DNA from: an uncultured Prevotellaceae bacterium
Lineage (GTDB): Bacteria > Bacteroidota > Bacteroidia > Bacteroidales > Bacteroidaceae
NCBI GenBank assembly: GCA_900316475.1
Contig: ONDA01000015.1
Span: forward strand, 1-60,312
DNA: 60,312 bases
Direction of reading: 5' to 3'
The notes under the pieces were generated by a model, which was not told the DNA's origin, did not search any database, and worked only from the letters and a program-made list of their open reading frames with translations. Every line of letters starts with the position of its first letter. Positions within the stretch are counted from its first letter, which is position 1. Below are positions 1 through 60,312 of this stretch, in pieces. The translations under genes were made by a program, and so were the position numbers.

Positions 1-93
1 GTGTATAGAAAGAGTAATGAGGTGAGCTTAGCTCCTCAAGTGTTAAATATATAGTTAAATATCAATCAATGTTTGGAATTTAGCATAGAATGC

Positions 94-188
94 GGTTCTC
101 CTGATCATTTTTCAAGAGTTAGATTTCTCTATGCTTTATTACTTGTCTCATTCGCATTTCACTTAATTTGAAAATGATCAGAAGAACC
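94..188. repeat. Imperfect inverted repeat at the 3' end of the Rha remnant
   Basis: A 22-base arm at 94-114 (GGTTCTCCTGATCATT...) is matched in inverted orientation at 168-188 (...AATGATCAGAAGAACC) with few differences. A second short inverted pair, AGCATAGA near 82 and TCTCTATGCT near 125, is nested across it. The right arm encodes the last residues of the truncated Rha gene, so the element probably caused or followed that truncation. It looks like a small insertion remnant. No transposase is present. Bases 1-93 show nothing else I can name. Confidence 0.6.
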
Positions 189-503
189 CATGATCCACAC
201 TTTTCGCTTCTCACTTTCCAGTTCTTCCCACCTTAGTACCAGTCGTGCGCGCGCCACGTCGTTGAACTTCGTGGCCACGTACAGGCACTCCGTTTTCGTC
301 AATGAATAGCAAGGGAGTATGCGGCCCGTCGGGTCTTTGTAACTACTGAGGGAAAAATTTCCCTGAGCGACTTCCTTCCATCCATCTTCCATCTTTCTGA
401 TGGCTTTCAGCACGTCGTTATGGGGTTTCCCCGTGACGTCTGCTATCTCCAGCGACGTCATGCGTTCAACCTCCGTCGCCAGTTGAATTTCATTTTCTTT
501 CAT
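159..503 (-). pseudogene. Truncated Rha-family phage regulatory protein (N-terminal domain only)
   Basis: A 114-residue product matches the N-terminal DNA-binding domain of phage Rha-type regulators: MTSLEIADVTGKPHNDVLKAIR, then the conserved block around SLTKTECLYVATKFNDVARARL. The same block is present in the partial gene at the right edge of the window (59751-60312), so the two are paralogues. That copy continues after EKRKV into a KilAC-type C-terminal domain. Here the reading frame diverges right after EKRKV into IMGSSDHFQIK, encoded by an inverted repeat, and stops. I read it as a decayed fragment of a prophage or mobile-element regulator. It could still make a short protein. No clear promoter was recognised upstream. 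Confidence 0.7.
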
Positions 504-1056
504 AAGCTTATAGATTTAAATAAATAATTCAAGTTTCGTAAGTATTTTTTTACCACGAATTTCACGAATTTCACGAATTTGGCTGCGCGTTGTTAATTTA
601 AACGAATTTCACGAATGAAATCGCTAAGATGCATCATAACATCCTGCATAGAAAATTCGTTTAATTCGTTAAATTCGTGGTCGTTATAAAACTTGAGAAA
701 GTTGAATAAATAATGTACGTGTGTGTATGTGTGTATCAGTAAGTCAAAGAGCGCGCGAGCCGAATGCAGAGCCAAGCTTGCTTGAGCTTTGCTGAGGCGA
801 AGCCGCTTTTCGAGAAAATTTCTCAAGGAGCGCGCGAGCTTAAACTATAGCAAAGATATGAAAAAAAGTCCAGCGAATGCTGAACTTTCATACGTATAAG
901 AGATTATTTTGTGCCAACTGCGATGTTATTGCCAATTCTTTTACGCTGATTTTAAAACTGTTCAATCCTGATTGGTTTCTAATTGTGGCGAATTCGCCAT
1001 AATTAAAATTGGGATTATTTTGTAGTCGTCCATAGGCAATTATTTTTTTGTTTTTA
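504..1056. other. Gene-poor stretch with inverted repeats
   Basis: No convincing gene. It holds the ACGAATTTC-unit inverted repeat (552-681), a run of GT-rich sequence near 718-735, and a GC-rich segment at 748-839 bounded by two direct copies of GAGCGCGCGAGC. An open frame at 593-826 crosses the repeats and has no family resemblance, so it was not called. 840-1056 is AT-rich and leads into the promoter of the toxin-antitoxin pair. Confidence 0.6.
552..681. repeat. Inverted-repeat element with 9-bp tandem units in its arms
   Basis: The left arm (552-580) is ACCACGAATTTCACGAATTT plus a further partial unit, a 9-bp unit ACGAATTTC repeated. The right arm (653-681) reads as its inverse, ending in AAATTCGTGGT, with a few substitutions. 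The 72-bp interior carries another ACGAATTTCACGAAT copy and no gene. The plan (inverted arms made of short tandem units) is the same as in the elements at 2432-2658, 35159-35352 and 53609-54032, although the unit sequence differs. Confidence 0.75.
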
Positions 1057-1087
1057 TTTGTCGTTTCGGAAAATATGCTTAAATTTG
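1057..1087 (+). promoter_or_regulatory. Bacteroidota-type promoter of the antitoxin/PIN pair
   Basis: TTTG at 1057-1060 and TAAATTTG at 1080-1087 are separated by 19 bases, matching the -33/-7 consensus of the Bacteroidota housekeeping sigma factor. Transcription would start a few bases after 1090, which excludes an ATG at 1058 and supports the ATG at 1109. Confidence 0.75.
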
Positions 1088-1108
1088 CAGCGAAAATGTG
1101 TATTGATT

Positions 1109-1363
1109 ATGAATAATGTTCAACCGACGGTGTTCAACCCCGCCCAGCTCTATCTCCTCGGCGTGTTTTCCCATATCAAAAGCGACGAGGAACTGAACGA
1201 CATCAAGCAGCTCGTAGCCGATTACTATGCTAAGCGGCTCGATAACATGACTGAGAAAATGTGGCAGACGGGCGAGCTTGACCAGAAGCGTCTTGACGAA
1301 ATCAACGAGATGGATCTCCATGCTTGGCTGCGCGAACAAAAGGCTAAGGAGGAGGCCGAGTAA
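1109..1363 (+). CDS. Putative antitoxin of a PIN-type toxin-antitoxin pair
   Basis: An 84-residue acidic protein (MNNVQPTVFNPAQLYLLGVFSHIKSDEE...) that ends in a charged helix rich in Glu and Lys. It lies 6 bases upstream of a PIN-domain gene and shares its promoter, the usual order for an antitoxin. The N-terminal phrase, resembling FNPxQ.YLL..F, recalls small proteins found next to PIN genes in Bacteroidales, but I cannot name a family. A longer frame begins at 1058, but that ATG overlaps the predicted -33/-7 region, so 1109 is chosen. The role is inferred from position; the sequence itself shows only a small soluble helical protein. Confidence 0.65.
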   Translation: MNNVQPTVFNPAQLYLLGVFSHIKSDEELNDIKQLVADYYAKRLDNMTEKMWQTGELDQKRLDEINEMDLHAWLREQKAKEEAE

Positions 1364-1369
1364 GCGTAT

Positions 1370-1777
1370 ATGCGCATTGTCCTCGATACAAACAGCCTCG
1401 TGCAATGCGTTGGACGTCATAGTATTTACCGTGACGTTTGGCTCTCTGTGCTGAAGGGACTTAACACACTATGCGTTTCTAACGAGATACTCTTCGAATA
1501 CGAGGAAATTCTGAAACGATTCTTTAGCCCCACTTTTGCAGAAGCTGTCATTGACGCCTTGATGCAGAGTAGGCATGTTGAACTGATTAATCCCACATAT
1601 CGTTTCAACCTCATCGCGGCAGACCCTGATGACAATAAGTTCGTTGACTGCGCCATACAAGCCAACGCACGCTATATTGTAACCAATGACAATCACTATG
1701 AAGTGCTTCGACACATTGACTTCCCCAAGGTGGGCGTTATCAAGTTGATGGACTTCCTGCTGTTGATTCATGGGTAA
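1370..1777 (+). CDS. PIN-domain ribonuclease toxin (PIN_3 type)
   Basis: A 135-residue PIN domain. The acidic pocket is visible: Asp6 in VLDTNSLV, acidic residues in NEILFEYEEIL near residue 40, the DPDDNKFVDCA block near residue 85, and YIVTNDNHY near 105. This matches the 'toxin component, PIN family' group, whose members cleave RNA in a Mg2+-dependent way. Length is typical for the family and nothing appears to be missing. It is translated just after the 84-residue partner, which presumably neutralises it. RNA target unknown. Fragments of phage regulators on both sides suggest the pair sits in an accessory region. Confidence 0.85.
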   Translation: MRIVLDTNSLVQCVGRHSIYRDVWLSVLKGLNTLCVSNEILFEYEEILKRFFSPTFAEAVIDALMQSRHVELINPTYRFNLIAADPDDNKFVDCAIQANARYIVTNDNHYEVLRHIDFPKVGVIKLMDFLLLIHG

Positions 1778-1975
1778 TTGCACCTTACTCGAACGTTAAT
1801 AGCCTGGTCGTTTCCTTTTCTAAATCTTTCAGGCAGGCATTATAGCCGTCGGCATAGGCTTTCTCGATTGTCGAAGTAATTGCTTCTAAAGCTTTTCCTT
1901 AAGGAAATAAACTAAATTTCGCGCTTGCGGTGTTAGGGTAGTGACAGGGGGACGGACGGCTTCTCTGTGTGCTGC

Positions 1976-2082
1976 ACTATGAATGTGACATTAAGGAGCG
2001 TTCTTCAAAATCGCCGCTTTCCCAGTGTTTATCCCGGAAAGCGGCGATTTCAGAGCGTAGGGCTTAATGTCACATTCATAGT
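1976..2082. repeat. Palindromic element, copy 1 (ACTATGAATGTGACATTAAG ends)
   Basis: Perfect 20-bp terminal inverted repeats at 1976-1995 and 2063-2082. Inside them is a second perfect stem, AAATCGCCGCTTTCC at 2008-2022 pairing with GGAAAGCGGCGATTT at 2036-2050. The 107-bp unit can fold almost end to end. Related copies are at 2358-2732 and 55039-55170. It carries no gene and abuts the BRO-N fragment within two bases, so it marks the break point of that gene. This resembles a small non-autonomous (MITE-like) element. Confidence 0.85.
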
Positions 2083-2083
2083 G

Positions 2084-2299
2084 TCACCGGGCCTGGGGAA
2101 GCTTCGACGAAAGGATGAGGGAGTGAAGGCCGGACTCGTTGATGAGGGTTGTCATCTGCTCACGGCCTCTTGCATCTATGAGGCCCTGTTTTAGGGCGTC
2201 ATCCTTATCAACGTGCATATTGATGGCTGTTCTTGGTTTTGCATATCCCAAAGCCTTCGCCACATCCTTGCCGACAAACAGCGGTTCGCCCCTCTGCAA
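2084..2299 (-). pseudogene. BRO-N phage antirepressor fragment
   Basis: The frame encodes PLFVGKDVAKALGYAKPRTAINMHVDKDD...LINESGLHSLILSSKLPQAR, the hallmark of the BRO/antirepressor N-terminal domain (FVGKDVAxxLGY...HVDxxDK...INESGLYxLI). The N-terminal part and everything after the domain are missing. The 3' end runs to the edge of a palindromic element at 2082. About 71 residues remain of a protein normally above 200. Together with the Rha remnant at 159-503 it indicates a degraded prophage or mobile element. It is unlikely to be functional. Confidence 0.8.
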
Positions 2300-2357
2300 T
2301 AGCCTGCCCTGTCGTGACGTATTTATCTGGCGCGAGAACGGTTTCCCAGTGCCTTTT

Positions 2358-2732
2358 ACTATGAATGTTACATTAAGGAGCGTTCGTCAAAAATGCCGCT
2401 TTCCGCAGTAAACACTGCGGGAATAGCGAAAGTTACAAGTTACAAGTTACATTAAGCGTTTTTTATTTCGCAGTTTTCAAAAAGGGGGGGAAAAAAGGAG
2501 CTTGATATTTTATATTATATATATAATATATATATTATATATATAATATAAAATATTAATATATGAATTTTAATAAAAAATTCCTTCTCTTCTCCTTCTC
2601 CCCGTCTTCTCCATTTTTGCAGTTGAAATTGCGCTTAATGTAACTTGTAACTTGTAACAATCGCCGCAAACCCAGTGTTTATCCCGTAAAGCGACGATTT
2701 CATAGCGTAGGGCTTAATGTAACTTTCATAGT
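2358..2732. repeat. Palindromic element, copy 2, split by a nested element
   Basis: Terminal repeats at 2358-2377 (ACTATGAATGTTACATTAAG) and 2713-2732 pair with one mismatch and match copy 1 at 1976. The inner stem halves (ATGCCGCTTTCC and GTAAAGCGACGATTT) survive but are degenerate. The loop is occupied by a second inverted-repeat element (2432-2658). This is best explained by one element inserted into another. Confidence 0.8.
2432..2658. repeat. Inverted-repeat element with GTTACAA tandem units and AT palindrome core
   Basis: Perfect 27-bp arms at 2432-2458 and 2632-2658. Each consists of the 7-bp unit GTTACAA repeated, followed by GTTACATTAAGCG. The interior has a long TA-rich palindrome (about 2505-2556) and a pyrimidine tract (TTCTCCTTCTCCCC) before the right arm. 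A similar design, with another unit sequence, is present at 35159-35352. At 55039-55103 a shortened relative lacks the whole interior between the two GCAGTT motifs. Confidence 0.85.
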
Positions 2733-2849
2733 GCGCAGTGGGCAAAAGGGTGGGGCGCTGTGCGGGGCGGACGGGAAATTCTCGCGATTGTTCCCGAAAA
2801 TTTGACGGCCGTTCGCGAAATTTTCGCGGTGGACGGGAGTACGGGTTTA

Positions 2850-3002
2850 GACAGGAGGACTTTAGACAGGAGTACAGGAGGACTTTGGACAGGAGTACAG
2901 GAGGACTTTTGACAGGAGTACAGGAGGCTTTTGACAGGAGTACAGGAGGACTTTGGACAGGAGTACAGGAGAACTTTTGACAGGAGTACAGGAGAAGTTT
3001 TT
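2850..3002. repeat. 23-bp tandem repeat array
   Basis: Six and a half head-to-tail units of GACAGGAGTACAGGAGGACT plus three more bases, 22-24 bp each, with single-base changes between copies. There are no spacers, so it is not CRISPR. Frames through it give repetitive peptides on both strands with no domain, so I do not call a gene. It lies about 100 bases upstream of the MORN-gene promoter. Confidence 0.85.
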
Positions 3003-3086
3003 GATAGGAGGACGGCCGAAACCCACTTAAAGATGGTCAATAGAGGTACAATAATCGGGAATTATCCTTAAAAAACGTTCACATTC

Positions 3087-3117
3087 TTTGTCGTTCTCGT
3101 TTTTTTAACTATCTTTG
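3087..3117 (+). promoter_or_regulatory. Promoter of the MORN-repeat gene
   Basis: TTTG (3087-3090), 19 bases, then TATCTTTG (3110-3117): a full Bacteroidota promoter. The start codon at 3145 follows about 20 bases after the expected transcription start. Confidence 0.75.
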
Positions 3118-3144
3118 TGCGATAAATTATAAAAAAGCAGCGTT

Positions 3145-4254
3145 TTGAAACATTATATTATATCATTATTACTATTGGGACTGCCGCTGACAACCAGTGC
3201 ACAGAAGATAACACTCGGGTCGGCAACGACCAAGGACGGCGGCGAGTATCAGGGCGAGATGTTGGCAGGAAAGCCACACGGCAAGGGCAAGGCCGTCTAC
3301 AAGAACGGCAACACCTACGAGGGTGAGTACGACAAGGGTAAGCGCCAGGGTTACGGCACCTACACCTTCTTCGACGGCGAGCGCTACGAAGGCCAGTGGT
3401 TCCAGGACCAGCAGCACGGCAAGGGAACCTACTATTTCGCCAATAACAACCGCTACGACGGCCTCTGGTTTCGCGACTACCAGCATGGTCACGGCGTGAT
3501 GTACTACTACAACGGCGACAAATACGACGGTGAGTGGAAGCTCGACAAGCGCGAGGGTAAGGGCACCTACACCTTTGCCAGCGGCGCTTACTATAAGGGC
3601 GAGTGGAAGGAAGACATGAAGCACGGCAACGGTTTCTACGACTGGGGCGACGGCTCGACCTACGACGGACAGTGGGTGAACAACCTGCGGCAGGGCAAAG
3701 GCGTGTATAAGTATGCCACTGGCGATGTCTATGTGGGGCACTGGCAGAAGGACCTGCAGCACGGCAAGGGCATCTACCGGTTCCAGAACGGCGACGTCTA
3801 CGAGGGCGACTACGCCGATGGCAAACGGTCGGGGACGGGCATTTTCACCTATGCCAACGGCGACAAATACACGGGACAGTTCCTGCAGGGCGACAAGTCG
3901 GGCACGGGTACACTCGTGTGGAAGAATGGCAACGTCTACGTAGGCCAGTGGAAACTGGACAAGCCCAACGGTCGCGGCAAGCTGACGATGCGCAACGGCG
4001 ACGTCTACGAGGGACAGTTCAAGAACGGCAAGATAGACGGCGAGGGCATAGCCCGCTTTGCCGACGGCATGAAGTTCAAGGGAACCTTCCGCAACGGCAA
4101 GCGCAACGGCAAGGCCATCGAGGAGGACAAGGACGGCAAGCGCTTCGAGGGCAGCTACGTTGACGACCTGCGCGACGGCCCCTTCGTCGAGAAAGACCGC
4201 AACGGCAACATCATCGCCGAGGGCACTTACATCCGCGGGCGCCGTCAGCGATAA
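3145..4254 (+). CDS. Exported MORN-repeat protein
   Basis: A 369-residue protein. The start is TTG (3145), reading MKHYIISLLLLGLPLTTSAQ, a signal peptide ending in SAQ; no ATG gives this leader. The remainder is a run of roughly fourteen MORN repeats of 23 residues (pattern YEGEW..G..HGKGTY.F.NGD.Y), from about residue 33 to the end. MORN arrays form extended beta-hairpin rods, often associated with membranes or serving as scaffolds. In Bacteroidota, exported versions are common and of unknown function. No catalytic domain is attached. The gene has its own promoter and is followed 39 bases later by a YhcH-like gene, so cotranscription is possible. Confidence 0.9.
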   Translation: MKHYIISLLLLGLPLTTSAQKITLGSATTKDGGEYQGEMLAGKPHGKGKAVYKNGNTYEGEYDKGKRQGYGTYTFFDGERYEGQWFQDQQHGKGTYYFANNNRYDGLWFRDYQHGHGVMYYYNGDKYDGEWKLDKREGKGTYTFASGAYYKGEWKEDMKHGNGFYDWGDGSTYDGQWVNNLRQGKGVYKYATGDVYVGHWQKDLQHGKGIYRFQNGDVYEGDYADGKRSGTGIFTYANGDKYTGQFLQGDKSGTGTLVWKNGNVYVGQWKLDKPNGRGKLTMRNGDVYEGQFKNGKIDGEGIARFADGMKFKGTFRNGKRNGKAIEEDKDGKRFEGSYVDDLRDGPFVEKDRNGNIIAEGTYIRGRRQR

Positions 4255-4293
4255 GAGAGACATGAGTGTTTAACTTAAAAACGAGTAAGAGAT

Positions 4294-4740
4294 ATGATTA
4301 TTGACACACTTGACAACTTAGGCAAATATGTGGGACTGAACCCGCTGTTTGCCGACGTAGTGTCATTCCTGAAAGAGAATGACCTGAACACGCTGGAGGC
4401 CGGCAAGCACCTGATCAAGGACAAGGACCTCTTTGTGAACATCACCACGGCCAAGGGCCGCGCCAAGGAGGCTGCCGTGCTGGAGACCCACATTGACATG
4501 ATAGACATCCAGATTCCGCTGGACACCGAGGAGACCTTTGGCTACACACCCCTCTGCGACCTGCCCGAATTTGAGTATAACGCCGAGAAGGACATCACGA
4601 AATACGGCGACACGCTGGCACAGACCTACGTCACTTGCAAGCCCGGCCAGATGGCCATTTTCTTCCCTCAGGATGGTCATGCTCCCTGCATAGCCAGCAA
4701 GGATATCAAGAAAGCGATATTCAAGGTCAAGAATATTTAG
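4294..4740 (+). CDS. YhcH/YjgK/YiaL (DUF386) family protein
   Basis: A 148-residue cupin-like protein of the YhcH/YjgK/YiaL family, to which the EbgC beta-galactosidase accessory subunit also belongs. Family marks include LETHIDMIDIQIPLDTEE, the conserved stretch ending KPGQMAIFFPQDGHAPCI, and the final KKAIFKVK. Members bind metal and are thought to act on sugar anomers or sialic-acid breakdown products. Here the neighbour 20 bases downstream is the glycogen branching enzyme, so a carbohydrate role fits but the substrate cannot be told. Full length, no signal peptide, ATG start. Confidence 0.85.
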   Translation: MIIDTLDNLGKYVGLNPLFADVVSFLKENDLNTLEAGKHLIKDKDLFVNITTAKGRAKEAAVLETHIDMIDIQIPLDTEETFGYTPLCDLPEFEYNAEKDITKYGDTLAQTYVTCKPGQMAIFFPQDGHAPCIASKDIKKAIFKVKNI

Positions 4741-4760
4741 GTAAAAACGTAAGAAATACT

Positions 4761-6863
4761 ATGGCAACAACAAAGAAAACGACGACAACGAAAAGTACTG
4801 CCGCCAAGAAGACAGCAACAAGGAAAGTGACGAAGAAGGTGGCTGAACAGGCTCCACAACATATCGGTTTGGTACAGCACGACTCATGGCTGGAACCCTT
4901 CGAAGGTGCCATCCGCGGACGCCACGACCACGCTCTGTGGAAGATTGGACAGCTGACGCAGAACGGCAAGAAGACGCTCTCCGACTTTGCCACCGGCCAC
5001 CTGTACTACGGTCTGCACAAACTGACCAAGGGCTGGGTGTTCCGTGAGTGGGCTCCCAACGCCACCGAGATCTACCTCATCGGCGACTTCAACAACTGGC
5101 AGGAGAGCGACAAGTACAAGTGCAAGCGCATTGAGGGTACCGGCAACTGGGAGCTCAAGCTCTCGGAGAAAGCCCTGAAGCACGGCCAGCTCTACAAGAT
5201 GAAGGTGCGCTGGAACGGTGGCGAGGGCGAGCGTATTCCCGCCTGGTGCCGCCGCGTCGTTCAGGACGATCAGACCAAGATATTCTCAGCCCAGGTGTGG
5301 AACCCCGAAACACCCTACGTCTGGAAGAAAAAGAAATTCAAGCCCAACACCGCCCCACTGCTCATCTACGAGTGCCACGTCGGCATGGCACAAGATGCCG
5401 AGAAGGTAGGCACGTACAAGGAGTTCACCGAGAACGTCCTGCCGCGCGTGAAGAAGGACGGCTATAATGCCATTCAGGTGATGGCCATCCAGGAGCATCC
5501 CTACTACGGCTCCTTCGGCTACCACGTGTCCAGTTTTTTTGCCCCCAGCAGCCGCTTCGGCACCCCCGAGGAGCTGAAGGAGATGATTGACACAGCCCAC
5601 AAAATGGGCATCGCCGTCATCATGGACATCGTACACTCACATGCCGTGAAGAACGAGGTCGAGGGACTGGGCAACCTCTGCGGCGACCCCAACCAGTTCT
5701 TCTATGCCGGCGACCGTCACGAGCATCCGGCTTGGGACTCGCTCTGCTTCGACTACGGCAAGGACGAGGTGATGCACTTCCTGCTCTCCAACTGCAAGTA
5801 CTGGCTCGAGGAGTTCCACTTCGACGGCTTCCGCTTCGACGGCGTCACCTCCATGCTCTACTACTCGCACGGACTGGGTGAGGCCTTCACCGGCTACGGC
5901 GACTACTTCAACGGTCACGAGGACGATAACGCCATCTGCTACCTGACGCTGGCCAACAAGCTCATCCACGAGGTCAACCCCAACGCCATCACCATTGCCG
6001 AGGAGGTGTCGGGCATGCCCGGACTGGCTGCCAAGTTCGAGGACGGCGGCTACGGCTTCGACTACCGCATGGCCATGAACATTCCCGACTACTGGATAAA
6101 GACTATTAAAGAGGTACGCGATGAGGACATCAACGTATGCTCCATCTTCTGGGAGGTCAAGAACCGCCGCCCCGACGAGAAGACCATCTCCTACTGCGAG
6201 AGCCACGACCAGGCACTGGTGGGCGACAAGACCATCATCTTCCGGCTCATCGATGCCGATATGTACTGGCACTTCGCCAAGAAGGACGTCAACGATATAG
6301 CACAGCGCGGCATAGCTCTCCACAAGATGATACGACTGGTGACAGCAGGTGCCATCAACGGCGGCTACCTGAACTTCATGGGTAATGAGTTCGGACATCC
6401 CGAATGGATTGACTTCCCGCGTGAGGGCAACGGCTGGAGCTACAAGTATGCCCGCCGGCAGTGGCACCTCGTCGACAACCCCGACCTCTGCTACCACTGG
6501 CTCGGCGACTTCGACCGCAAGATGCTGGAGGTCATCAAGAGCGTGAAGAACTTCCAGGCCACGCCCGTCACCGAGATATGGCACGACGACGGCGATCAGG
6601 TGCTCTGCTTCATGCGCGGCGACCTCGTCTTCGTCTTCAATTTCTCGCCGACGCGCTCGTACACCGACTACGGCTTCCTCGTGCCCACAGGCTCCTACGA
6701 CGTGGTGCTCAACACCGACTCGAAGGACTTCGGCGGCAACGGCTTCGCCGACGACTCCATGACTCATATCACCAACTTCGACCCGCTCTACGTGCAGGAT
6801 AAGAAGGAGTGGCTGAAACTCTATATTCCTGCCCGTTCCGCTGTTGTACTGAAGAAGAACTAA
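4761..6863 (+). CDS. glgB: 1,4-alpha-glucan branching enzyme (GH13, eukaryote-like type)
   Basis: A 700-residue enzyme that makes alpha-1,6 branches in glycogen. After a basic tail comes a CBM48 domain (HYGLHKLTKGWVFREWAPNATEIYLIGDFNNW), then the GH13 barrel. Region I is MDIVHSHAVKN; the nucleophile is Asp360 in GFRFDGV, the acid Glu414 in AEEVSG, and the transition-state pair His482-Asp483 in ESHDQALVGDKT. That last motif is typical of the GH13_8 subgroup shared with eukaryotes. The start at 4761 follows an A-rich leader and begins with a Lys/Thr/Ala-rich tail of about 35 residues (MATTKKTTTTKSTAAKK...), which is odd for a cytosolic enzyme. Its stop shares one base with the next start. Confidence 0.95.
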   Translation: MATTKKTTTTKSTAAKKTATRKVTKKVAEQAPQHIGLVQHDSWLEPFEGAIRGRHDHALWKIGQLTQNGKKTLSDFATGHLYYGLHKLTKGWVFREWAPNATEIYLIGDFNNWQESDKYKCKRIEGTGNWELKLSEKALKHGQLYKMKVRWNGGEGERIPAWCRRVVQDDQTKIFSAQVWNPETPYVWKKKKFKPNTAPLLIYECHVGMAQDAEKVGTYKEFTENVLPRVKKDGYNAIQVMAIQEHPYYGSFGYHVSSFFAPSSRFGTPEELKEMIDTAHKMGIAVIMDIVHSHAVKNEVEGLGNLCGDPNQFFYAGDRHEHPAWDSLCFDYGKDEVMHFLLSNCKYWLEEFHFDGFRFDGVTSMLYYSHGLGEAFTGYGDYFNGHEDDNAICYLTLANKLIHEVNPNAITIAEEVSGMPGLAAKFEDGGYGFDYRMAMNIPDYWIKTIKEVRDEDINVCSIFWEVKNRRPDEKTISYCESHDQALVGDKTIIFRLIDADMYWHFAKKDVNDIAQRGIALHKMIRLVTAGAINGGYLNFMGNEFGHPEWIDFPREGNGWSYKYARRQWHLVDNPDLCYHWLGDFDRKMLEVIKSVKNFQATPVTEIWHDDGDQVLCFMRGDLVFVFNFSPTRSYTDYGFLVPTGSYDVVLNTDSKDFGGNGFADDSMTHITNFDPLYVQDKKEWLKLYIPARSAVVLKKN

Positions 6864-8023
6864 TGAACTATAACCACCAAGTGAGGAACGATGGCACCAC
6901 GACTATCAAGGCCGTGTGTGCTGTCGTTCTTGTTTGTTTCACATTCTTTTGGCTCTATTTCTTCCAGGCCGATGTCATGTATATGGTCCAACATGTGCTC
7001 AGCGAGGGCGAGACACGGTATCATCGGTTCTGGGGAGCCTTGCTCCTGACGGCCATACTATGGCTGTTACAACTCGTCGTCTATAGACTCGTCAAGTTGC
7101 ATAAGCGCGGGCACGCCCTGACATGGTTCCCGTCGATGTTGGTGTTAGCCGTCCTTTGCTCTGTCGAAGCCGACTTCGATCAGCACGCTACCTTTGGCAA
7201 CTGGAAATGGCTGGCGCCGCTGGTGCTGGTGGCGTGGGGACTGCTTGTCTGGCTGGCTAAGATTGCGCAGCCCTACGAGACGGACTGTCGCAGCTTCTCG
7301 GTCCTCAGACGCGTATGGATTAACCTGTTGACGGCAGCCCTGATGATCATCGGCGTAGCTGCATACAGCAATACCAATGCCGTGTTTCATTACCGCACAC
7401 ATGCCGAGGTTGCCATGGTTCAAGGCAACTACGACGAGGCTCTGCGCGTAGGGAGCCGCTCGCTGGAAACCGACAGCAGCTTGGTGATGGTGCGAATGTA
7501 TGCTCTCTCGCGTCAGGGACAGCTGGCAGAACGGCTTTTCGAATATCCTATAGTGACTTCGAGCAACGTGATGCTGCCCACGATGCAGACTGTCCGTATG
7601 CTGGTCTATCCCACAGACAGCCTCTACCGGCATCTGGGAGCCATTCCCCGGCGCGCCATGCGGCCTATGGACTACCTCAGGGCCATTCTCCGTTCCGGTC
7701 AGGCCAAGCCCGCAGCCGCCGACTATCTGCTCTGTGGCTACCTGATAGACTGCGACCTTGACGGCTTCGTCAGTGAACTGCCACATTATTATACGGTCAA
7801 CGACAGTCTGCCCCGCTACTACCGCGAGGCGTTGGTGCTTTATAACCGTCTGCGCAGCCATCCACAGATTGTCTATCACGATGCTGTGTTGGATGTTGAC
7901 TTTACCGATATGCGCAAGATGATGGCCGCTTGCAAACATGATGACGAGCGCAGGGGAAAGCTGTTGGAGAACTATGCTGGCAGTTACTGGTACTACTACG
8001 ACTGTAACACGCGTTTCAGATAA
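6863..8023 (+). CDS. Integral membrane protein with TPR-like tail (DUF6057-like)
   Basis: 386 residues. About five hydrophobic segments occupy the first 175 residues (for example VCAVVLVCFTFFWLYFF and LTAALMIIGVAAYSN). A soluble tail of about 210 residues follows, with helical-repeat character (AEVAMVQGNYDEALRVGSRSLETD). It resembles Bacteroidales proteins annotated as DUF6057, whose function is unknown. The start ATG at 6863 overlaps the glgB stop (TAATG), implying translational coupling. Its 3' end overlaps the convergent ABC ATPase gene by 28 bases. The surface of the tail may bind a partner, but nothing in the sequence identifies one. Confidence 0.7.
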   Translation: MNYNHQVRNDGTTTIKAVCAVVLVCFTFFWLYFFQADVMYMVQHVLSEGETRYHRFWGALLLTAILWLLQLVVYRLVKLHKRGHALTWFPSMLVLAVLCSVEADFDQHATFGNWKWLAPLVLVAWGLLVWLAKIAQPYETDCRSFSVLRRVWINLLTAALMIIGVAAYSNTNAVFHYRTHAEVAMVQGNYDEALRVGSRSLETDSSLVMVRMYALSRQGQLAERLFEYPIVTSSNVMLPTMQTVRMLVYPTDSLYRHLGAIPRRAMRPMDYLRAILRSGQAKPAAADYLLCGYLIDCDLDGFVSELPHYYTVNDSLPRYYREALVLYNRLRSHPQIVYHDAVLDVDFTDMRKMMAACKHDDERRGKLLENYAGSYWYYYDCNTRFR

Positions 8024-9228
8024 ATCTCGTGATCAATACACGAAGGCCACTCTTCACGATAATGACTGACGAAGATGAGGGTCTTCTCCGGACGGCTACA
8101 GAATGCCTCAATGAGACGGAGCACCAATTGGCGCCCACGGTCGTCAAGGCCATGAAGCGGTTCGTCGAGAATCAGCAGCTCGGGGTCCTTTACGAAAGCC
8201 CGTGCCACGAGAATGATGCGTTGCTCGCCGCTCGACAAATGCAGGAAAGAACGCTCGGCCAAGTGGTCGACGCCAAAGAGACGCATCCACCACAGACATT
8301 GTTGACGCTCTTCACTCGAAGGACGGACGTAGAGCCCGACGGTGTCTTTCAGTCCGCTGGCTACGACGTGAAGGGCAGGCAGGTCGCGGTGGTAGCTGCG
8401 GTGCATCTCGGGTGACACATAGCCTATGCGCCGCTTGATGTCCCAGATACTCATACCAGCCTCGCCCTGACGGTGGCCAAAGAGCCGGATGTCGCAGGCA
8501 TAGCGCTGCGGGTTGTCGGCACAGACGAGCGACAACAGTGTAGACTTGCCGGCACCGTTCTGTCCTGACAGGGCCCAATGCTCTCCCCGGCGGACAGTCC
8601 AGTCAAGGTGGCTCAGGATGGTGCGGTCGCCATAGCGTATGGTGACGTCGTGAAAACTGATAACTTCGGGAGCATCGGTGTCCTGACTAAGGTCGACGAC
8701 ATCTGTGACATAGTCAGGGATATCCTTACGGCGCGAGACGACGATATAGATATGTAGGTTGTCGGTTTCCGACAGTTGTCGCAGCAGATTACGCAGCTGG
8801 TCGCGCGTCGCAGCATCAAGACCAATGAAGGGGTTGTCGATGATCAGTGTGTGCGGCTGCGACAATAGCGTTCTGGCAAGCTGGAACTTACGCAGTTCAC
8901 CGCTCGAGAGGGTGATGATGTAACGGTCGAGCAGTTCGCCAAGACCGAAGGTCTCGTAGAGGTGCTGCTGCTGACGACGGCGCTCAGGGGTGTCGTCGCC
9001 GGTCTCGCGGAATGCTTTTTCAAGGAGTTGTGCCACCGTCGGCGTTTCTGCGTCAATGTCGTGCTGGTTCCACCGCAGCTGGAGATAGTAGGCCTGGTCG
9101 GTAGCCACGCCGTAGGAGTCGCGGAAGGCCACGTAGCGCACTTTGTCGCTGGCCATCTGGCGCCGCATCTTTTCCACATATTGTGTCTTGCCGCTGGCGT
9201 TAGGGCCGTAAATAGCAGTTATCTTCAT
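7996..9228 (-). CDS. ATP-binding protein with two ABC domains (ModF-like)
   Basis: 410 residues with two complete ABC ATPase domains. Domain 1 has Walker A GPNASGKT (residues 9-16), signature [13 protein letters not shown] and Walker [13 protein letters not shown]. Domain 2 has [22 protein letters not shown] and [12 protein letters not shown]. The arrangement and length match the ModF/PhrA-like class of soluble twin ATPases found in Bacteroidales. No membrane partner is encoded nearby, so it may not drive transport. The start codon overlaps the ruvC stop by four bases (ATGA). The 3' end overlaps the convergent membrane-protein gene. The exact role is not clear. Confidence 0.85.
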
Positions 9229-9782
9229 TTCTTTATCTTGTCAGGGTTCTTGTTTACAAAGTCTTTCCATCCACGGTATTTCACGTCGCTCTCCGGACGT
9301 CCTATTTGGAGATAGTGGCAATAGGCAGCTCCAAGGGCATCGGTGGCGTCCATAAACTTCGACATGTCCTCCTCCTTAAGTTTGAGCAAACGCTGCAGCA
9401 TACCCGCAACCTGCTCCTTAGAAGCAGAGCCGTTGCCCGTGAGCGCCATCTTGATTTTCATAGGGGCATATTCGTGGATTGGTACGCCGTGATGGATGGC
9501 GGCGGCAATGGCGACGCCCTGAGCCCGTCCTAACTTCAGCATCGACTGCACGTTCTTGCCAAAAAAAGGAGCCTCGATGGCCAGCTCGTCGGGAAGCCAC
9601 GCGTCGATGATACCCGTCACGCGCTCGAAAATATGTCCCAGCTTAAGGTAGGCATCAGGAAAGCGCCTGAGGTCGATGACACCCATCGTCAGCATCTGCG
9701 CCTTACCGTCGACGACCTTCAGCAATCCGTAGCCCATGATATTGGTGCCGGGATCAATGCCTAAGATAATCTTTTCTTTCAT
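9225..9782 (-). CDS. ruvC: Crossover junction endodeoxyribonuclease RuvC
   Basis: A 185-residue Holliday-junction resolvase. The RNase H-like fold shows Asp10 in ILGIDPGTN, the central acidic residue in [11 protein letters not shown], and the C-terminal acidic pair in [13 protein letters not shown]. RuvC cuts the four-way junction held by RuvAB during recombination and repair. Size is normal. It is the first gene of a two-gene unit with the twin ABC ATPase, overlapping it by four bases. On its strand TAACTTTG at 9798-9791 provides a -7 element nine bases ahead of the start codon. Confidence 0.95.
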
Positions 9783-9884
9783 GATGGGTGCAAAGTTACT
9801 AAGTTTTCCTCAAATAATCATCATCATTTGTGGGTATTCTCATATTTTTCTTGGCAGATGTAAACGAATTGCAAAAAATAGTTG

Positions 9885-9892
9885 TATCTTTG
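9885..9892 (+). promoter_or_regulatory. -7 element of feoAB, very close to the start codon
   Basis: TATCTTTG at 9885-9892 ends five bases before the feoAB ATG at 9898. If this is the promoter, the transcript would be leaderless or nearly so. No clear TTTG lies 19 bases upstream. Confidence 0.55.
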
Positions 9893-9897
9893 CACGC

Positions 9898-12258
9898 ATG
9901 AAACTTTCAGAACTGAAAACAGGTGAGCAGGGCGTCATCGTGAAGGTGTACGGCCATGGCGGCTTCCGTAAGCGCATCGTTGAGATGGGCTTCGTTAAGG
10001 GACAAAGCGTTGAGGTGTTGCTTAACGCACCGCTGCAAGACCCCGTGAAATACCAGATTATGGGCTACGAGGTGTCGCTGAGACACCAGGAAGCCGATAT
10101 GATAGAGGTTGTAAAACAGACCCAACAGACCCACCCCCATCCCCTCCCTGTAAGGGAGGGGGGGAATATGTCTGACGGCGAGGTCATCACGCCCCTCCCT
10201 CACAGGGAGGGGACGGGGGAGAGTCTTCATGAGGCCCTTCGTGCTCGCCGCCACCTGAACGTCGCTTTAGTGGGCAACCCCAACTGCGGTAAGACGTCGC
10301 TGTTCAACTATGCGTCGGGCGCCCATGCCCACGTCGGCAACTACAGCGGGGTGACCGTCGATGCCACCGTGGCTAAGGCTCAGTTCTTCGGTTACGACTT
10401 CTCGCTGACCGACCTGCCAGGCACCTATTCGCTGACGTGCTATTCGCCTGAAGAACTCTATGTGCGACAGCATCTGACGGAACAGACTCCCGACGTTGTC
10501 ATCAATGTCGTTGACGCCTCGAACCTGGAGCGCAATCTCTATCTGACAACACAGCTGGTAGATATGAATATCCGAATGGTTTGTGCATTGAACATGTACG
10601 ACGAATTCGAACGGCGTGGTGACCACGTCGACCTCAAGACGCTCTCAACGCTCTTTGGCATGCCGATGGTGCCTACATCGTTTAAAACTGGTATGGGCGT
10701 CAAAGAACTGTTCAAGGCCGTCATTCAGGTGTATGAGAATACTCAGGGAACGTCGCGACATATCCACATCAACTATGGACACGAGATAGAGGGCGGTATC
10801 AGCGATATCCAGAAATACCTGAAAGCCGATGAACACATCCGCCAACGCTACTCTACGCGCTATCTGGCTATCAAACTGCTGGAGGGCGATACCCACGCCG
10901 CACAGTATATTGGCCAGCACTTTGCTGACGAGCACCGTCCCGAGGACTACGAGCGGCTGAAGAAGGTGTGCGATTACGCCAAGAACCGTGTCAGAGAAGA
11001 GACGAACAACGACGCTGAGACGGCCATTATGGATGCCAAATATGGCTTTATCAACGGTGCTCTGACTGAGGCCGGATTCCGTACGGGCACAAAGGAGAAT
11101 ATTTATAAGACCACCCACATGATAGACAATGTCCTGTCGAACAAGTACGTTGGTTTCCCCATTTTCTTCCTCATCCTCTACGTGATGTTCCAGACCACCT
11201 TCTCCTTAGGGCAATACCCGATGGACTGGATAGAAGAAGGCGTCAATTGGTTGGGGGAATGGATAGGTGCATCAATGTCTGACGGACCATTGCGCTCTAT
11301 GCTCGTCGACGGTATTATTGGCGGCGTAGGAGCGGTCATTGTGTTCCTGCCGCAAATCCTGATACTCTACTTCTTCATCTCGCTGATGGAAGACTCGGGC
11401 TATATGGCACGTGCCGCCTTCATTATGGACCGCCTGATGCACAAGATGGGACTTCACGGCAAGTCGTTTATCCCCCTGGTGATGGGCTTCGGTTGCAACG
11501 TGCCTGCCGTGATGGCTACCCGTACCATTGAGAGCCGACGTTCGCGCTTGATTACTATGATGGTATTACCGTTTATGTCGTGCTCGGCTCGCCTGCCTAT
11601 CTATATAATGGTAACAGGCTTCTTCTTTGCAGAGAAATACCAGTCGTTAGTGATGATCTCGCTGTATTGTGTAGGTATTCTGATGTCTGTCATTGTGAGT
11701 AACATCCTGTCGCGTCTGGTCATCAAGGGCGAGGATACGCCCTTCGTGATGGAGCTGCCGCCATATCGCTGGCCTACGGCAAAAGCCATCGGTCGCCACA
11801 CATGGGAGAAGGGAAAGGAGTATCTGAAGAAAATGGGCGGCATCATCCTCGTCGCCAGCATCCTTGTCTGGGCCTTGGGATATTTCGGGACGATGGGTGT
11901 CGCTCCTTCGTTGTCAGAAAGCTTTATCGGCAGAATGGGACAGACCATAGAGCCGCTGTTCTTGCTGCAAGGATTCAATTGGCAATTGGACGTCTCGCTG
12001 ATAGCTGGCGTTGGTGCAAAAGAAATCGTAGCGTCAACGATGGGGGTCTTGGGCGGGTTCGAAACCATCACACCACTGGTAGCCTATGCCTACCTGCTGT
12101 TCGTGCTGCTCTATTTCCCTTGCCTGGCAACGATTATTGCCATCAAACATGAGACTGGCTCATGGAAATGGGCTTGCTGCTCGGCGGTCTACACCACGAT
12201 GATAGCTTGGGTGGTTTCTGCTGCCGTCTATCAGGTCGGACTACTCTTCAATGTGTGA
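9898..12258 (+). CDS. feoB: Ferrous iron transporter, FeoA-FeoB fusion
   Basis: 786 residues. Residues 1-75 are a FeoA SH3-like domain (MKLSELKTGEQGVIVKVYGHGGFRKRIVEMG). From about 120 comes the FeoB GTPase: G1 GNPNCGKTS, G3 DLPGTYSL, G4-type NMYDE. The membrane permease follows, with FeoB hallmarks such as MGFGCNVPAVMATRT and LVASILVWALGYFG. FeoAB fusions are usual in Bacteroidales and import Fe2+ across the inner membrane. The linker (residues about 77-109) consists of an inserted palindromic element translated in frame, also seen in the primase-helicase gene at 58168-58300. The start is set by the FeoA domain. The stop region overlaps the convergent gene by 18 bases. Confidence 0.95.
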   Translation: MKLSELKTGEQGVIVKVYGHGGFRKRIVEMGFVKGQSVEVLLNAPLQDPVKYQIMGYEVSLRHQEADMIEVVKQTQQTHPHPLPVREGGNMSDGEVITPLPHREGTGESLHEALRARRHLNVALVGNPNCGKTSLFNYASGAHAHVGNYSGVTVDATVAKAQFFGYDFSLTDLPGTYSLTCYSPEELYVRQHLTEQTPDVVINVVDASNLERNLYLTTQLVDMNIRMVCALNMYDEFERRGDHVDLKTLSTLFGMPMVPTSFKTGMGVKELFKAVIQVYENTQGTSRHIHINYGHEIEGGISDIQKYLKADEHIRQRYSTRYLAIKLLEGDTHAAQYIGQHFADEHRPEDYERLKKVCDYAKNRVREETNNDAETAIMDAKYGFINGALTEAGFRTGTKENIYKTTHMIDNVLSNKYVGFPIFFLILYVMFQTTFSLGQYPMDWIEEGVNWLGEWIGASMSDGPLRSMLVDGIIGGVGAVIVFLPQILILYFFISLMEDSGYMARAAFIMDRLMHKMGLHGKSFIPLVMGFGCNVPAVMATRTIESRRSRLITMMVLPFMSCSARLPIYIMVTGFFFAEKYQSLVMISLYCVGILMSVIVSNILSRLVIKGEDTPFVMELPPYRWPTAKAIGRHTWEKGKEYLKKMGGIILVASILVWALGYFGTMGVAPSLSESFIGRMGQTIEPLFLLQGFNWQLDVSLIAGVGAKEIVASTMGVLGGFETITPLVAYAYLLFVLLYFPCLATIIAIKHETGSWKWACCSAVYTTMIAWVVSAAVYQVGLLFNV
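10127..10223. repeat. GC-rich palindromic element inserted in frame in feoAB
   Basis: Two CCCCTCCCT...AGGGAGGGG hairpins (10141-10164 and 10192-10212) flank a spacer reading GTCTGACGGC. It is translated as HPHPLPVREG...MSDG...TPLPHREGTGE. The element at 58168-58300 gives nearly the same peptide in an unrelated protein. It lies exactly in the FeoA-FeoB linker. Confidence 0.85.
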
Positions 12259-13044
12259 CAGGGAGTGAGCAAATGCTGTGAAGAAATTGGTCATAGCCTC
12301 AGAAGGATAATACTTGAGGTATTGTGCCGAGCGGCGGACATGCCACAGCATAGCCTGCGAGTTGGATGTATGCACGAAAATATCCTTGCCCTGAGAGAAA
12401 TACCATTCTTCAGCGTGTGAGTTTCGCTGGCTGAAAATATTACGGATGAGCTGATTCATCAGTTCATCTGAAAGTGGCTTCATGAATGGCAGCTCTTCGG
12501 GAGTAAAATTCAGAGTACGTATTAGGATAGCAGCCGTCAGCTGGGCCATCTGCTCAAGTTTCAACCGCGTGATCCAGTCATTAAGCATGGCAAAGTCTAT
12601 ATTCTTGCCAGACTGTCGGAGAAAGATGCCAAACTCCACAGTGCGCTTGACGGGGATGCCGGCGTTTAGTATAAAACGAGCAATCCCTAAAAGGTGGAGT
12701 AGGGCAGTGCGCGTCTCCGTCTTGGAATCTTCGGCGTCCAGGATGTTCTGTAACTGATGATTCAGAATGGGGTTTGTCAGATGGTCTGACATAAGCAGGT
12801 CGTTGTCTTCGGTACTATGAATCTTTGCTTGGCTCCACTGCTGTAATAGAGGCTCAGGCACTTGCACGAAAAACTGGTTGCTGCAGCGCTTGATACCTTC
12901 GTATACCAGAGGTGAGACATCGTGCATCTCGGATAACTGGAAAAGCCTGTTCCACTTCCATGCTGAAAGCGGCTCTATCGTCTCGTCTGTTGCAAATGCT
13001 CCTGCACGTAGCAGACGGAAAAAGTTGCGTTCAATGATATTCAT
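12241..13044 (-). CDS. Uncharacterised protein, possibly related to the nucleotidyltransferase family PF14907
   Basis: 267 residues, MNIIERNFFRLLRAGAFATDETIEPLSAWKWNRLFQLSEMHDVSPLVYEGI.... The N-terminal part resembles the helical lead-in of Bacteroidales proteins annotated as 'nucleotidyltransferase family' (PF14907). I see no GSxxxG or DxD catalytic motif, so it is probably not an active transferase. The ATG at 13044 overlaps the nhaC stop (ATGA), so this is the last gene of a tamB-nhaC unit. Longer upstream open frame exists but is only the other frame of nhaC. The 3' end overlaps feoAB by 18 bases in convergent orientation. Function unknown. Confidence 0.6.
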   Translation of the reverse strand: MNIIERNFFRLLRAGAFATDETIEPLSAWKWNRLFQLSEMHDVSPLVYEGIKRCSNQFFVQVPEPLLQQWSQAKIHSTEDNDLLMSDHLTNPILNHQLQNILDAEDSKTETRTALLHLLGIARFILNAGIPVKRTVEFGIFLRQSGKNIDFAMLNDWITRLKLEQMAQLTAAILIRTLNFTPEELPFMKPLSDELMNQLIRNIFSQRNSHAEEWYFSQGKDIFVHTSNSQAMLWHVRRSAQYLKYYPSEAMTNFFTAFAHSLSHIEE

Positions 13045-14315
13045 GAGTATTGTCTTGGATAGCGTAGGATGATAGCCAGCAGGGCGATAATACCGAGAGC
13101 CATCGGGTAATACAAATATGGTATGATGGCTATGGGGTTCAGGGATGCCAGTCCTGCCGCCATGAGGATTTGTGCGCCGTAGGGTAATATGCCCTGCGAG
13201 AAGCAGGAGAAGGTGTCGAGGATGGAGGCGCACTTGCGGTTGTCGAGTCCGAACCGGTCGCCAATCTGCTTGGCAATGCCGCCGACGGTGAGGATGGCTA
13301 CCGTGTTGTTGGCCGTACAGACGTTGACGATGGACACCAGTGCCGCTATGGACAGTTCGGCTCCGCGCTTGCTGCTGACGTGATGCGTCATCAGACGGAT
13401 GACGAAATCGATACCTCCCTGATGACGGATCAGTGCCAACAGACCGCCTGCCATCATCGTGATGATGATGAGTTCGCCCATACCAACGATACCTTCGCCC
13501 ATAGCGCCCATCCATCCGTAGAGGTCGTAGGAGCCTCCTATCAAGCCGATGATGCCGGTCAGGACAATGCCGATGGTAAGCACCGCCATTACGTTCATGC
13601 CGCAGACGGCCGTCACCAGCACTGCAATGTAAGGTAAAACTTTGAGTGGCTCAATGGCTTTGATGTCGGTAGGTGCCTGTACGTCTGTTCCCATGAATAC
13701 ATAAATGATAAAGACGATGAGCGCAGCAGGAGCCACCATAAAGAGGTTGACACGGAACTTGTCGGAGAGACGACATCCCTGTGTCTGTGTGGCTGCTATT
13801 GTGGTGTCACTGATGAATGACAGATTGTCGCCAAAAAACGAACCGCCTACAACAATGGCTGTCATCATGGCATGCGAAGTACCCGTCATATCGGCTATTC
13901 CTGCGGCAATCGGTGTCAATGCCACTATTGTGCCCACACTTGTACCTATGCTGAGTGATACGAAACAGGCTGCCAGGAATAGTCCTGCCAACAACATCTG
14001 TGGTGGCAGTAGCCATAAAGTAAGATTGACTGTTGCATCGATACAACCAATTATTTTGGCAGAGCTGGCAAAGGCTCCGGCAAGGACAAAAATCCAAATC
14101 ATGAGCATCATCTGTTCCGTGGAGGCTCCGCGTGAAAACGTGTCGATGCGCTGATGGAGGGGAAGACCGCCGCTGATGATGACCGCATAGACGGAAGCTG
14201 CCATGAAAGCTACGGTGATAGGAACTTTATAGAAGTCGCCTGCCACGATGCTGGTCAAGAGGTAAAGCGCTATAAAAATCGCCAGGGGCGACAATGCTAT
14301 CAATCCCTTCTTCAT
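13041..14315 (-). CDS. nhaC: Na+/H+ antiporter, NhaC family
   Basis: 424 residues with about eleven predicted membrane helices. NhaC-family stretches are clear: LSIGTSVGTIVALTPIAAGIA, GGSFFGDNLSFISDTTIAATQTQG and TANNTVAILTVGGIAKQI. It exchanges Na+ for H+ across the inner membrane, or possibly carries another substrate in this broad superfamily. It overlaps the upstream tamB-like gene by four bases and the downstream gene by four bases, so the three are translationally coupled. A second antiporter (nhaD) and the Na+ pump Nqr lie within 12 kb. Confidence 0.88.
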   Translation of the reverse strand: MKKGLIALSPLAIFIALYLLTSIVAGDFYKVPITVAFMAASVYAVIISGGLPLHQRIDTFSRGASTEQMMLMIWIFVLAGAFASSAKIIGCIDATVNLTLWLLPPQMLLAGLFLAACFVSLSIGTSVGTIVALTPIAAGIADMTGTSHAMMTAIVVGGSFFGDNLSFISDTTIAATQTQGCRLSDKFRVNLFMVAPAALIVFIIYVFMGTDVQAPTDIKAIEPLKVLPYIAVLVTAVCGMNVMAVLTIGIVLTGIIGLIGGSYDLYGWMGAMGEGIVGMGELIIITMMAGGLLALIRHQGGIDFVIRLMTHHVSSKRGAELSIAALVSIVNVCTANNTVAILTVGGIAKQIGDRFGLDNRKCASILDTFSCFSQGILPYGAQILMAAGLASLNPIAIIPYLYYPMALGIIALLAIILRYPRQYS

Positions 14316-17300
14316 TCTTTTCTATTTTTATCGTTCTTCTTGATACCGAAGAAATCGCCGAGACTGTTGAAGTCTTTCTTCATAATGATGCCAATGCCCT
14401 GAGTGTTCAGACTTGAGCGAGTGAAGTAGCGGTCGTTGGTCTGATTGTAGACTTTCAGCGCGTAGTTGCCGTTAGGGGTAAGCAGGTAGCGCACGTCGAA
14501 GTCGCCGATAAAGGAGGGTGAAGCTTGAGTGGCGTTGTCACGATAGCCGAACTGTCCATTAATGAGCAGACGGTTGTTGAGCATACGGCCATTGACAATA
14601 CCCTCGTATTCGGCATTGTTCCAACCCTCGGTGCCTGTAGAGATGTTGGCACCGAAGTTCCAATTGTTGTTCCTTAGAATCTGGTTTAGAACGTTGTTGA
14701 TTTGTGTTGACAATGTACCGGAGAGGAAAGAGTTCATGGCGAGGGATGTACGGTCTAACTGCTCCTGCTGCGCAGCGTTGTTCTGTCCTTGACTATAGAA
14801 ACGTCCTATACTTAAGAGATAGAGTACTTGCTGGTTCATTTCCTGCTGAGAGGAGAGTAGCGAGCGTATCATTTGTTTCTCGTCAGCATTGACGTTGGGA
14901 ATGTCAAGGTCGAAGGTTACTTGTGGTGACATAGGTTGACCGCCAATATTCATGAGGCAGTTGACACGGACCGTGTTCGAAGAGAACGAGTTACCGATAT
15001 TGAGGTCGGAAAGACTGACACCGTTGACAGTATAGAGAGCTTGCAGATTGAGTGCCGCCTCATAAGGATCACCGCCAAAGGTGATGGTGCCGCCTTGCTG
15101 AAACTGGAACTTCTTATTAATAATGTTTTGTATAGTGACATCGTAAGTGCCGGTCTCGACGGTGTAGATACCTTGCATTTGGAAAGCTCCCTTGTTGTAA
15201 TAGGAAGCCTGGATGGTACCATTCCCTGCCAATGTGATGTAGTCGCCGGTCTTGGCGTCCATCAGTAGGCGCATCGTAGCCTCCGGGGTGGCATTGACGA
15301 GGAACGTCATATAGATATTGGTAGAACTTAATGCAGACTGTTGAGCGTCTGACGCCGCCTGGCCTGAATCACGACTGTTTGCATGCCAGGTGATATACTC
15401 GTGAGAGTTGATGGCGTCTGTCTGTGCAGCGTTATAGACAAAAACGGTGTTCTTCAATGGCGTTACATGACAATCAATATGAACGTCGTCGCCCTTCATG
15501 CGGATATTGACATTTCCCGCAGCAAAGACTGTTCCATAAAAGGACTGGTCGCCGAAGTCATCGAAGTCATATCCCAAGAACTTGTCTGTGGTGACATTAA
15601 GGTCGAGGCTCAGATTAGTAAGATCTTCATGGAAAATACCACCGCTGAGATATGCAATGTTCCCATACTTATCGTAGAGTGGTTGGTGGTCGATGTGAAT
15701 CTTGTTGGGTATCAAGGTTATAGTGTCGTTTCGCAACTGGTAGGTGGTGTTTGTCGGCGTAATGGTTGCTTCGCCGCTGACGACGAGACCACCCGTAAGG
15801 TTGATAGCTGACAGCGGGCCAGCCAGTCTGACGTCGCCCGTACCGTGTCCAGTGATATGCGAAATGAAAGATTCAGTAAACGAGTGCATAAAGTCGAGAT
15901 AGGTGCCATGGGCCGAGATGCCTAAGTCAATGAAATCTTTTTCTGGTGAGACGTAACCATCAATATAAGTCATGGCTTCTGGACCGTCGTTGGCCGTAGC
16001 GTGAATGTCTATCTGCTTCTGCTGCTTGTTCCAGTTGACGAGTGCGTTTAGCGTGCCCATGCGTCCTTCCTGGAATTTAAAGTCATGGACGCTGAGCGAG
16101 GCTTTCATGTCGGGGGCGTTCAGTACCGAAGACAGGGTGGCTCTTCCCGATGCCTTTCCTGAGAAGGTGACAGCATCGAAGTTGACAAGGTCGAGTATAT
16201 AGGCAACCTCTACACCTTTGAGGTCTACAACGACTGTGTCGGAAGGTTGCTTGGAGGCCGTTCCGTCTATGGTGATGTATTGTTGATTGTTATGGACGAT
16301 GAAGTGGTCTACCAAAAGCCGCTCAGAAGAATAAAGCACGTCAGAAGGTTCTATGAGCCACTTAGAGTTATCGATGATGACTGTTGAGGGGAGAAAGCGC
16401 GCATGGGCTTCGGCTAATCCATGATTGTTGACATAAAACTGTGTGGCAGCGTTAAGAATGCCGCTGACAGGCTTCTGTTGGTCGTTATTGTCCCAGTGTA
16501 GAGTGCTCTGCAGATTGTTGTTGGCAGCAAAGCCGTTGATGTCAAGTTGTAATGGCAGTCCGTCGTTCTGTATGCGGCTAATGCCAGCTTCGATAGTCAT
16601 GGTGTCGGTTGGCGTATTAACATGTACATAGGCATCCTTGTATTGACTATCATTAAAGCTAAAACCTGGGGCTTGCAAGTCAATCTTCATCAGTTGGCTG
16701 TTGTCGTTGACAATCGCAGAGAGCGACAGTGGTTGCGTGACGTCTACATTGACGTTGAGTAATTTCTGTAGCCAATCGGTCTTTGCAACGGTCATCTGTA
16801 AGGTGAAGTTGTTGTTGACAGACTTGTTGAGAGGTGGTAATCCCGGCAGTGTCGGCATTCGCGTACCGACGGCATTGGCAACGCTTTGAGCCAGAGTCGT
16901 ATAGTCGAACTGTCCGACGAGGTCAGCATGTGCAAAGTCGCTGTTAAGGGTGATGTGGTGACGGCCTTCTTCATAGTCGGACTTGATATGTAAGTATTCG
17001 AGCTGGTAACTCTTCTCAGGTAGGCTCAGGTGGTGAATGCTGACGGCACCTACGGCATCCTTCAGGCTTTTGGCATGTACGTCAAGGTCAAGTTGGGCAG
17101 CCACTTTCGGATCGTTAATCTGTAAATGGCCAGCCAAATGAGAATCGGCATACCTTCCGTCAAGACTAATGTCTCGATAGCTGTCGTTATCGAAGTCGAA
17201 ACGGCTGACGGCACCTTTTACACAAAATAGCTCCTTCATGATACCATTAAATGCCAAGTCAGCCGCTATGATGCCTAACTTTTCATTTTCGAGAAGCTGG

Positions 17301-18553
17301 TTGAGGTTAAGACCATCGGTCGTGACGGCACCATCAAACTGCCGGTCGTTCTTAAGGGTGAACCGTGTCATAGCTTTACCTATGTCGGTTGAGACATCTG
17401 CTAATGCACTTATATTGCCTTCAGTGTCGCCGTTGAAAGCTCCCTTAAGTTGGAGATCTCCTATTTGGAGGACAGGATGCGGTAGCTCCATGAAATTCTT
17501 TGAAATAAAGTCCAGCACTTCATCGCCAATCTTCAGCTGGTCTACTGACATCTTCCATGTCTTAGGATTGCCATTAGTGGGTAGCATGAGGGTACCGTTA
17601 GCTTGCAGCTCCAGCTGATCGTTTCCTGACGTGAGGCTGAACTGAGGTATCTGTAAGGTGTTATGCTCATAACTGAAGTCGGTGACGAGGTTAATCCTTC
17701 GCTGAAACTTTTTAAGTTCAGGAAGTAGAATCCTAAAATCTGATGGCGTGATATTTGCGTCGTCTATACGTCCTTTGAGACAGAGTGACTCATTCAGCTT
17801 ATGACTATCGTATGTGGCACCGAGACTATCAATTCGTATTTGGGTGTCAGGCATTTGGAGCTTGAATTGCCGGAGTTGGGCATCATGTTTTCCTGCTGCC
17901 AACAGGAAAGACAGTCTCTTGATAAAAAGGCCAGACTGTTCTATCACTGACATACGCTTGACATTGACATTGAGGCTGTCATCGGTGAGAGTTTTCAGAA
18001 TAATGTAAGCACTGATGTCTGTTGCCTTGAGATGATGAGGATTGAGCCTGTTAGGAATTTGAGCCGCATCCCACTGGTCGTAGCTGACAGACGAGCCACG
18101 TACGATGAAGGAATTTACTTGCAGATTAAGTGGCTTGCTGGCTGTTGTGTCGCGAGATGCAAGTGAGTCGATTACAAACTGGATGTTGAGAGGCGATGAA
18201 GCCGTAGGTCGCGAGAGATTCAAGTGAGCTCCGAATATTTGTGCTGACGAGATGGAAATTTGCCCTAATGCCAAGGGGGGCAAGTCAATTTTTACTGTCA
18301 TACGGGCTGCTTTGAACATTGGCCGCTGGTTTTGGTCTTTAATATCGACGTCGTCAAGGATTAGACGGTTGAGAAATCCTAAGTCGACACGTCCAATAGA
18401 TACTTGTGTACCTATAGTTTTACCGATGGCTTCTGCCAGATGGGTGCCCAACCATTGCTGTACAGATGTGGTATGAATTGCTATAACGATAATTGCGTAC
18501 AGACCTAACAAAGTCCATACAACCCAATTGATGATATGTTTAAGAATCCTCAC
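14312..18553 (-). CDS. tamB: TamB-like translocation/assembly module protein
   Basis: 1413 residues. An N-terminal membrane anchor (IINWVVWTLLGLYAIIVIAIHT) is followed by a long AsmA/TamB-type beta-rich region. The conserved C-terminal TamB domain is at about residues 1000-1400 (GTYDVTIQNIINKKFQFQQGG..., then RSLLSSQQEMNQQVLYLLSIGRF). TamB-family proteins span the periplasm, assist outer-membrane protein assembly and may conduct lipid between membranes. The Bacteroidota form is usually about this long. The final GIGIIMKKDFNSLGDFFG resembles family members in this phylum. On its strand TATTTTTG at 18613-18606 is a likely -7 element. It shares 4 bases with the nhaC start. Confidence 0.9.
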   Translation of the reverse strand: MRILKHIINWVVWTLLGLYAIIVIAIHTTSVQQWLGTHLAEAIGKTIGTQVSIGRVDLGFLNRLILDDVDIKDQNQRPMFKAARMTVKIDLPPLALGQISISSAQIFGAHLNLSRPTASSPLNIQFVIDSLASRDTTASKPLNLQVNSFIVRGSSVSYDQWDAAQIPNRLNPHHLKATDISAYIILKTLTDDSLNVNVKRMSVIEQSGLFIKRLSFLLAAGKHDAQLRQFKLQMPDTQIRIDSLGATYDSHKLNESLCLKGRIDDANITPSDFRILLPELKKFQRRINLVTDFSYEHNTLQIPQFSLTSGNDQLELQANGTLMLPTNGNPKTWKMSVDQLKIGDEVLDFISKNFMELPHPVLQIGDLQLKGAFNGDTEGNISALADVSTDIGKAMTRFTLKNDRQFDGAVTTDGLNLNQLLENEKLGIIAADLAFNGIMKELFCVKGAVSRFDFDNDSYRDISLDGRYADSHLAGHLQINDPKVAAQLDLDVHAKSLKDAVGAVSIHHLSLPEKSYQLEYLHIKSDYEEGRHHITLNSDFAHADLVGQFDYTTLAQSVANAVGTRMPTLPGLPPLNKSVNNNFTLQMTVAKTDWLQKLLNVNVDVTQPLSLSAIVNDNSQLMKIDLQAPGFSFNDSQYKDAYVHVNTPTDTMTIEAGISRIQNDGLPLQLDINGFAANNNLQSTLHWDNNDQQKPVSGILNAATQFYVNNHGLAEAHARFLPSTVIIDNSKWLIEPSDVLYSSERLLVDHFIVHNNQQYITIDGTASKQPSDTVVVDLKGVEVAYILDLVNFDAVTFSGKASGRATLSSVLNAPDMKASLSVHDFKFQEGRMGTLNALVNWNKQQKQIDIHATANDGPEAMTYIDGYVSPEKDFIDLGISAHGTYLDFMHSFTESFISHITGHGTGDVRLAGPLSAINLTGGLVVSGEATITPTNTTYQLRNDTITLIPNKIHIDHQPLYDKYGNIAYLSGGIFHEDLTNLSLDLNVTTDKFLGYDFDDFGDQSFYGTVFAAGNVNIRMKGDDVHIDCHVTPLKNTVFVYNAAQTDAINSHEYITWHANSRDSGQAASDAQQSALSSTNIYMTFLVNATPEATMRLLMDAKTGDYITLAGNGTIQASYYNKGAFQMQGIYTVETGTYDVTIQNIINKKFQFQQGGTITFGGDPYEAALNLQALYTVNGVSLSDLNIGNSFSSNTVRVNCLMNIGGQPMSPQVTFDLDIPNVNADEKQMIRSLLSSQQEMNQQVLYLLSIGRFYSQGQNNAAQQEQLDRTSLAMNSFLSGTLSTQINNVLNQILRNNNWNFGANISTGTEGWNNAEYEGIVNGRMLNNRLLINGQFGYRDNATQASPSFIGDFDVRYLLTPNGNYALKVYNQTNDRYFTRSSLNTQGIGIIMKKDFNSLGDFFGIKKNDKNRKE

Positions 18554-18605
18554 TCGTTGACAGTTGGAGATAGCAATTTTTACGCTCGTGCGCTGAATTG
18601 TGTTG

Positions 18606-18685
18606 CAAAAATACTACAAATTCTTATCATTACCATCTTTTTTGCCGATAAAATCATGTTTTATCCATAAAAAATATTAATTTTG
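18606..18685. promoter_or_regulatory. Divergent promoters between tamB and nqrA
   Basis: On the minus strand TATTTTTG (18613-18606) faces tamB. On the plus strand TAATTTTG (18678-18685) faces nqrA and is followed by GCAG. Neither has a clean TTTG 19 bases upstream, so the calls rest on the -7 boxes and on the divergent layout. Confidence 0.5.
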
Positions 18686-18728
18686 CAGTCGCTAAACCCT
18701 TGGATATTCAATTCAAACATTTATATAA

Positions 18729-20072
18729 ATGGCAAATGTTATTAAGTTGTGTAAAGGCTTAGACATTCATCTGCAAGGCCAGGCTCAGGAGAAAAAAATC
18801 CAGCTGAAGTCGAACGGACGCTATGCGTTGGTGCCCGACGACTTCGAGGGAGTGACTCCGAAAGTGGTGGTGAAAGAGGGTGATATCGTCAAAGCCGGGG
18901 AGGCCTTGTTCGTCAACAAGCAGTTTCCCGAAGTGAAGTTTGCCTCGCCCGTCAGCGGTAAAGTCGTGGCGGTGGAACGTGGCGAACGTAGAAAAGTGCT
19001 ATGCGTAAAGGTGGAAGCCGACGCCCAGCAGAGCTTTGTAGACTATGGCAAGAAAGACGTCAGCAGTCTTGACGGGAAAGCCGTGATGGAAGCGCTGCTC
19101 GCAGCAGGATTGTTTGGCTACATCAACCAGCTGCCTTATGCCGTTTCCACCAATCCGTCGGTGATGCCGAAGGCTATCTTCGTCTCTGCCCTCCGTGACA
19201 AGCCTTTGGCTTGCAACTTCGAGTATGAGGTGAAAGGACAGGAGCAGGACTTCCAGACTGGTCTTACGGCCCTGTCGAAGATTGCCAAGACTTATCTCGG
19301 CGTGGGAGAGGGTTCGGCTCTTACCAATATGAAGGATGCTGAGGTAAATGTCTTCGTCGGGAAGTGCCCGGCAGGTAACGTTGGTGTGCAGGTGAATCAT
19401 GTTGACCCGGTGAACAAGGGCGAGGTGGTGTGGACCATCGGCGACCCCACGGTTGTGCTCTTTATCGGCCGTCTGTTCAATACGGGCAAGGTGAACCTGA
19501 CACGCACGGTGGCTCTCTGCGGCAGCGAGGTCAAGGCTCCGGCATACGTGGACATGCTGGTGGGCGAGGAACTCTCTACGCTATTGTCAAACAGCTATGA
19601 CGCTTCAAAACGCGTGCGTATCATCAATGGTAATGTGCTGACGGGCAAGCCCACGACAAAAGAAGGCTTCCTTGGAGCACATAGCAGCGAGATTACGGTG
19701 ATTCCCGAGGGTGATGATACCGACGAAATGCTGGGATGGATCATGCCGCGCCTGAAGCAGTTCTCGGTGAGCCGCAGCTACTTCTCGTGGCTCTGTGGCA
19801 AAAAGGAGTATGCGCTCGATGCGCGAGTAAAAGGCGGCGAGCGCCACATCATCATGAGCGGTGAGTACGACAAGGTGCTGCCAATGGACATCTATGGTGA
19901 ATATCTCATCAAGGCTATCATCTCTGGCGACATTGACCGTCAGGAGGCTCTGGGTATCTACGAAGTGGCTCCCGAGGACTTTGCTCTGGCGGAGTTCGTG
20001 GATAGCTCGAAACTCGAATTGCAGCGCATCGTGCGTGAAGGCCTGAATGTTTTACGTAAAGAAAACGCATAA
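18729..20072 (+). CDS. nqrA: Na+-translocating NADH:quinone oxidoreductase subunit A
   Basis: 447 residues, first gene of a six-gene Nqr operon. NqrA is the cytoplasmic subunit near the quinone site. It has a barrel-sandwich N-terminus (MANVIKLCKGLDIHLQGQAQ...ALVPDDFEGVTPKVVVKEGD) and a SLBB-like middle. The SPVSGKVVAVERGERRKVL block and the KPTTKEGFLGAHSSEITVIPEGD stretch are typical. The Nqr complex oxidises NADH, reduces the quinone (menaquinone in Bacteroidales) and pumps Na+ outwards. Start at the ATG after an A/T-rich leader. The next gene starts two bases after the stop. Confidence 0.95.
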   Translation: MANVIKLCKGLDIHLQGQAQEKKIQLKSNGRYALVPDDFEGVTPKVVVKEGDIVKAGEALFVNKQFPEVKFASPVSGKVVAVERGERRKVLCVKVEADAQQSFVDYGKKDVSSLDGKAVMEALLAAGLFGYINQLPYAVSTNPSVMPKAIFVSALRDKPLACNFEYEVKGQEQDFQTGLTALSKIAKTYLGVGEGSALTNMKDAEVNVFVGKCPAGNVGVQVNHVDPVNKGEVVWTIGDPTVVLFIGRLFNTGKVNLTRTVALCGSEVKAPAYVDMLVGEELSTLLSNSYDASKRVRIINGNVLTGKPTTKEGFLGAHSSEITVIPEGDDTDEMLGWIMPRLKQFSVSRSYFSWLCGKKEYALDARVKGGERHIIMSGEYDKVLPMDIYGEYLIKAIISGDIDRQEALGIYEVAPEDFALAEFVDSSKLELQRIVREGLNVLRKENA

Positions 20073-20074
20073 CT

Positions 20075-21235
20075 ATGTCAGCATTAAGAAATTATATCAA
20101 TAAGATAAAGCCGAACTTCGAGGAGGGTGGCAAGCTGCATGCCTTCCATTCGGTGTTCGACGGCTTCGAGACCTTCCTCTATGTGCCCAACGACACAGCG
20201 AAGGCAGGCAGCGTGAATATTCACGATGCCATTGATTCGAAGCGCATCATGAGTATGGTGGTCATCGCCCTGATACCTGCCATGCTGTTCGGTATGTACA
20301 ACATCGGCTACCAGAACTACCTTGCGGCAGGCACCCTCGAGAGCGCCTCGTTCCTCGAGATTTTCTGCTACGGCTTCCTGGCCGTGCTGCCCAAGATTCT
20401 CGTCAGCTACATCGTCGGCCTCGGCATTGAGTTTGCCTGGGCACAGTGGAAAGGTGAGGAGATTCAGGAGGGTTACCTCGTCTCGGGTTTCATTATACCG
20501 CTGATTATACCTATCGGCTGTCCGTTGTGGATGCTGGCTCTGGCTTGTGCCTTCTCGGTCATCTTCTGTAAGGAAATCTTCGGCGGTACTGGTATGAACA
20601 TCTTCAATCCTGCTATCGCAGCCCGAATGTTCCTGTTCTTCGCATATCCCTCGAAGATGACTGGCGATACAGTTTGGGTGGCTCAGAACAGCATATTCGG
20701 CCTGGGCAACGACCTGCCCGACGGATTCACCGCTGCCACACCGCTCGGTCAGCTGGCACAGAACATCACGCCCGATGCGTCAATGCTCGATATGGCTTTG
20801 GGATTCATACCAGGTTCTATTGGTGAGACCAGTCTCGTTGCCATCGCCATCGGCGCGGCTATGCTGCTGTGGATGGGCATCGCATCGTGGCGCACGATGC
20901 TGAGTGTCTTTCTCGGCGGTATCGCCTTCGCCTTGCTGTTCGAGCAGACGGGGCAGGGCATGATATGGTGGCATCACTTCGTGATGGGTGGCTTCGCTTT
21001 CGGAGCTGTGTTTATGGCTACCGACCCTGTCACCTCATGCCGCACCACTACTGGCCAGTACATCTACGGTTTCCTGATTGGTGCTATGGCTATTATCATC
21101 CGTGTGATGAATGCCGGCTATCCTGAGGGCATGATGCTCGCCATCTTCTTTGGTAATATGTTTGCTCCGACGATTGATCACTTCATCGTTGAGCGCAATA
21201 TCTCGAAACGTTTAAAGAGAGGAGGTACCAAATGA
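20075..21235 (+). CDS. nqrB: Na+-translocating NADH:quinone oxidoreductase subunit B
   Basis: 386 residues, multi-helix membrane subunit that with NqrC carries covalent FMN and forms part of the Na+ path. Hallmarks are the N-terminal FEEGGKLHAFHSVFDGFETFLYVP, FGGTGMNIFNPAIAARMFLFFAYP and TDPVTSCRTTTGQYIYGFLIG. The flavinylation region reads PDGFTAATPLGQL, with Ala where many homologues have Gly in the S/TGAT-type motif, as expected for this divergent phylum. The stop overlaps the nqrC start by four bases (ATGA), indicating coupled translation. Confidence 0.95.
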   Translation: MSALRNYINKIKPNFEEGGKLHAFHSVFDGFETFLYVPNDTAKAGSVNIHDAIDSKRIMSMVVIALIPAMLFGMYNIGYQNYLAAGTLESASFLEIFCYGFLAVLPKILVSYIVGLGIEFAWAQWKGEEIQEGYLVSGFIIPLIIPIGCPLWMLALACAFSVIFCKEIFGGTGMNIFNPAIAARMFLFFAYPSKMTGDTVWVAQNSIFGLGNDLPDGFTAATPLGQLAQNITPDASMLDMALGFIPGSIGETSLVAIAIGAAMLLWMGIASWRTMLSVFLGGIAFALLFEQTGQGMIWWHHFVMGGFAFGAVFMATDPVTSCRTTTGQYIYGFLIGAMAIIIRVMNAGYPEGMMLAIFFGNMFAPTIDHFIVERNISKRLKRGGTK

Positions 21236-21933
21236 AACTGAATACAAACTCTAACGCGTACATTATTATATATAGCGCGATACTCGTTGTCATCGTGGCC
21301 TTCCTGCTGGCCTTCGTCTATCAGGCTTTGAAACCCATGCAGGACGCTAACGTGGCTCTCGACGTGAAGAAGCAGATTCTCTATTCGCTTAACATCCGTG
21401 ACCTGGACGGTGCTGAGGCCGAGGCCAAGTATGCCGAGGTCGTGAAGAGTGAGGGTGAGATTGATGGCCAGAAGTATTATTCATGTGAAATCAATGGCGA
21501 GGATATTCTCGTTGTTTCCATGAAAGGCATGGGACTCTGGGGCGGTATCAGCGGCTATATCTCCATTCATGGTGATAAGGACCCCGTTGTCTATGGTGCT
21601 TACTTCAACCATGAAAGTGAGACAGCTGGCCTGGGTGCAGAGATCAAGGATTCTCAGGCTTGGCAGGAGAAGTTCATTGGCAAGAAGGTCTTCGTGAACC
21701 CTGAAGATGGTAGCGAAGTGGCTCTCTCGGTAGTGAAGAAGGTGGAAGACCCCACGACGCAGGTTGACTGTGTGACAGGTGCTACCCTGACTTCTAATGG
21801 TGTGAACGATATGATTAAGGCAGGTTTGAAGGACGCTGGCAAGCGCTTCGTACAATTGTTTGTGAAGACACAATGTGTAAAGGATGAACCTGCTGATTCC
21901 ACAACTGTTGAAACTAAAGCAGAGGAGGAGTAA
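21232..21933 (+). CDS. nqrC: Na+-translocating NADH:quinone oxidoreductase subunit C
   Basis: 233 residues. One N-terminal membrane helix (YIIIYSAILVVIVAFLLAFVYQAL) precedes an FMN-binding domain. The flavinylation motif TGATLTSNGV is at about residue 183-192; the Thr after GATL is the expected FMN phosphoester site. GLGAEIKDSQAWQEKFIGKK is the conserved block before it. The periplasmic domain passes electrons within Nqr. A charged Glu/Lys tail closes the protein. It follows nqrB with a four-base overlap and is three bases ahead of nqrD. Confidence 0.95.
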   Translation: MKLNTNSNAYIIIYSAILVVIVAFLLAFVYQALKPMQDANVALDVKKQILYSLNIRDLDGAEAEAKYAEVVKSEGEIDGQKYYSCEINGEDILVVSMKGMGLWGGISGYISIHGDKDPVVYGAYFNHESETAGLGAEIKDSQAWQEKFIGKKVFVNPEDGSEVALSVVKKVEDPTTQVDCVTGATLTSNGVNDMIKAGLKDAGKRFVQLFVKTQCVKDEPADSTTVETKAEEE

Positions 21934-21936
21934 ACT

Positions 21937-22560
21937 ATGGCATTATTCAGTAAACAAAATAAGGAGGTTTTCACTAATCCGTTGAACCTCGACCACCCGA
22001 TTCTCGGACAGGTATTGGGTATCTGCTCGGCACTCGCCGTCACAGCGCAGCTGAAGCCTGCCATTGTGATGGGACTCGCCGTGACCGTAATCACCGCCTT
22101 TGCGAACGTGATTATTTCGATTATCCGCAACACCATTCCTAACCGCATACGTATTGTGGTGCAGCTGGTGGTTGTGGCCGCTCTCGTAACTATCGTCTCG
22201 CAGATTCTGAAGGCTTTCGCCTACGATGTCAGCGTCCAGCTCTCTGTGTATGTCGGTCTGATTATCACCAACTGTATCCTGATGGGCCGCCTCGAGGCAT
22301 TTGCCATGCAGAACAAGCCCTGGCCTTCGTTCCTCGACGGTGTAGGCAACGGTTTAGGCTACGCCATGATTCTTGTCATCGTGGGTGCCGTTCGTGAGTT
22401 CCTCGGACGTGGTTCGCTCTTAGGCTTCCAGATTATCCCCGACGCCTGCTACGACTTCGGCTATGTGAACAACGGTATGATGACGATGCCGGCTATGGCG
22501 CTCATCCTCGTCGGTTGTGTGATTTGGGTTCATCGTGCATATTTTTATAAGGAGAAGTAA
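21937..22560 (+). CDS. nqrD: Na+-translocating NADH:quinone oxidoreductase subunit D
   Basis: 207 residues, six-helix membrane subunit homologous to RnfE. Family blocks: NPLNLDHPILGQVLGICSALAVTAQLKPA, ITNCILMGRLEAFAMQNKPWPSFLDGVGNGLGYA and VGAVREFLGRGSLLG. With NqrE it forms the inverted pair that holds an iron centre in the membrane; a Cys sits in the GICSALAVT and TNCILMGR helices as expected. The next gene follows after three bases. Confidence 0.95.
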   Translation: MALFSKQNKEVFTNPLNLDHPILGQVLGICSALAVTAQLKPAIVMGLAVTVITAFANVIISIIRNTIPNRIRIVVQLVVVAALVTIVSQILKAFAYDVSVQLSVYVGLIITNCILMGRLEAFAMQNKPWPSFLDGVGNGLGYAMILVIVGAVREFLGRGSLLGFQIIPDACYDFGYVNNGMMTMPAMALILVGCVIWVHRAYFYKEK

Positions 22561-22563
22561 GTT

Positions 22564-23190
22564 ATGGAACACGCAATATCATTACTGTTCAGGTCCATCT
22601 TTGTGGACAATATGATTTTCGCCTTCTTCCTCGGCATGTGTTCCTACCTTGCTGTGTCGAAGACTGTGAAGACCTCGTTGGGTCTCGGTATGGCTGTCAC
22701 CTTCGTGCTGACCGTTACCGTCCCCGTCAATTATCTGTTACAGACCAAGGTGCTTGGTCCAGACTGCCTCGCTGAGGGCGTCGACCTGAGCTACCTGTCG
22801 TTTATCCTCTTTATCGCCGTGATTGCTGGTATGGTGCAGCTGGTGGAGATGACAGTCGAGAAGTACTCGCCATCGCTCTATGCTGCCTTAGGTATCTTCC
22901 TACCGCTGATTGCCGTGAACTGCGCCATCATGGGTGCTTCGCTCTTCATGCAGCAGCGCATCCTCATGGAGCCCACCAATTCGCAGGCCATCACCTCAAT
23001 CTGGGACGCTATGGTCTACGGCTTCGGCTCAGGTATCGGCTGGACATTAGCCATCGTGGCTATGGGTGCCATCCGTGAGAAGATGCAGTACTCCGACGTT
23101 CCCAAGCCCCTGCAGGGCCTCGGCATCGTGTTTATCACCGTGGGCCTCATGGCTATGGCGATGATGTGTTTTAGTGGACTTAATATCTGA
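22564..23190 (+). CDS. nqrE: Na+-translocating NADH:quinone oxidoreductase subunit E
   Basis: 208 residues, membrane partner of NqrD, homologous to RnfA. It begins [38 protein letters not shown] and contains [15 protein letters not shown], the second Cys-bearing helix that completes the shared iron site. [23 protein letters not shown] is a further family block. Full length. It is followed eight bases later by nqrF. Confidence 0.95.
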
Positions 23191-23198
23191 TTGGAAGT

Positions 23199-24467
23199 AT
23201 GGCACAGTTTATAGCATATAGCATTGGAGTATTCCTCATTGTCATACTCCTCTTGGTGATTATTCTGTTGGTGGCTAAGAAGTATCTCAGCCCCAGCGGT
23301 AATGTGAATATTACAGTAAATGGTGATAAGGTGCTGAACGTACCTCAGGGCAACAACCTGATGGCTACATTGAACCAGAATGGCATCTTCCTGCCTTCTG
23401 CCTGTGGTGGTAAGGCCAGTTGCGGCCAGTGTAAAGTACAGGTACTTGAGGGCGGTGGCGAGATCCTCGACTCTGAAAAGCCTCACTTTACCCGCAAGCA
23501 GATTAAGGACCATTGGCGCTTAGGCTGCCAGTGCAAAGTGAAGGGCGATCTGAAGATTCACGTCGACGAGTCTGTCCTTGGCGTCAAGGAGTACGAGTGT
23601 ACCGTTATCAGCAACAAGAACGTGGCTACGTTTATCAAGGAGTTCAAGGTTCAGCTGCCTGCTGGTGAGCACATGGACTTCCTGCCAGGTTCGTATGCTC
23701 AGATTAAGATTCCAAAGTTCGACTGCATCGACTACGACAAGGATTTCGACAAGTCGTTGATTGGCGACGAGTACCTGCCCAGCTGGGAGAAGTTCGGACT
23801 ATTCCAGCTGAAGTGTAAGAACCCAGAGGACACCATCCGCGCCTACTCAATGGCCAACTATCCTGCAGAGGGCGACGTGTTCATGCTGACCGTCCGTATT
23901 GCCACACCGCCATTCAAGGCCGACAAGAGCGGCTTCATGGACGTGAACCCAGGTATTGCTTCGTCGTACATCTTCTCGCTGAAGCCTGGTGACAAGGTGA
24001 TTATGAGTGGTCCGTTCGGCGACTTCCACCCGCACTTCGACTCGAAGAAGGAGATGATATGGGTTGGCGGTGGTGCCGGTATGGCTCCGTTGCGTGCGCA
24101 GATTATGCACATGACGAAGACGCTGCACACGACCGACCGTGAGATGCACTATTTCTACGGTGCACGCGCCCTGAACGAGGTGTTCTATCTCGAGGACTTC
24201 CTGGGACTGGAGAAGGAGTACCCCAACTTCCACTTCCACTTGGCCCTCGACCGTCCAGACCCCGCTGCCGATGCCGCAGGCGTGAAGTACACACCGGGAT
24301 TCGTCCATCAGGTCATGCTGAACACTTATCTGAAAGACCACGAGGCACCCGAGGATATCGAGTACTACATGTGCGGTCCTGGCCCCATGTCGAAGGCCGT
24401 TGTCTCTATGCTCGACTCACTCGGCGTAGAGTCCGAAAGCATTATGTATGATAACTTCGGAGGCTAA
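23199..24467 (+). CDS. nqrF: Na+-translocating NADH:quinone oxidoreductase subunit F
   Basis: 422 residues, the NADH-oxidising entry subunit. It has an N-terminal membrane anchor (residues about 4-27) and a plant-type 2Fe-2S domain with the ligand pattern [11 protein letters not shown] and a later Cys in [12 protein letters not shown] ferredoxin-reductase module follows: FAD-binding [15 protein letters not shown]-binding [13 protein letters not shown], and C-terminal [13 protein letters not shown]...YDNFGG. It takes electrons from NADH through FAD to the iron-sulfur centre. It is last in the operon and followed by a strong terminator. Confidence 0.95.
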
Positions 24468-24474
24468 AAAATAT

Positions 24475-24516
24475 CGCCCGTCGTGCAAAAACATAGCATG
24501 ACGGGCGTTTTTTTTT
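24475..24516 (+). terminator. Intrinsic terminator after nqrF
   Basis: CGCCCGTCGTGC (24475-24486) pairs with GCATGACGGGCG (24496-24507) around a short A-rich loop and is followed by nine or more T residues. It ends the nqr operon. Confidence 0.9.
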
Positions 24517-24524
24517 TCAAATTA

Positions 24525-24555
24525 TTTGTTGTGACTGTTTTTTTTTGTATCTTTG
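24525..24555 (+). promoter_or_regulatory. Promoter upstream of the truncated solute-binding gene and nhaD
   Basis: TTTG (24525-24528), 19 bases, TATCTTTG (24548-24555). It would drive the truncated gene at 24587 and probably nhaD, since no promoter of similar quality was seen between them. Confidence 0.75.
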
Positions 24556-24586
24556 CAAACGTCAATAATAAGCCATAACTAGAAAT

Positions 24587-25042
24587 GTGAAAATACGGCT
24601 GTGTAAATACATCATACTGGTCATTTTTTCGGCAATTGTTTTAGGAGCCGAAGCTGCTGTTAATGACTATTCCAAGGAGCATCCGCTGCTGTTTGGAATA
24701 GATATGGACTATCCACCAATGGAATACATTGACGAGAATGGAAAGCCAAGTGGCTACGACGTGGAATTCACAAACGAGCTGATGAAGCGACTTGGAATAC
24801 CATTTACTTTTAGTTCTAATACGTGGACAAACATTGCCGGCGATGTCATTGCCGGGCGTGTAGATCTTGCTATGATGGTATACTCGCCTTATAGGAAGGA
24901 CAGTACAAACTATTCAAAGGCTATATTCAGACTATACTACCAAGTCGTCTACCGTAAGAAAGACACTTGCCGCTATGATATCCGTAACATGACAAATAAG
25001 CGCGTGGCCTGTATGGCGTCAAGGCTCGCTCTTCTGGTATAA
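24587..25042 (+). pseudogene. Truncated periplasmic solute-binding protein (SBP_bac_3 type)
   Basis: The 151-residue frame starts with GTG and encodes a signal peptide (MKIRLCKYIILVIFSAIVLGAEA) and the first lobe of a family-3 solute-binding domain: LLFGIDMDYPPMEYIDENGKPSGYDVEFTNELMKRLGIPFTFSSNTW. It ends at RVACMASRLALLV, just where the hinge to lobe two is expected. Normal domains are about 220 residues, and in Bacteroidales such domains often precede sensor kinases. The second lobe and anything after it are missing and only 49 bases separate the stop from nhaD, so a deletion is likely. The intact promoter suggests it is still transcribed. It may be a remnant, not a working binding protein. 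Confidence 0.7.
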
Positions 25043-25091
25043 CGTATCCGTAAAAGAAGTGAAGTAAACCAATAAAGGAACATTCTGAAAG

Positions 25092-26504
25092 ATGACACTA
25101 ATAATCGTTATAATGCTCATTCTCGGATACTTGCTGATTTCAACAAGTCATCTTACCAGTGTAAATAAGGCTGCCATCGCCATATTCCTCGGTACGGTAG
25201 GGTGGGTGGTCTATATTTGCTGGGGGGCCGATTTTGTGATGCAGCAGCATCCACATGAGTATTCCGAATTTTTGACGGGAAGTGCGGCATCGAGCGAAAT
25301 GGTCAAAGTATTCATCTACGACAATATCTTCTTGAGGTACGTGGGACGTGCAGCCAGCATCGTGATGTTCCTTCTGGCCACGATGACTATCATTGAGATT
25401 TTGAATAATAACGGATGTTTTGATTTCGTTACGGAATGGATACGCACACACAGTTCGAAACGGTTCTTGTGGACAATAACGTCCATCACATTTATCCTTT
25501 CTGCTAATCTTGACAATCTGACGACAACCACTATGATGCTTGTTATCATGCATAACGTCATCAGCAGTCGTCGCCAGCGTATGTTAATAGGTGCTGCTAT
25601 CGTGCTGGCCGCAAACTGCGGTGGTAGCTTTACCGTTATCGGAGACCCAACTGGGCTACTGCTGTGGGGCGACGGTGCCGTCTCGGCTACCAACTTCTCA
25701 AAGTATCTGGCTCTTCCTGCTATTGTTGCTTGGGCTGTTCCAACCATACTCATCGACTGTCAGCTGCCACGTAGTCTTGACACAGAGTGGACGGCTCCAC
25801 CGTTTCGTGGCGATGATACCAACTTAAATCGCTGGCAGCGCTTCGTGATGCTCCTGGTAGGTATAGGCGGATTGTGGTTCATACCCACTTTCCACAATAT
25901 CACAAAGTTGTCACCATTCCTTGGTGCTCTATGCGTGCTTAGTGTCCTTTGGGTGGTCAACGAAGCATTCAACCGCAAACTCTACGATGCAGACCAAATG
26001 GCTCAGCGTCGCATTCCACGTGCCATCCAGTATGGTACCATCCAACAAATTCTCTTTGTTATGGGCATTATGATGGGGATGGGCGTGATGACAGAAACTG
26101 GTGTATTGGGCGACATCTCAGCGTGGATAGACTATAATATTCATAATATCTGGGTCGTTGGTGTTGTCTCAGGTCTGCTCAGTGGCGTTGTCGACACCTT
26201 CACCATTGCCGTTACCGATATTTCACTCTATCCTGTTGTCGAGGTCGATACGATTGGCCAGTGGGCTGATAGCGACTACATCGCCTGCTTCACTCAGAAT
26301 GGTGCTTACTGGAAAGTCATTGCCTTATCAACAGCCGTCGGTGGATGTCTGCTTAGCATTGGTTCAACAAGCGGACTTGCTTTAATGAAGATGGAGCACG
26401 TTCGCTTAGGCTGGTATGTCCGAAACCTCACGCCCAAGGTTGCCATTGGCTTCGTATTAAGCCTGCTGATACTTGGTGCTGAGGTGTTAATTGCATCTAA
26501 CTGA
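25092..26504 (+). CDS. nhaD: Na+/H+ antiporter, NhaD family
   Basis: 470 residues, 11-13 membrane helices. NhaD features: FILSANLDNLTTTTMMLVIMH, ANCGGSFTVIGDPTGLLLWGDG and the late GLLSGVVDTFTIAVTDISLYP, followed by SIGSTSGLALMKMEHVRLGWY. The group exchanges Na+ (or Li+) for H+. Position right after the nqr operon is meaningful: Nqr exports Na+ and antiporters couple that gradient to pH balance. It starts 49 bases after the truncated binding-protein gene, probably on the same transcript, and is 16 bases ahead of the ATPase/CYTH gene. Confidence 0.9.
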   Translation: MTLIIVIMLILGYLLISTSHLTSVNKAAIAIFLGTVGWVVYICWGADFVMQQHPHEYSEFLTGSAASSEMVKVFIYDNIFLRYVGRAASIVMFLLATMTIIEILNNNGCFDFVTEWIRTHSSKRFLWTITSITFILSANLDNLTTTTMMLVIMHNVISSRRQRMLIGAAIVLAANCGGSFTVIGDPTGLLLWGDGAVSATNFSKYLALPAIVAWAVPTILIDCQLPRSLDTEWTAPPFRGDDTNLNRWQRFVMLLVGIGGLWFIPTFHNITKLSPFLGALCVLSVLWVVNEAFNRKLYDADQMAQRRIPRAIQYGTIQQILFVMGIMMGMGVMTETGVLGDISAWIDYNIHNIWVVGVVSGLLSGVVDTFTIAVTDISLYPVVEVDTIGQWADSDYIACFTQNGAYWKVIALSTAVGGCLLSIGSTSGLALMKMEHVRLGWYVRNLTPKVAIGFVLSLLILGAEVLIASN

Positions 26505-26520
26505 AATAGAGTCTAATTAT

Positions 26521-27615
26521 ATGATGAAGAGAATCGTCCTCACTGGTGGTCCTTGCGCCGGTAAAACCACGGCGTTGGTTCGTGTTATAGATCATTTCAA
26601 TAGCTTGGGGTTCAGAGTGTTCTGCGTGCCTGAAGTACCTACGATCTACAGTCTTGCTGGTTGGAATTATCTCACTCCCAACCGTCAACTGTACTTTGAA
26701 GGTGAGCGAGCTATACTTGAGACCCAATTGACATTGGAAAACCAGTTTGAACGTCTGGCTTCCGTCTGTAAAAAACCCGTTCTCATTGTCTGTGACCGTG
26801 GGACGATGGACATCTCTGCATACATGTCGCCTCAAGAGTGGGAAGACATAACATCCCAAACTGGTGTCAACAGTAACCAATTGCGTGAACGATACGACGC
26901 CGTACTCCACTTGGTGTCGGCAGCTGATGGAGCAGAGCAATACTATACCACCGCCACCAACTCTACCCGATACGAGAAAGCTGACGAGGAGGGATTACGC
27001 ATTGCCCGAGAACTAGACAAGAAAGTTATCAAGGCGTGGTCTGGTCATCCTCACTTGCGCGTCATCAACAACCACGACGACTTTGAACGCAAGATGCAGC
27101 GCGTTATCCGTGAGATTTCCAACGTTCTCGGCCTGCCGCAGCCTGTCACCGAGGAGCGCAAATATCTTGTTGAGGTGATTGGTCAACTACCAGAGACCAT
27201 AGACAGCGACATTCTCCAAACCTATCTCGTCAGCGAACCTGGAACCGAAGTCAGACTCCGTCGCAGGACGTGGCTCAGTGGCAAGATTGTCAATATCCAC
27301 AACACAAAAAAACGTACTGCTCCCGGCGAGCAAATTGAAACTGAACGACAAGTCGAAAATGCCCTCTACGAGTCACTCCTTCAGCAGGCTGACCCTTATC
27401 GCAATTCTATTAGTAAGCACCGACAGAGTTTTATTTGGTCGGGGCAATATTTCGAACTCGACACCTATGGGGGTGTCCTTCAGGGCCTAGTCATTCTTGA
27501 GACCAAAGGCATTGCTGATGCTGAAGATGTAAACTTCCCGCCTTTCATTCGCGTCATCAATGAGATTACTGGCAACAAGGAGTACTACAATTACAATCTC
27601 GCCCTACGTCGCTGA
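26521..27615 (+). CDS. P-loop ATPase (AAA_28) fused to a CYTH domain
   Basis: 364 residues. The N-terminal half is a NadR/AAA_28-like P-loop domain: GGPCAGKTT at residues 9-17, and VCDRGTMDISAYM as the Walker B region. The C-terminal half (from about residue 215, EERKYLVEVIGQLP) is a CYTH/triphosphate-tunnel domain with EVRLRRRTW, TERQVE and YFELDTYGG. CYTH domains bind triphosphates with metal. The fused architecture recurs in Bacteroidota and eukaryotes, with no settled function; phosphotransfer to a nucleotide or cofactor is a fair guess. The start at 26521 (two adjacent ATG codons) is preferred over 26491, which would overlap nhaD. Confidence 0.8.
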   Translation: MMKRIVLTGGPCAGKTTALVRVIDHFNSLGFRVFCVPEVPTIYSLAGWNYLTPNRQLYFEGERAILETQLTLENQFERLASVCKKPVLIVCDRGTMDISAYMSPQEWEDITSQTGVNSNQLRERYDAVLHLVSAADGAEQYYTTATNSTRYEKADEEGLRIARELDKKVIKAWSGHPHLRVINNHDDFERKMQRVIREISNVLGLPQPVTEERKYLVEVIGQLPETIDSDILQTYLVSEPGTEVRLRRRTWLSGKIVNIHNTKKRTAPGEQIETERQVENALYESLLQQADPYRNSISKHRQSFIWSGQYFELDTYGGVLQGLVILETKGIADAEDVNFPPFIRVINEITGNKEYYNYNLALRR

Positions 27616-27663
27616 ATTTTTTGAAGTGCTCATGTAAATTTCACGACTGCTCATAAATCTCTA

Positions 27664-27723
27664 AAAAAACATCACTTCCCATACTTCTCGTACTCGACGT
27701 GGGTATGAAAAGTGTGGGAAGTG
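27664..27723 (-). terminator. Terminator after purM
   Basis: CACTTCCCATACTT (27673-27686) pairs with AAGTGTGGGAAGTG (27710-27723) with one mismatch. On the minus strand the stem is followed by TGTTTTTTT, so it ends the leftward purM operon. On the plus strand the following T-rich stretch is weaker, though it may also stop the ATPase/CYTH transcript. Confidence 0.8.
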
Positions 27724-27762
27724 TTGCTTTCTTTGGACTTAGTGCATCAAAGACAGTTAACT

Positions 27763-28932
27763 TTAATATTCGAAACGTCCGAATTCACTTTGTATTGTTA
27801 GACTCCTCTTGCCCTCCTCAATGTGACCGACAACCTGTGCATCGATATTGAACGATTTTGAAATGGAAATAATTTGTTCTGCCAGTTCTGGACGGACGTA
27901 GATTTCCATACGGTGTCCCATATTGAACACCTGATACATCTCGCGCCAGTCGGTGCCTGAGCATTCATGGATGGCTTGGAAGAGGGGCGGCACAGGGAAC
28001 ATGTTGTCCTTGACGACGCGGCAGTTGTCGCCGACGAAGTGGAGAACCTTGGTCTGGGCGCCACCCGTACAATGGACCATGCCGTGAATCTCAGGGCGAA
28101 GCTGGTCTAGCAGGCGCTTGATGACGGGAGCGTATGTGCGTGTAGGCGAGAGTACGAGCTGCCCCATGTCGACGGGTAATCCGCCGGCGACATCCGTTAG
28201 TCTATATTTGCCACTGTAGACAAGGTCGTCAGGAACGGCGTGGTCGTAGCTCTCAGGATAGCGCTCTGCCAGATATTTGGCAAAGACATCGTGGCGGGCA
28301 CTTGTCAGGCCATTGGAGCCCATACCGCCGTTATACCGTTTCTCGTAGGTGGCCTGTCCTGTTGAGGAGAGTCCTACGATAATGTCGCCAGGACGGATAT
28401 TGGCATTGTCGATAACATCGCTGCGACGCATGCGGCAGGTAACGGTAGAGTCGACGATAATGGTACGTACAAGGTCGCCCACGTCGGCTGTCTCGCCGCC
28501 TGTGGGATAGATGCCGATGCCCATTTCACGTAGTTCCTGCAGCAGTTCGTCTGTGCCGTTGATGATGGCTGATATGACCTCACCAGGGATGAGCATCTTG
28601 TTGCGCCCGATGGTTGATGAAACAAGAATATTGTCGACAGCGCCCACACAGAGTAGGTCGTCGGTGTTCATGACGATGGCGTCCTGGGCAATGCCTTTCC
28701 AGACGCTGAGGTCGCCTGTCTCGCGCCAGTACATATAAGCCAGCGACGACTTGGTTCCGGCACCGTCGGCGTGCATGATGTTGCAGTATTCTGGGTCGCC
28801 GCCCAAGATATCTGGAATAATCTTACAGAAGGCCTGCGGGTAGAGACCCTTGTCAATGTTCTTGATGGCTGCGTGTACGTCCTCCTTGGCGGCACTCACG
28901 CCACGTTGCATGTATCTGTTGTCCATCACCAC
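27763..28932 (-). CDS. purM: Phosphoribosylformylglycinamidine cyclo-ligase (AIR synthase)
   Basis: 389 residues of the Bacteroidota PurM type. Purine synthesis step 5: closes FGAM to aminoimidazole ribotide using ATP. Recognised blocks: RGVSAAKEDVHAAI near the start, IMHADGAGTKSSLAYMYW, MNTDDLLCVGA, TGGETADVGDLVRTI, GMGSNGLTSARH and FNMGHRMEIYV. The start may be 28932 or the second ATG at 28926, both directly after the lemA stop. It is the last gene of the phoH-purC-menG-aroE-TPM-lemA-purM run; purC, from the same pathway, is in the same run. Confidence 0.93.
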   Translation of the reverse strand: MVMDNRYMQRGVSAAKEDVHAAIKNIDKGLYPQAFCKIIPDILGGDPEYCNIMHADGAGTKSSLAYMYWRETGDLSVWKGIAQDAIVMNTDDLLCVGAVDNILVSSTIGRNKMLIPGEVISAIINGTDELLQELREMGIGIYPTGGETADVGDLVRTIIVDSTVTCRMRRSDVIDNANIRPGDIIVGLSSTGQATYEKRYNGGMGSNGLTSARHDVFAKYLAERYPESYDHAVPDDLVYSGKYRLTDVAGGLPVDMGQLVLSPTRTYAPVIKRLLDQLRPEIHGMVHCTGGAQTKVLHFVGDNCRVVKDNMFPVPPLFQAIHECSGTDWREMYQVFNMGHRMEIYVRPELAEQIISISKSFNIDAQVVGHIEEGKRSLTIQSEFGRFEY

Positions 28933-29520
28933 TTAGAATTTTACTTTGGGAGCACTTTCGGCACCAGTCTCAGCCTCGAACTTGTTCATTTTGTCGAAAC
29001 CGAATATGCCAGCCAGGATATTCTTAGGAAACGAGCGGATGACGACATTGTACTGCTGAACAACGGCATTGAACTTGTTGCGAGCCTCATTGATGCGGTT
29101 TTCGGTGCCCTCTAACTGTACCTGTAAATCCTTGAAGTTCTCGTTCGCTTTCAGGTCGGGATAGTTCTCCTGTACGGCAATCAGACGACCCAAGGCAGCA
29201 CCCAGTTCTCCCTGTGCCTTCTGGTACTCCTGCAGTTTCTCAGGTGTCAGATTGGTAGGGTCGAGGGTAATCTGCGTAGCCTTGGCGCGTGCGTTGACCA
29301 CAGCCTCGAAGGTTCCCTTCTCGTGCTCGGCATAGCCCTTGACAACCTCTACCAAGTTGGGAATGAGGTCGGCACGACGCTGGTAGGCCGACTGTACGTT
29401 GGCCAGGGCAGTGGTGGCGTTCTCCTGTTCGCTCACCATTGAGTTGTAAGCACTGGCAGCCCACATGGCGATAACGACCACAGCTGCAATGATTCCGATG
29501 GTTCCTTTTGTCAGTTTCAT
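28933..29520 (-). CDS. lemA: LemA family protein
   Basis: 195 residues. An N-terminal membrane helix (GTIGIIAAVVVIAMWAASAYNSMV) is followed by the LemA four-helix domain: ATTALANVQSAYQRRADLIPNLVEVVKGYAEHEKGTFEAVVNARA and RFNAVVQQYNVVIRSFPKNILAGIFGF-like end (here NKFNAVVQQYN). Substrate unknown; LemA proteins are anchored with the domain outward or into the cytosol depending on the species. It is paired with a TPM-domain gene immediately upstream, the usual LemA partner. It lies one base ahead of purM. Confidence 0.92.
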   Translation of the reverse strand: MKLTKGTIGIIAAVVVIAMWAASAYNSMVSEQENATTALANVQSAYQRRADLIPNLVEVVKGYAEHEKGTFEAVVNARAKATQITLDPTNLTPEKLQEYQKAQGELGAALGRLIAVQENYPDLKANENFKDLQVQLEGTENRINEARNKFNAVVQQYNVVIRSFPKNILAGIFGFDKMNKFEAETGAESAPKVKF

Positions 29521-29576
29521 CTTTTCTTATGTTTAATGATTAATACTTTTTTCAATCTTTCTTTACGAGCTTTCCG

Positions 29577-30854
29577 TTACCAGCTGGACGTGGCACCACC
29601 GCCACCAGAGCTGCCTCCGCCGAAGCTGCCTCCTCCGCTGCCACTGAAACCGCCGCCGCCGAAGCCACCGCCGCTTGTTACGACAAAGGCAGCCTCTTCG
29701 ATGAAGGGGTTGGCTGCCAGCGCAGCTCCTATGGTTAACATACCGTAGCGTCGGGCAATATAGAGGAAGAATAGCGCCCAGAAGGCGGTGAAAATTCCGT
29801 AGATGGGAAGAGTGCCTAAATCGTCGTTAGCCTGTGGAGTTACTAACGGCGACATGACGGGCATCTCCTTGTGCCGCAGTAGGTTATAGATGGCCTGCGT
29901 CAGGTAGAGCATACCGCTGTCGGGCATTTCGGCCTTCATACTCGGCACCAGATACTCGCTCTGAAGTCGCGAGCACTCAGCATCCGTGAGGTCGCTCTCT
30001 AACGAACGTCCGGTATGACTGCGAAACAAGTGGTCGCCGTATGCCAGCACCATGACCAGTCCGCGGTCGTTCTTGCCTACGTGGTAGGTATCAAAGATGT
30101 CCTGGGCAAAGCGGAAAATGTCTTGATTCTCTACGTGGTTAACGATGGCTACGACAGATTCAATGTCTAAGCTGTCGTCCATCTCCTTGAGAATGTCATT
30201 CAGCTTCTGTTCCGTCTCTGCCGTCACGATGCCGTCGGGGTTCGACACATAGCGCGAGGCGTCCTCCAAATGGGGCATGGGAATATCCCTAGCAGTCCAC
30301 ACTTTCTCATCAACATCCTTCATTAGTGCCGTTGATTGCTCGTCCTGCAAATCATCCATCGACGCCATGGTGTAGTTACAGCATACGAGCTGCAAGAGGA
30401 TACCGGCAGCGATGAGTTTCTTCCAATAGCTCTTGAAGGCAAACACTTTGGCTGTCCGTGCTTTCCAATCTTTCTGTATAGTCTTGCACTCTTCCAGGAA
30501 TTTTTCCTTGTTTTCCTCGTATAATGCGGAATACTCTCTCTTAGCAGCCTTCGTGCCTATGAACATGACTTGCTTTCGGGTTTCAAAGGCCAGTTCCATT
30601 TGGTGTATGGCGTCATTATATCGGTCAGCCAACTGCTGGATGTCCTGCTTACGTTCTGACAACAGTTTCTTTTGCTCTGCGCGATTTTTGTTGTCAGTCA
30701 GCAGTCCGCTGGCAATCAGTGTGCCGAAGGTGCCACCATATATATAAGGTAATAGCTCAGCAACGGCTTCGTCGGCGCCGATGATGTGTGGCAGGAACAT
30801 CGCCAAGATGGTAGCGATGGCCCCTAACATAATTTTCGTTGCTTTATTGTCCAT
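29577..30854 (-). CDS. TPM-domain membrane protein (YgcG-like) with Gly/Ser-rich tail
   Basis: 425 residues. Two hydrophobic segments lie near the N-terminus (IMLGAIATILAMFLPHIIG and PYIYGGTFGTLIASGLL) and a basic coiled stretch follows. Another helix is near residue 150 (AAGILLQLVCCNYTM). The TPM domain covers about 205-330: SNPDGIVTAETEQKLNDILKEM, GLVMVLAYGDHLFRSHTGRSLESDLTD. Last comes a helix and a tail rich in Gly and Ser (GGGFGGGGFSGSGGG) ending in SSW, typical of the family. TPM proteins pair with LemA. The extra N-terminal membrane module makes it longer than simple YgcG proteins. Its biochemical role is not established. Confidence 0.85.
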   Translation of the reverse strand: MDNKATKIMLGAIATILAMFLPHIIGADEAVAELLPYIYGGTFGTLIASGLLTDNKNRAEQKKLLSERKQDIQQLADRYNDAIHQMELAFETRKQVMFIGTKAAKREYSALYEENKEKFLEECKTIQKDWKARTAKVFAFKSYWKKLIAAGILLQLVCCNYTMASMDDLQDEQSTALMKDVDEKVWTARDIPMPHLEDASRYVSNPDGIVTAETEQKLNDILKEMDDSLDIESVVAIVNHVENQDIFRFAQDIFDTYHVGKNDRGLVMVLAYGDHLFRSHTGRSLESDLTDAECSRLQSEYLVPSMKAEMPDSGMLYLTQAIYNLLRHKEMPVMSPLVTPQANDDLGTLPIYGIFTAFWALFFLYIARRYGMLTIGAALAANPFIEEAAFVVTSGGGFGGGGFSGSGGGSFGGGSSGGGGATSSW

Positions 30855-30864
30855 GCTTCAAAAG

Positions 30865-31611
30865 TTACTTCTCATGCCAGAACTCCCAGGAAGCGAAAGC
30901 TTGTAGGAGTAGCATTTCCAAGCCGTTCTTTACCTCGGCTCCCTGCTCACGGCCTTTTCTCATGAAGAGGGTCTCGTCTGGATTGTAGATGAGGTCGTAG
31001 AGAATCGTATGATAGTCCATTGCTTCGTATGGCAGAGGTGGGCATTCCTCACTATGGGGGTACATTCCCACAGGTGTACAATTGATGATGACGTTGTACT
31101 CCTTGACTACTTCTGGGGTAATGGTTTCATACTGTATAGTTCCGGGACGTTGGTAACGGCTGACAAATACCGTTTCTAATCCCAGCGACTTCAGACCATA
31201 ATTAATTGCCTTCGATGCGCCACCTGTACCAAGAATCAATGCTTTCTTGTGCCATTTTTTGTCGAGCATCGGCTCAATACTTTGCGTAAACCCAATGACA
31301 TCGCTATTATACCCTTTCAATTTGATATTCTTACCTTCGTGAATGACGCGGATGACGTTAACGGCACCAATGGCCTGAGCTTCGGGCGTAATACTGTCAA
31401 GGAACTCTATTACCTTCTCCTTATACGGGATTGTGACGTTGAGACCGCGCAGCGTTGTGTTCGTGTCAAGTATCTCCTGTAGCTGGTCAATGCTCATGAT
31501 TTCGAAGTTTTCATACTTCGCGTTGATACCCTCATCAGCAAACTTCTGGTTGAAGTAGCTTATAGAGAACGAGTGGCCTAAGGGGTAGCCGATTAATCCA
31601 TACTTATCCAT
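30865..31611 (-). CDS. aroE: Shikimate dehydrogenase
   Basis: 248 residues. Converts 3-dehydroshikimate to shikimate with NADPH in aromatic amino-acid synthesis. Substrate site: YGLIGYPLGHSFSISYFNQKF, with the catalytic Lys in NVTIPYKEKVIEFLD. Cofactor loop ILGTGGASKAINYGLKSLG. The end INCTPVGMYPHSEE...YDLIYNPDETLFMRKGREQGAEVKNGLEMLLLQA is well conserved. It sits between menG and the TPM gene with spacings of about 10 bases, so one transcript is likely. Slightly shorter than the E. coli enzyme, as is usual here. Confidence 0.95.
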   Translation of the reverse strand: MDKYGLIGYPLGHSFSISYFNQKFADEGINAKYENFEIMSIDQLQEILDTNTTLRGLNVTIPYKEKVIEFLDSITPEAQAIGAVNVIRVIHEGKNIKLKGYNSDVIGFTQSIEPMLDKKWHKKALILGTGGASKAINYGLKSLGLETVFVSRYQRPGTIQYETITPEVVKEYNVIINCTPVGMYPHSEECPPLPYEAMDYHTILYDLIYNPDETLFMRKGREQGAEVKNGLEMLLLQAFASWEFWHEK

Positions 31612-31622
31612 GTGTTCATGTT

Positions 31623-32354
31623 TTATTTGGTTGCAAAATACATCGTGCAGATGCCGAAGGTGAGGCGCTTAAAGCTTGCCTTGCTGAATCCTGCCTTCTT
31701 TAAAATGCCTTCCATTTGTTCACCCTGTGGAAAGGCCTCGATAGTCTTTGTCAAATATAAGTAGGCACTTGTGTCTTTACTAATGATTTGTCCGTAGGCA
31801 GGCAGCACAGTATGAGAATAGACATGAAAGAGCTGCTTCATGGGGAATGAAACGGGTGAGGTTAGCTCGACGATGCTCAGGTGGCCACCCTTGCGCAATA
31901 CACGGCACATCTCAGACAGTCCGCGATCCAGATTGGCAAAATTGCGAATGCCGAAGGCTGCTGTAACCGCATCAAATGTTTCGTCTTGATAGCTTAGGCT
32001 GAGGCAGTTCTCCTTAGTGAAAGAAATAATATCCGACAGTCCCGCCGTCTCCACCTTTTTTCGACCAATTTCCATCATACCTTCGCTGATGTCGACACCA
32101 ATTATCTGGTCGGGATGGAGTAACTGCGCGGCAAGGATGGCGAAATCTCCTGTACCAGTAGCGATGTCGAGCATCGTCTTTGGACTATACGGAGCCAGCA
32201 TATCAATTGCCTTGCGACGCCATCTGCGGTCGATGTCCCATGACAAACGATGGTTCAGCTTGTCATAAGTAGGTGCAATGTTATCGAACATTTGCTCCAC
32301 CTGACAGACTTTCTCACCATCGTTGTAGGGTTTTATTTCTTCCTGTTTATACAT
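31623..32354 (-). CDS. menG: Demethylmenaquinone methyltransferase (UbiE/MenG)
   Basis: 243 residues. A class I SAM-dependent methyltransferase for the last step of menaquinone synthesis. Family blocks: [35 protein letters not shown] loop [66 protein letters not shown]. As Bacteroidales use menaquinone, the product is the quinone reduced by the Nqr complex encoded nearby. Its start codon is one base from the purC stop. Confidence 0.93.
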
Positions 32355-33302
32355 TTATCTGGTTTTCAGGTAGTTGCTGACGTTTTTCTCAATTCTGGCA
32401 GCAATGTCTCCAGCCTCTTCTGCCTTGTTGAATTTCTCGCCTATAATATGCTCGTACAACTCGATGTAGCGTTCAGAGACACTTTCTGCATACTCGTCGG
32501 TAATCTCGGGCATCACTTGTCCCGGCTCATTCATGAAATTGTGCTCGATAAGCCACTGACGTACAAATTCTTTCGAAAGCTGACGCTGAGGCTCGCCTTT
32601 AGCGAGTTTGTCCTCATAGCCGTCAGCATAGAAATAGCGGCTAGAGTCAGGTGTGTGTATCTCGTCAATGAGGTAAACTTTACCATCGCGTTTGCCAAAC
32701 TCATATTTTGTGTCAACAAGAATCAATCCACGCTTGGCTGCAATCTCCTGTCCTCGTGCAAATATTTTTCGGGTGTAGTCTTCCATTACGGCGTAGTCTT
32801 CAGCCGAGACGATTCCCTGTGAAATTATTTCATCCTTTGAGATGTTCATGTCGTGACCTTCGTCAGCTTTGGTTGTCGGCGTTATGATGGGTTCTGGGAA
32901 TCGCTCATTCTCCTTCATGCCTTCAGGCAGTTTCACGCCACACAGTTCCCTACAGCCGTTCTTGTACTCGCGCCAGGCTGACCCGGTTAGAATGGAGCGG
33001 ATAATCATTTCTACACGGAAGCCTTCACACTTCAGGCCTACTGTCACCATCGGGTCGGGTGTTGCAAGTTTCCAGTTTGGACAAATATCCGTTGTTGCAT
33101 CCAGAAACTTCGCTGCAATCTGGTTTAGCACTTGGCCTTTGAAGGGAATGCCCTTAGGCAGAACTACGTCGAACGCCGAGATACGGTCTGTAGCGACCAT
33201 TACCATTAAGTCGTCATTAATGTTATAGACATCACGGACTTTGCCGTGATAAACACTCTTTTGTCCCTCGAATTGGAACTCAGTTTTTGTTAATGCTTTC
33301 AT
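32355..33302 (-). CDS. purC: Phosphoribosylaminoimidazole-succinocarboxamide synthase
   Basis: 315 residues, the longer PurC form. It joins aspartate to CAIR in purine synthesis. Motifs: [100 protein letters not shown]. The start [15 protein letters not shown] at 33302 is chosen from the family; an in-frame ATG at 33344 lies inside phoH. The 5' end overlaps the phoH 3' end by 23 bases, supporting a single transcript. Confidence 0.95.
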
Positions 33303-34251
33303 TTTTATTGTTGTTATAATCTTTGTCGTATTCTTCATAGGCATTGACGATGCGCGTCACCAGTTTGTGTCGCACGATGTCACGAACATCTAGATTAACC
33401 ACACCGATTCCTTCTACATTATTTAATATATGTAAGGCTTCAATAAGCCCCGACTTTTGTGATCGGGGCAGGTCTATCTGCGTCATATCGCCAGTAATAA
33501 TCATCCTTGTGTTCCAGCCCATTCGTGTCAAGAACATCCTAAGCTGTGCAGGCGTCGTGTTCTGTGCTTCATCCAGAATGACGACGGCATCGTTAAGTGT
33601 GCGGCCTCGCATAAAGGCCAACGGCGCAATCTGGATGATGTGCTTCTCCATCATATCTTGCAGTTTTACCTGTGGTAGCATATCCTCCAAAGCGTCATAG
33701 AGCGGCTGCAGGTAGGGATCGATTTTGTCTTTCATGTCTCCAGGTAGGAAGCCTAATTTCTCACCAGCTTCTACGGCCGGTCGCGACAGAATAATCTTTT
33801 TTGCCGTCTTATCTTTCAAAGCTTTCACAGCTAAGGCTATTGATAAATAGGTCTTACCCGTACCTGCAGGCCCAACAGCAAACACCATGTCGTTCTGCTT
33901 ATAAGCCTCTATAAGTCGTTGCTGATTGTCAGAACGGGCCTTGATAGGACGCCCTGACATGGAGTATACCACCACATCATCGGGGACTTCCTTAGCGCGC
34001 CCGCCTCTAATAATGTCTAGAATATCTTCTTCGCGTAAAGAGTTGAATCTCAGTACATGTCTCCGTATCGTTTCAATGTTTTCTTCAAACGCTGCTATCT
34101 GTTGTTCATCGCCCAAAACGCGAATAACATTATCGCGAGCCACAATGCGCAACTTGGGAAATAGTGACCTGATGATTTGCAGATGACTATTACCGACACC
34201 ATAGAAAACAACGGTGTCAATGTCTTCGAGTATAATATGTTTTTCTATCAA
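33280..34251 (-). CDS. phoH: PhoH family ATPase
   Basis: 323 residues. A cytoplasmic PhoH/PhoL-type ATPase implicated in RNA metabolism. A small N-terminal KH-like region precedes the P-loop domain: Walker [49 protein letters not shown], Walker [25 protein letters not shown] start at TTG (34251, giving [12 protein letters not shown]) is preferred: homologues start here, and the minus-strand -7 box TAACTTTG at 34286-34279 would put the transcription start downstream of the ATG at 34281. It heads a seven-gene leftward run. Confidence 0.9.
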
Positions 34252-34275
34252 ACTGAATACATATTTGAATTTTGC

Positions 34276-34307
34276 TTGCAAAGTTACGCAAAAAAATTGT
34301 ATCTTTG
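34276..34307. promoter_or_regulatory. Overlapping divergent promoters for phoH and the DUF5715-like gene
   Basis: Minus strand: TAACTTTG at 34286-34279 serves phoH. Plus strand: TATCTTTG at 34300-34307, with TTG at 34276-34278 about 21 bases upstream, serves the gene at 34330. The two core promoters share bases, so the polymerases should compete. Confidence 0.6.
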
Positions 34308-34329
34308 CACCCGAAATGGAATTTTTTTG

Positions 34330-35073
34330 ATGGAACTGACTAAAAAGAGATATTTGCTTGGCTATATTGTTGTCATATTGCTGCTGGCTGCTGTTCGATG
34401 GACCTTTCCTGAAGTGGCTGGGGCATCAGACTTCGCTTCCTCTAAGGAAGAGCCCGCTGACGAGACAACATTGACAGTTGCATTGCCGTCAAAGTCTGAA
34501 AAGCCTCATCGTATCCTTTCCGTGCCCAGCTATAAGGAGGCTTTCCCCGATACCAATGCCGTACAGCTTGTTGCCGCCCAGCAATGGGGTGTTCTCCCCG
34601 TAAAGAACAGGGCCGATGCCGAATCTCGAAAGAAAGAACTCGTTTACATTGACAGTTCTCCATATTATCACGTTGACAAGTTGAGTCAAAGCATTCCTTA
34701 TTTGGTGCCTCGTGCTGCCATCCTTTTACAGGATATAGGTCAGGCATTCTTTGACAGCCTTTATGTAAAAGGCGTTCCTCTTCATCGTCTGATAGTTACC
34801 AGCGTGCTGCGCACTCAAGAAGATGTAGCTCGTCTGCGACGTTTTAACGGAAACGCGACGGAAAACTCCTGCCACCTTTACGGCACTACCTTCGACATCT
34901 GCTACAATCGTTACGAGACGATAGAAAATCCGAGTGGGCCCCATCGCCGTCAGGTGCGTAACGACACCTTGAAATACGTACTCTCCGAAGTGTTGCGTGA
35001 TATGCGCGAACAAGAACGCTGCTTTATTAAATATGAGGTAAAGCAGGGATGTTTCCACATGACCGTACGATAA
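34330..35073 (+). CDS. DUF5715-like exported protein with an M15-type peptidase fold
   Basis: 247 residues. N-terminal membrane helix or signal anchor (YLLGYIVVILLLAAVRWTF), a linker, then a compact domain. The residues SCHLYGTTFDICYNRYE and, at the end, KQGCFHMTV match the Zn-ligand layout (HxxGxxxD ... H) of M15 D-Ala-D-Ala peptidases. VTSVLRTQEDVARLRRFNGNATENS recalls the substrate loop before it. This pattern is found in Bacteroidales DUF5715 proteins. A role in trimming peptidoglycan peptides outside the inner membrane is inferred, not shown. The ATG at 34330 gives a clean membrane segment, and the earlier ATG at 34316 is in another frame. Confidence 0.7.
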   Translation: MELTKKRYLLGYIVVILLLAAVRWTFPEVAGASDFASSKEEPADETTLTVALPSKSEKPHRILSVPSYKEAFPDTNAVQLVAAQQWGVLPVKNRADAESRKKELVYIDSSPYYHVDKLSQSIPYLVPRAAILLQDIGQAFFDSLYVKGVPLHRLIVTSVLRTQEDVARLRRFNGNATENSCHLYGTTFDICYNRYETIENPSGPHRRQVRNDTLKYVLSEVLRDMREQERCFIKYEVKQGCFHMTVR

Positions 35074-35158
35074 GCGTGTCACTTCAAGCACTCACGACAT
35101 CCTTTCTGGAATCTATCAGAATCCGTCCCTCTGTTATATAAACCAGGAAAAATAACAG

Positions 35159-35352
35159 AAATGTGCAAATGTGCAAATTGCAAAATATTTTTGTTGACGA
35201 AGAAAGTGGAATTACAGTTGTAATATAATAGTAATTATTATATAAATATCTAATAATCAATATATTATATAATTATAATATTATAAATATACCAACATTC
35301 ATCATCCTCTCCCCATCACTGTTGTGCACGCAATTTGCACATTTGCACATTT
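35159..35352. repeat. Inverted-repeat element with 8-bp tandem units
   Basis: Perfect 23-bp arms at 35159-35181 and 35330-35352. The unit is AATGTGCA (or its inverse TGCACATT) repeated. The 150-bp interior is very AT-rich (TA palindromes) and ends in a pyrimidine tract (CATCCTCTCCCCATC). The layout copies that of the element at 2432-2658 though the unit sequence is unrelated. Confidence 0.85.
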
Positions 35353-35361
35353 TTCATCCTC

Positions 35362-35445
35362 GGGTTTACTTACGGCAAACCCTGGGTTTACTTACGGCAA
35401 ACCCTGGGTTTACTTACGGCAAACCCTGGGTTTACTTACGGCAAA
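35362..35445. repeat. 22-bp tandem repeat array
   Basis: Four units of GGGTTTACTTACGGCAAACC plus CT; the last is partial. Each unit has GGGTTT and AAACCC as inverted ends, so each can form its own small hairpin. There are no spacers, hence no CRISPR. Confidence 0.9.
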
Positions 35446-35708
35446 GTCGTATAACAAAAGAACCGTCTGTTACACAAGAGCGGTAAGTTCCGCTTCGCAG
35501 TACGGCGGCTCAGAAAAATCTCGCGCCGTGAATTTTTATTCTCGCAACGCGAAAATATATAATGTACGCGCGAACAAGTTTAATACAGACATTACTCCCA
35601 GCAAGAAGATTGTGAAAAAAAATCATACCATGGGGTACTGAGTAGAGTACGATGGTTTGTCATAAGTATAATAATTCCTAAATCTTTTTTTTATTCAAAA
35701 ATTATTAT

Positions 35709-35716
35709 TATCTTTG
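35709..35716 (+). promoter_or_regulatory. -7 element of the mutAB operon
   Basis: TATCTTTG followed by CACATT, 50 bases ahead of the mutA ATG. The region 19 bases upstream is T-rich without a clean TTTG. Confidence 0.6.
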
Positions 35717-35765
35717 CACATTAATTCGAACAAACAACAACTTATATAATTTTTAATACACTACT

Positions 35766-37622
35766 ATGTCTAACAACAAAGAAAAACTCTTCAGCGAGTT
35801 TCAGGCACCAACCACCCAAGAATGGTTGGACAAGATTGAAGTTGACCTGAAAGGAGCAGACTTCCAGAAACGACTCGTATGGAGAACCAATGAAGGCTTC
35901 AACGTGCAGCCCTTCTATCGTCGTGAGGATCTAAAAGACCTCAAAGCCGTTGATTCGCTGCCAGGCGAATTCCCTTTCGTTCGTGGTAACAAGAAAGACA
36001 ACAACCTTTGGTTTGTCCGTCAGGACATCATCGTCGACGATGCTAAAGCTGCCAATGCAAAAGCACTTGACATTCTTAACAAGGGTGTCGACTCGCTTGG
36101 ATTTAAGATTGCCGGCAGCGATGTCAGCCGTGAGCTGATAGCCACACTCCTCGACGGCATTCTGCCGCAGTATGTAGAGCTGAACTTCCAGACCTGTCAG
36201 CGTCATTGTGTAGAGCTGGCTGAGGCTCTGGTAGCTTACTTCAAGGAGAAAGACTATCCGCTGGCCGACCTGAAGGGAAGTATCAACTTCGACCCCATCA
36301 GCAAGATTCTGTGCAAGGGCAAGGACACGTCAGCAGCCCTTCAGTTTGCAAAGCCACTCATCGAGGCGCTGAAAGAGCTGCCGGGCTATAAGTGCATCAA
36401 TGTAAACTCATTGTCCCTCAACAATGCCGGTGCCTATATCTATCAGGAACTGGGCTACGCACTGGCTTGGGGTGCTGAGTATATGAACATCCTCACCGAA
36501 GCCGGTATCGACGCAACGGAGGCTGCTCGTCGCATCAAGTTCAATATGGGCGTCTCTGAGAACTATTTCATGGAGATTGCTAAGTTCCGTGCAGCCCGCC
36601 TGCTGTGGGCTCAGATCGTAAAGCAATATGGAGTAGCTGACGAAGCCTGCCAAATGCATGTCTGTGCAATCACTTCTGAGTATAATCAGACACTGTTCGA
36701 CTCATACGTCAACCTGCTGCGTTCACAGACAGAGACCATGTCGGCAGCTCTGGCCAACGTAGACTCTATCGTCGTCACACCGTTTGACAAGCCCTACGAG
36801 CAGCCGACAGAATTCGCCGAGCGCATTGCGCGCAATCAGCAGTTGCTGCTGAAGGAGGAGGCTCACTTCGACAAACTCGTCGACGTGGCCGGCGGTTCGT
36901 ACACCATCGAGCACCTGACCGACGCTATCGCGAAGGAGGGCTGGAAGCTGTTCCTCGCTGTCGAGGAGGCAGGCGGTTTCCTGTCCGAAGCCTTAAAGGG
37001 TAACATCACAACCGCCGTGAATGCCTCTAACGACAAGCGCCACGCAGATGCTGCCAAGCGTAAGGAATTCATCCTCGGTACCAATCAGTTCCCCAACTTC
37101 ACGGAGACGAGCGAGGGTAAACAGCCCCTCGGTTCTGTTTGTTGCTGTGCTACAGCAACAAACGAGACGGCCGAGCTGCCCGCTCTGAACAAGCAGCGAC
37201 TCGCCTCTGAGTTCGAGACTCTGCGCCTGTCGACAGAGAAGGCCGACAAGCAGCCCATAGCTTTCATGCTCACTATCGGCAATCTTGCCATGCGTCAGGC
37301 TCGTGCCCAGTTCTCGTGTAATTTCCTTGCCGCTGCCGGCTATAAGGTGATGGACAATCTCGGTTTCAAAACTGTTGAGGAAGGTGTTGACGCAGCACTC
37401 GAGGCTAAAGCCGACATCGTTGTCATCTGCTCCAGCGACGATGAGTATGCTGAGTACGCTATTCCTGCTTACAAGTATCTCAACAGTCGCGCTATGTTCG
37501 TTGTAGCAGGTGCTCCTGCCTGCTCTGAGGACCTGAAGGCCGCCGGCATCGAAAACTTCATTCACGTTAAGTCTAACCAGCTCGAAACGCTTAAGGCGTA
37601 TAATGCTAAACTCGGAATCTAA
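35766..37622 (+). CDS. mutA: Methylmalonyl-CoA mutase small subunit
   Basis: 618 residues, the non-catalytic partner (beta chain) of the B12-dependent mutase that interconverts succinyl-CoA and methylmalonyl-CoA. Start: [56 protein letters not shown]. The barrel domain is present ([30 protein letters not shown]) and the C-terminal B12-like domain lacks the DxHxxG cobalamin-binding motif, as expected for this subunit. The next gene starts two bases after the stop. In Prevotella the pathway serves propionate or succinate metabolism. Confidence 0.95.
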
Positions 37623-37624
37623 TT

Positions 37625-39793
37625 ATGGCACGCAAGAATTTTAAAGATGTAGATATCTACGCTGGCATTCAGCAGAAAGATGGCCAGCAGTGGCAGAAAG
37701 AGAATGGCATCAGCGCTAACTGGAGAACTCCTGAGCAGATTGACATTCAGCCCGTTTATACCAAAGAAGACCTCGAAGGAATGGAGCACCTCGACTTCAC
37801 GGCCGGTATTCCTCCCTACCTCCGCGGTCCGTACAGTATGATGTACCCCTTCCGTCCGTGGACCATCCGTCAGTATGCCGGATTCTCCACTGCCGAGGAG
37901 TCTAACGCCTTCTACCGCCGTAACCTGGCTTCGGGGCAGAAAGGTCTCTCCGTAGCCTTCGACCTGCCGACACACCGCGGCTACGACCCCGACAACGCCC
38001 GTGTAGTGGGCGACGTGGGTAAGGCCGGCGTGAGCATCTGTAACGAGGAGAACATGAAGGTGCTCTTCTCGGGCATCCCCTTGAACAAGATGTCGGTGTC
38101 GATGACCATGAACGGTGCTGTGCTGCCTATTCTGGCCTTTTACATCGTGGCCGGTTTGGAGCAGGGCGCACAGCTTGAAGAGATGGCCGGAACCATTCAA
38201 AACGACATCCTGAAGGAGTTTATGGTGCGCAACACCTATATCTATCCGCCCGCATTCTCGATGAAGATTATTGCTGACATCTTCGAGTACACCTCTCAGA
38301 AGATGCCGAAATTCAACTCTATTTCTATCTCGGGCTATCACATGCAGGAGGCAGGTGCTACGGCTGATATTGAGTTGGCCTACACGCTGGCCGACGGTAT
38401 GGACTATCTGCGTACAGGTGTCAACGCCGGTATCGACGTCGACGCCTTTGCTCCGCGTCTCAGCTTCTTCTGGGCTATCGGCATGAACCACTTTATGGAG
38501 ATTGCCAAGATGCGTGCCGGCCGTCTGTTGTGGGCTAAGATTGTGAAGTCGTTTGGCGCCAAGAACCCGAAGTCGCTCGCGCTGCGTACCCACTCGCAGA
38601 CCTCAGGCTGGTCGCTCACCGAGCAGGACCCCTTCAACAACGTTGGCCGTACCTGTATCGAGGCTATGGCAGCCGTCTTGGGTCACACCCAGAGTCTGCA
38701 CACCAACGCCCTCGACGAGGCCATTGCCCTGCCTACCGACTTCTCTGCCCGTATTGCCCGTAACACGCAGATTTACATCCAGAACGAGACGAAGGTCTGC
38801 AAGCAGATTGACCCCTGGGCAGGCTCTTACTATGTGGAGACTCTTACCAACGAGCTGGTACATAAGGCATGGGAGCACATCCAGGAGATTGAGAAGCTTG
38901 GCGGTATGGCAAAGGCTATAGAGACCGGTCTGCCCAAGATGCGCATCGAGGAGGCAGCCGCCCGCACCCAGGCTCGTATCGACTCTGGCGTGCAGACCAT
39001 TGTCGGCACCAATAAGTACCGTCTGGAGCATGAAGACCCCATCGACATCCTCGAGGTGGACAACACCGCCGTGCGCAAGCAGCAGGAGGAGAGTCTCAAA
39101 GAGGTACGCGCCACCCGCGACGAGGCTGCCTGCCAGGCCGCCCTCAAGGCCATCACCGACTGTGTGCGCGACTTCAACGAGGGTCGCAAGAGTAAGAACA
39201 ACCTTCTCGACCTCGCTGTCAAAGCTGCGCAGTTGCGTTGTACGTTAGGAGAAATTTCAGATGCCTGCGAAGAAATCGTGGGTCGTTATAAAGCAGTAAT
39301 CAGAACAATTTCAGGCGTGTACAGTTCAGAATCAAAGAACGATAGCGACTTCGAGTTGGCCAAGAAGCTGACCGACGAGTTCGCTCAGAAAGAGGGTCGC
39401 CGTCCGCGTATCTTTATTGCCAAGATGGGGCAGGACGGTCACGACCGCGGTGCAAAGGTTGTAGCAACGGGGTATGCCGACTGTGGTTTCGACGTCGATA
39501 TGGGCCCCTTGTTCCAGACGCCCGCCGAGGCTGCCCGCGAGGCTGTCGAGAACGACGTTCACGTGGTGGGTGCCTCCAGTCTGGCCGCCGGTCACAAGAC
39601 GCTCATCCCGCAACTCATCGAAGAGCTGAAGAAGCTCGGCCGCGAGGACATCATGGTCATTGCCGGCGGTGTCATTCCCGCTCAAGACTACGACTTCCTC
39701 TACAAGGCAGGAGTTGCAGCCATCTTCGGTCCCGGCACCAGCGTCGCTAAGGCTGCTGTCGAGATGATGAAGATTCTGCTCGACGAAGCATAA
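37625..39793 (+). CDS. mutB: Methylmalonyl-CoA mutase large (catalytic) subunit
   Basis: 722 residues, alpha chain. The N-terminal barrel has the substrate region ([55 protein letters not shown]). The C-terminal domain binds cobalamin base-off with DGHDRG near residue 603 ([19 protein letters not shown]), then [14 protein letters not shown] and [14 protein letters not shown]. Full length for the family. Cotranscribed with mutA. Neither the MeaB chaperone nor the epimerase is encoded in the window. A strong bidirectional terminator follows. Confidence 0.97.
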
Positions 39794-39816
39794 TAAGAAT
39801 ACAAAGTCTGTCAAAA

Positions 39817-39860
39817 ATCCCCCCATATCAGCGATGTTGCTGATGGGGGGATTTATTTTT
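39817..39860. terminator. Bidirectional terminator between mutB and fcl
   Basis: AATCCCCCCATATCAGC (39817-39832) pairs with GCTGATGGGGGGATT (39839-39853), with T-rich tracts on both outer sides. It suits both the rightward mutAB and the leftward glnS-fcl transcripts, which converge here. Confidence 0.88.
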
Positions 39861-39887
39861 TGAAAAAGGTATTTTTCGATATCAACT

Positions 39888-40832
39888 CTATCTTTCTGCA
39901 CGTATAGGATTATTGAGGAAATCCTCGTAGGCCAGACGGATACCGTCTTCGAGCTCGGTTTTATACGTCCATCCGAGTTTGGCAGCCTTGCTGACGTCAA
40001 GAAGTTTGCGTGGTGTGCCGTTTGGGCGGGTGGTGTCCCATTCTATACGCCCCTCGTAACCGATGACTTTTGCTACCATTTCTGTCAAAGCCTTGATAGT
40101 AAGTTCCTTGCCCGTTCCAGCGTTGACAGTTTCGTTGCCGCTGTAGTTGTTCATGAGGAATACGCAGAGGTTGGCGAGGTCGTCAACATAAAGGAACTCT
40201 CTCAGCGGTGAACCATCGCCCCAGCAGGTGACGCTCTCTAATCCCGCTTCCTTAGCTTCGTGAAAACGGCGGATGAGGGCGGGTAGTACGTGGGAATGCT
40301 CGGGATGGTAGTTGTCGTTGGGACCGTAGAGGTTGGTGGGCATAACAGAGATATAGTCGGTGCCATACTGCCGGTTGAGGAATTCGCAGTATTTCAGTCC
40401 GCTAATCTTGGCCAGCGCGTAGGCCTCGTTGGTCTTCTCCAGCTCGCTGGTCAGCAGACACGATTCTGGCATAGGTTGCGGCGCCATACGTGGATAGATG
40501 CAGGAACTTCCTAAGAACTCCAGTTTCTTGCAGCCGTTCTTCCATGCAGCGTGTATGACGTTCATCTCCAGAATCATGTTGTCATACATAAAGTCGGCCA
40601 ATGCATTTTGATTAGCCACGATGCCGCCGACTTTTGCGGCTGCAAGAAATACGTACTCAGGGCGTTCCTGTGCGAAGAAAGCCTCAACGGCGTCCTGACG
40701 GGTGAGATCCAGTTCCCTATGCGTGCGCGTTATAATATTGGTGTAGCCTTGACGCTGCAGTTCGCGAACGATGGCACTCCCAACCATACCGCGATGTCCA
40801 GCGACGTAGATTTTACTATTCTTCTCCATCAT
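39888..40832 (-). CDS. fcl: GDP-L-fucose synthase
   Basis: 314 residues, short-chain dehydrogenase type. Converts GDP-4-keto-6-deoxymannose to GDP-L-fucose by epimerisation and NADPH reduction. NADP loop [15 protein letters not shown], catalytic SSCIYP with downstream [13 protein letters not shown] (Tyr-x3-Lys), and [27 protein letters not shown]. The product feeds fucosylated surface polysaccharides and glycoproteins in Bacteroidales. Its start overlaps the gmd stop by four bases. Confidence 0.95.
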
Positions 40833-41917
40833 TTCACGATTCCTTTCTCCAAGTATTCTGCCAGATTGGTGCGCACCTTAGCGGCAGCACCCTCTGCAGC
40901 AACCTTGGCCATATCGCTATCGACCATCAGGTTGACCAGTTCCTCGAACGATGTCTTGTTGGGATTCCAGCCCAGTTTAGCTTTAGCCTTCGTCGGGTCG
41001 CCCCAGAGGTTGACCACGTCGGTAGGACGATAAAAGTCGGGAGAGACCTCAATGAGTACACGGCCCGTAGCCTTGTCAATACCTTTCTCGTCGGCACCTT
41101 CACCCTTGAATTCCAGTTCGATTCCTACACGCTTGAAGGCATAGTAACAGAACTCGCGTACGGAGTGTTGAATGCCAGTAGCAATGACAAAGTCATCAGG
41201 TTTGTCCTGCTGTAGAATGAGCCACATACACTCAACATAATCCTTAGCGTAGCCCCAGTCGCGTAGACTGCTGAGATTACCCAAGAAGAGTTTTTCCTGC
41301 TTCCCCTGCTTAATGCGAGCAGCTGCTAATGTTATCTTACGCGTGACGAAAGTCTCTCCGCGTCGTTCACTTTCGTGGTTGAAGAGTATGCCCGAACAGC
41401 AATACATATTATATGCCTCACGATACTCCTTGACAATCCAAAATCCATACTGCTTGGCGATGGCATAGGGAGAGTAGGGGTGGAATGGCGTATTTTCGTT
41501 TTGCGGCACTTCTTCCACCTTGCCGTAGAGTTCAGATGTAGATGCTTGATAGATGCGGCAGCAATCCGTCAGCCCTAACTGACGCACAGCCTCCAACACG
41601 CGGAGTACACCGACGGCGTCAACGTCTGCCGTAAACTCCGGTGAATCGAACGAGACCTGTACGTGACTCTGTGCTGCCAAATTGTAGATTTCGGTGGGGC
41701 GTACCTTGCCGATGACTCCCAGGACACTCATCGAGTCGCCCAGGTCAGCGTAGTGAAGGTGGAAATTTGGGGTTCCCTCAAGGTGGGCAATGCGTTCGCG
41801 GAAGTCCACTGATGAGCGACGTATGGTGCCGTGCACCTCGTAGCCTTTCTCAAGAAGGAATTCAGCCAGATAGCTACCGTCTTGTCCGGTGATACCGGTA
41901 ATTAATGCTATTTTCAT
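40829..41917 (-). CDS. gmd: GDP-mannose 4,6-dehydratase
   Basis: 362 residues. First committed step to GDP-L-fucose: GDP-mannose to GDP-4-keto-6-deoxymannose. NAD(P) loop [31 protein letters not shown], active site [45 protein letters not shown] with Tyr-x3-Lys, and [17 protein letters not shown]. The ATG at 41917 is chosen because the family begins MKIALITG; an upstream in-frame ATG lies in manC. It is placed between manC and fcl, giving the complete route from mannose-1-phosphate. Confidence 0.96.
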
Positions 41918-41918
41918 A

Positions 41919-42989
41919 TTATGATTCTCCGTTAAATTGCTTGATTCGTTGTTCTTCAGACAGTTTGCAGATGAGTAGGGTGTCATCGTTTTCTGCTACG
42001 ATGTAGCCATCGAGGCCTTGTATTACCACTTTCTTCTCCTGGACGGTGTGGACAATACAATTGTGGCTCTCAAACATATTGATGTTGTCACCAATACAGG
42101 CATTGCCATAGAGGTCTTTCGCACTTTGCATGAGGAGTGAGCCCCATGTGCCCAGATCGCTCCATCCGAAATCGGCGGGGCAAACGAATATCTCTTCAGC
42201 CTTCTCCATAATGGCATAGTCAACAGAGATGCTTTCACACTCAGGGAAACGTTCATTGACGACAGCCTGTTCGTTTGTGGTGCCATAAACGCTGTTCATC
42301 GATTCAAAAATCTTGGCAATCGACGGCTGATACATGCGGAAGGCATTGACGATGGTGTTGACATTCCAGATGAAGATGCCTGCGTTCCAGAAGTAATTGT
42401 TCTGCTGGATGTATTTTACGGCAGTAGCCAGGTCAGGCTTCTCGCGGAAGGAGTCAACACGAAATATTTCCTTGTTTCGTAGTGAGTTAGCTGCCAGATT
42501 GGCCTGAATGTAGCCGTATCCTGTTTCCGGGCGATTGGGCTTCATGCCGAGGGTGACGATAGCATCTGTGTCGCTGGTAAATTTCATACATTTGCCAATG
42601 ACGCGCTGGAACTCCTTCACATTCGTGACAATGTGATCGGAAGGCGTGACGACGATGTTTGCCTTAGGATCTGTAGCCTTTATACGCCAGGAGATATAGG
42701 CGATACAGGGTGCCGTGTTGCGGCGGCAGGGCTCGCAAAGAATGTTTGTGCGTGGTATGTTAGGCAGTTGCTCAGCCACGATGTCGGCATAAGCCTGATT
42801 GGTGACTACCCATACATGATCGGGACTCACCAACGAGCCAAACCGTTCAACTGTCAGTTGCAACAGAGTCTTGCCCGTCCCAAGCACATCAATAAACTGT
42901 TTTGGACGCTCTACAGTACTCATAGGCCAGAAGCGGCTACCAACGCCGCCGGCCATAATGACGAGATGATTGTTAATGGGATTCATCAT
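41919..42989 (-). CDS. manC: Mannose-1-phosphate guanylyltransferase
   Basis: 356 residues. Makes GDP-mannose from mannose-1-phosphate and GTP. Pyrophosphorylase motif [26 protein letters not shown]-like [29 protein letters not shown] and the C-terminal [14 protein letters not shown]. It lacks the isomerase half found in bifunctional ManC. It directly precedes gmd (one base apart) and overlaps the dedA end by 17 bases, so the sugar-nucleotide genes ride on the glnS transcript. Confidence 0.94.
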
Positions 42990-43620
42990 GATTTATCTTA
43001 CCTTTTTTATTCAACATTCCTTTGATAAAGAAATAGACGACCATGAGTGCTACAAGGCCCAGAATGACGGCTACGATGTAGTGGTTGTATTCTTTAATGC
43101 TAGATTCCAACCTGTCTTCTGGAACAATGGCGTGCATATACCATCCCATTGCTGCAAGAGTGGCGTGCCAGCAGCCAGCACCAATCGTTGTATATAGCAA
43201 AAATTTCCAATAATTCATGCGGGCGAGACCAGCTGGCAAGCTGATAAGGTGCCTGATACCTGGGATGAGGCGCCCTGTCAGCGTGGCAATGATACCATGA
43301 TCATCAAAGTAACGTTCGCTCTTTTCTATCTTCTCCTGATTAAGCAGGCACATCTTACCTAACTTGCTGTTAGCAAAACGATAGATGACGGGACGCCCGA
43401 CATAGAGTGCCACGAAATAGTTGATGGAGGCACCGACATCGGCACCGATAGTCGCAAAAAATACTACAAGTATCACATTGAGATTGCCGCCTGCTGAATG
43501 GTAGGCAGCAGGAGCCACAACCAGTTCGGAAGGAACAGGAACCACCGTGCTCTCCAACAACATGAGCAGGAATATGGTGGAGTAGTTGAGGTTATTGAGT
43601 AGGCTACTTATTATACTCAT
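42973..43620 (-). CDS. DedA family membrane protein
   Basis: 215 residues with four to five membrane segments. DedA/SNARE-associated family marks: ESTVVPVPSELVVAPAAYHSAGG, GADVGASINYFVALYVGRPVIYRF, FDDHGIIATLTGRLIPGIRHLISLPAGLARMNYWKFLLYTTIGAGCW. DedA proteins act as phospholipid or undecaprenyl-phosphate carriers and scramblases; which lipid is handled here is unknown. Recycling of undecaprenyl phosphate would fit the adjacent surface-sugar genes. Both ends overlap neighbours by 17 bases. Confidence 0.9.
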   Translation of the reverse strand: MSIISSLLNNLNYSTIFLLMLLESTVVPVPSELVVAPAAYHSAGGNLNVILVVFFATIGADVGASINYFVALYVGRPVIYRFANSKLGKMCLLNQEKIEKSERYFDDHGIIATLTGRLIPGIRHLISLPAGLARMNYWKFLLYTTIGAGCWHATLAAMGWYMHAIVPEDRLESSIKEYNHYIVAVILGLVALMVVYFFIKGMLNKKGKINHDESH

Positions 43621-45031
43621 TTTTTAATTCTTTTTGGGCATATTCATAATACTGTTCAGGACTGATGTTCTCGGGAAAAAGATGACTTAAGGTTGCTTTT
43701 GCCTCGTCGGGATTGCAACTGACGGCCTTCTTCAGGTATTCGAGATACTCGTCATAGCGCTTCATGGAGTGACAACAGAGAGCCATATATGAATACCCCT
43801 GGTCAAAGTCTTCCTTGACGTAGTCGAAGAGGTGCTTGAACAGCCGGTAAGCCGAATCGAGGTAGTGGCAGTCGTAGATGGAAACAGCCACGCGCAGAAG
43901 TATCAGAGGAGCGTTTTTTGATCCTATGATTGCTTTTCTGAAGGCAGCCTCGCCTTCCTCGATGAACCCGTTTGACAGAAGAATATGACCACGTACCACC
44001 AATAAATCGTTATAGTCGCACTCCAAATTGTCTGTCTCGTTAAGGGTCTTCATCGCCTCGTCAATTTTGCCATCATCACCATAGGCAAATGCTAGTTCCT
44101 GATAAATCTCTAAGAGATAGGGCGAGTCCTTGGGCGCTTTCTGTAATGCCTTCTCCAGTTGCTGTTCCGCTTCGGGATAGCGTTGTAGGTAGACGAGGCA
44201 GCAACCTTGATGCAGCAGGGAAAACTCGTCGTCGGGCACTTTCTCCGAATAGCGCTCATAGAACTTCAGTGCCTCCTCGTAGTTCTCCAGCCGGAACAAT
44301 CCATTGGCCTTTGCCATCAGCGCATCCGGGTCTTCAGGATCGATGGCGATGGCAAACTCGCTGCTATCGACAGACGCGCTGTAGTCCTCCTTCATGTACT
44401 GTGTGTTGGCCAAGGCGTTCCAATAGCGCTTCTGGAAAGGATGCTTGTCTAACAGCTCCTTGAAAATCTTTTCAGAGTCGTCGTAGGCACCCATTCCGAA
44501 ATAGGTGCGCCCCATAAGCTCCTTGAAGTCGTCAGTCTCTTCAGGATGGGCGCGCATCATCCACTCCAGGCTTTTCTCACTGTCACCATACTCTGAGTAA
44601 AGGTTAGCGACATCGATGATGAAGTCCTGACGCTCATCGCTCGGCAGTTCCTTGAGACATTGGCGTAGGTAGTCGTCGGCCTTGTCCGTCTGTCCCTGTG
44701 CAAGCCATGTCTCGGCTCTGCTGTAGGTGTATTCTGGTGTTAGTTCGTCGGGCATCTGGCTAAGCAGCTCCTCGGCAGTTGTGTAGTCACGCTTGTCGAG
44801 CGCCTCGTGTATCCTGTAATTCAGAGCAAAGAGAGAGCCTGGGTCAAGTTCGATGGCACGATCAATGGCCTGTTGGGCATCGTCGTGACGTCCGCAAAAC
44901 TGGTAGTAGTCGGCAATGTCAGCCAGGTCGTCGACGTCCATGAACACCAACTGCCCTGATTGCACCGTCCGCTCATAGTCGGCCAGCATCTCGCGGAACT
45001 CCTCGTCCTTGAAGTACTCTTCGTCTGTCAT
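43604..45031 (-). CDS. TPR-repeat protein
   Basis: 475 residues, very acidic, made of about ten TPR units, e.g. ADYYQFCGRHDDAQQAIDRAIELDPGSLFALNYRIHEAL and KANGLFRLENYEEALKFYERYSEKVPDDEFSLLHQG. No signal peptide, so probably cytosolic. TPR arrays dock partner proteins. Partner not indicated. It follows glnS with a one-base overlap and precedes dedA with a 17-base overlap. A homologous TPR gene next to glnS is seen in other Bacteroidales as far as I recall, but function is unassigned. Confidence 0.88.
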   Translation of the reverse strand: MTDEEYFKDEEFREMLADYERTVQSGQLVFMDVDDLADIADYYQFCGRHDDAQQAIDRAIELDPGSLFALNYRIHEALDKRDYTTAEELLSQMPDELTPEYTYSRAETWLAQGQTDKADDYLRQCLKELPSDERQDFIIDVANLYSEYGDSEKSLEWMMRAHPEETDDFKELMGRTYFGMGAYDDSEKIFKELLDKHPFQKRYWNALANTQYMKEDYSASVDSSEFAIAIDPEDPDALMAKANGLFRLENYEEALKFYERYSEKVPDDEFSLLHQGCCLVYLQRYPEAEQQLEKALQKAPKDSPYLLEIYQELAFAYGDDGKIDEAMKTLNETDNLECDYNDLLVVRGHILLSNGFIEEGEAAFRKAIIGSKNAPLILLRVAVSIYDCHYLDSAYRLFKHLFDYVKEDFDQGYSYMALCCHSMKRYDEYLEYLKKAVSCNPDEAKATLSHLFPENISPEQYYEYAQKELKNEYNK

Positions 45032-46785
45032 TACTTCTTCCAGGTATCTTTCAGTCCTACAGTCTTGTTGAATACAGGTTTTTCAGGCGTCGAATCAGGG
45101 TCGACGTTGAAGTAGCCGATGCGCTGGAACTGCAGGTATGAGAGCGGTGCCATCGTTGTTGCAAAAGGCTCTATATAGCAGTTCTTCAGAACAGTCAGCG
45201 AGTTGGGATTAATGATCTGTTTCATAGCGGTGACGGCGTCGCATCCCTGAGTCTCGCGGATGTTAGCCATCTCGTCGCGGGGGTTCTCCACCTTCCAGAG
45301 ACGGTCGTAGAGGCGCACCTCGGCATGCACGGCGTTATGACAAGATACCCAGTGCAGCGTCTTCCCCTTGATTTTGCGGTCGGCTCCAGGCAAGCCGCTT
45401 CGTGTGTCTGCGTCATAGGTGCAGTAGATGGTGGTGACGTTGCCGTTCTCATCCTCGTCGTAAGGATGATCCTCGTTGCACTTGATGATATAGGCATTCT
45501 TCAGTCGCACCTCCTTGCCGGGAGCCAGTCTCATGAATTTTTTCTCAGCCTCCTTCTGGAAGTCGTCGCGCTCTATCCACAGTTCGCGGCTGAACTCTAC
45601 CTCATGGGTGCCGTCGGCCTCGTTCTCAGGGTTGTTCACGGCTGTCAGCATCTCTGTCTTGCCCTCGGGATAGTTGGTTATGACCACCTTTACGGGGTCG
45701 AGCACAGCAGCCACGCGCTGTGCCCTGCCATTCAGGTCGTCGCGAACGACACTCTCCAGCAGTGCCATATCGTTCAGTGCATCAAGCTTCGTGTAGCCTA
45801 TCTTGTCAATAAATTTGATGATGCTCTCGGGCGAGTAGCCGCGACGGCGCAGGCCGCAGATGGTGGGCATGCGTGGGTCGTCCCATCCGCTGACCATACC
45901 CTCGTTGACCATTGCCAACAGGTTACGCTTCGACATCAGTGTGTAGTTCAGATTAAGCTTGTTGAACTCTGTCTGTCGGGGGCGGTTGTCCTCGATGTTT
46001 TCCGTCTCGCCTTTCCACTCTTTCATCCACGTTACGAAGAGGTCATAGAGGGGACGGTGCTCGACAAACTCCAGCGTACACCATGAATGGGTGACGCCCT
46101 CCAAGTAGTCGCACTGTCCATGTGTGAAGTCGTACATAGGGTAGGCGTTCCACTTCGTTCCCGTCTTCACGTGCGGTATGTTAAGAACGCGATATATGAG
46201 CGGGTCGCGGAAGAGCATGTTGGGATGTGCCATATCTATCTTAGCGCGTAACACCATTGTTCCGGGCTCACACTTGCCGCTATTCATAAATTCAAACAGT
46301 TTGAGATTTTCCTCAACGGGACGTTCGCGGAAGGGCGAGTTAGTGCCTGGAACGGTTGTTGTACCTTTTTGCTGGGCAATCACTTCAGCGCTCTGCTCGT
46401 CGACGTAGGCGCGTCGCTGCTTAATGAGCCATACGGCAAAGTCCCACAACTGCTGGAAGTAGTCGCTAGCGTAGTAGACGTGATCCCACTTGAATCCCAT
46501 CCACTTGATGTCGTGCTCAATATTCTCAATGTACTCTGTGTCCTCCTTCACAGGGTTGGTATCATCGAAGCGGAGGTTGCACTGCCCGCCGTACTTCTTG
46601 GCAAGTCCGAAGTCGATGGCTATAGCTTTAGCGTGACCGATATGCAGGTAGCCGTTGGGCTCAGGTGGGAATCGTGTTTGGAATCGACCACCGTTCTTGC
46701 CTGCAGCTAGGTCGTCAATAACTTTCTGTTCAACGAAACTCACGGGCTTCTTTTCTCCTGCTTCTGTGGTATTTTTTTCTATCAT
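45031..46785 (-). CDS. glnS: Glutaminyl-tRNA synthetase
   Basis: 584 residues, class I synthetase charging tRNA-Gln. Class signatures: FPPEPNGYLHIGHAKAIAIDFG (HIGH) and LMSKRNL (KMSKS-type). FDDTNPVKEDTEYIENIEHDIKWMGFKWD and DDPRMPTICGLRRRGYSPESI identify GlnRS over GluRS. The C-terminal anticodon-binding barrels are complete. It leads a six-gene run glnS-TPR-dedA-manC-gmd-fcl. On its strand TATCTTTG at 46820-46813 supplies a -7 box. Confidence 0.97.
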   Translation of the reverse strand: MIEKNTTEAGEKKPVSFVEQKVIDDLAAGKNGGRFQTRFPPEPNGYLHIGHAKAIAIDFGLAKKYGGQCNLRFDDTNPVKEDTEYIENIEHDIKWMGFKWDHVYYASDYFQQLWDFAVWLIKQRRAYVDEQSAEVIAQQKGTTTVPGTNSPFRERPVEENLKLFEFMNSGKCEPGTMVLRAKIDMAHPNMLFRDPLIYRVLNIPHVKTGTKWNAYPMYDFTHGQCDYLEGVTHSWCTLEFVEHRPLYDLFVTWMKEWKGETENIEDNRPRQTEFNKLNLNYTLMSKRNLLAMVNEGMVSGWDDPRMPTICGLRRRGYSPESIIKFIDKIGYTKLDALNDMALLESVVRDDLNGRAQRVAAVLDPVKVVITNYPEGKTEMLTAVNNPENEADGTHEVEFSRELWIERDDFQKEAEKKFMRLAPGKEVRLKNAYIIKCNEDHPYDEDENGNVTTIYCTYDADTRSGLPGADRKIKGKTLHWVSCHNAVHAEVRLYDRLWKVENPRDEMANIRETQGCDAVTAMKQIINPNSLTVLKNCYIEPFATTMAPLSYLQFQRIGYFNVDPDSTPEKPVFNKTVGLKDTWKK

Positions 46786-47033
46786 TTTGGCTTTGTTTAT
46801 TTATAATAGGTGCAAAGATACAATTTATTTTGGAGATGGACGAAAAAAGAAGCGATTTTTTTTCTACGCAGCAGTTTTTTTAGCATGAGCCGTAGCATTC
46901 GAATGCGAAATGTTTATGAGTGAAACGAGGAGTGAAGTTAAATTTTCAACCTCGCGCGTACATAATTATTATATACTTGAATCCGTGTCTTTGTATAGTC
47001 TGTATAAAAATTAGCATATTTTTTAAAGAAAAT
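46786..47033. other. Intergenic region between glnS and an outer-membrane gene
   Basis: No gene seen. It holds the leftward glnS -7 box (46820-46813), an imperfect palindrome GTTAAATTTTCAAC near 46937-46950, and TCGCGCGTACATAA at 46952-46965, the inverse of a motif also found at 35560. The rest is AT-rich. Confidence 0.6.
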
Positions 47034-47064
47034 TTTGCTATTTAAAATAATATAACTATCTTTG
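47034..47064 (+). promoter_or_regulatory. Promoter of the outer-membrane protein gene
   Basis: TTTG (47034-47037), 19 bases, TATCTTTG (47057-47064): a full match to the Bacteroidota promoter. The ATG follows 44 bases later. Confidence 0.8.
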
Positions 47065-47108
47065 TAGTCAAAATGAACAATTAATGTCTAATAAAAACGA
47101 ATAAAACT

Positions 47109-47927
47109 ATGGATTCAAAAAACAAGCTATTCATGAAAATCACGTTCCTTATGTTGGCTATGACTACAGTATCCTTACCTTCAAAGGCCCAGAGTTTTGA
47201 GGGCGAGTATGGCTTTTTCGACCATCTCGGCGCGGGCGTCTCTCTGGGTACTGACGGTATTGGTATTGACCTAGCTACGCCCGTCACTGACTGGGCTGCT
47301 GTCCGTGCAGGAATCTCGTTCACGCCAGGGATTAAATACACAAAGTCCATTAGCATCAATGACGTAGACCTGTATGAAAATGTAGACATTGAGGCTAAGC
47401 TGAATATGTTTGACTTCAAGGTGCTGGCCGACTTCTATCCCTTTAAGACGAGCTCTTTCCATATCACGGCTGGTTTCTTTGTCGGAAATGAAAATGCCGT
47501 GAAAGTTACTAACTCTTCTCCGCTCATTAAGGATTCTGGCAAATATGGAAGGGTAGGTATCGTCTTAGGTGACTATCGCGTTACGACAGACGAAAGCGGA
47601 AAAATCGACGCTGACGTGAAGGTCAACAAGTTCAAACCATATATCGGCTTCGGCTTCGGACGCGCCATTCCCAAGAAGAGCCGGGTGGCTGTGTCGTGCG
47701 ACTTCGGTGTGAAGTTCTGGGGGACCCCTGGACTGGGTGTGTACACCTGCAAGAAGAAAGGAATCACTGACTTCACTGGGGCAGGCGTAGGCCTTTCATA
47801 CCATAAGTTCAGTTACGACGAATTAGGTCCTAACGACAATAAAGACTTTAAGGATGTCATCGAGATTGCCGAGAAGATTGTGGTCTATCCCGTGCTGAAC
47901 ATCCGCGTGGCAGGTCGTATATTCTAA
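47109..47927 (+). CDS. Putative outer-membrane beta-barrel protein
   Basis: 272 residues. A signal peptide (KITFLMLAMTTVSLPSKAQ) ends in KAQ, then alternating hydrophobic and polar strands and a C-terminal aromatic residue (VAGRIF), the usual signature of an outer-membrane barrel. GAGVSLGTDGIGIDLATPVTDWAAVRAGISFTPG and KPYIGFGFGRAIPKKSRVAVSCDFGVKFWG resemble Bacteroidales proteins annotated as 'outer membrane beta-barrel'. Ligand unknown. Either the ATG at 47109 or the one at 47133 may be used; both keep the signal peptide. The next gene, a lipoprotein, begins 30 bases later and is probably cotranscribed. Confidence 0.75.
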   Translation: MDSKNKLFMKITFLMLAMTTVSLPSKAQSFEGEYGFFDHLGAGVSLGTDGIGIDLATPVTDWAAVRAGISFTPGIKYTKSISINDVDLYENVDIEAKLNMFDFKVLADFYPFKTSSFHITAGFFVGNENAVKVTNSSPLIKDSGKYGRVGIVLGDYRVTTDESGKIDADVKVNKFKPYIGFGFGRAIPKKSRVAVSCDFGVKFWGTPGLGVYTCKKKGITDFTGAGVGLSYHKFSYDELGPNDNKDFKDVIEIAEKIVVYPVLNIRVAGRIF

Positions 47928-47957
47928 ATTATAAATCAATAAATTAACAATTACATT

Positions 47958-48956
47958 ATGAAAAAGAATTTCTTTTTTTTCGCTTTTGCTGCTGTAGCAG
48001 CAATTTCGCTGACGGCTTGCAGCAGCGACGACGACAGCAACGATGGTGGAAGCACTACTCCTACCGTGAATTTGCCCAGACCCGCCAATGCTGACAATGC
48101 AGCTGTGTATACATTCGCTGGCGGCGGCGTCACTTCCTCGACGACTGTCCAGGGCGAGGAGCACGCACCCGTACTGAACTCGCTTGAGGTGACTGAAAGC
48201 GAGCAGGTGCTTTTCCAGATAACGGAAGTTGACAACAGACCCTTCTATGTGATTGACCGTCCCACTGTTGTTGGTAATACATTTACCTTTAACAGCGATA
48301 AGGTTAAGGGAACTATTCAACGGATTGAAAGGGTGGCTGCTACGCGTCAAGGTATGGTCGAATATGCGTTGATACTCAGCCTTACGATATACCATGCTGG
48401 GAATCCGATTGAATTCAAGACTTCACCGGAGGGTGTACCGGCCACTAAGCAGCCAACACCGGCAGCATCTACAAATGATAATGCCATGACCTGTTTGGTA
48501 CGTACATGGAACATCCTGGGTGCTACGCTCGACCTGATTGACCTGAGCAAGAATGAGACCTACTACATGGAATTCGCCAGCAAGAACGGTATGTTCGACA
48601 TGCATGAGGTGCTTGTCGAGGCCAAGAAACGTGAGGTGTCATTCTCTGCCAAGGAAGAGGAAGACCTGACACGCAAGATTGTTAGCATCACTTTGACCCA
48701 GAGCAAGAATTTCGTCGTTGCCTACAACGAAGGTGCTGATGATGTGGCTACATGGAATTGGGCAAATACTGAGAAGACCGCCTTCACGATTAAGCTGAAG
48801 GAAGGCAGCTCGGGTAACAAGTTCATCAACGACGATACCCGCATAGAGACCGCTTTCAGCGGCAACATGTGCAACATGATGATGAAGATCAAGTTTGACG
48901 ACAACTCCAACAAGAAGTGGGATGCCTCACTGTTGCTGAAGTTGCAGTCGAATTAG
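47958..48956 (+). CDS. Lipoprotein of unknown function
   Basis: 332 residues. The leader MKKNFFFFAFAAVAAISLTACSSDDDSNDGG has a lipobox (LTAC) with Cys near residue 21, and the following Ser/Asp run matches the Bacteroidota lipoprotein export signal for surface display. The remainder is predicted mainly beta with no domain I recognise. Repeated phrases (VTESEQVLFQITEVDNRPFYVIDRPTVV and KRIVSITLTQSKNFVVAY-like stretch) suggest a two-part fold. It follows an outer-membrane barrel gene, so the two may work together at the cell surface. It converges with mltG with eight bases between. Confidence 0.7.
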   Translation: MKKNFFFFAFAAVAAISLTACSSDDDSNDGGSTTPTVNLPRPANADNAAVYTFAGGGVTSSTTVQGEEHAPVLNSLEVTESEQVLFQITEVDNRPFYVIDRPTVVGNTFTFNSDKVKGTIQRIERVAATRQGMVEYALILSLTIYHAGNPIEFKTSPEGVPATKQPTPAASTNDNAMTCLVRTWNILGATLDLIDLSKNETYYMEFASKNGMFDMHEVLVEAKKREVSFSAKEEEDLTRKIVSITLTQSKNFVVAYNEGADDVATWNWANTEKTAFTIKLKEGSSGNKFINDDTRIETAFSGNMCNMMMKIKFDDNSNKKWDASLLLKLQSN

Positions 48957-48963
48957 AATCTCT

Positions 48964-49989
48964 CTACTTGACACCCCGCTCGTTCAAGGCTTTGGCATAA
49001 CGGGCGGCGTTTCTCAAGTGCTCACTATAAGTGACAGCAAAGTTATGCGTCCCTGAGAAATCCTCTTTGGCGCACATATACAGGAAGTCGTGCTTGACAT
49101 AGTTCAGCACGGCTTCCATTCCTTTTATGGAAGCCACCTTGATGGGACCCGGCGGTAGACCGATGTTGCGGTAGGTGTTGTAAGGACTGTCGAAGAACAG
49201 CATGTCATGATAGATGCGGCGCAGCTCAAACTTCTGCAGCGCGAACTTCACCGTGGGGTCGGCCTGTAGCGGCATGTTCTGGTGCAGACGGTTCAGGTAC
49301 ATACCTGCTATCATCGGCTTCTCGGCGTTGTTGGCCGTCTCTTCGTCGATGATGCTGGCCAGCGTGGCCACCTCGTTGGGCGTCAGTCCTGCAGCCTCCG
49401 CCTTCTGGCGGCGCTCTTCGTTCCAGAAGGCATCGTGCTCCTTCACCATACGCTCCATCAGGTGATCCAGCGTCGTGTTCCAGTACACCTCGTAGGTGTT
49501 GGGCACAAACAGCGCGGCTATTGTCGCCGTATCGTAACCCCATCGCTGGCAGTAAGGATTGTCAATCAGTGCTTCTGCTATTTGAACAGAGTCCAACATC
49601 AGTTTCCTGCCAAGTGCCCCTGCCAGCTTCCTCATGGTGCGCGATTCCGGTATGGTGAGCATCACGGCCTCCTGCTGGCCGTTCTTCATCTTCCTCATAA
49701 CGGTCAGCACGCTCTCGCCGGGTTTTACGGCGTAGCGTCCCGTTCGTGGCTCTTTGGCATAGCTGGTGTGGCGAATCAGCGTGCTGAAGCCCGTCAGCCC
49801 GTGTTCTGAAGCCACGGGGTGCAGCTTGGTCAGCACGGAGTCTACCGTGTCGTCTTCGTCAACATACACGTACTCAGTCTGTTCAGAGGCAGAGAACGAA
49901 GTCAGGAAGAAATAGTAACCCAGTGTAACGATGCCTAACAGACATGTGGAAGCTGCAATTAGCAAGTATTTAGCATTGTTTATTTTCAT
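48964..49989 (-). CDS. mltG: Endolytic murein transglycosylase MltG (YceG-like)
   Basis: 341 residues. An N-terminal membrane helix (YLLIAASTCLLGIVTLGYYFFL) is followed by a LysM-like region (YAVKPGESVLTVMRKMKNGQ) and the catalytic domain. The active-site Glu is in LASIIDEETANNAEKPMIAGMYLNRL. QADPTVKFAL and SPYNTYRNIGLPPGPIKVASIKGMEAVL are the conserved substrate blocks. MltG cuts nascent glycan strands and sets their length. On its strand TACTTTTG at 50028-50021 is a likely -7 box, divergent from the gene at 50089. Confidence 0.94.
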   Translation of the reverse strand: MKINNAKYLLIAASTCLLGIVTLGYYFFLTSFSASEQTEYVYVDEDDTVDSVLTKLHPVASEHGLTGFSTLIRHTSYAKEPRTGRYAVKPGESVLTVMRKMKNGQQEAVMLTIPESRTMRKLAGALGRKLMLDSVQIAEALIDNPYCQRWGYDTATIAALFVPNTYEVYWNTTLDHLMERMVKEHDAFWNEERRQKAEAAGLTPNEVATLASIIDEETANNAEKPMIAGMYLNRLHQNMPLQADPTVKFALQKFELRRIYHDMLFFDSPYNTYRNIGLPPGPIKVASIKGMEAVLNYVKHDFLYMCAKEDFSGTHNFAVTYSEHLRNAARYAKALNERGVK

Positions 49990-50072
49990 GATGCTTTGTT
50001 GTTTTTATTTAAATCGGCTGCAAAAGTACATATTTTCTGTGAAAGAAAAGACTTTTTCTCAATTATTTTGTT

Positions 50073-50080
50073 TACCTTTG
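50073..50080 (+). promoter_or_regulatory. -7 element for the small membrane protein/OmpH unit
   Basis: TACCTTTG followed by CAGCCGAA and the ATG at 50089. The spacing implies a leader of only a few bases. No clear -33 TTTG. Confidence 0.5.
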
Positions 50081-50088
50081 CAGCCGAA

Positions 50089-50304
50089 ATGATTCAAACG
50101 GTTCTGATAAGTGGAGCGCTACTGGCTGTAGGCATGTGTCTGCTGCTGGTGAAAGTTCTGGGACGTAAGGACGGTGAGTTCGCGTCGCAGCATATACATG
50201 ATAGTGAGGCTATGAAGCAGCGCGGCATCCATTGTGTCATAGATCAGGATCGCGAGATGCGCTTGCAGAAGAAATTGAACATTAATAATAAAAAAGAGGA
50301 ATGA
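50089..50304 (+). CDS. Small membrane protein of unknown function
   Basis: 71 residues. One membrane helix (MIQTVLISGALLAVGMCLLLVKVLG), then a charged cytosolic or periplasmic tail with GEFASQHIHDSEAMKQRGIHCVIDQDREMRLQKK. Similar small proteins with an S.HI..S.AM..RGI.C...QD..A. pattern occur upstream of OmpH-like genes in Bacteroidales; none has a known function to my knowledge. Its stop overlaps the next start by four bases (ATGA). An upstream in-frame start at 49996 would lie before the predicted promoter and is not used. Confidence 0.75.
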   Translation: MIQTVLISGALLAVGMCLLLVKVLGRKDGEFASQHIHDSEAMKQRGIHCVIDQDREMRLQKKLNINNKKEE

Positions 50305-50921
50305 AAAAGATTTTTTTCAGTGTACTGGCCTTCGCTGCCGTGATGGCTTCGTGCAACAATGCAAGTCCTAAGATGGACGAGAAACCCCAGACTGCTGGAG
50401 CTGAGAGTGTATCGGGTATGAAGATAGCCTATATCGAGGTTGACTCGCTCATGACGCAGTATGACTTTGCCAAAGAGTACAGCGTCACCCTGCAGAAGAA
50501 GAGCAACAACGCCCGCAACACCTTGACACAGAAGGGAAATCAGTTGCAGGCAGCCGTCAATAACTTCCAGCAGAAATTGCAGAACAACGGGTTCCAGAGC
50601 CGTGAGCAGGCCGCCGGTGTGCAGTCGGCCATCGAGCGCCAGCAGCGCGACCTTCAGGAGTTGCAGGCACGCTTAGAGAATGAGTTAGCCAACGAGACAC
50701 AGAAGTTCAATACGGCTCTGCGCGACTCGCTGAACAATTTCCTGAATTCTTATAATAAGGACAAGAAGTACGACATGATTCTGTCGAAGTCGGGTGACAA
50801 CATTCTGTTTGCCAATAAGAAGTTCGACATCACACAGGACGTCATCAACGGCCTTAACAAGCGCTACAAGCCCGCTGCTTCTGCTGCAAAGAAGGACGAC
50901 AAGAAGGACGACAAGAAGTAA
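50301..50921 (+). CDS. OmpH/Skp family protein, lipoprotein form
   Basis: 206 residues. The leader MKKIFFSVLAFAAVMASCNNA has a lipobox-like MASC, so the protein is likely lipid-anchored, unlike the soluble Skp of Enterobacteria. KIAYIEVDSLMTQYDFAKEYS starts the OmpH domain; residues about 60-140 form a long coiled coil (NQLQAAVNNFQQKLQNNGFQSREQAAGVQSAIERQQRDLQELQARLE). The C-terminus is a Lys/Asp repeat (KKDDKKDDKK). Skp-type chaperones hold unfolded outer-membrane proteins in the periplasm. It is coupled to the small membrane-protein gene and followed by the helicase gene nine bases later. Confidence 0.85.
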   Translation: MKKIFFSVLAFAAVMASCNNASPKMDEKPQTAGAESVSGMKIAYIEVDSLMTQYDFAKEYSVTLQKKSNNARNTLTQKGNQLQAAVNNFQQKLQNNGFQSREQAAGVQSAIERQQRDLQELQARLENELANETQKFNTALRDSLNNFLNSYNKDKKYDMILSKSGDNILFANKKFDITQDVINGLNKRYKPAASAAKKDDKKDDKK

Positions 50922-50930
50922 CTGAGACGT

Positions 50931-52397
50931 ATGCTGGAGAAGCTGGGCATAACAGCGTTGAACGATATGCAACGCCAGGCGGGCGACGCCATTCTGCACA
51001 GTAGTCAGGACGTGGTGGTTCTCTCGCCTACAGGCACTGGCAAGACGCTGGCCTATCTGCTGCCTCTTGTGCAGCTGGTCGATGCACAGCAGGACATTCC
51101 CCAGGCACTGGTCATCGTTCCTGGCCGTGAGTTGGCCATGCAGTCCGACCGTGTGCTCAGGAGCATGGGCTGTGGTCTGAGGTCGGCTGCCTGCTATGGT
51201 GGCCGTACGGCGATGGACGAGCACCGGCGCTTGAGGGAGTTGAAACCCCAGATTATCTTTGGAACGCCAGGGCGGCTGAACGACCATTTGGATAAGGGTA
51301 ATATCAGCCCCTTCGGCATACGATATCTCGTCATCGACGAGTTCGACAAATGTCTTGAAATGGGATTCCACGACGAAATGGCCAGGCTGCTGAAGAAGCT
51401 GCCTGGCGTTCGTCGTCATATACTATTGTCGGCCACCGAGGGAGCCATTGACCATGGACCATTGACCATTGACCATTCTTGGAAACGCATCAATTTCCTT
51501 CATAAGAATTCTCCATCGTCAATGGTCCGCTCGGCTCTGCCGCTTGGCTCGTCCAAGAATGGTCAATGGTCAATGGTCAATGGTCAATGTTCAACGGTCA
51601 GCGAGCGCGTCAAGGCCTACGTGGTGAAGAGCCCTGTGAAGGACAAGCTGACAACGCTGCGCCAGTTACTCTGCGACTTCGGCTGCGAACAGAGTGTGGT
51701 TTTCCTCGGGTTCCGCGATGCCGTCGAGCGGGTGGGGGACTATCTGCGTCGCGAGGGCTTCGCCGTCAGCGTCTTCCACGGAGGCATGGAGCAGAAACAG
51801 CGTGAGGACGCTCTTTACAAGTTCTCCAACGGCTCGGCCAACGTCTTTGTAAGTACCGATCTGGGAAGTCGTGGACTCGACATTCCCGACGTTCAGAACA
51901 TCATCCACTACCACCTGCCGCTCCACGAACAGGAGCTGGTACACCGCGTAGGACGTACCGCCCGCTGGGACAAGCAGGGCAGGACGTTCTTCATCGTCGG
52001 TCCCGAGGAACAGCTGCCGGAGTTTGTCATTGACCATTTACCATTGACCATTGACCATTCACCATTCTTGGACGAGCCAAGCGGCAGAGCCGAGCGGACC
52101 GTTGACGATCGCGCAGCCAATGGTCAATGTTCAATGGTCAATGTTCAATGTCCACCCACTCCCCCAATGGCTACACTCTATATCGGTAAGGGCAAGAAAG
52201 ACAAAATCTCCAAGGGAGATATCGTCGGGTTCCTTTGTAAGAAAGGTGGCCTGCAGCCGTCAGAGATAGGCCGTATTGACGTGATGGAGCGCTATGCCTA
52301 TGTGGCAGTGAGCCGTCAGTGCTTCGCGCAGGTACTCCGTCTGACGCAAGGCGAGAAAATAAAAGGCATAAAGACCGTGATTGAGCCAGTAAAATGA
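50931..52397 (+). CDS. DEAD-box RNA helicase (DbpA type) with two in-frame repeat insertions
   Basis: 488 residues. Helicase motifs: Q-region LGITALNDMQRQA, I SPTGTGKT, Ia PGRELAMQ, Ib GTPGRL, II VIDEFDKC (DEFD, not DEAD), III LSAT, V STDLGSRGLDIP, VI HRVGRTAR. The C-terminus (ATLYIGKGKKDKISKGDIVGFL) is a DbpA RNA-binding domain, pointing to ribosome assembly. Two segments, residues about 172-224 and 366-408, are not helicase: they are translated copies of a heptamer-ended repeat element (IDHGPLTIDH and NGQCSMVN peptides). One lies between the two RecA-like domains, the other between domain two and the DbpA domain. Both keep the frame, so the protein is probably still made. The short intergenic distance suggests transcription with ompH. 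Confidence 0.9.
   Translation: MLEKLGITALNDMQRQAGDAILHSSQDVVVLSPTGTGKTLAYLLPLVQLVDAQQDIPQALVIVPGRELAMQSDRVLRSMGCGLRSAACYGGRTAMDEHRRLRELKPQIIFGTPGRLNDHLDKGNISPFGIRYLVIDEFDKCLEMGFHDEMARLLKKLPGVRRHILLSATEGAIDHGPLTIDHSWKRINFLHKNSPSSMVRSALPLGSSKNGQWSMVNGQCSTVSERVKAYVVKSPVKDKLTTLRQLLCDFGCEQSVVFLGFRDAVERVGDYLRREGFAVSVFHGGMEQKQREDALYKFSNGSANVFVSTDLGSRGLDIPDVQNIIHYHLPLHEQELVHRVGRTARWDKQGRTFFIVGPEEQLPEFVIDHLPLTIDHSPFLDEPSGRAERTVDDRAANGQCSMVNVQCPPTPPMATLYIGKGKKDKISKGDIVGFLCKKGGLQPSEIGRIDVMERYAYVAVSRQCFAQVLRLTQGEKIKGIKTVIEPVK
51445..51600. repeat. Heptamer-ended inverted repeat, ORF-less copy 1, inside the helicase gene
   Basis: The left arm has four ATTGACC-type units ending ATTCTTGG (51446-51482). The right arm starts CCAAGAAT and has five or six GGTCAAT/GTTCAAC units (51553-51599). 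The interior includes a 47-bp core (51516-51562) present inverted, with one mismatch, in the second copy at 52062-52108. The stretch AAACGCATCAATTTCCTT may be native helicase sequence, in which case this is two adjacent insertions. Confidence 0.85.
52028..52152. repeat. Heptamer-ended inverted repeat, ORF-less copy 2, inside the helicase gene
   Basis: CATTGACC-type units at the left (52028-52066) end in ATTCTTGG. A core with CGAGCCAAGCGGCAGAGCC follows, then GGTCAATGTTCAAT units to 52152. It is inverted relative to copy 1. It is translated in frame as a linker before the DbpA domain. Confidence 0.88.
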
Positions 52398-52457
52398 CAC
52401 CTTGACTTGACAAATTGAAAGGAAAACAGGGTCTTTTAGTTAATTATTGCTCAAATA

Positions 52458-52489
52458 TTTGGCCAATTCAAGAAAAAAGTGTAATTTCG
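52458..52489 (+). promoter_or_regulatory. Putative promoter of serC
   Basis: TTTG (52458-52461), 20 bases, TAATTTCG (52482-52489), a one-base departure from TAnnTTTG. A 57-base leader precedes the serC ATG at 52546. Confidence 0.55.
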
Positions 52490-52545
52490 CAGCGTTTTTC
52501 AAAATTAGAAAGCTTAAACCATCTAAAATAAACAATTATCAAACA

Positions 52546-53613
52546 ATGAAGAAGTACAACTTTAATGCCGGTCCGTCGATGCTTCCCCGCGAGGTTATCG
52601 AGGCAACCGCCAAACAGTGTCTTGATTTCAATGGCTCCGGTCTCTCACTCATGGAGATCAGCCACCGTGCTAAGGACTTCCAGCCCGTCGTCGACGAGGC
52701 AGTGGCTCTGGTGAAGGAGCTGCTCCAGGTGCCCGAGGGCTACTCAGTCATCTTCCTCGGTGGTGGTGCCTCCCTGGAGTTCTGCATGATTCCCTACAAC
52801 TTCCTCATCAAGAAGGCCGCCTATCTCAATACAGGTGTTTGGGCAAAGAAGGCCATGAAGGAAGCAAAGCTTTTCGGCGAGGTCGTTGAGGTGGCTTCTT
52901 CTGCCGACGCCAACTATACTTTCATCCCCAAGGACTGGACTGTTCCCGCTGATGCCGACTATCTGCACATCACGACGAACAACACCATCTACGGCACAGA
53001 AATCCGTAAGGACCTTGACGTGCCCGTTCGCCTGATTGCCGATATGTCGTCCGACATCTTCAGCCGTCCCATCGACGTCGCCAAGTACGATGCCATCTAC
53101 GCTGGTGCACAGAAGAATCTGGCTATGGCCGGTGTCACCATCGTCATCCTCAAGGAAGACGCACTGGGCAAGGCTCCACGCGAGATTCCCACGATGCTCG
53201 ACTACCGCACACACGTCGACAAGGGCTCTATGTTCAACACACCGCCCGTGGTGCCCATCTACTCGGCTCTCGAGAACCTCCGCTGGATTAAGAAGCAGGG
53301 TGGAGTAGAGGCTATGGACAAGCTGGCTCAGCAGCGTGCAGAGATTGTCTACGGCGAGATCGACCGCAACAAGATGTTCGTGGGTACCGCCAAGGAGGAA
53401 GATCGCTCGCTGATGAACATCTGCTTCGTGATGGCCGACGAGTACAAGGAACTTGAGAAAGACTTCCTCGACTTCGCCGTCTCGAAGGGAATGGTCGGCG
53501 TCAAGGGTCACCGCTCGGTCGGCGGCTTCCGCGCCAGCTGCTACAACGCCCAGACCATCGAAGGCGTCAACGCCCTCGTTGCCTGCATGAAGGAATTCGA
53601 GAGTAGTCATTGA
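52546..53613 (+). CDS. serC: Phosphoserine aminotransferase
   Basis: 355 residues, PLP enzyme of serine synthesis (3-phosphohydroxypyruvate to phosphoserine). Start [21 protein letters not shown] and [20 protein letters not shown] are typical. The PLP lysine is in [17 protein letters not shown]. The end [37 protein letters not shown] is normal, but the last residues SSH and the TGA stop are supplied by the first CATTGACC unit of the inserted repeat, so the native terminus has been replaced. A further open frame upstream to 52447 lacks conservation. serA follows after the inserted cassette. Confidence 0.95.
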
Positions 53614-54032
53614 CCATTGACCATTGAACATTGACCATTATGAAGGCAGACAATCAAGTGTTGGTTGACAGTAAAGCTTTCGCTCTTCGAATTATCAGAC
53701 TATATAATTATCTTAAAGAGGAGAAACAGGTTTATGTCCTGTCAAAGCAAATACTGAGAAGCGGCACAAGTGTTGGGGCTAATATTTGTGAGAGTGTCAA
53801 TGCTCAAAGTCGAATGGATTTTATTAACAAATTAAATATTGCTTTAAAGGAAGCAAATGAAACGGAATATTGGCTGGAGCTGCTCCATGAGTCTGACTAT
53901 TTAGATGACAAACAATTTGAATCCATATATAATGACTGTGGGAAAATAGCAGCGACTTTGACCAAAATTATCAAAACGACCAAAATCGTCGCGGAGAAAT
54001 AATGGTCAATGGTCAATGTTCAATGTTCAATG
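53609..54032. mobile_element. Heptamer-ended inverted-repeat cassette carrying a four-helix-bundle gene
   Basis: The left arm (53609-53640) is four CATTGACC/CATTGAAC units. The right arm (54001-54032) is the matching GGTCAAT/GTTCAAT units in inverse order; the arms are about 32 bp each. Between them is only the four-helix-bundle gene, whose ATG and TAA touch the arms. The same units flank ORF-less copies in the helicase gene 1.5-2 kb away. No transposase and no obvious target duplication. It separates serC from serA. Mobility is inferred from the repeats and from the altered serC end. Confidence 0.8.
53640..54002 (+). CDS. Four-helix-bundle protein (S23 / intervening-sequence protein family, Avd-like)
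   Basis: 120 residues matching the 23S-rRNA-intervening-sequence protein family: ALRIIRLYNYLKEEKQVYVLSKQILRSGTSVGANICESVNAQSRMDFINKLNIALKEANETEYWLELLHES. These proteins form pentameric four-helix bundles; the relative Avd works with the reverse transcriptase of diversity-generating retroelements and binds nucleic acid. No reverse transcriptase or rRNA is nearby. The ATG at 53640 directly follows the left repeat arm, and the TAA directly precedes the right arm. It is lower in GC than its neighbours, a sign of transfer. Its role here is unknown; binding its own flanking repeats is a testable idea. Confidence 0.9.
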   Translation: MKADNQVLVDSKAFALRIIRLYNYLKEEKQVYVLSKQILRSGTSVGANICESVNAQSRMDFINKLNIALKEANETEYWLELLHESDYLDDKQFESIYNDCGKIAATLTKIIKTTKIVAEK

Positions 54033-54039
54033 AAATATA

Positions 54040-54957
54040 ATGAAGATATTAGTTGCAACAGAAAAGCCGTTCGCAGCAGCTGCCGTGAACGGTATCAAAG
54101 CAGAAGTTGAGGCAGCCGGCAACCAGCTCGTGCTGCTCGAGAAGTATACAGAGAAGGCACAGCTCCTCGACGCTGTCAAGGACGCCGATGCCATGATTAT
54201 CCGCTCAGACAAGGTCGATGCCGAAGTTCTCGACGCTGCCAAGCAGCTGAAGATTGTCGTTCGCGCCGGTGCCGGTTACGACAATATCGACCTCGCTGCA
54301 GCTACCGCTCACAATGTGGTGGCTGAAAACACCCCGGGACAGAATGCCAACGCCGTTGCCGAACTCGTTTTCGGACTCTTGGTAATGGCTGTTCGCGGTT
54401 TCTACAACGGCAAGAGCGGTAGCGAACTACTCGGTAAGAAACTCGGCATCCTTGCCTTCGGCAACGTTGGTCGTAACGTGGCCCGTATCGCTAAGGGCTT
54501 TGGCATGGACGTCTACGCCTACGACGCTTTCTGCCCTGCTGAGGTGATCGAGAAGGCTGGCGTACACGCTGTGGCTAATCAGGATGCACTCTTCGAGACC
54601 TGCGACGTCGTATCGCTCCACATACCCGCAACACCTGAGACCAAGCAGAGCATCAACTACGCCCTCGTCGGCAAGATGAAAAAGGGCGGCATCCTCGTCA
54701 ACACCGCACGCAAGGAGGTCATCAACGAGCCTGAACTGCTCAAACTGATGGCAGAGCGCGACGACCTGAAGTTTGTCACCGACATCATGCCCGACGCCAA
54801 CGACGACTTCCTGAAGTTCGAAGGCCGCTATTTCTCAACACCGAAGAAGATGGGTGCTCAGACGGCAGAGGCCAATATCAACGCCGGTATTGCTGCCGCC
54901 AAGCAAATCAACGCTTTCTTCAAAGACGGCGATACCAAGTTCCAGGTGAACAAATAA
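54040..54957 (+). CDS. serA: D-3-phosphoglycerate dehydrogenase
   Basis: 305 residues, short form without a C-terminal ACT domain. Oxidises 3-phosphoglycerate, first step of serine synthesis; serC, the next enzyme, is just upstream. NAD-binding loop ILAFGNVGRNVARIAKGFGMDVYAYDAF. The catalytic site shows Arg in VRAGAGYDNIDLAAA and Glu in NTARKEVINEPELLKLM; near the end, STPKKMGAQTAEAN replaces the usual TPHxGxxT segment with a Lys-Lys variant seen in Bacteroidota enzymes. The start codon lies seven bases after the inserted repeat arm, so the cassette now forms part of its leader. Confidence 0.92.
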   Translation: MKILVATEKPFAAAAVNGIKAEVEAAGNQLVLLEKYTEKAQLLDAVKDADAMIIRSDKVDAEVLDAAKQLKIVVRAGAGYDNIDLAAATAHNVVAENTPGQNANAVAELVFGLLVMAVRGFYNGKSGSELLGKKLGILAFGNVGRNVARIAKGFGMDVYAYDAFCPAEVIEKAGVHAVANQDALFETCDVVSLHIPATPETKQSINYALVGKMKKGGILVNTARKEVINEPELLKLMAERDDLKFVTDIMPDANDDFLKFEGRYFSTPKKMGAQTAEANINAGIAAAKQINAFFKDGDTKFQVNK

Positions 54958-54979
54958 CCCGTTAGGCGTCAATCAAGTT

Positions 54980-55020
54980 AAAGTCCCTGAAAGCATCCAC
55001 ACTTTCAGGGACTTTCTTGT
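54980..55020 (+). terminator. Terminator after serA
   Basis: AAAGTCCCTGAAAG (54980-54993) pairs perfectly with CTTTCAGGGACTTT (55002-55015), followed by CTTGTGTG. The T-run is short, but the stem is strong. Confidence 0.75.
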
Positions 55021-55038
55021 GTGTGCAAATGAAAACAT

Positions 55039-55170
55039 GTGACATTAAGCGTTTCTTGTTTCGCAGTTGAAATTACGCTTAATGTAACTTGTAACCTGTA
55101 ACAATCGCCGCTTTCCCAGTGTTTACTGCGGAAAGCGGCGATTTCAGAGTGTCGTGCTTAATGTAACGTT
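55039..55170. repeat. Palindromic element, copy 3 (deleted core)
   Basis: GTGACATTAAGCGTTTCTTG, TTTCGCAGTTGAAATT, then CGCTTAATGTAACTTGTAAC and a stem AATCGCCGCTTTCC (55103-55116) pairing with GGAAAGCGGCGATT (55130-55144), ending CTTAATGTAAC. The order matches the nested element at 2432-2732, but everything between the two GCAGTT motifs is missing, as if deleted by recombination between them. It touches the 3' end of the smalltalk gene. Confidence 0.82.
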
Positions 55171-55292
55171 TAAAGGGCGACGGGACCGTAGCCCATACAC
55201 GAGGTGGTAGTCACGGCGGTCAGTGCCGCCGTCAGTGCTGCGATGATGATGCGCAGCGCAATCTCAATAAATTTCGATTTCATAGTTTTCAT
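55170..55292 (-). CDS. Smalltalk family small protein
   Basis: A 40-residue protein, MKTMKSKFIEIALRIIIAALTAALTAVTTTSCMGYGPVAL, written here in parts: MKTMKSKFIEIALRIII, then AALTAALTAVTTTSC, then MGYGPVAL. The pattern (short charged start, hydrophobic helix rich in Ile/Ala/Thr, ending TTSCM) is that of the Bacteroidales 'smalltalk' family, usually found beside HU-like and peptidoglycan-hydrolase genes as here. The function is unknown. The helix and terminal Cys could make it a membrane peptide or a very short lipoprotein. Too short for ordinary gene calling. Start 55292; an alternative ATG is at 55283. The stop abuts a palindromic element. Confidence 0.8.
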   Translation of the reverse strand: MKTMKSKFIEIALRIIIAALTAALTAVTTTSCMGYGPVAL

Positions 55293-55305
55293 GGATTAGT
55301 AGTTT

Positions 55306-55340
55306 GGCATTCCCCCTCCCTCCGGCTTGAGGAAGGGGGA
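55306..55340. terminator. GC-rich hairpin with T-run between smalltalk and the HU-like gene
   Basis: CCCCCTCCCTC and GAGGAAGGGGG form a stem with an imperfect match, followed by ACTTTTTTT on the plus strand. It may end rightward transcripts. In the leftward direction it is an attenuator-like hairpin between two genes. It also resembles one hairpin of the GC-rich element in feoAB. Confidence 0.5.
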
Positions 55341-55346
55341 CTTTTT

Positions 55347-55817
55347 TTAAGGCTCCTGGTCGTCGCCGTCGCCATCGTCAGGGTCCGGTGTTGGCTGCGG
55401 CCTCTCGGCGTCGCGGAGGCTCTGTGCCAGCGAGGTGTAGCCGATGACACCGTCCTTGATGAGCTGTGCGCGTCGGAACTCTCCCGTCGAGTAGGCGTTC
55501 AGGTGTACGTCCTTCACGTGCTTCGCGATGTCGTAGGCCAGGAAGCTGTTAGCGCCCTTCGATGCCACCTGTACCGAGAAGATGGCCAGGTCGGCAATCT
55601 TCACCTGGTTGCCCTCCAGGCAGAGTTCGCGGATGCACGACACCATGTCCTTCAAGATACCGAGGATGACTCCGGCGGAGTAGGGCGAGTTGTGGTTGTG
55701 CATGTGTTCTGCCAGCTTTTCCAGGTCGTAGGTCTCCTTCTTCTCCACGCGGCCGTAGATCATGCCATAGCCCTTCGACGTGGTCATCGTGTTTCTGTAA
55801 AGATTCAGTTCAAGCAT
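55347..55817 (-). CDS. HU-like DNA-binding protein (HU-HIG type)
   Basis: 156 residues. The N-terminal part MLELNLYRNTMTTSKGYGMIYGRVEKKETYDLEKLAEHMHNHNSPYSAGVILGILKDMVSCIRELCLEGNQVKIADLAIFSVQV is the HU/IHF-like domain common in Bacteroidales (often annotated HU family or HU-HIG). The acidic Pro/Asp tail (PTPDPDDGDGDDQEP) is usual for the group. It probably binds and bends DNA, with a role in the accessory element it belongs to. The ATG at 55817 fits the family; the earlier one at 55904 lies before the -7 box TACCTTTG (55909-55902, minus). It is followed by smalltalk. Confidence 0.85.
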   Translation of the reverse strand: MLELNLYRNTMTTSKGYGMIYGRVEKKETYDLEKLAEHMHNHNSPYSAGVILGILKDMVSCIRELCLEGNQVKIADLAIFSVQVASKGANSFLAYDIAKHVKDVHLNAYSTGEFRRAQLIKDGVIGYTSLAQSLRDAERPQPTPDPDDGDGDDQEP

Positions 55818-55916
55818 AATTCTTTGTGTGTTTTTTATGGTTTCTTGCAGGCCTTTTTCGCCGGGTGGCCGCCTCCCGCTTGTGTTTTCCGGATAACGAC
55901 ACAAAGGTACAAAGAA

Positions 55917-55948
55917 AAAGCCCCGGCAGCAATAGCAACCGGGGCTTT
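55917..55948 (-). terminator. Terminator after the M15 peptidase gene
   Basis: On the minus strand AAAGCCCCGG (55948-55939) pairs with CCGGGGCTTT (55926-55917), then TTCTTTG. It separates the leftward peptidase gene from the promoter of the HU-like gene. Confidence 0.85.
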
Positions 55949-55975
55949 AACACAATTTTAACACTCCCTTTTTTC

Positions 55976-56446
55976 CTACCGTTTCTCGATGACCGTGACC
56001 TTGCAGCGGTTGGGCAGCATCTGTGGTCTCACGGCGAAGTGCAGCCAGAAGCGGTTGAACTTCTTCTCGATGATGATTTCGTCCCATGGGCCGCGGTCGA
56101 CGCTGACCTCCATGAGCAGGGTGGCGTACTGCACGGCCTGTGCGCAGTCGCGGCAGACGATGTCGGCAGCGCTGCCCAACAGGTGGTTCGAGTCGCGTGC
56201 GCCGCCCACCTTGTTGTTCAGCTTGTAGCTGCGGTAGCCGCTGCTCACCCTGAGGGGTTCGTCTTTGCCCGGTGTGCCGTAGCGTTCGTTGTAGAGTCGC
56301 CGCAGGTCTTCCAGCCATTGGCACACGCGTCGCAGGTTCTCTATGTGTGCCGGTGCCGGCACGTTGTAGATGTCGGGATGGTTCTGCGATGCCACCATCT
56401 CCTTGAGCGTAAAATGCTCCGTCAGTTTTGTTTCTGGATTCATCAT
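55976..56446 (-). CDS. M15-family peptidase (D-Ala-D-Ala carboxypeptidase / endolysin-like)
   Basis: 156 residues, no signal peptide. LTEHFTLKEMVASQNH at the start and LRVSSGYRSYKLNNKVGGARDSNHLLGSAADIVC contain the M15_3 motif SxHLxGxAxD (Zn ligands His and Asp); the third ligand is in RFWLHFAV. It resembles phage-type endolysins that cut peptidoglycan cross-bridges. In Bacteroidales an amidase or M15 gene is often seen with HU-like and smalltalk genes, as here. The start at 56446 is preferred (tandem ATG); the 5' side is a run of AT-rich 7-bp units that begins at the stop of the primase-helicase gene. Confidence 0.88.
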   Translation of the reverse strand: MMNPETKLTEHFTLKEMVASQNHPDIYNVPAPAHIENLRRVCQWLEDLRRLYNERYGTPGKDEPLRVSSGYRSYKLNNKVGGARDSNHLLGSAADIVCRDCAQAVQYATLLMEVSVDRGPWDEIIIEKKFNRFWLHFAVRPQMLPNRCKVTVIEKR

Positions 56447-56447
56447 A

Positions 56448-56478
56448 ATTCTCAATTATCAATTATTAATTTTCAATT
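56448..56478. repeat. AT-rich 7-bp tandem units before the M15 peptidase gene
   Basis: On the minus strand the 31-base spacer reads as 7-bp units ATTGAAA, ATTAATA, ATTGATA, ATTGAGA and ATT, ending at the ATG. No Shine-Dalgarno site. It resembles the ATTAAAC units at 59731-59757. Confidence 0.7.
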
Positions 56479-58986
56479 AATCGAAGATTTAAGCTTTCGA
56501 TACAGTCCTTTCTTGATTCTCTCGATAAAGCCGTCGCGCGCCAGTCGGTAGGCTGTCACTTTGGCCGCGTTATCGGTAATACCATAGTTCTTCGCCACGT
56601 CTTCGACAGAAAACTCCCTCGGCAGCTTCTGATAAGCCGCGTCGTACTTCGAGGCATGCTGGCGGTTAGCCTGCCGGTCGCGCTCCATATTGTCGAAGTA
56701 CGCCTGTGCGTAGGCTCCGAAGAAGTGCTGTTGGCAGCGGTATTGGATGTCCATCACCAGGCGCGCCAGCCGTCGGTCGGTGTCGTCGATGGTGAACGTC
56801 TTCGTGTCCTGCCACTCCTGCCAGTGACGCATCATCAGGAAGGGTGCCGTGACGCAGACGCCGTAGTAGGCCACGCGCTTCAGCAGCAGCTCGTCGGCCT
56901 TGTCCTGGTTGTAGGCGGCCACGTCCATGCGCTCTGCCGTCCATTGCCACGCCTCCTCGACGATCGGCCACAGGGGCAGCTCGCCCTTCACGCCGTCGAG
57001 CCGGAAGGCCCACGTCTTCAGCGTGTCGTCGGCCTCGTGGTCTACGCTTCGCTGGCGGCTCAGCTCCATCATCCTGAAGCCCGAGGGCGGCAGGGGTATG
57101 CACGCCAGTCGTGTGGCCAGACCTGAGCCGAAGTTCCTCTCCGTCACCTTGCGCTGCAGGCTAAGCGGCGTGCCGGTGTAGACGAAGTTCCAGTAGACGT
57201 TGAACGTGCCGCTGATGCTGTCGAGGTTCGAGTATGCCTGGCCGTCCTCCTCGTTGTGGAAGGCTTTCAGCTCCAGGCTGGTCTTGTCTATCCACGAGCC
57301 GCCGCGCTGCGTCAGTGTGGCGTTGTCCAGCTCCGAGTCGAAGGTCAGCAGGTGCAGGTGCATCGGCTCGCCGTCCACCACCTCCACGGCGTTGTTCATA
57401 TCCTGAATGAACTGCGCGTTCGACGTGCGTGCCGGGTGGTCGCGAATGATGACGACGGGCTTCTTCGGCTTCTCCTTGTTGCTGCCCTTCGTGCGCATCT
57501 CCTCCTTGTAGCGGTTCAGCGCGTCGTAGCCCACCTTGTCGGCCGTCTTGATAGGCGCCGCTATCAGCTTGTAGAGCCTTGTGGCAAACGACTTGCCGCT
57601 GGCGGGGTCGCCGATGACCATCACGCAGTAGTTCAGTCGCCGCACCTCTTCCGGGCGGTGGTAGAAGTAGTACCACGTGCGCGTCATCAGCGTGCCCATG
57701 AACGCACCCGTCACGAAGAGTCCCGCCGGGCGTCCTGCCACGGGCAGTCCGCCGAGGGCTTCTCGCAGGCAGGGGTAGCTGTCGAACAGCTTGCCTATCT
57801 CCGCGCCCCACTCCTCCAGCGGCAGCTTCTGTTCGTCGCCGTCCTTCTTCTCCGTGCCGTCAGCCTGATTCTCGCTCTGAACGGCGCCCAGCTTTTCCAG
57901 CACGTCGCGAAGCTTTCTGGGCACGTTGGCGTAGTACTTGTAGTCGCAGGCGTCCTTGATGGTCTGGTCGACGGCGTCGCCCTCTGCCGCGAGGTCGCGC
58001 ACCCACTGCTGCTGCATGAGCACTCGTCTGACGACGTCGGCGCGTCGGTCGCAGATGTAGCGCAGGTCGCGGGCCAGCCGCAGCAGCGTGGTGTGGCGGT
58101 CGCCGGGCTGTGGCACGCTGCCCCCCAGCCATTCCCTGACGATGTCGGCATAGCTTACTCCGTGGTAGAGACCCTCCCCCGTCCCCTCCCTGTGAGGGAG
58201 GGGCGTAGTTACCTTGCCGTCAGACACATTACTCCCCTCCCTCACAGGGAGGGGCTGGGGGGTGGGTCTACTCTGTGGGGTGGGTCTACTCTCCCCCCTC
58301 CGATACAGCTCATCATATTTCTCAGCAAATTCTTTGTTCTCATAGTCAAAAAGTTCGTTTTCGTTAATGAATAAGATGTCTTCGCGGGTGCAGATAAACG
58401 ACATGCGCGAGGCGTCCTTACACGCCTGGTCGGCCTCGACACCCAGCACCGAGGCCATCGCGTTCATGTTGTCGATAAGATTGCCCACCTTCGGGTCGGC
58501 CTTGAAAACTACCTTCAGACCGCGACCGCTCGGTGTCACATACACAAGCAGAATTCTCGACGACAACTCAGATTCTTTTTCTACGACAACAGGGACAACT
58601 TTGGACAACTTTTTTAAATCGCTGCTTGCAGCGACAGTTGTTTTAGTTGTCTTAGTTGTCGTTAATCCCCAACTCATAAAAAGTTGTCGTGGGTCTTCCA
58701 CGTGATCAATATCCAGCACGCACAGCCCGTTGAGCCGTGTCGCCGCCTGCTTGCGCCAGCGTCCCTCACGGCCCTTCTTGCTCACGGTCACGTCGAACGT
58801 GGCCTGGAAGATGAAGGCCGGCAGGCGCTTCTTCAGCCGTGCTGCCTCCGCGTCGTCGCCGCGAGCCTTGGCGGCGCGCACGCCGTCTATCAGCTCCTTC
58901 GTCAGGGGCGCCCCCACCAGCGCCCAGAACTGTTCGCGGGTTACTTCCTTTGTGGGCGTAAAGAAGTTTTGTTGATAACTAAACAT
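56473..58986 (-). CDS. VirE-N / BT4734-like primase-helicase type protein with an in-frame repeat insertion
   Basis: 837 residues. The N-terminal domain (residues about 1-225) is of the VirE N-terminal/BT4734 type: RLNGLCVLDIDHVEDPRQLF, LLVYVTPSGRGLKVVFKAD, KDASRMSFICTREDILFIN, a primase-like fold. The second half has a P-loop, VMVIGDPASGKSFATRLYKL, and DUF3987-like features, and a C-terminal winged-helix-like region (FSVEDVAKNYGITDNAAKVTAYRLARDGFI). Such proteins occur in Bacteroidales mobile regions and are thought to act in replication of the element. Residues about 229-273 (PTPQPLPVREG...TPLPHREGTGEG) are a translated palindromic element, also seen in feoAB. The start MFSYQQNFF overlaps the upstream gene by 46 bases; an ATG at 59091 is less likely. 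Confidence 0.85.
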   Translation of the reverse strand: MFSYQQNFFTPTKEVTREQFWALVGAPLTKELIDGVRAAKARGDDAEAARLKKRLPAFIFQATFDVTVSKKGREGRWRKQAATRLNGLCVLDIDHVEDPRQLFMSWGLTTTKTTKTTVAASSDLKKLSKVVPVVVEKESELSSRILLVYVTPSGRGLKVVFKADPKVGNLIDNMNAMASVLGVEADQACKDASRMSFICTREDILFINENELFDYENKEFAEKYDELYRRGESRPTPQSRPTPQPLPVREGSNVSDGKVTTPLPHREGTGEGLYHGVSYADIVREWLGGSVPQPGDRHTTLLRLARDLRYICDRRADVVRRVLMQQQWVRDLAAEGDAVDQTIKDACDYKYYANVPRKLRDVLEKLGAVQSENQADGTEKKDGDEQKLPLEEWGAEIGKLFDSYPCLREALGGLPVAGRPAGLFVTGAFMGTLMTRTWYYFYHRPEEVRRLNYCVMVIGDPASGKSFATRLYKLIAAPIKTADKVGYDALNRYKEEMRTKGSNKEKPKKPVVIIRDHPARTSNAQFIQDMNNAVEVVDGEPMHLHLLTFDSELDNATLTQRGGSWIDKTSLELKAFHNEEDGQAYSNLDSISGTFNVYWNFVYTGTPLSLQRKVTERNFGSGLATRLACIPLPPSGFRMMELSRQRSVDHEADDTLKTWAFRLDGVKGELPLWPIVEEAWQWTAERMDVAAYNQDKADELLLKRVAYYGVCVTAPFLMMRHWQEWQDTKTFTIDDTDRRLARLVMDIQYRCQQHFFGAYAQAYFDNMERDRQANRQHASKYDAAYQKLPREFSVEDVAKNYGITDNAAKVTAYRLARDGFIERIKKGLYRKLKSSIN
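58168..58300. repeat. GC-rich palindromic element inserted in frame in the primase-helicase gene
   Basis: On the plus strand CCCCTCCCTGTGAGGGAGGGG (58183-58203, read in two halves) and CCCCTCCCTCACAGGGAGGGG (58234-58254) are two hairpins around GCCGTCAGAC. It matches 10127-10223 in feoAB. Two direct copies of GGGGTGGGTCTACTCT (58257-58292) flank it on one side. It sits between the primase-like domain and the rest. Confidence 0.87.
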
Positions 58987-59429
58987 TTGTTCACCTCTGA
59001 TGTTAAGTTCAGCAGCACGCTCGACATGTCGGCACTCTCCGTAGAGAGGTTCATCTCGACGCGCACCTGTTTCTCGCTCTTCATGTGCCATACCTTCAGC
59101 CCCTCGCGGTCGAGCAGACAGCGGTGGCGGCGGCTCGTCGGAGCCAGCGGGTATTTGCGCAGGTTGGCCGTCAGTTTCTCCAGCTGCTCCTCCATGTCGC
59201 CCACGGGGTCGGAGCTGTCGCGCGACACCTTCAGGTGGGCCACATACGAGCTGCTCTTTTCGCCGTCGGTCTCGTAGAAGCGGGCTTCGCCAACCTTCTT
59301 CACGTTCCGCTGCACCGGTTCACCCTTGCCCTGTGGCACGAACTCCACCGACATGTCGTCGTGGAACGTGGCCGTCCCGCGCACCCGGCGCGGCTCTGCG
59401 GCCTTCTTGTCACCGTCACCCTTCATCAT
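58941..59429 (-). CDS. Hypothetical protein of the phage-like cluster
   Basis: 162 residues, MMKGDGDKKAAEPRRVRGTATFHDDMSVEFVPQGKGEPVQRNVKKVGEARFYETDGEKSSSYVAHLKV.... It is rich in charged residues, predicted beta-strands in the first half and helices later. I do not recognise a family. The start overlaps the 99-residue gene's stop (ATGATG) and its 3' end overlaps the primase-helicase start by 46 bases, so the three are tightly coupled. A role in the element's DNA metabolism or regulation is likely by position only. The longer start at 59465 would overlap the upstream gene by 40 bases and is less likely. Confidence 0.7.
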   Translation of the reverse strand: MMKGDGDKKAAEPRRVRGTATFHDDMSVEFVPQGKGEPVQRNVKKVGEARFYETDGEKSSSYVAHLKVSRDSSDPVGDMEEQLEKLTANLRKYPLAPTSRRHRCLLDREGLKVWHMKSEKQVRVEMNLSTESADMSSVLLNLTSEVNKCLVINKTSLRPQRK

Positions 59430-59725
59430 AGCGCTACGATTTTCAGGATTCTGATGTTCGTCCACGTCTTCACCTCGCCCGTCTGCGTGTCGGTCTTCGA
59501 ACGGGCTATCAGCGAGAGTTGCAGGTTCACCACCCGGCCATCGGCGATTGGTTCCTTCTCCAGCTTACGTGCCAGGTCGTCGGTAGCCTCGGCAAAGAAC
59601 GAGTCGATGCCGTCGTTGAACAGCATTTGTTTCGAGGCGAGCATCACCTTCTCGCCCTGGGCGTTCGTCCATTCTCTTTCGGTCAGCACGCCCTGGCTGA
59701 CCACCTTGATTGCTTTCTTTTCCAT
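59426..59725 (-). CDS. Hypothetical small protein of the phage-like cluster
   Basis: 99 residues, MEKKAIKVVSQGVLTEREWTNAQGEKVMLASKQMLFNDGIDSFFAEATDDLARKLEKEPIADGRVVNLQLSLIARSKTD.... The body is predicted mainly beta (VVNLQLSLIARS, WTNIRILKIVAL), compatible with a single-strand-binding or OB-like fold, which is a guess. No named family recognised. It is separated from the upstream Rha/KilAC gene by a 25-base spacer of 7-bp AT-rich units and overlaps the following gene by four bases. Confidence 0.7.
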   Translation of the reverse strand: MEKKAIKVVSQGVLTEREWTNAQGEKVMLASKQMLFNDGIDSFFAEATDDLARKLEKEPIADGRVVNLQLSLIARSKTDTQTGEVKTWTNIRILKIVAL

Positions 59726-59730
59726 AGTTT

Positions 59731-59757
59731 TAATGTTTAATGTTTAATGTTTAATGT
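59731..59757. repeat. ATTAAAC 7-bp tandem units before the 99-residue gene
   Basis: On the minus strand CATTAAAC repeats three to four times in 27 bases, ending in AACTATGG at the start codon (59725). The first unit supplies the TAA stop of the Rha/KilAC gene. Confidence 0.75.
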
Positions 59758-60312
59758 TCAATGAGGTTTCTGATCATTTCGGCACCTTCCGTAGTCCAGA
59801 CGAGATAGTAGCGCCGTTTCTTCTCGCCCTCCAATGAGTAGTAGTGGAAAGCTCTGTCCTGAGCCAGTCCGCGTCCGTCGTACTCCTGCGTCAGCTTGTA
59901 GCGTCCGCCGTTCCAGAACTGTACGCCCGCCGCCACCAGCAGCTTGTTCAGTTCCTTCACCTCCATCTCCAGCATCCGGGCCACCTCGCCCGCCGTCATG
60001 CAACCGTCGCTCGGCAGGTTCTCGCCCGCTATCTGCTGCCGACGTATGGCGTCGCCCTGCTGCAGAATCTCCCGCTCCGTCACTAACAGCCGCTGTCCGG
60101 TAGCCAACTTTTCACTCTTCACTTTTCGCTTCTCACGTTCCAGCTCTTCCCAACGGAGCACCAGCCGTGCGCGCGCCACGTCGTTGAACTTCGTGGCGAT
60201 GTAGAGACATTCTGTTTTCGAGAGAGAGTAACAAGGGCGTTGCTCGCCCTTGGAGTCCGTGTAAGCAACGAGCGCAAAATTGCGCCCGTTAACCTTTTCC
60301 CAGGCAGGCTCC
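59751..60312 (-). CDS. Rha/KilAC phage regulatory protein (5' end outside the window)
   Basis: At least 186 residues, open to the right edge. From the edge the frame reads AWEKVNGRNFALVAYTDSKGEQRPCYSLSKTECLYIATKFNDVARARLVLRWEEL, the Rha N-terminal domain, followed by a short coil and a KilAC-type C-terminal domain (CMTAGEVARMLEMEVKELNKLLVAAGVQFWNGGRYKLTQEYDGRGLAQDRAFHYY...YLVWTTEGAEMIRNLI). Such proteins are phage regulators or antirepressors. It would head the leftward cluster. The first residues are missing. It is the intact relative of the remnant at 159-503; about 60% of the shared block is identical by eye. Confidence 0.88.
   Translation of the reverse strand, partial: EPAWEKVNGRNFALVAYTDSKGEQRPCYSLSKTECLYIATKFNDVARARLVLRWEELEREKRKVKSEKLATGQRLLVTEREILQQGDAIRRQQIAGENLPSDGCMTAGEVARMLEMEVKELNKLLVAAGVQFWNGGRYKLTQEYDGRGLAQDRAFHYYSLEGEKKRRYYLVWTTEGAEMIRNLIEH

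Follow-up and report, generated by a model that had tools for sequence, protein, structure and literature searches.

The DNA analysed in this study, hereafter the window, is a stretch of 60,312 nucleotides from an uncultured Prevotellaceae bacterium. Between the host genes serC and serA it carries a compact cassette, in which a gene for a four-helix-bundle protein of the S23 family lies between two inverted arms made of tandem heptamers (Table 1). The left arm reads CATT-GAC-CATT-GAC-CATT-GAA-CATT-GAC-CATT, each arm consisting of 4 full heptamers plus 4 nt, i.e., five 4-nt cores, and the right arm is the near-perfect reverse complement of the left (the extended 35-nt arms are 91% complementary). 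Direct reading of the sequence agrees with the original prediction that the gene is enclosed by inverted heptamer arms with no spare bases: zero bases separate the left arm from the S23 ATG at 53640, and the S23 TAA (54000-54002) overlaps the right arm. The stop codon of serC, TGA at 53611-53613, is supplied by the first unit of the left arm, as was also predicted, and the proposed contact of the right arm with serA stands as adjacency, with 7 bases lying between the arm and the serA start at 54040. In the window, the motif AATGKTCAATG was counted 22 times, whereas 100 shuffles give an expectation of 0.10, and chance is therefore excluded as the source of the arrays. A further heptamer array (ATGTTTA three times plus ATGTTCA) lies at window positions 59733-59760, with no inverted partner in the scan of the window.

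Table 1. Coordinates of the S23 cassette, its host genes and the gene-less elements nearby (positions in the window).
Feature	Position	Strand	Remark
Gene-less element 1	51449..51600	.	inverted ATGKTCA arrays, 4 and 6 units, in frame in a DEAD-box helicase gene
Gene-less element 2	52031..52154	.	inverted ATGKTCA, in frame in the same DEAD-box helicase gene
serC (host gene)	52546..53613	+	3' end and stop codon within the left arm
Whole S23 array element (cassette)	53608..54032	+	between serC and serA; 425 bp
Left arm, 32 nt	53608..53639	-	five CATT cores at 3-nt spacing; ATGKTCA heptamers on the minus strand
S23 / four-helix-bundle gene, 120 aa	53640..54002	+	PF05635, TIGR02436
Right arm, 32 nt	54001..54032	+	inverted copy of the left arm; overlaps the TAA of the S23 gene
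serA (host gene)	54040..54957	+	downstream

S23 is the only gene of the cassette, and PF05635 is the sole Pfam match of its protein (3.8e-30, 104.7 bits, curated cut-off 33.8), together with a match to TIGR02436 'four helix bundle protein' (9e-34, 116 bits, cut-off 24), so that the predicted S23/Avd-like gene of 120 residues is confirmed as a member of the S23 family. No transposase was found in the cassette by gene content and Pfam profile search, no Rfam match was obtained in the window, and, with serC and serA as the neighbours, the cassette neither lies within an rRNA gene nor adjoins a reverse transcriptase. The family is widespread, PF05635 being carried by 52 of the 60 genomes of an evenly drawn genus sample and by 157 of 198 genomes of the phylum. 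To our knowledge, S23 has no known catalytic domain. The function of PF05635 proteins is given as not known in the part available of a paper on Coxiella, in which the S23 protein of Xanthomonas is described as a homopentamer (PMC4990558). In agreement, five chains are contained in the one entry of each of the solved relatives 2rld and 2gsc.

Six residues, Q37, R40, S44, N48, E51 and E74, are near-invariant across 238 S23 proteins: Q37 and E74 are present in all, E51 in all but one, S44 in 99%, and R40 and N48 in 98% each. For the 161 rows that were not picked by peptide motif, the counts are 161 for Q37 and E74, 160 for E51, 158 for S44 and 157 each for R40 and N48, and the next most conserved column is I67 at 93%. 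The 3-4-4-3 spacing of the first five would place Q37, R40, S44, N48 and E51 on one face of a helix. In 12 aligned Avd proteins, five of the six residues are replaced and the sixth is unaligned. The S23 genes are under purifying selection; the dN/dS of the cassette gene is 0.03-0.08 against three same-site relatives (dS above 1, rough), and values of 0.03-0.18 were obtained for the 11 of 14 pairs that have a finite dS, these being rough since dS is mostly above 1. A role as a defence-system protein was considered and rejected, as two S23 proteins gave no match in PADLOC.

The heptamer of the cassette recurs elsewhere in the same genome. The 18-mer AATGKTCAATGKTCAATG is present in 36 copies, against 5 for a reversed control pattern, of which six are in the cassette and the remainder at nine further places, two of these being the gene-less elements of the helicase gene upstream of serC. 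Reading of eight of the nine places outside the cassette showed each of the eight to be within an open reading frame; solo arrays, which lack a partner arm, also occur. The two helicase elements have a common inner sequence in opposite orientation, are absent from the nine relatives aligned, and look as if part of the host sequence had been replaced, rather than interrupted by insertion alone. Helicase site 1 is empty in the relative G051 and filled in the relative G312, and at site 2 both relatives carry other sequence. In hisS, the array of this genome consists of nine units (63 nt), and the gene product is 18 residues longer than that of G022; at this point G051 (93% aa) carries another heptamer, and no array is present in the remaining 11 of the 13.

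In order to describe the flanks of S23 genes in general, an inverted-repeat score of at least 13 around the gene was employed as the arm test, together with a mismatched control, in which the left and right flanks scored together are taken from different genes. For four sets pooled (genus, phylum, named genomes and plasmids), arms were identified at 182 of 245 S23 genes (63 fell below the threshold) against 54 of 2407 mismatched pairs, counts that come from related genomes and genes, with loci partly hand-picked among the matches listed, and that are not independent events. The genus set (60 evenly drawn genomes plus G158; the loci returned plus 60 stretches hand-picked among the matches listed) gave arms at 84 of the 96 S23 matches with readable flanks, two of which are pieces of one broken gene and besides which one more was skipped, compared with 3 of 338 neighbouring ORFs and 8 of 1920 dinucleotide shuffles. 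For the phylum set (top-scoring matches plus 19 hand-picked stretches; 4 skipped), arms were found at 22 of 48 loci, with shorter cores and looser spacers. The named genomes, selected by peptide motif (best 80 loci; 4 matches skipped), showed arms at 58 of 82 S23 matches versus 5 of 404 mismatched pairs, and these are distributed over Bacteroidota, Acidobacteria, Planctomycetes, Cyanobacteria, Chloroflexi, Proteobacteria, Patescibacteria, Fibrobacter, Clostridia and others, with one locus of a Methanophagales archaeon (L311) just at the threshold. As an out-of-sample set, 20 of the 55 plasmid matches listed, mostly cyanobacterial, were read; L341 gave no profile match, and 18 of the remaining 19 S23 genes have arms versus 6 of 183 mismatched pairs. 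Viral contigs and one phage gave arms at 14 of the 20 matches measured, a set that has no mismatch control, and the phage gene among these, the Avd of a diversity-generating retroelement (DGR), is without arms. A strict core model, which is less sensitive than the inverted-repeat score, detected both arms at 67 of 96 genus and 20 of 48 phylum loci versus 19 of 425 mismatched pairs. These surveys show that the inverted-array architecture is usual for S23 genes, indicating that the expectation of heptamer-type arms at other four-helix-bundle genes was correct for most family members examined, and that the element is not special to the serine operon.

The genome of the window itself carries four PF05635 genes (L001-L004), three of which (L001, L002 and L003) lie between inverted heptamer arrays with differing units (AGAGGAG, ATGKTCA and ACTTCTT-related). 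The fourth, L004 (G000:C49), is split into two pieces, and its CATCAGC/CATCTTC arrays are direct, not inverted. Several plasmid cassettes are found in distinctive surroundings. Those of L348, L352 and L357 lie inside CRISPR gene clusters. In Pseudanabaena galeata and Anabaena sp. 90, whose arm units differ, the cassette is flanked by cas6 and cas4, and in Picosynechococcus sp. PCC 7003 it is flanked by cas10 and a cmr3-type gene. The cassette L349 of a Nostoc edaphicum plasmid is situated between two genes for ribonucleotide reductase subunits, in opposite orientation to both, and the S23 genes L342 and L344 of Nostoc plasmids are directly upstream of a XisI or XisH gene. A distribution of XisH/XisI similar to that of TAACTGA arrays is mentioned in the part available of PMC4679880.

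The arms were then compared with each other and with the protein. The unit at S23 loci is 7-12 nt long and differs in sequence between loci, the best tandem period in the genus being most often 7, followed by 8, with a few at 9 to 12. Within one locus, left and right units agree with a median of 0.85 (48 period-7 loci), against 0.52 for mismatched pairs, and 38 of the 48 loci lie above the 95th percentile of the mismatched pairs. Between loci, the agreement of the units is 0.73 for proteins that are more than 60% identical and falls to 0.53-0.55 for proteins 40-60% identical, the value for mismatched arms being 0.52; a heptamer that is fixed within each protein lineage is therefore not supported. 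The original idea that the protein recognises its own heptamer arms is thus weakened as far as a single heptamer sequence is concerned, although there is a weak overall correlation of protein and unit similarity (Spearman 0.21, reached by 1 of 500 permutations). For the 167 loci with arrays on both sides, period 7 versus period 8 or more requires 19 changes on the S23 tree, versus a mean of 48.6 and a minimum of 42 for 100 shuffled labellings, which shows that the period follows the protein tree. On the coding strand, the left arm holds more G than C in 135 of these 167 loci, less G than C in 26, and neither in 6. Arm length at period 7 peaks at 32 nt (28 of 218 arms), with 31 nt in 21. The arms of period 9 and 10 more often hold about four units; a constant number of units across arms was accordingly discarded, and the idea of five cores per arm fits periods 7 and 8 best. 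What persists is the period, the inward polarity and the identity of left and right arms, and what drifts is the unit sequence. A GACA(A) motif lies just inside some arms of period 8 or more (L060, L141, L055 and L061); in L060 and L141 it has TTGTC as its inverted partner, and L180/L188 carry an inner inverted pair AATTTGC...GCAAATT; these motifs are perhaps a second, non-periodic end signal.

Two inverted arms around an S23 gene could also be maintained for folding of RNA. An S23 ORF, a 28-bp terminal stem and excision by RNase III are described for the 23S rRNA intervening sequence (IVS) of Coxiella burnetii, along with tandem heptamers beside the start codon, in the part available of PMC4990558. 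By analogy, the arms of the cassette, which could pair in RNA, would form a transcript stem that is cut by host RNase III, with S23 in the loop. In the sense RNA, however, the arm mismatches at 164 loci include 103 G.U against 133 A.C (p=0.06), and, with no G.U excess, conservation of an RNA stem as such is not indicated. Moreover, a stem alone leaves the short periodicity and the drift of the unit unexplained, solo arrays have no partner arm to pair with, and the window is without an Rfam match. We thus consider an RNA-level element unlikely, and an RNA stem as the reason for the arms was not supported by the wobble asymmetry test.

A retroelement reading, in which S23 acts as an Avd with a reverse transcriptase supplied in trans, finds a point in its favour in the match of the S23 protein L039 to the PHROG 'Avd protein of DGR' (9.6e-15). 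Using phage Avd as the query, we collected 67 distinct Avd genes, 55 of which have an RT-like ORF downstream (identified by motif only). The arm test was negative for all 67, and in 2 of them both flanks gave some tandem signal; as described above, the 12 Avd aligned have the six S23 residues replaced or unaligned. A search of 20 genus genomes with the reverse transcriptase profile PF00078 gave no match in 9, of which 8 carry S23, 7 of these at 98-99% completeness; the negative genomes include that of the window (91% complete), G055 with 117 array matches, and G028 with 15 S23 matches at 99% completeness. A reverse-transcriptase partner is thus not supported by genome content and Avd controls, and together with the wobble test these weaken the RNA-based or retroelement reading, a retroelement being in our estimate highly improbable. 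Likewise, of the 15 S23 carriers among the 20 genus genomes, 3 (G012, G026 and G046) gave no match to the profile Y1_Tnp (PF01797), and a Y1/RAYT partner was rejected on this ground; a Y1 transposase is present in the other 12, and elsewhere in the genome of the window too, but the profile search gave only PF05635 between the repeats of the cassette.

The history of the insertion site was followed by reading 41 serC-serA junctions (11 obtained via the helicase search, which gave one further locus without serC, and 30 among the best SerC matches, the window included). An S23 cassette is present in three of them, i.e., in the window, G158 and G006, and a fourth was read in G055 because its S23 adjoins serC. 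The closest relatives by SerC, G051 and G312 (99.2% aa), have no S23 cassette at this site. Their junctions (L107 and L108) hold a different gene-less inverted element of about 140 bp, CCCACCCC.../...GGGGTGGG. The other spacers, 8 to about 250 bp in length, are short or contain single arrays of other units or other inverted elements, and one holds another small frame. At the junctions L120, L122, L123 and L129, inverted elements without a gene were seen that are made of other units, such as ACGGATTAT and CACAGAGAT, and resemble repeats common in many bacterial genomes. The existence of empty or differently filled junctions in relatives, as had been anticipated, together with the arms at most other family members, bears out a minimal cassette with a history of the mobile type. 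The four S23 cassettes share flanks, which may reflect either a hot spot or a long-standing cassette that was lost repeatedly. No target-site duplication or base-exact insertion boundary was resolved at the serC-serA and helicase sites.

In a wider comparison, 39 pairs of S23 genes with an identity of 75% or more were examined. Within the limits of the stretches, 34 of these pairs have one or both flanks in common, indicating that long residence is common, and 5 of the 39 (L262/L273, L262/L294, L273/L294, L235/L236 and L060/L141) share the arms and the gene but not the flanks. Two general features of mobile cassettes were thus found, the same unit at different sites and empty sites in relatives, and our comparison shows that cassettes and solo arrays of one genome can be missing from the corresponding site of close relatives. 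No movement event was observed; the element may be autonomous and may be moved by the S23 protein. If S23 instead bound the arrays at its own gene and elsewhere to control expression, as an autoregulator with a regulon, the element would not itself be mobile; the left arm abutting the S23 start codon and the vertical inheritance of many cassettes are in line with such regulation, as are the TAACTGA arrays of one Beggiatoaceae genome, most of which are stated to be just upstream of start codons in the part available of PMC4679880. However, the unit or the content of the array changes at the same site between close relatives, both in hisS and at serC-serA, all eight array places read outside the cassette are within ORFs, and cassettes with unrelated flanks exist, for which reasons we regard regulation alone as quite unlikely.

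The dispersed arrays outside the cassette were counted for three units over 60 genomes, and a genome was taken as cognate when an S23 flank that was read holds the same pattern, the S23 genes being read in part only. For ATGKTCA, the cognate genomes contain 30, 66 and 114 arrays versus a median of 0 (p=0.001); for AATTGAY, the one cognate genome contains 66 (p=0.048); and for AGTTGACR, the cognate genomes contain 16 and 18 (p=0.0012). In the joint permutation over the three units, this level was reached in 0 of 20000. High counts were also obtained in genomes with no known cognate S23, i.e., G040, G037 and G031 for ATGKTCA, G027 and G037 for AATTGAY, and G029 and G028 for AGTTGACR, and for two of the three units the top count is in such a genome (G027 and G029). 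The counts show that genomes carrying an S23 cassette of a given unit hold more solo arrays of this unit, and since the S23 genes were partly read and the genomes are related, the enrichment supports, rather than proves, action in trans. The same data bear on the view that the arrays are passive repeats generated by slippage and hairpin copying, with S23 genes as passengers. Variation in unit copy number, such as the 12 right-arm units of G312 at helicase site 1 against 6 in the window, is as expected from slippage, but the arrays go with S23 and not with neighbouring ORFs or Avd, the period tracks the protein tree, the arrays are enriched where the cognate S23 is present, and the S23 genes are kept at low dN/dS; we find passive origin very hard to accept.

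Taking these observations together, we consider it fairly probable that the cassette is a minimal DNA element, herein referred to as the S23 array element, in which the encoded S23 protein works on the array ends both in cis and in trans. An S23 pentamer, suggested by the five chains of the two solved relatives, would assemble on the DNA of the arms and recognise period and polarity rather more than any one fixed sequence, with perhaps one core per subunit. It would thereby promote the spread or upkeep of its own cassette, and in trans would promote gene-less arrays and hairpins that land in spacers and, in frame, in genes. The cutting and joining may be performed by a host enzyme or by S23 itself, the latter being suggested by the six near-invariant polar residues that are missing in the Avd proteins aligned. 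In the most specific form of this proposal, S23 would be a recombinase or nuclease, a pentameric four-helix toroid that clamps the five cores of each arm, one per subunit, reads period and polarity rather than a fixed sequence, and cuts and copies arrays via Q37, R40, S44, N48, E51 and E74; we put this forward tentatively, as a possibility that is rather doubtful at present.

The rule that an S23 gene goes with two inverted short-period arrays of its own unit provides a candidate DNA substrate for the family, and ties together three puzzles, the rRNA IVS with an S23 ORF, the dispersed heptamer arrays that have no known author, and the in-frame insertion of repeats into conserved genes. If S23 acts on the arrays, the cassette would represent a self-contained unit of very small size that mobilises DNA and has no known transposase, relaxase or reverse transcriptase. 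If S23 is a recombinase or nuclease, the cassette would be one of the smallest autonomous mobile elements, and the arrays of cyanobacteria, Xanthomonas, Beggiatoaceae and Bacteroidetes, together with the rRNA IVS, would be products of one enzyme family.

In the literature covered, which is incomplete, we found no report that links S23 genes to flanking arrays as a rule, and the cassette was compared with the known systems that it resembles. REP elements with RAYT (Y1-type) genes consist of one gene between inverted short repeats with many gene-less copies in the genome, an arrangement shared with the present cassette, but S23 does not belong to the Y1 transposases, and the three S23 carriers named above gave no PF01797 match. 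The Avd of DGR is a remote family relative of S23, but differs in the arms (0 of 67), in the six S23 residues and in the RT-like ORF downstream (55 of 67). The palindromic elements of Rickettsia (MITEs), as described in the part available of PMC10969869, are likewise palindromic, about 150 bp in length and in frame in genes; in contrast, the S23 system has ends made of periodic arrays and includes a relative that bears a gene, S23. Dispersed heptamer arrays are known as TAACTGA arrays in Beggiatoaceae, cyanobacteria and Bacteroidetes, without known cause (PMC4679880), and as single and convergent GGGAATC arrays in Xanthomonas, for which the authors found no general association with mobile elements (PMC4692102). 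As far as these two sources were available, they agree with our arrays in the tandem heptamers, strain-specific positions and 7-nt indels, and in the inverted pairs of Xanthomonas, but differ in that a link to an S23 gene is not described in the parts available. A further similar system is the 23S rRNA IVS, e.g., that of Coxiella burnetii, which, in the part of PMC4990558 available, shares with the cassette an S23/PF05635 ORF as the sole gene, a length of about 430 nt, terminal inverted repeats on both sides of this ORF and tandem heptamers by the ORF. The cassette differs from it in its location in a protein operon, in that both arms are full short-period arrays, in the gene-less relatives scattered in genes and in the lack of an RNA-stem signal. 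Since the cassette departs from IVS, DGR and RAYT in a defining feature tested for each, we call the S23 array elements, recognised by inverted arrays of one shared short unit on both sides of S23 as in the present cassette, a new class, into which the IVS is expected to be folded; with their S23 ORF, terminal stem and heptamers, the rRNA elements are probably a special case, or one branch, of this class.
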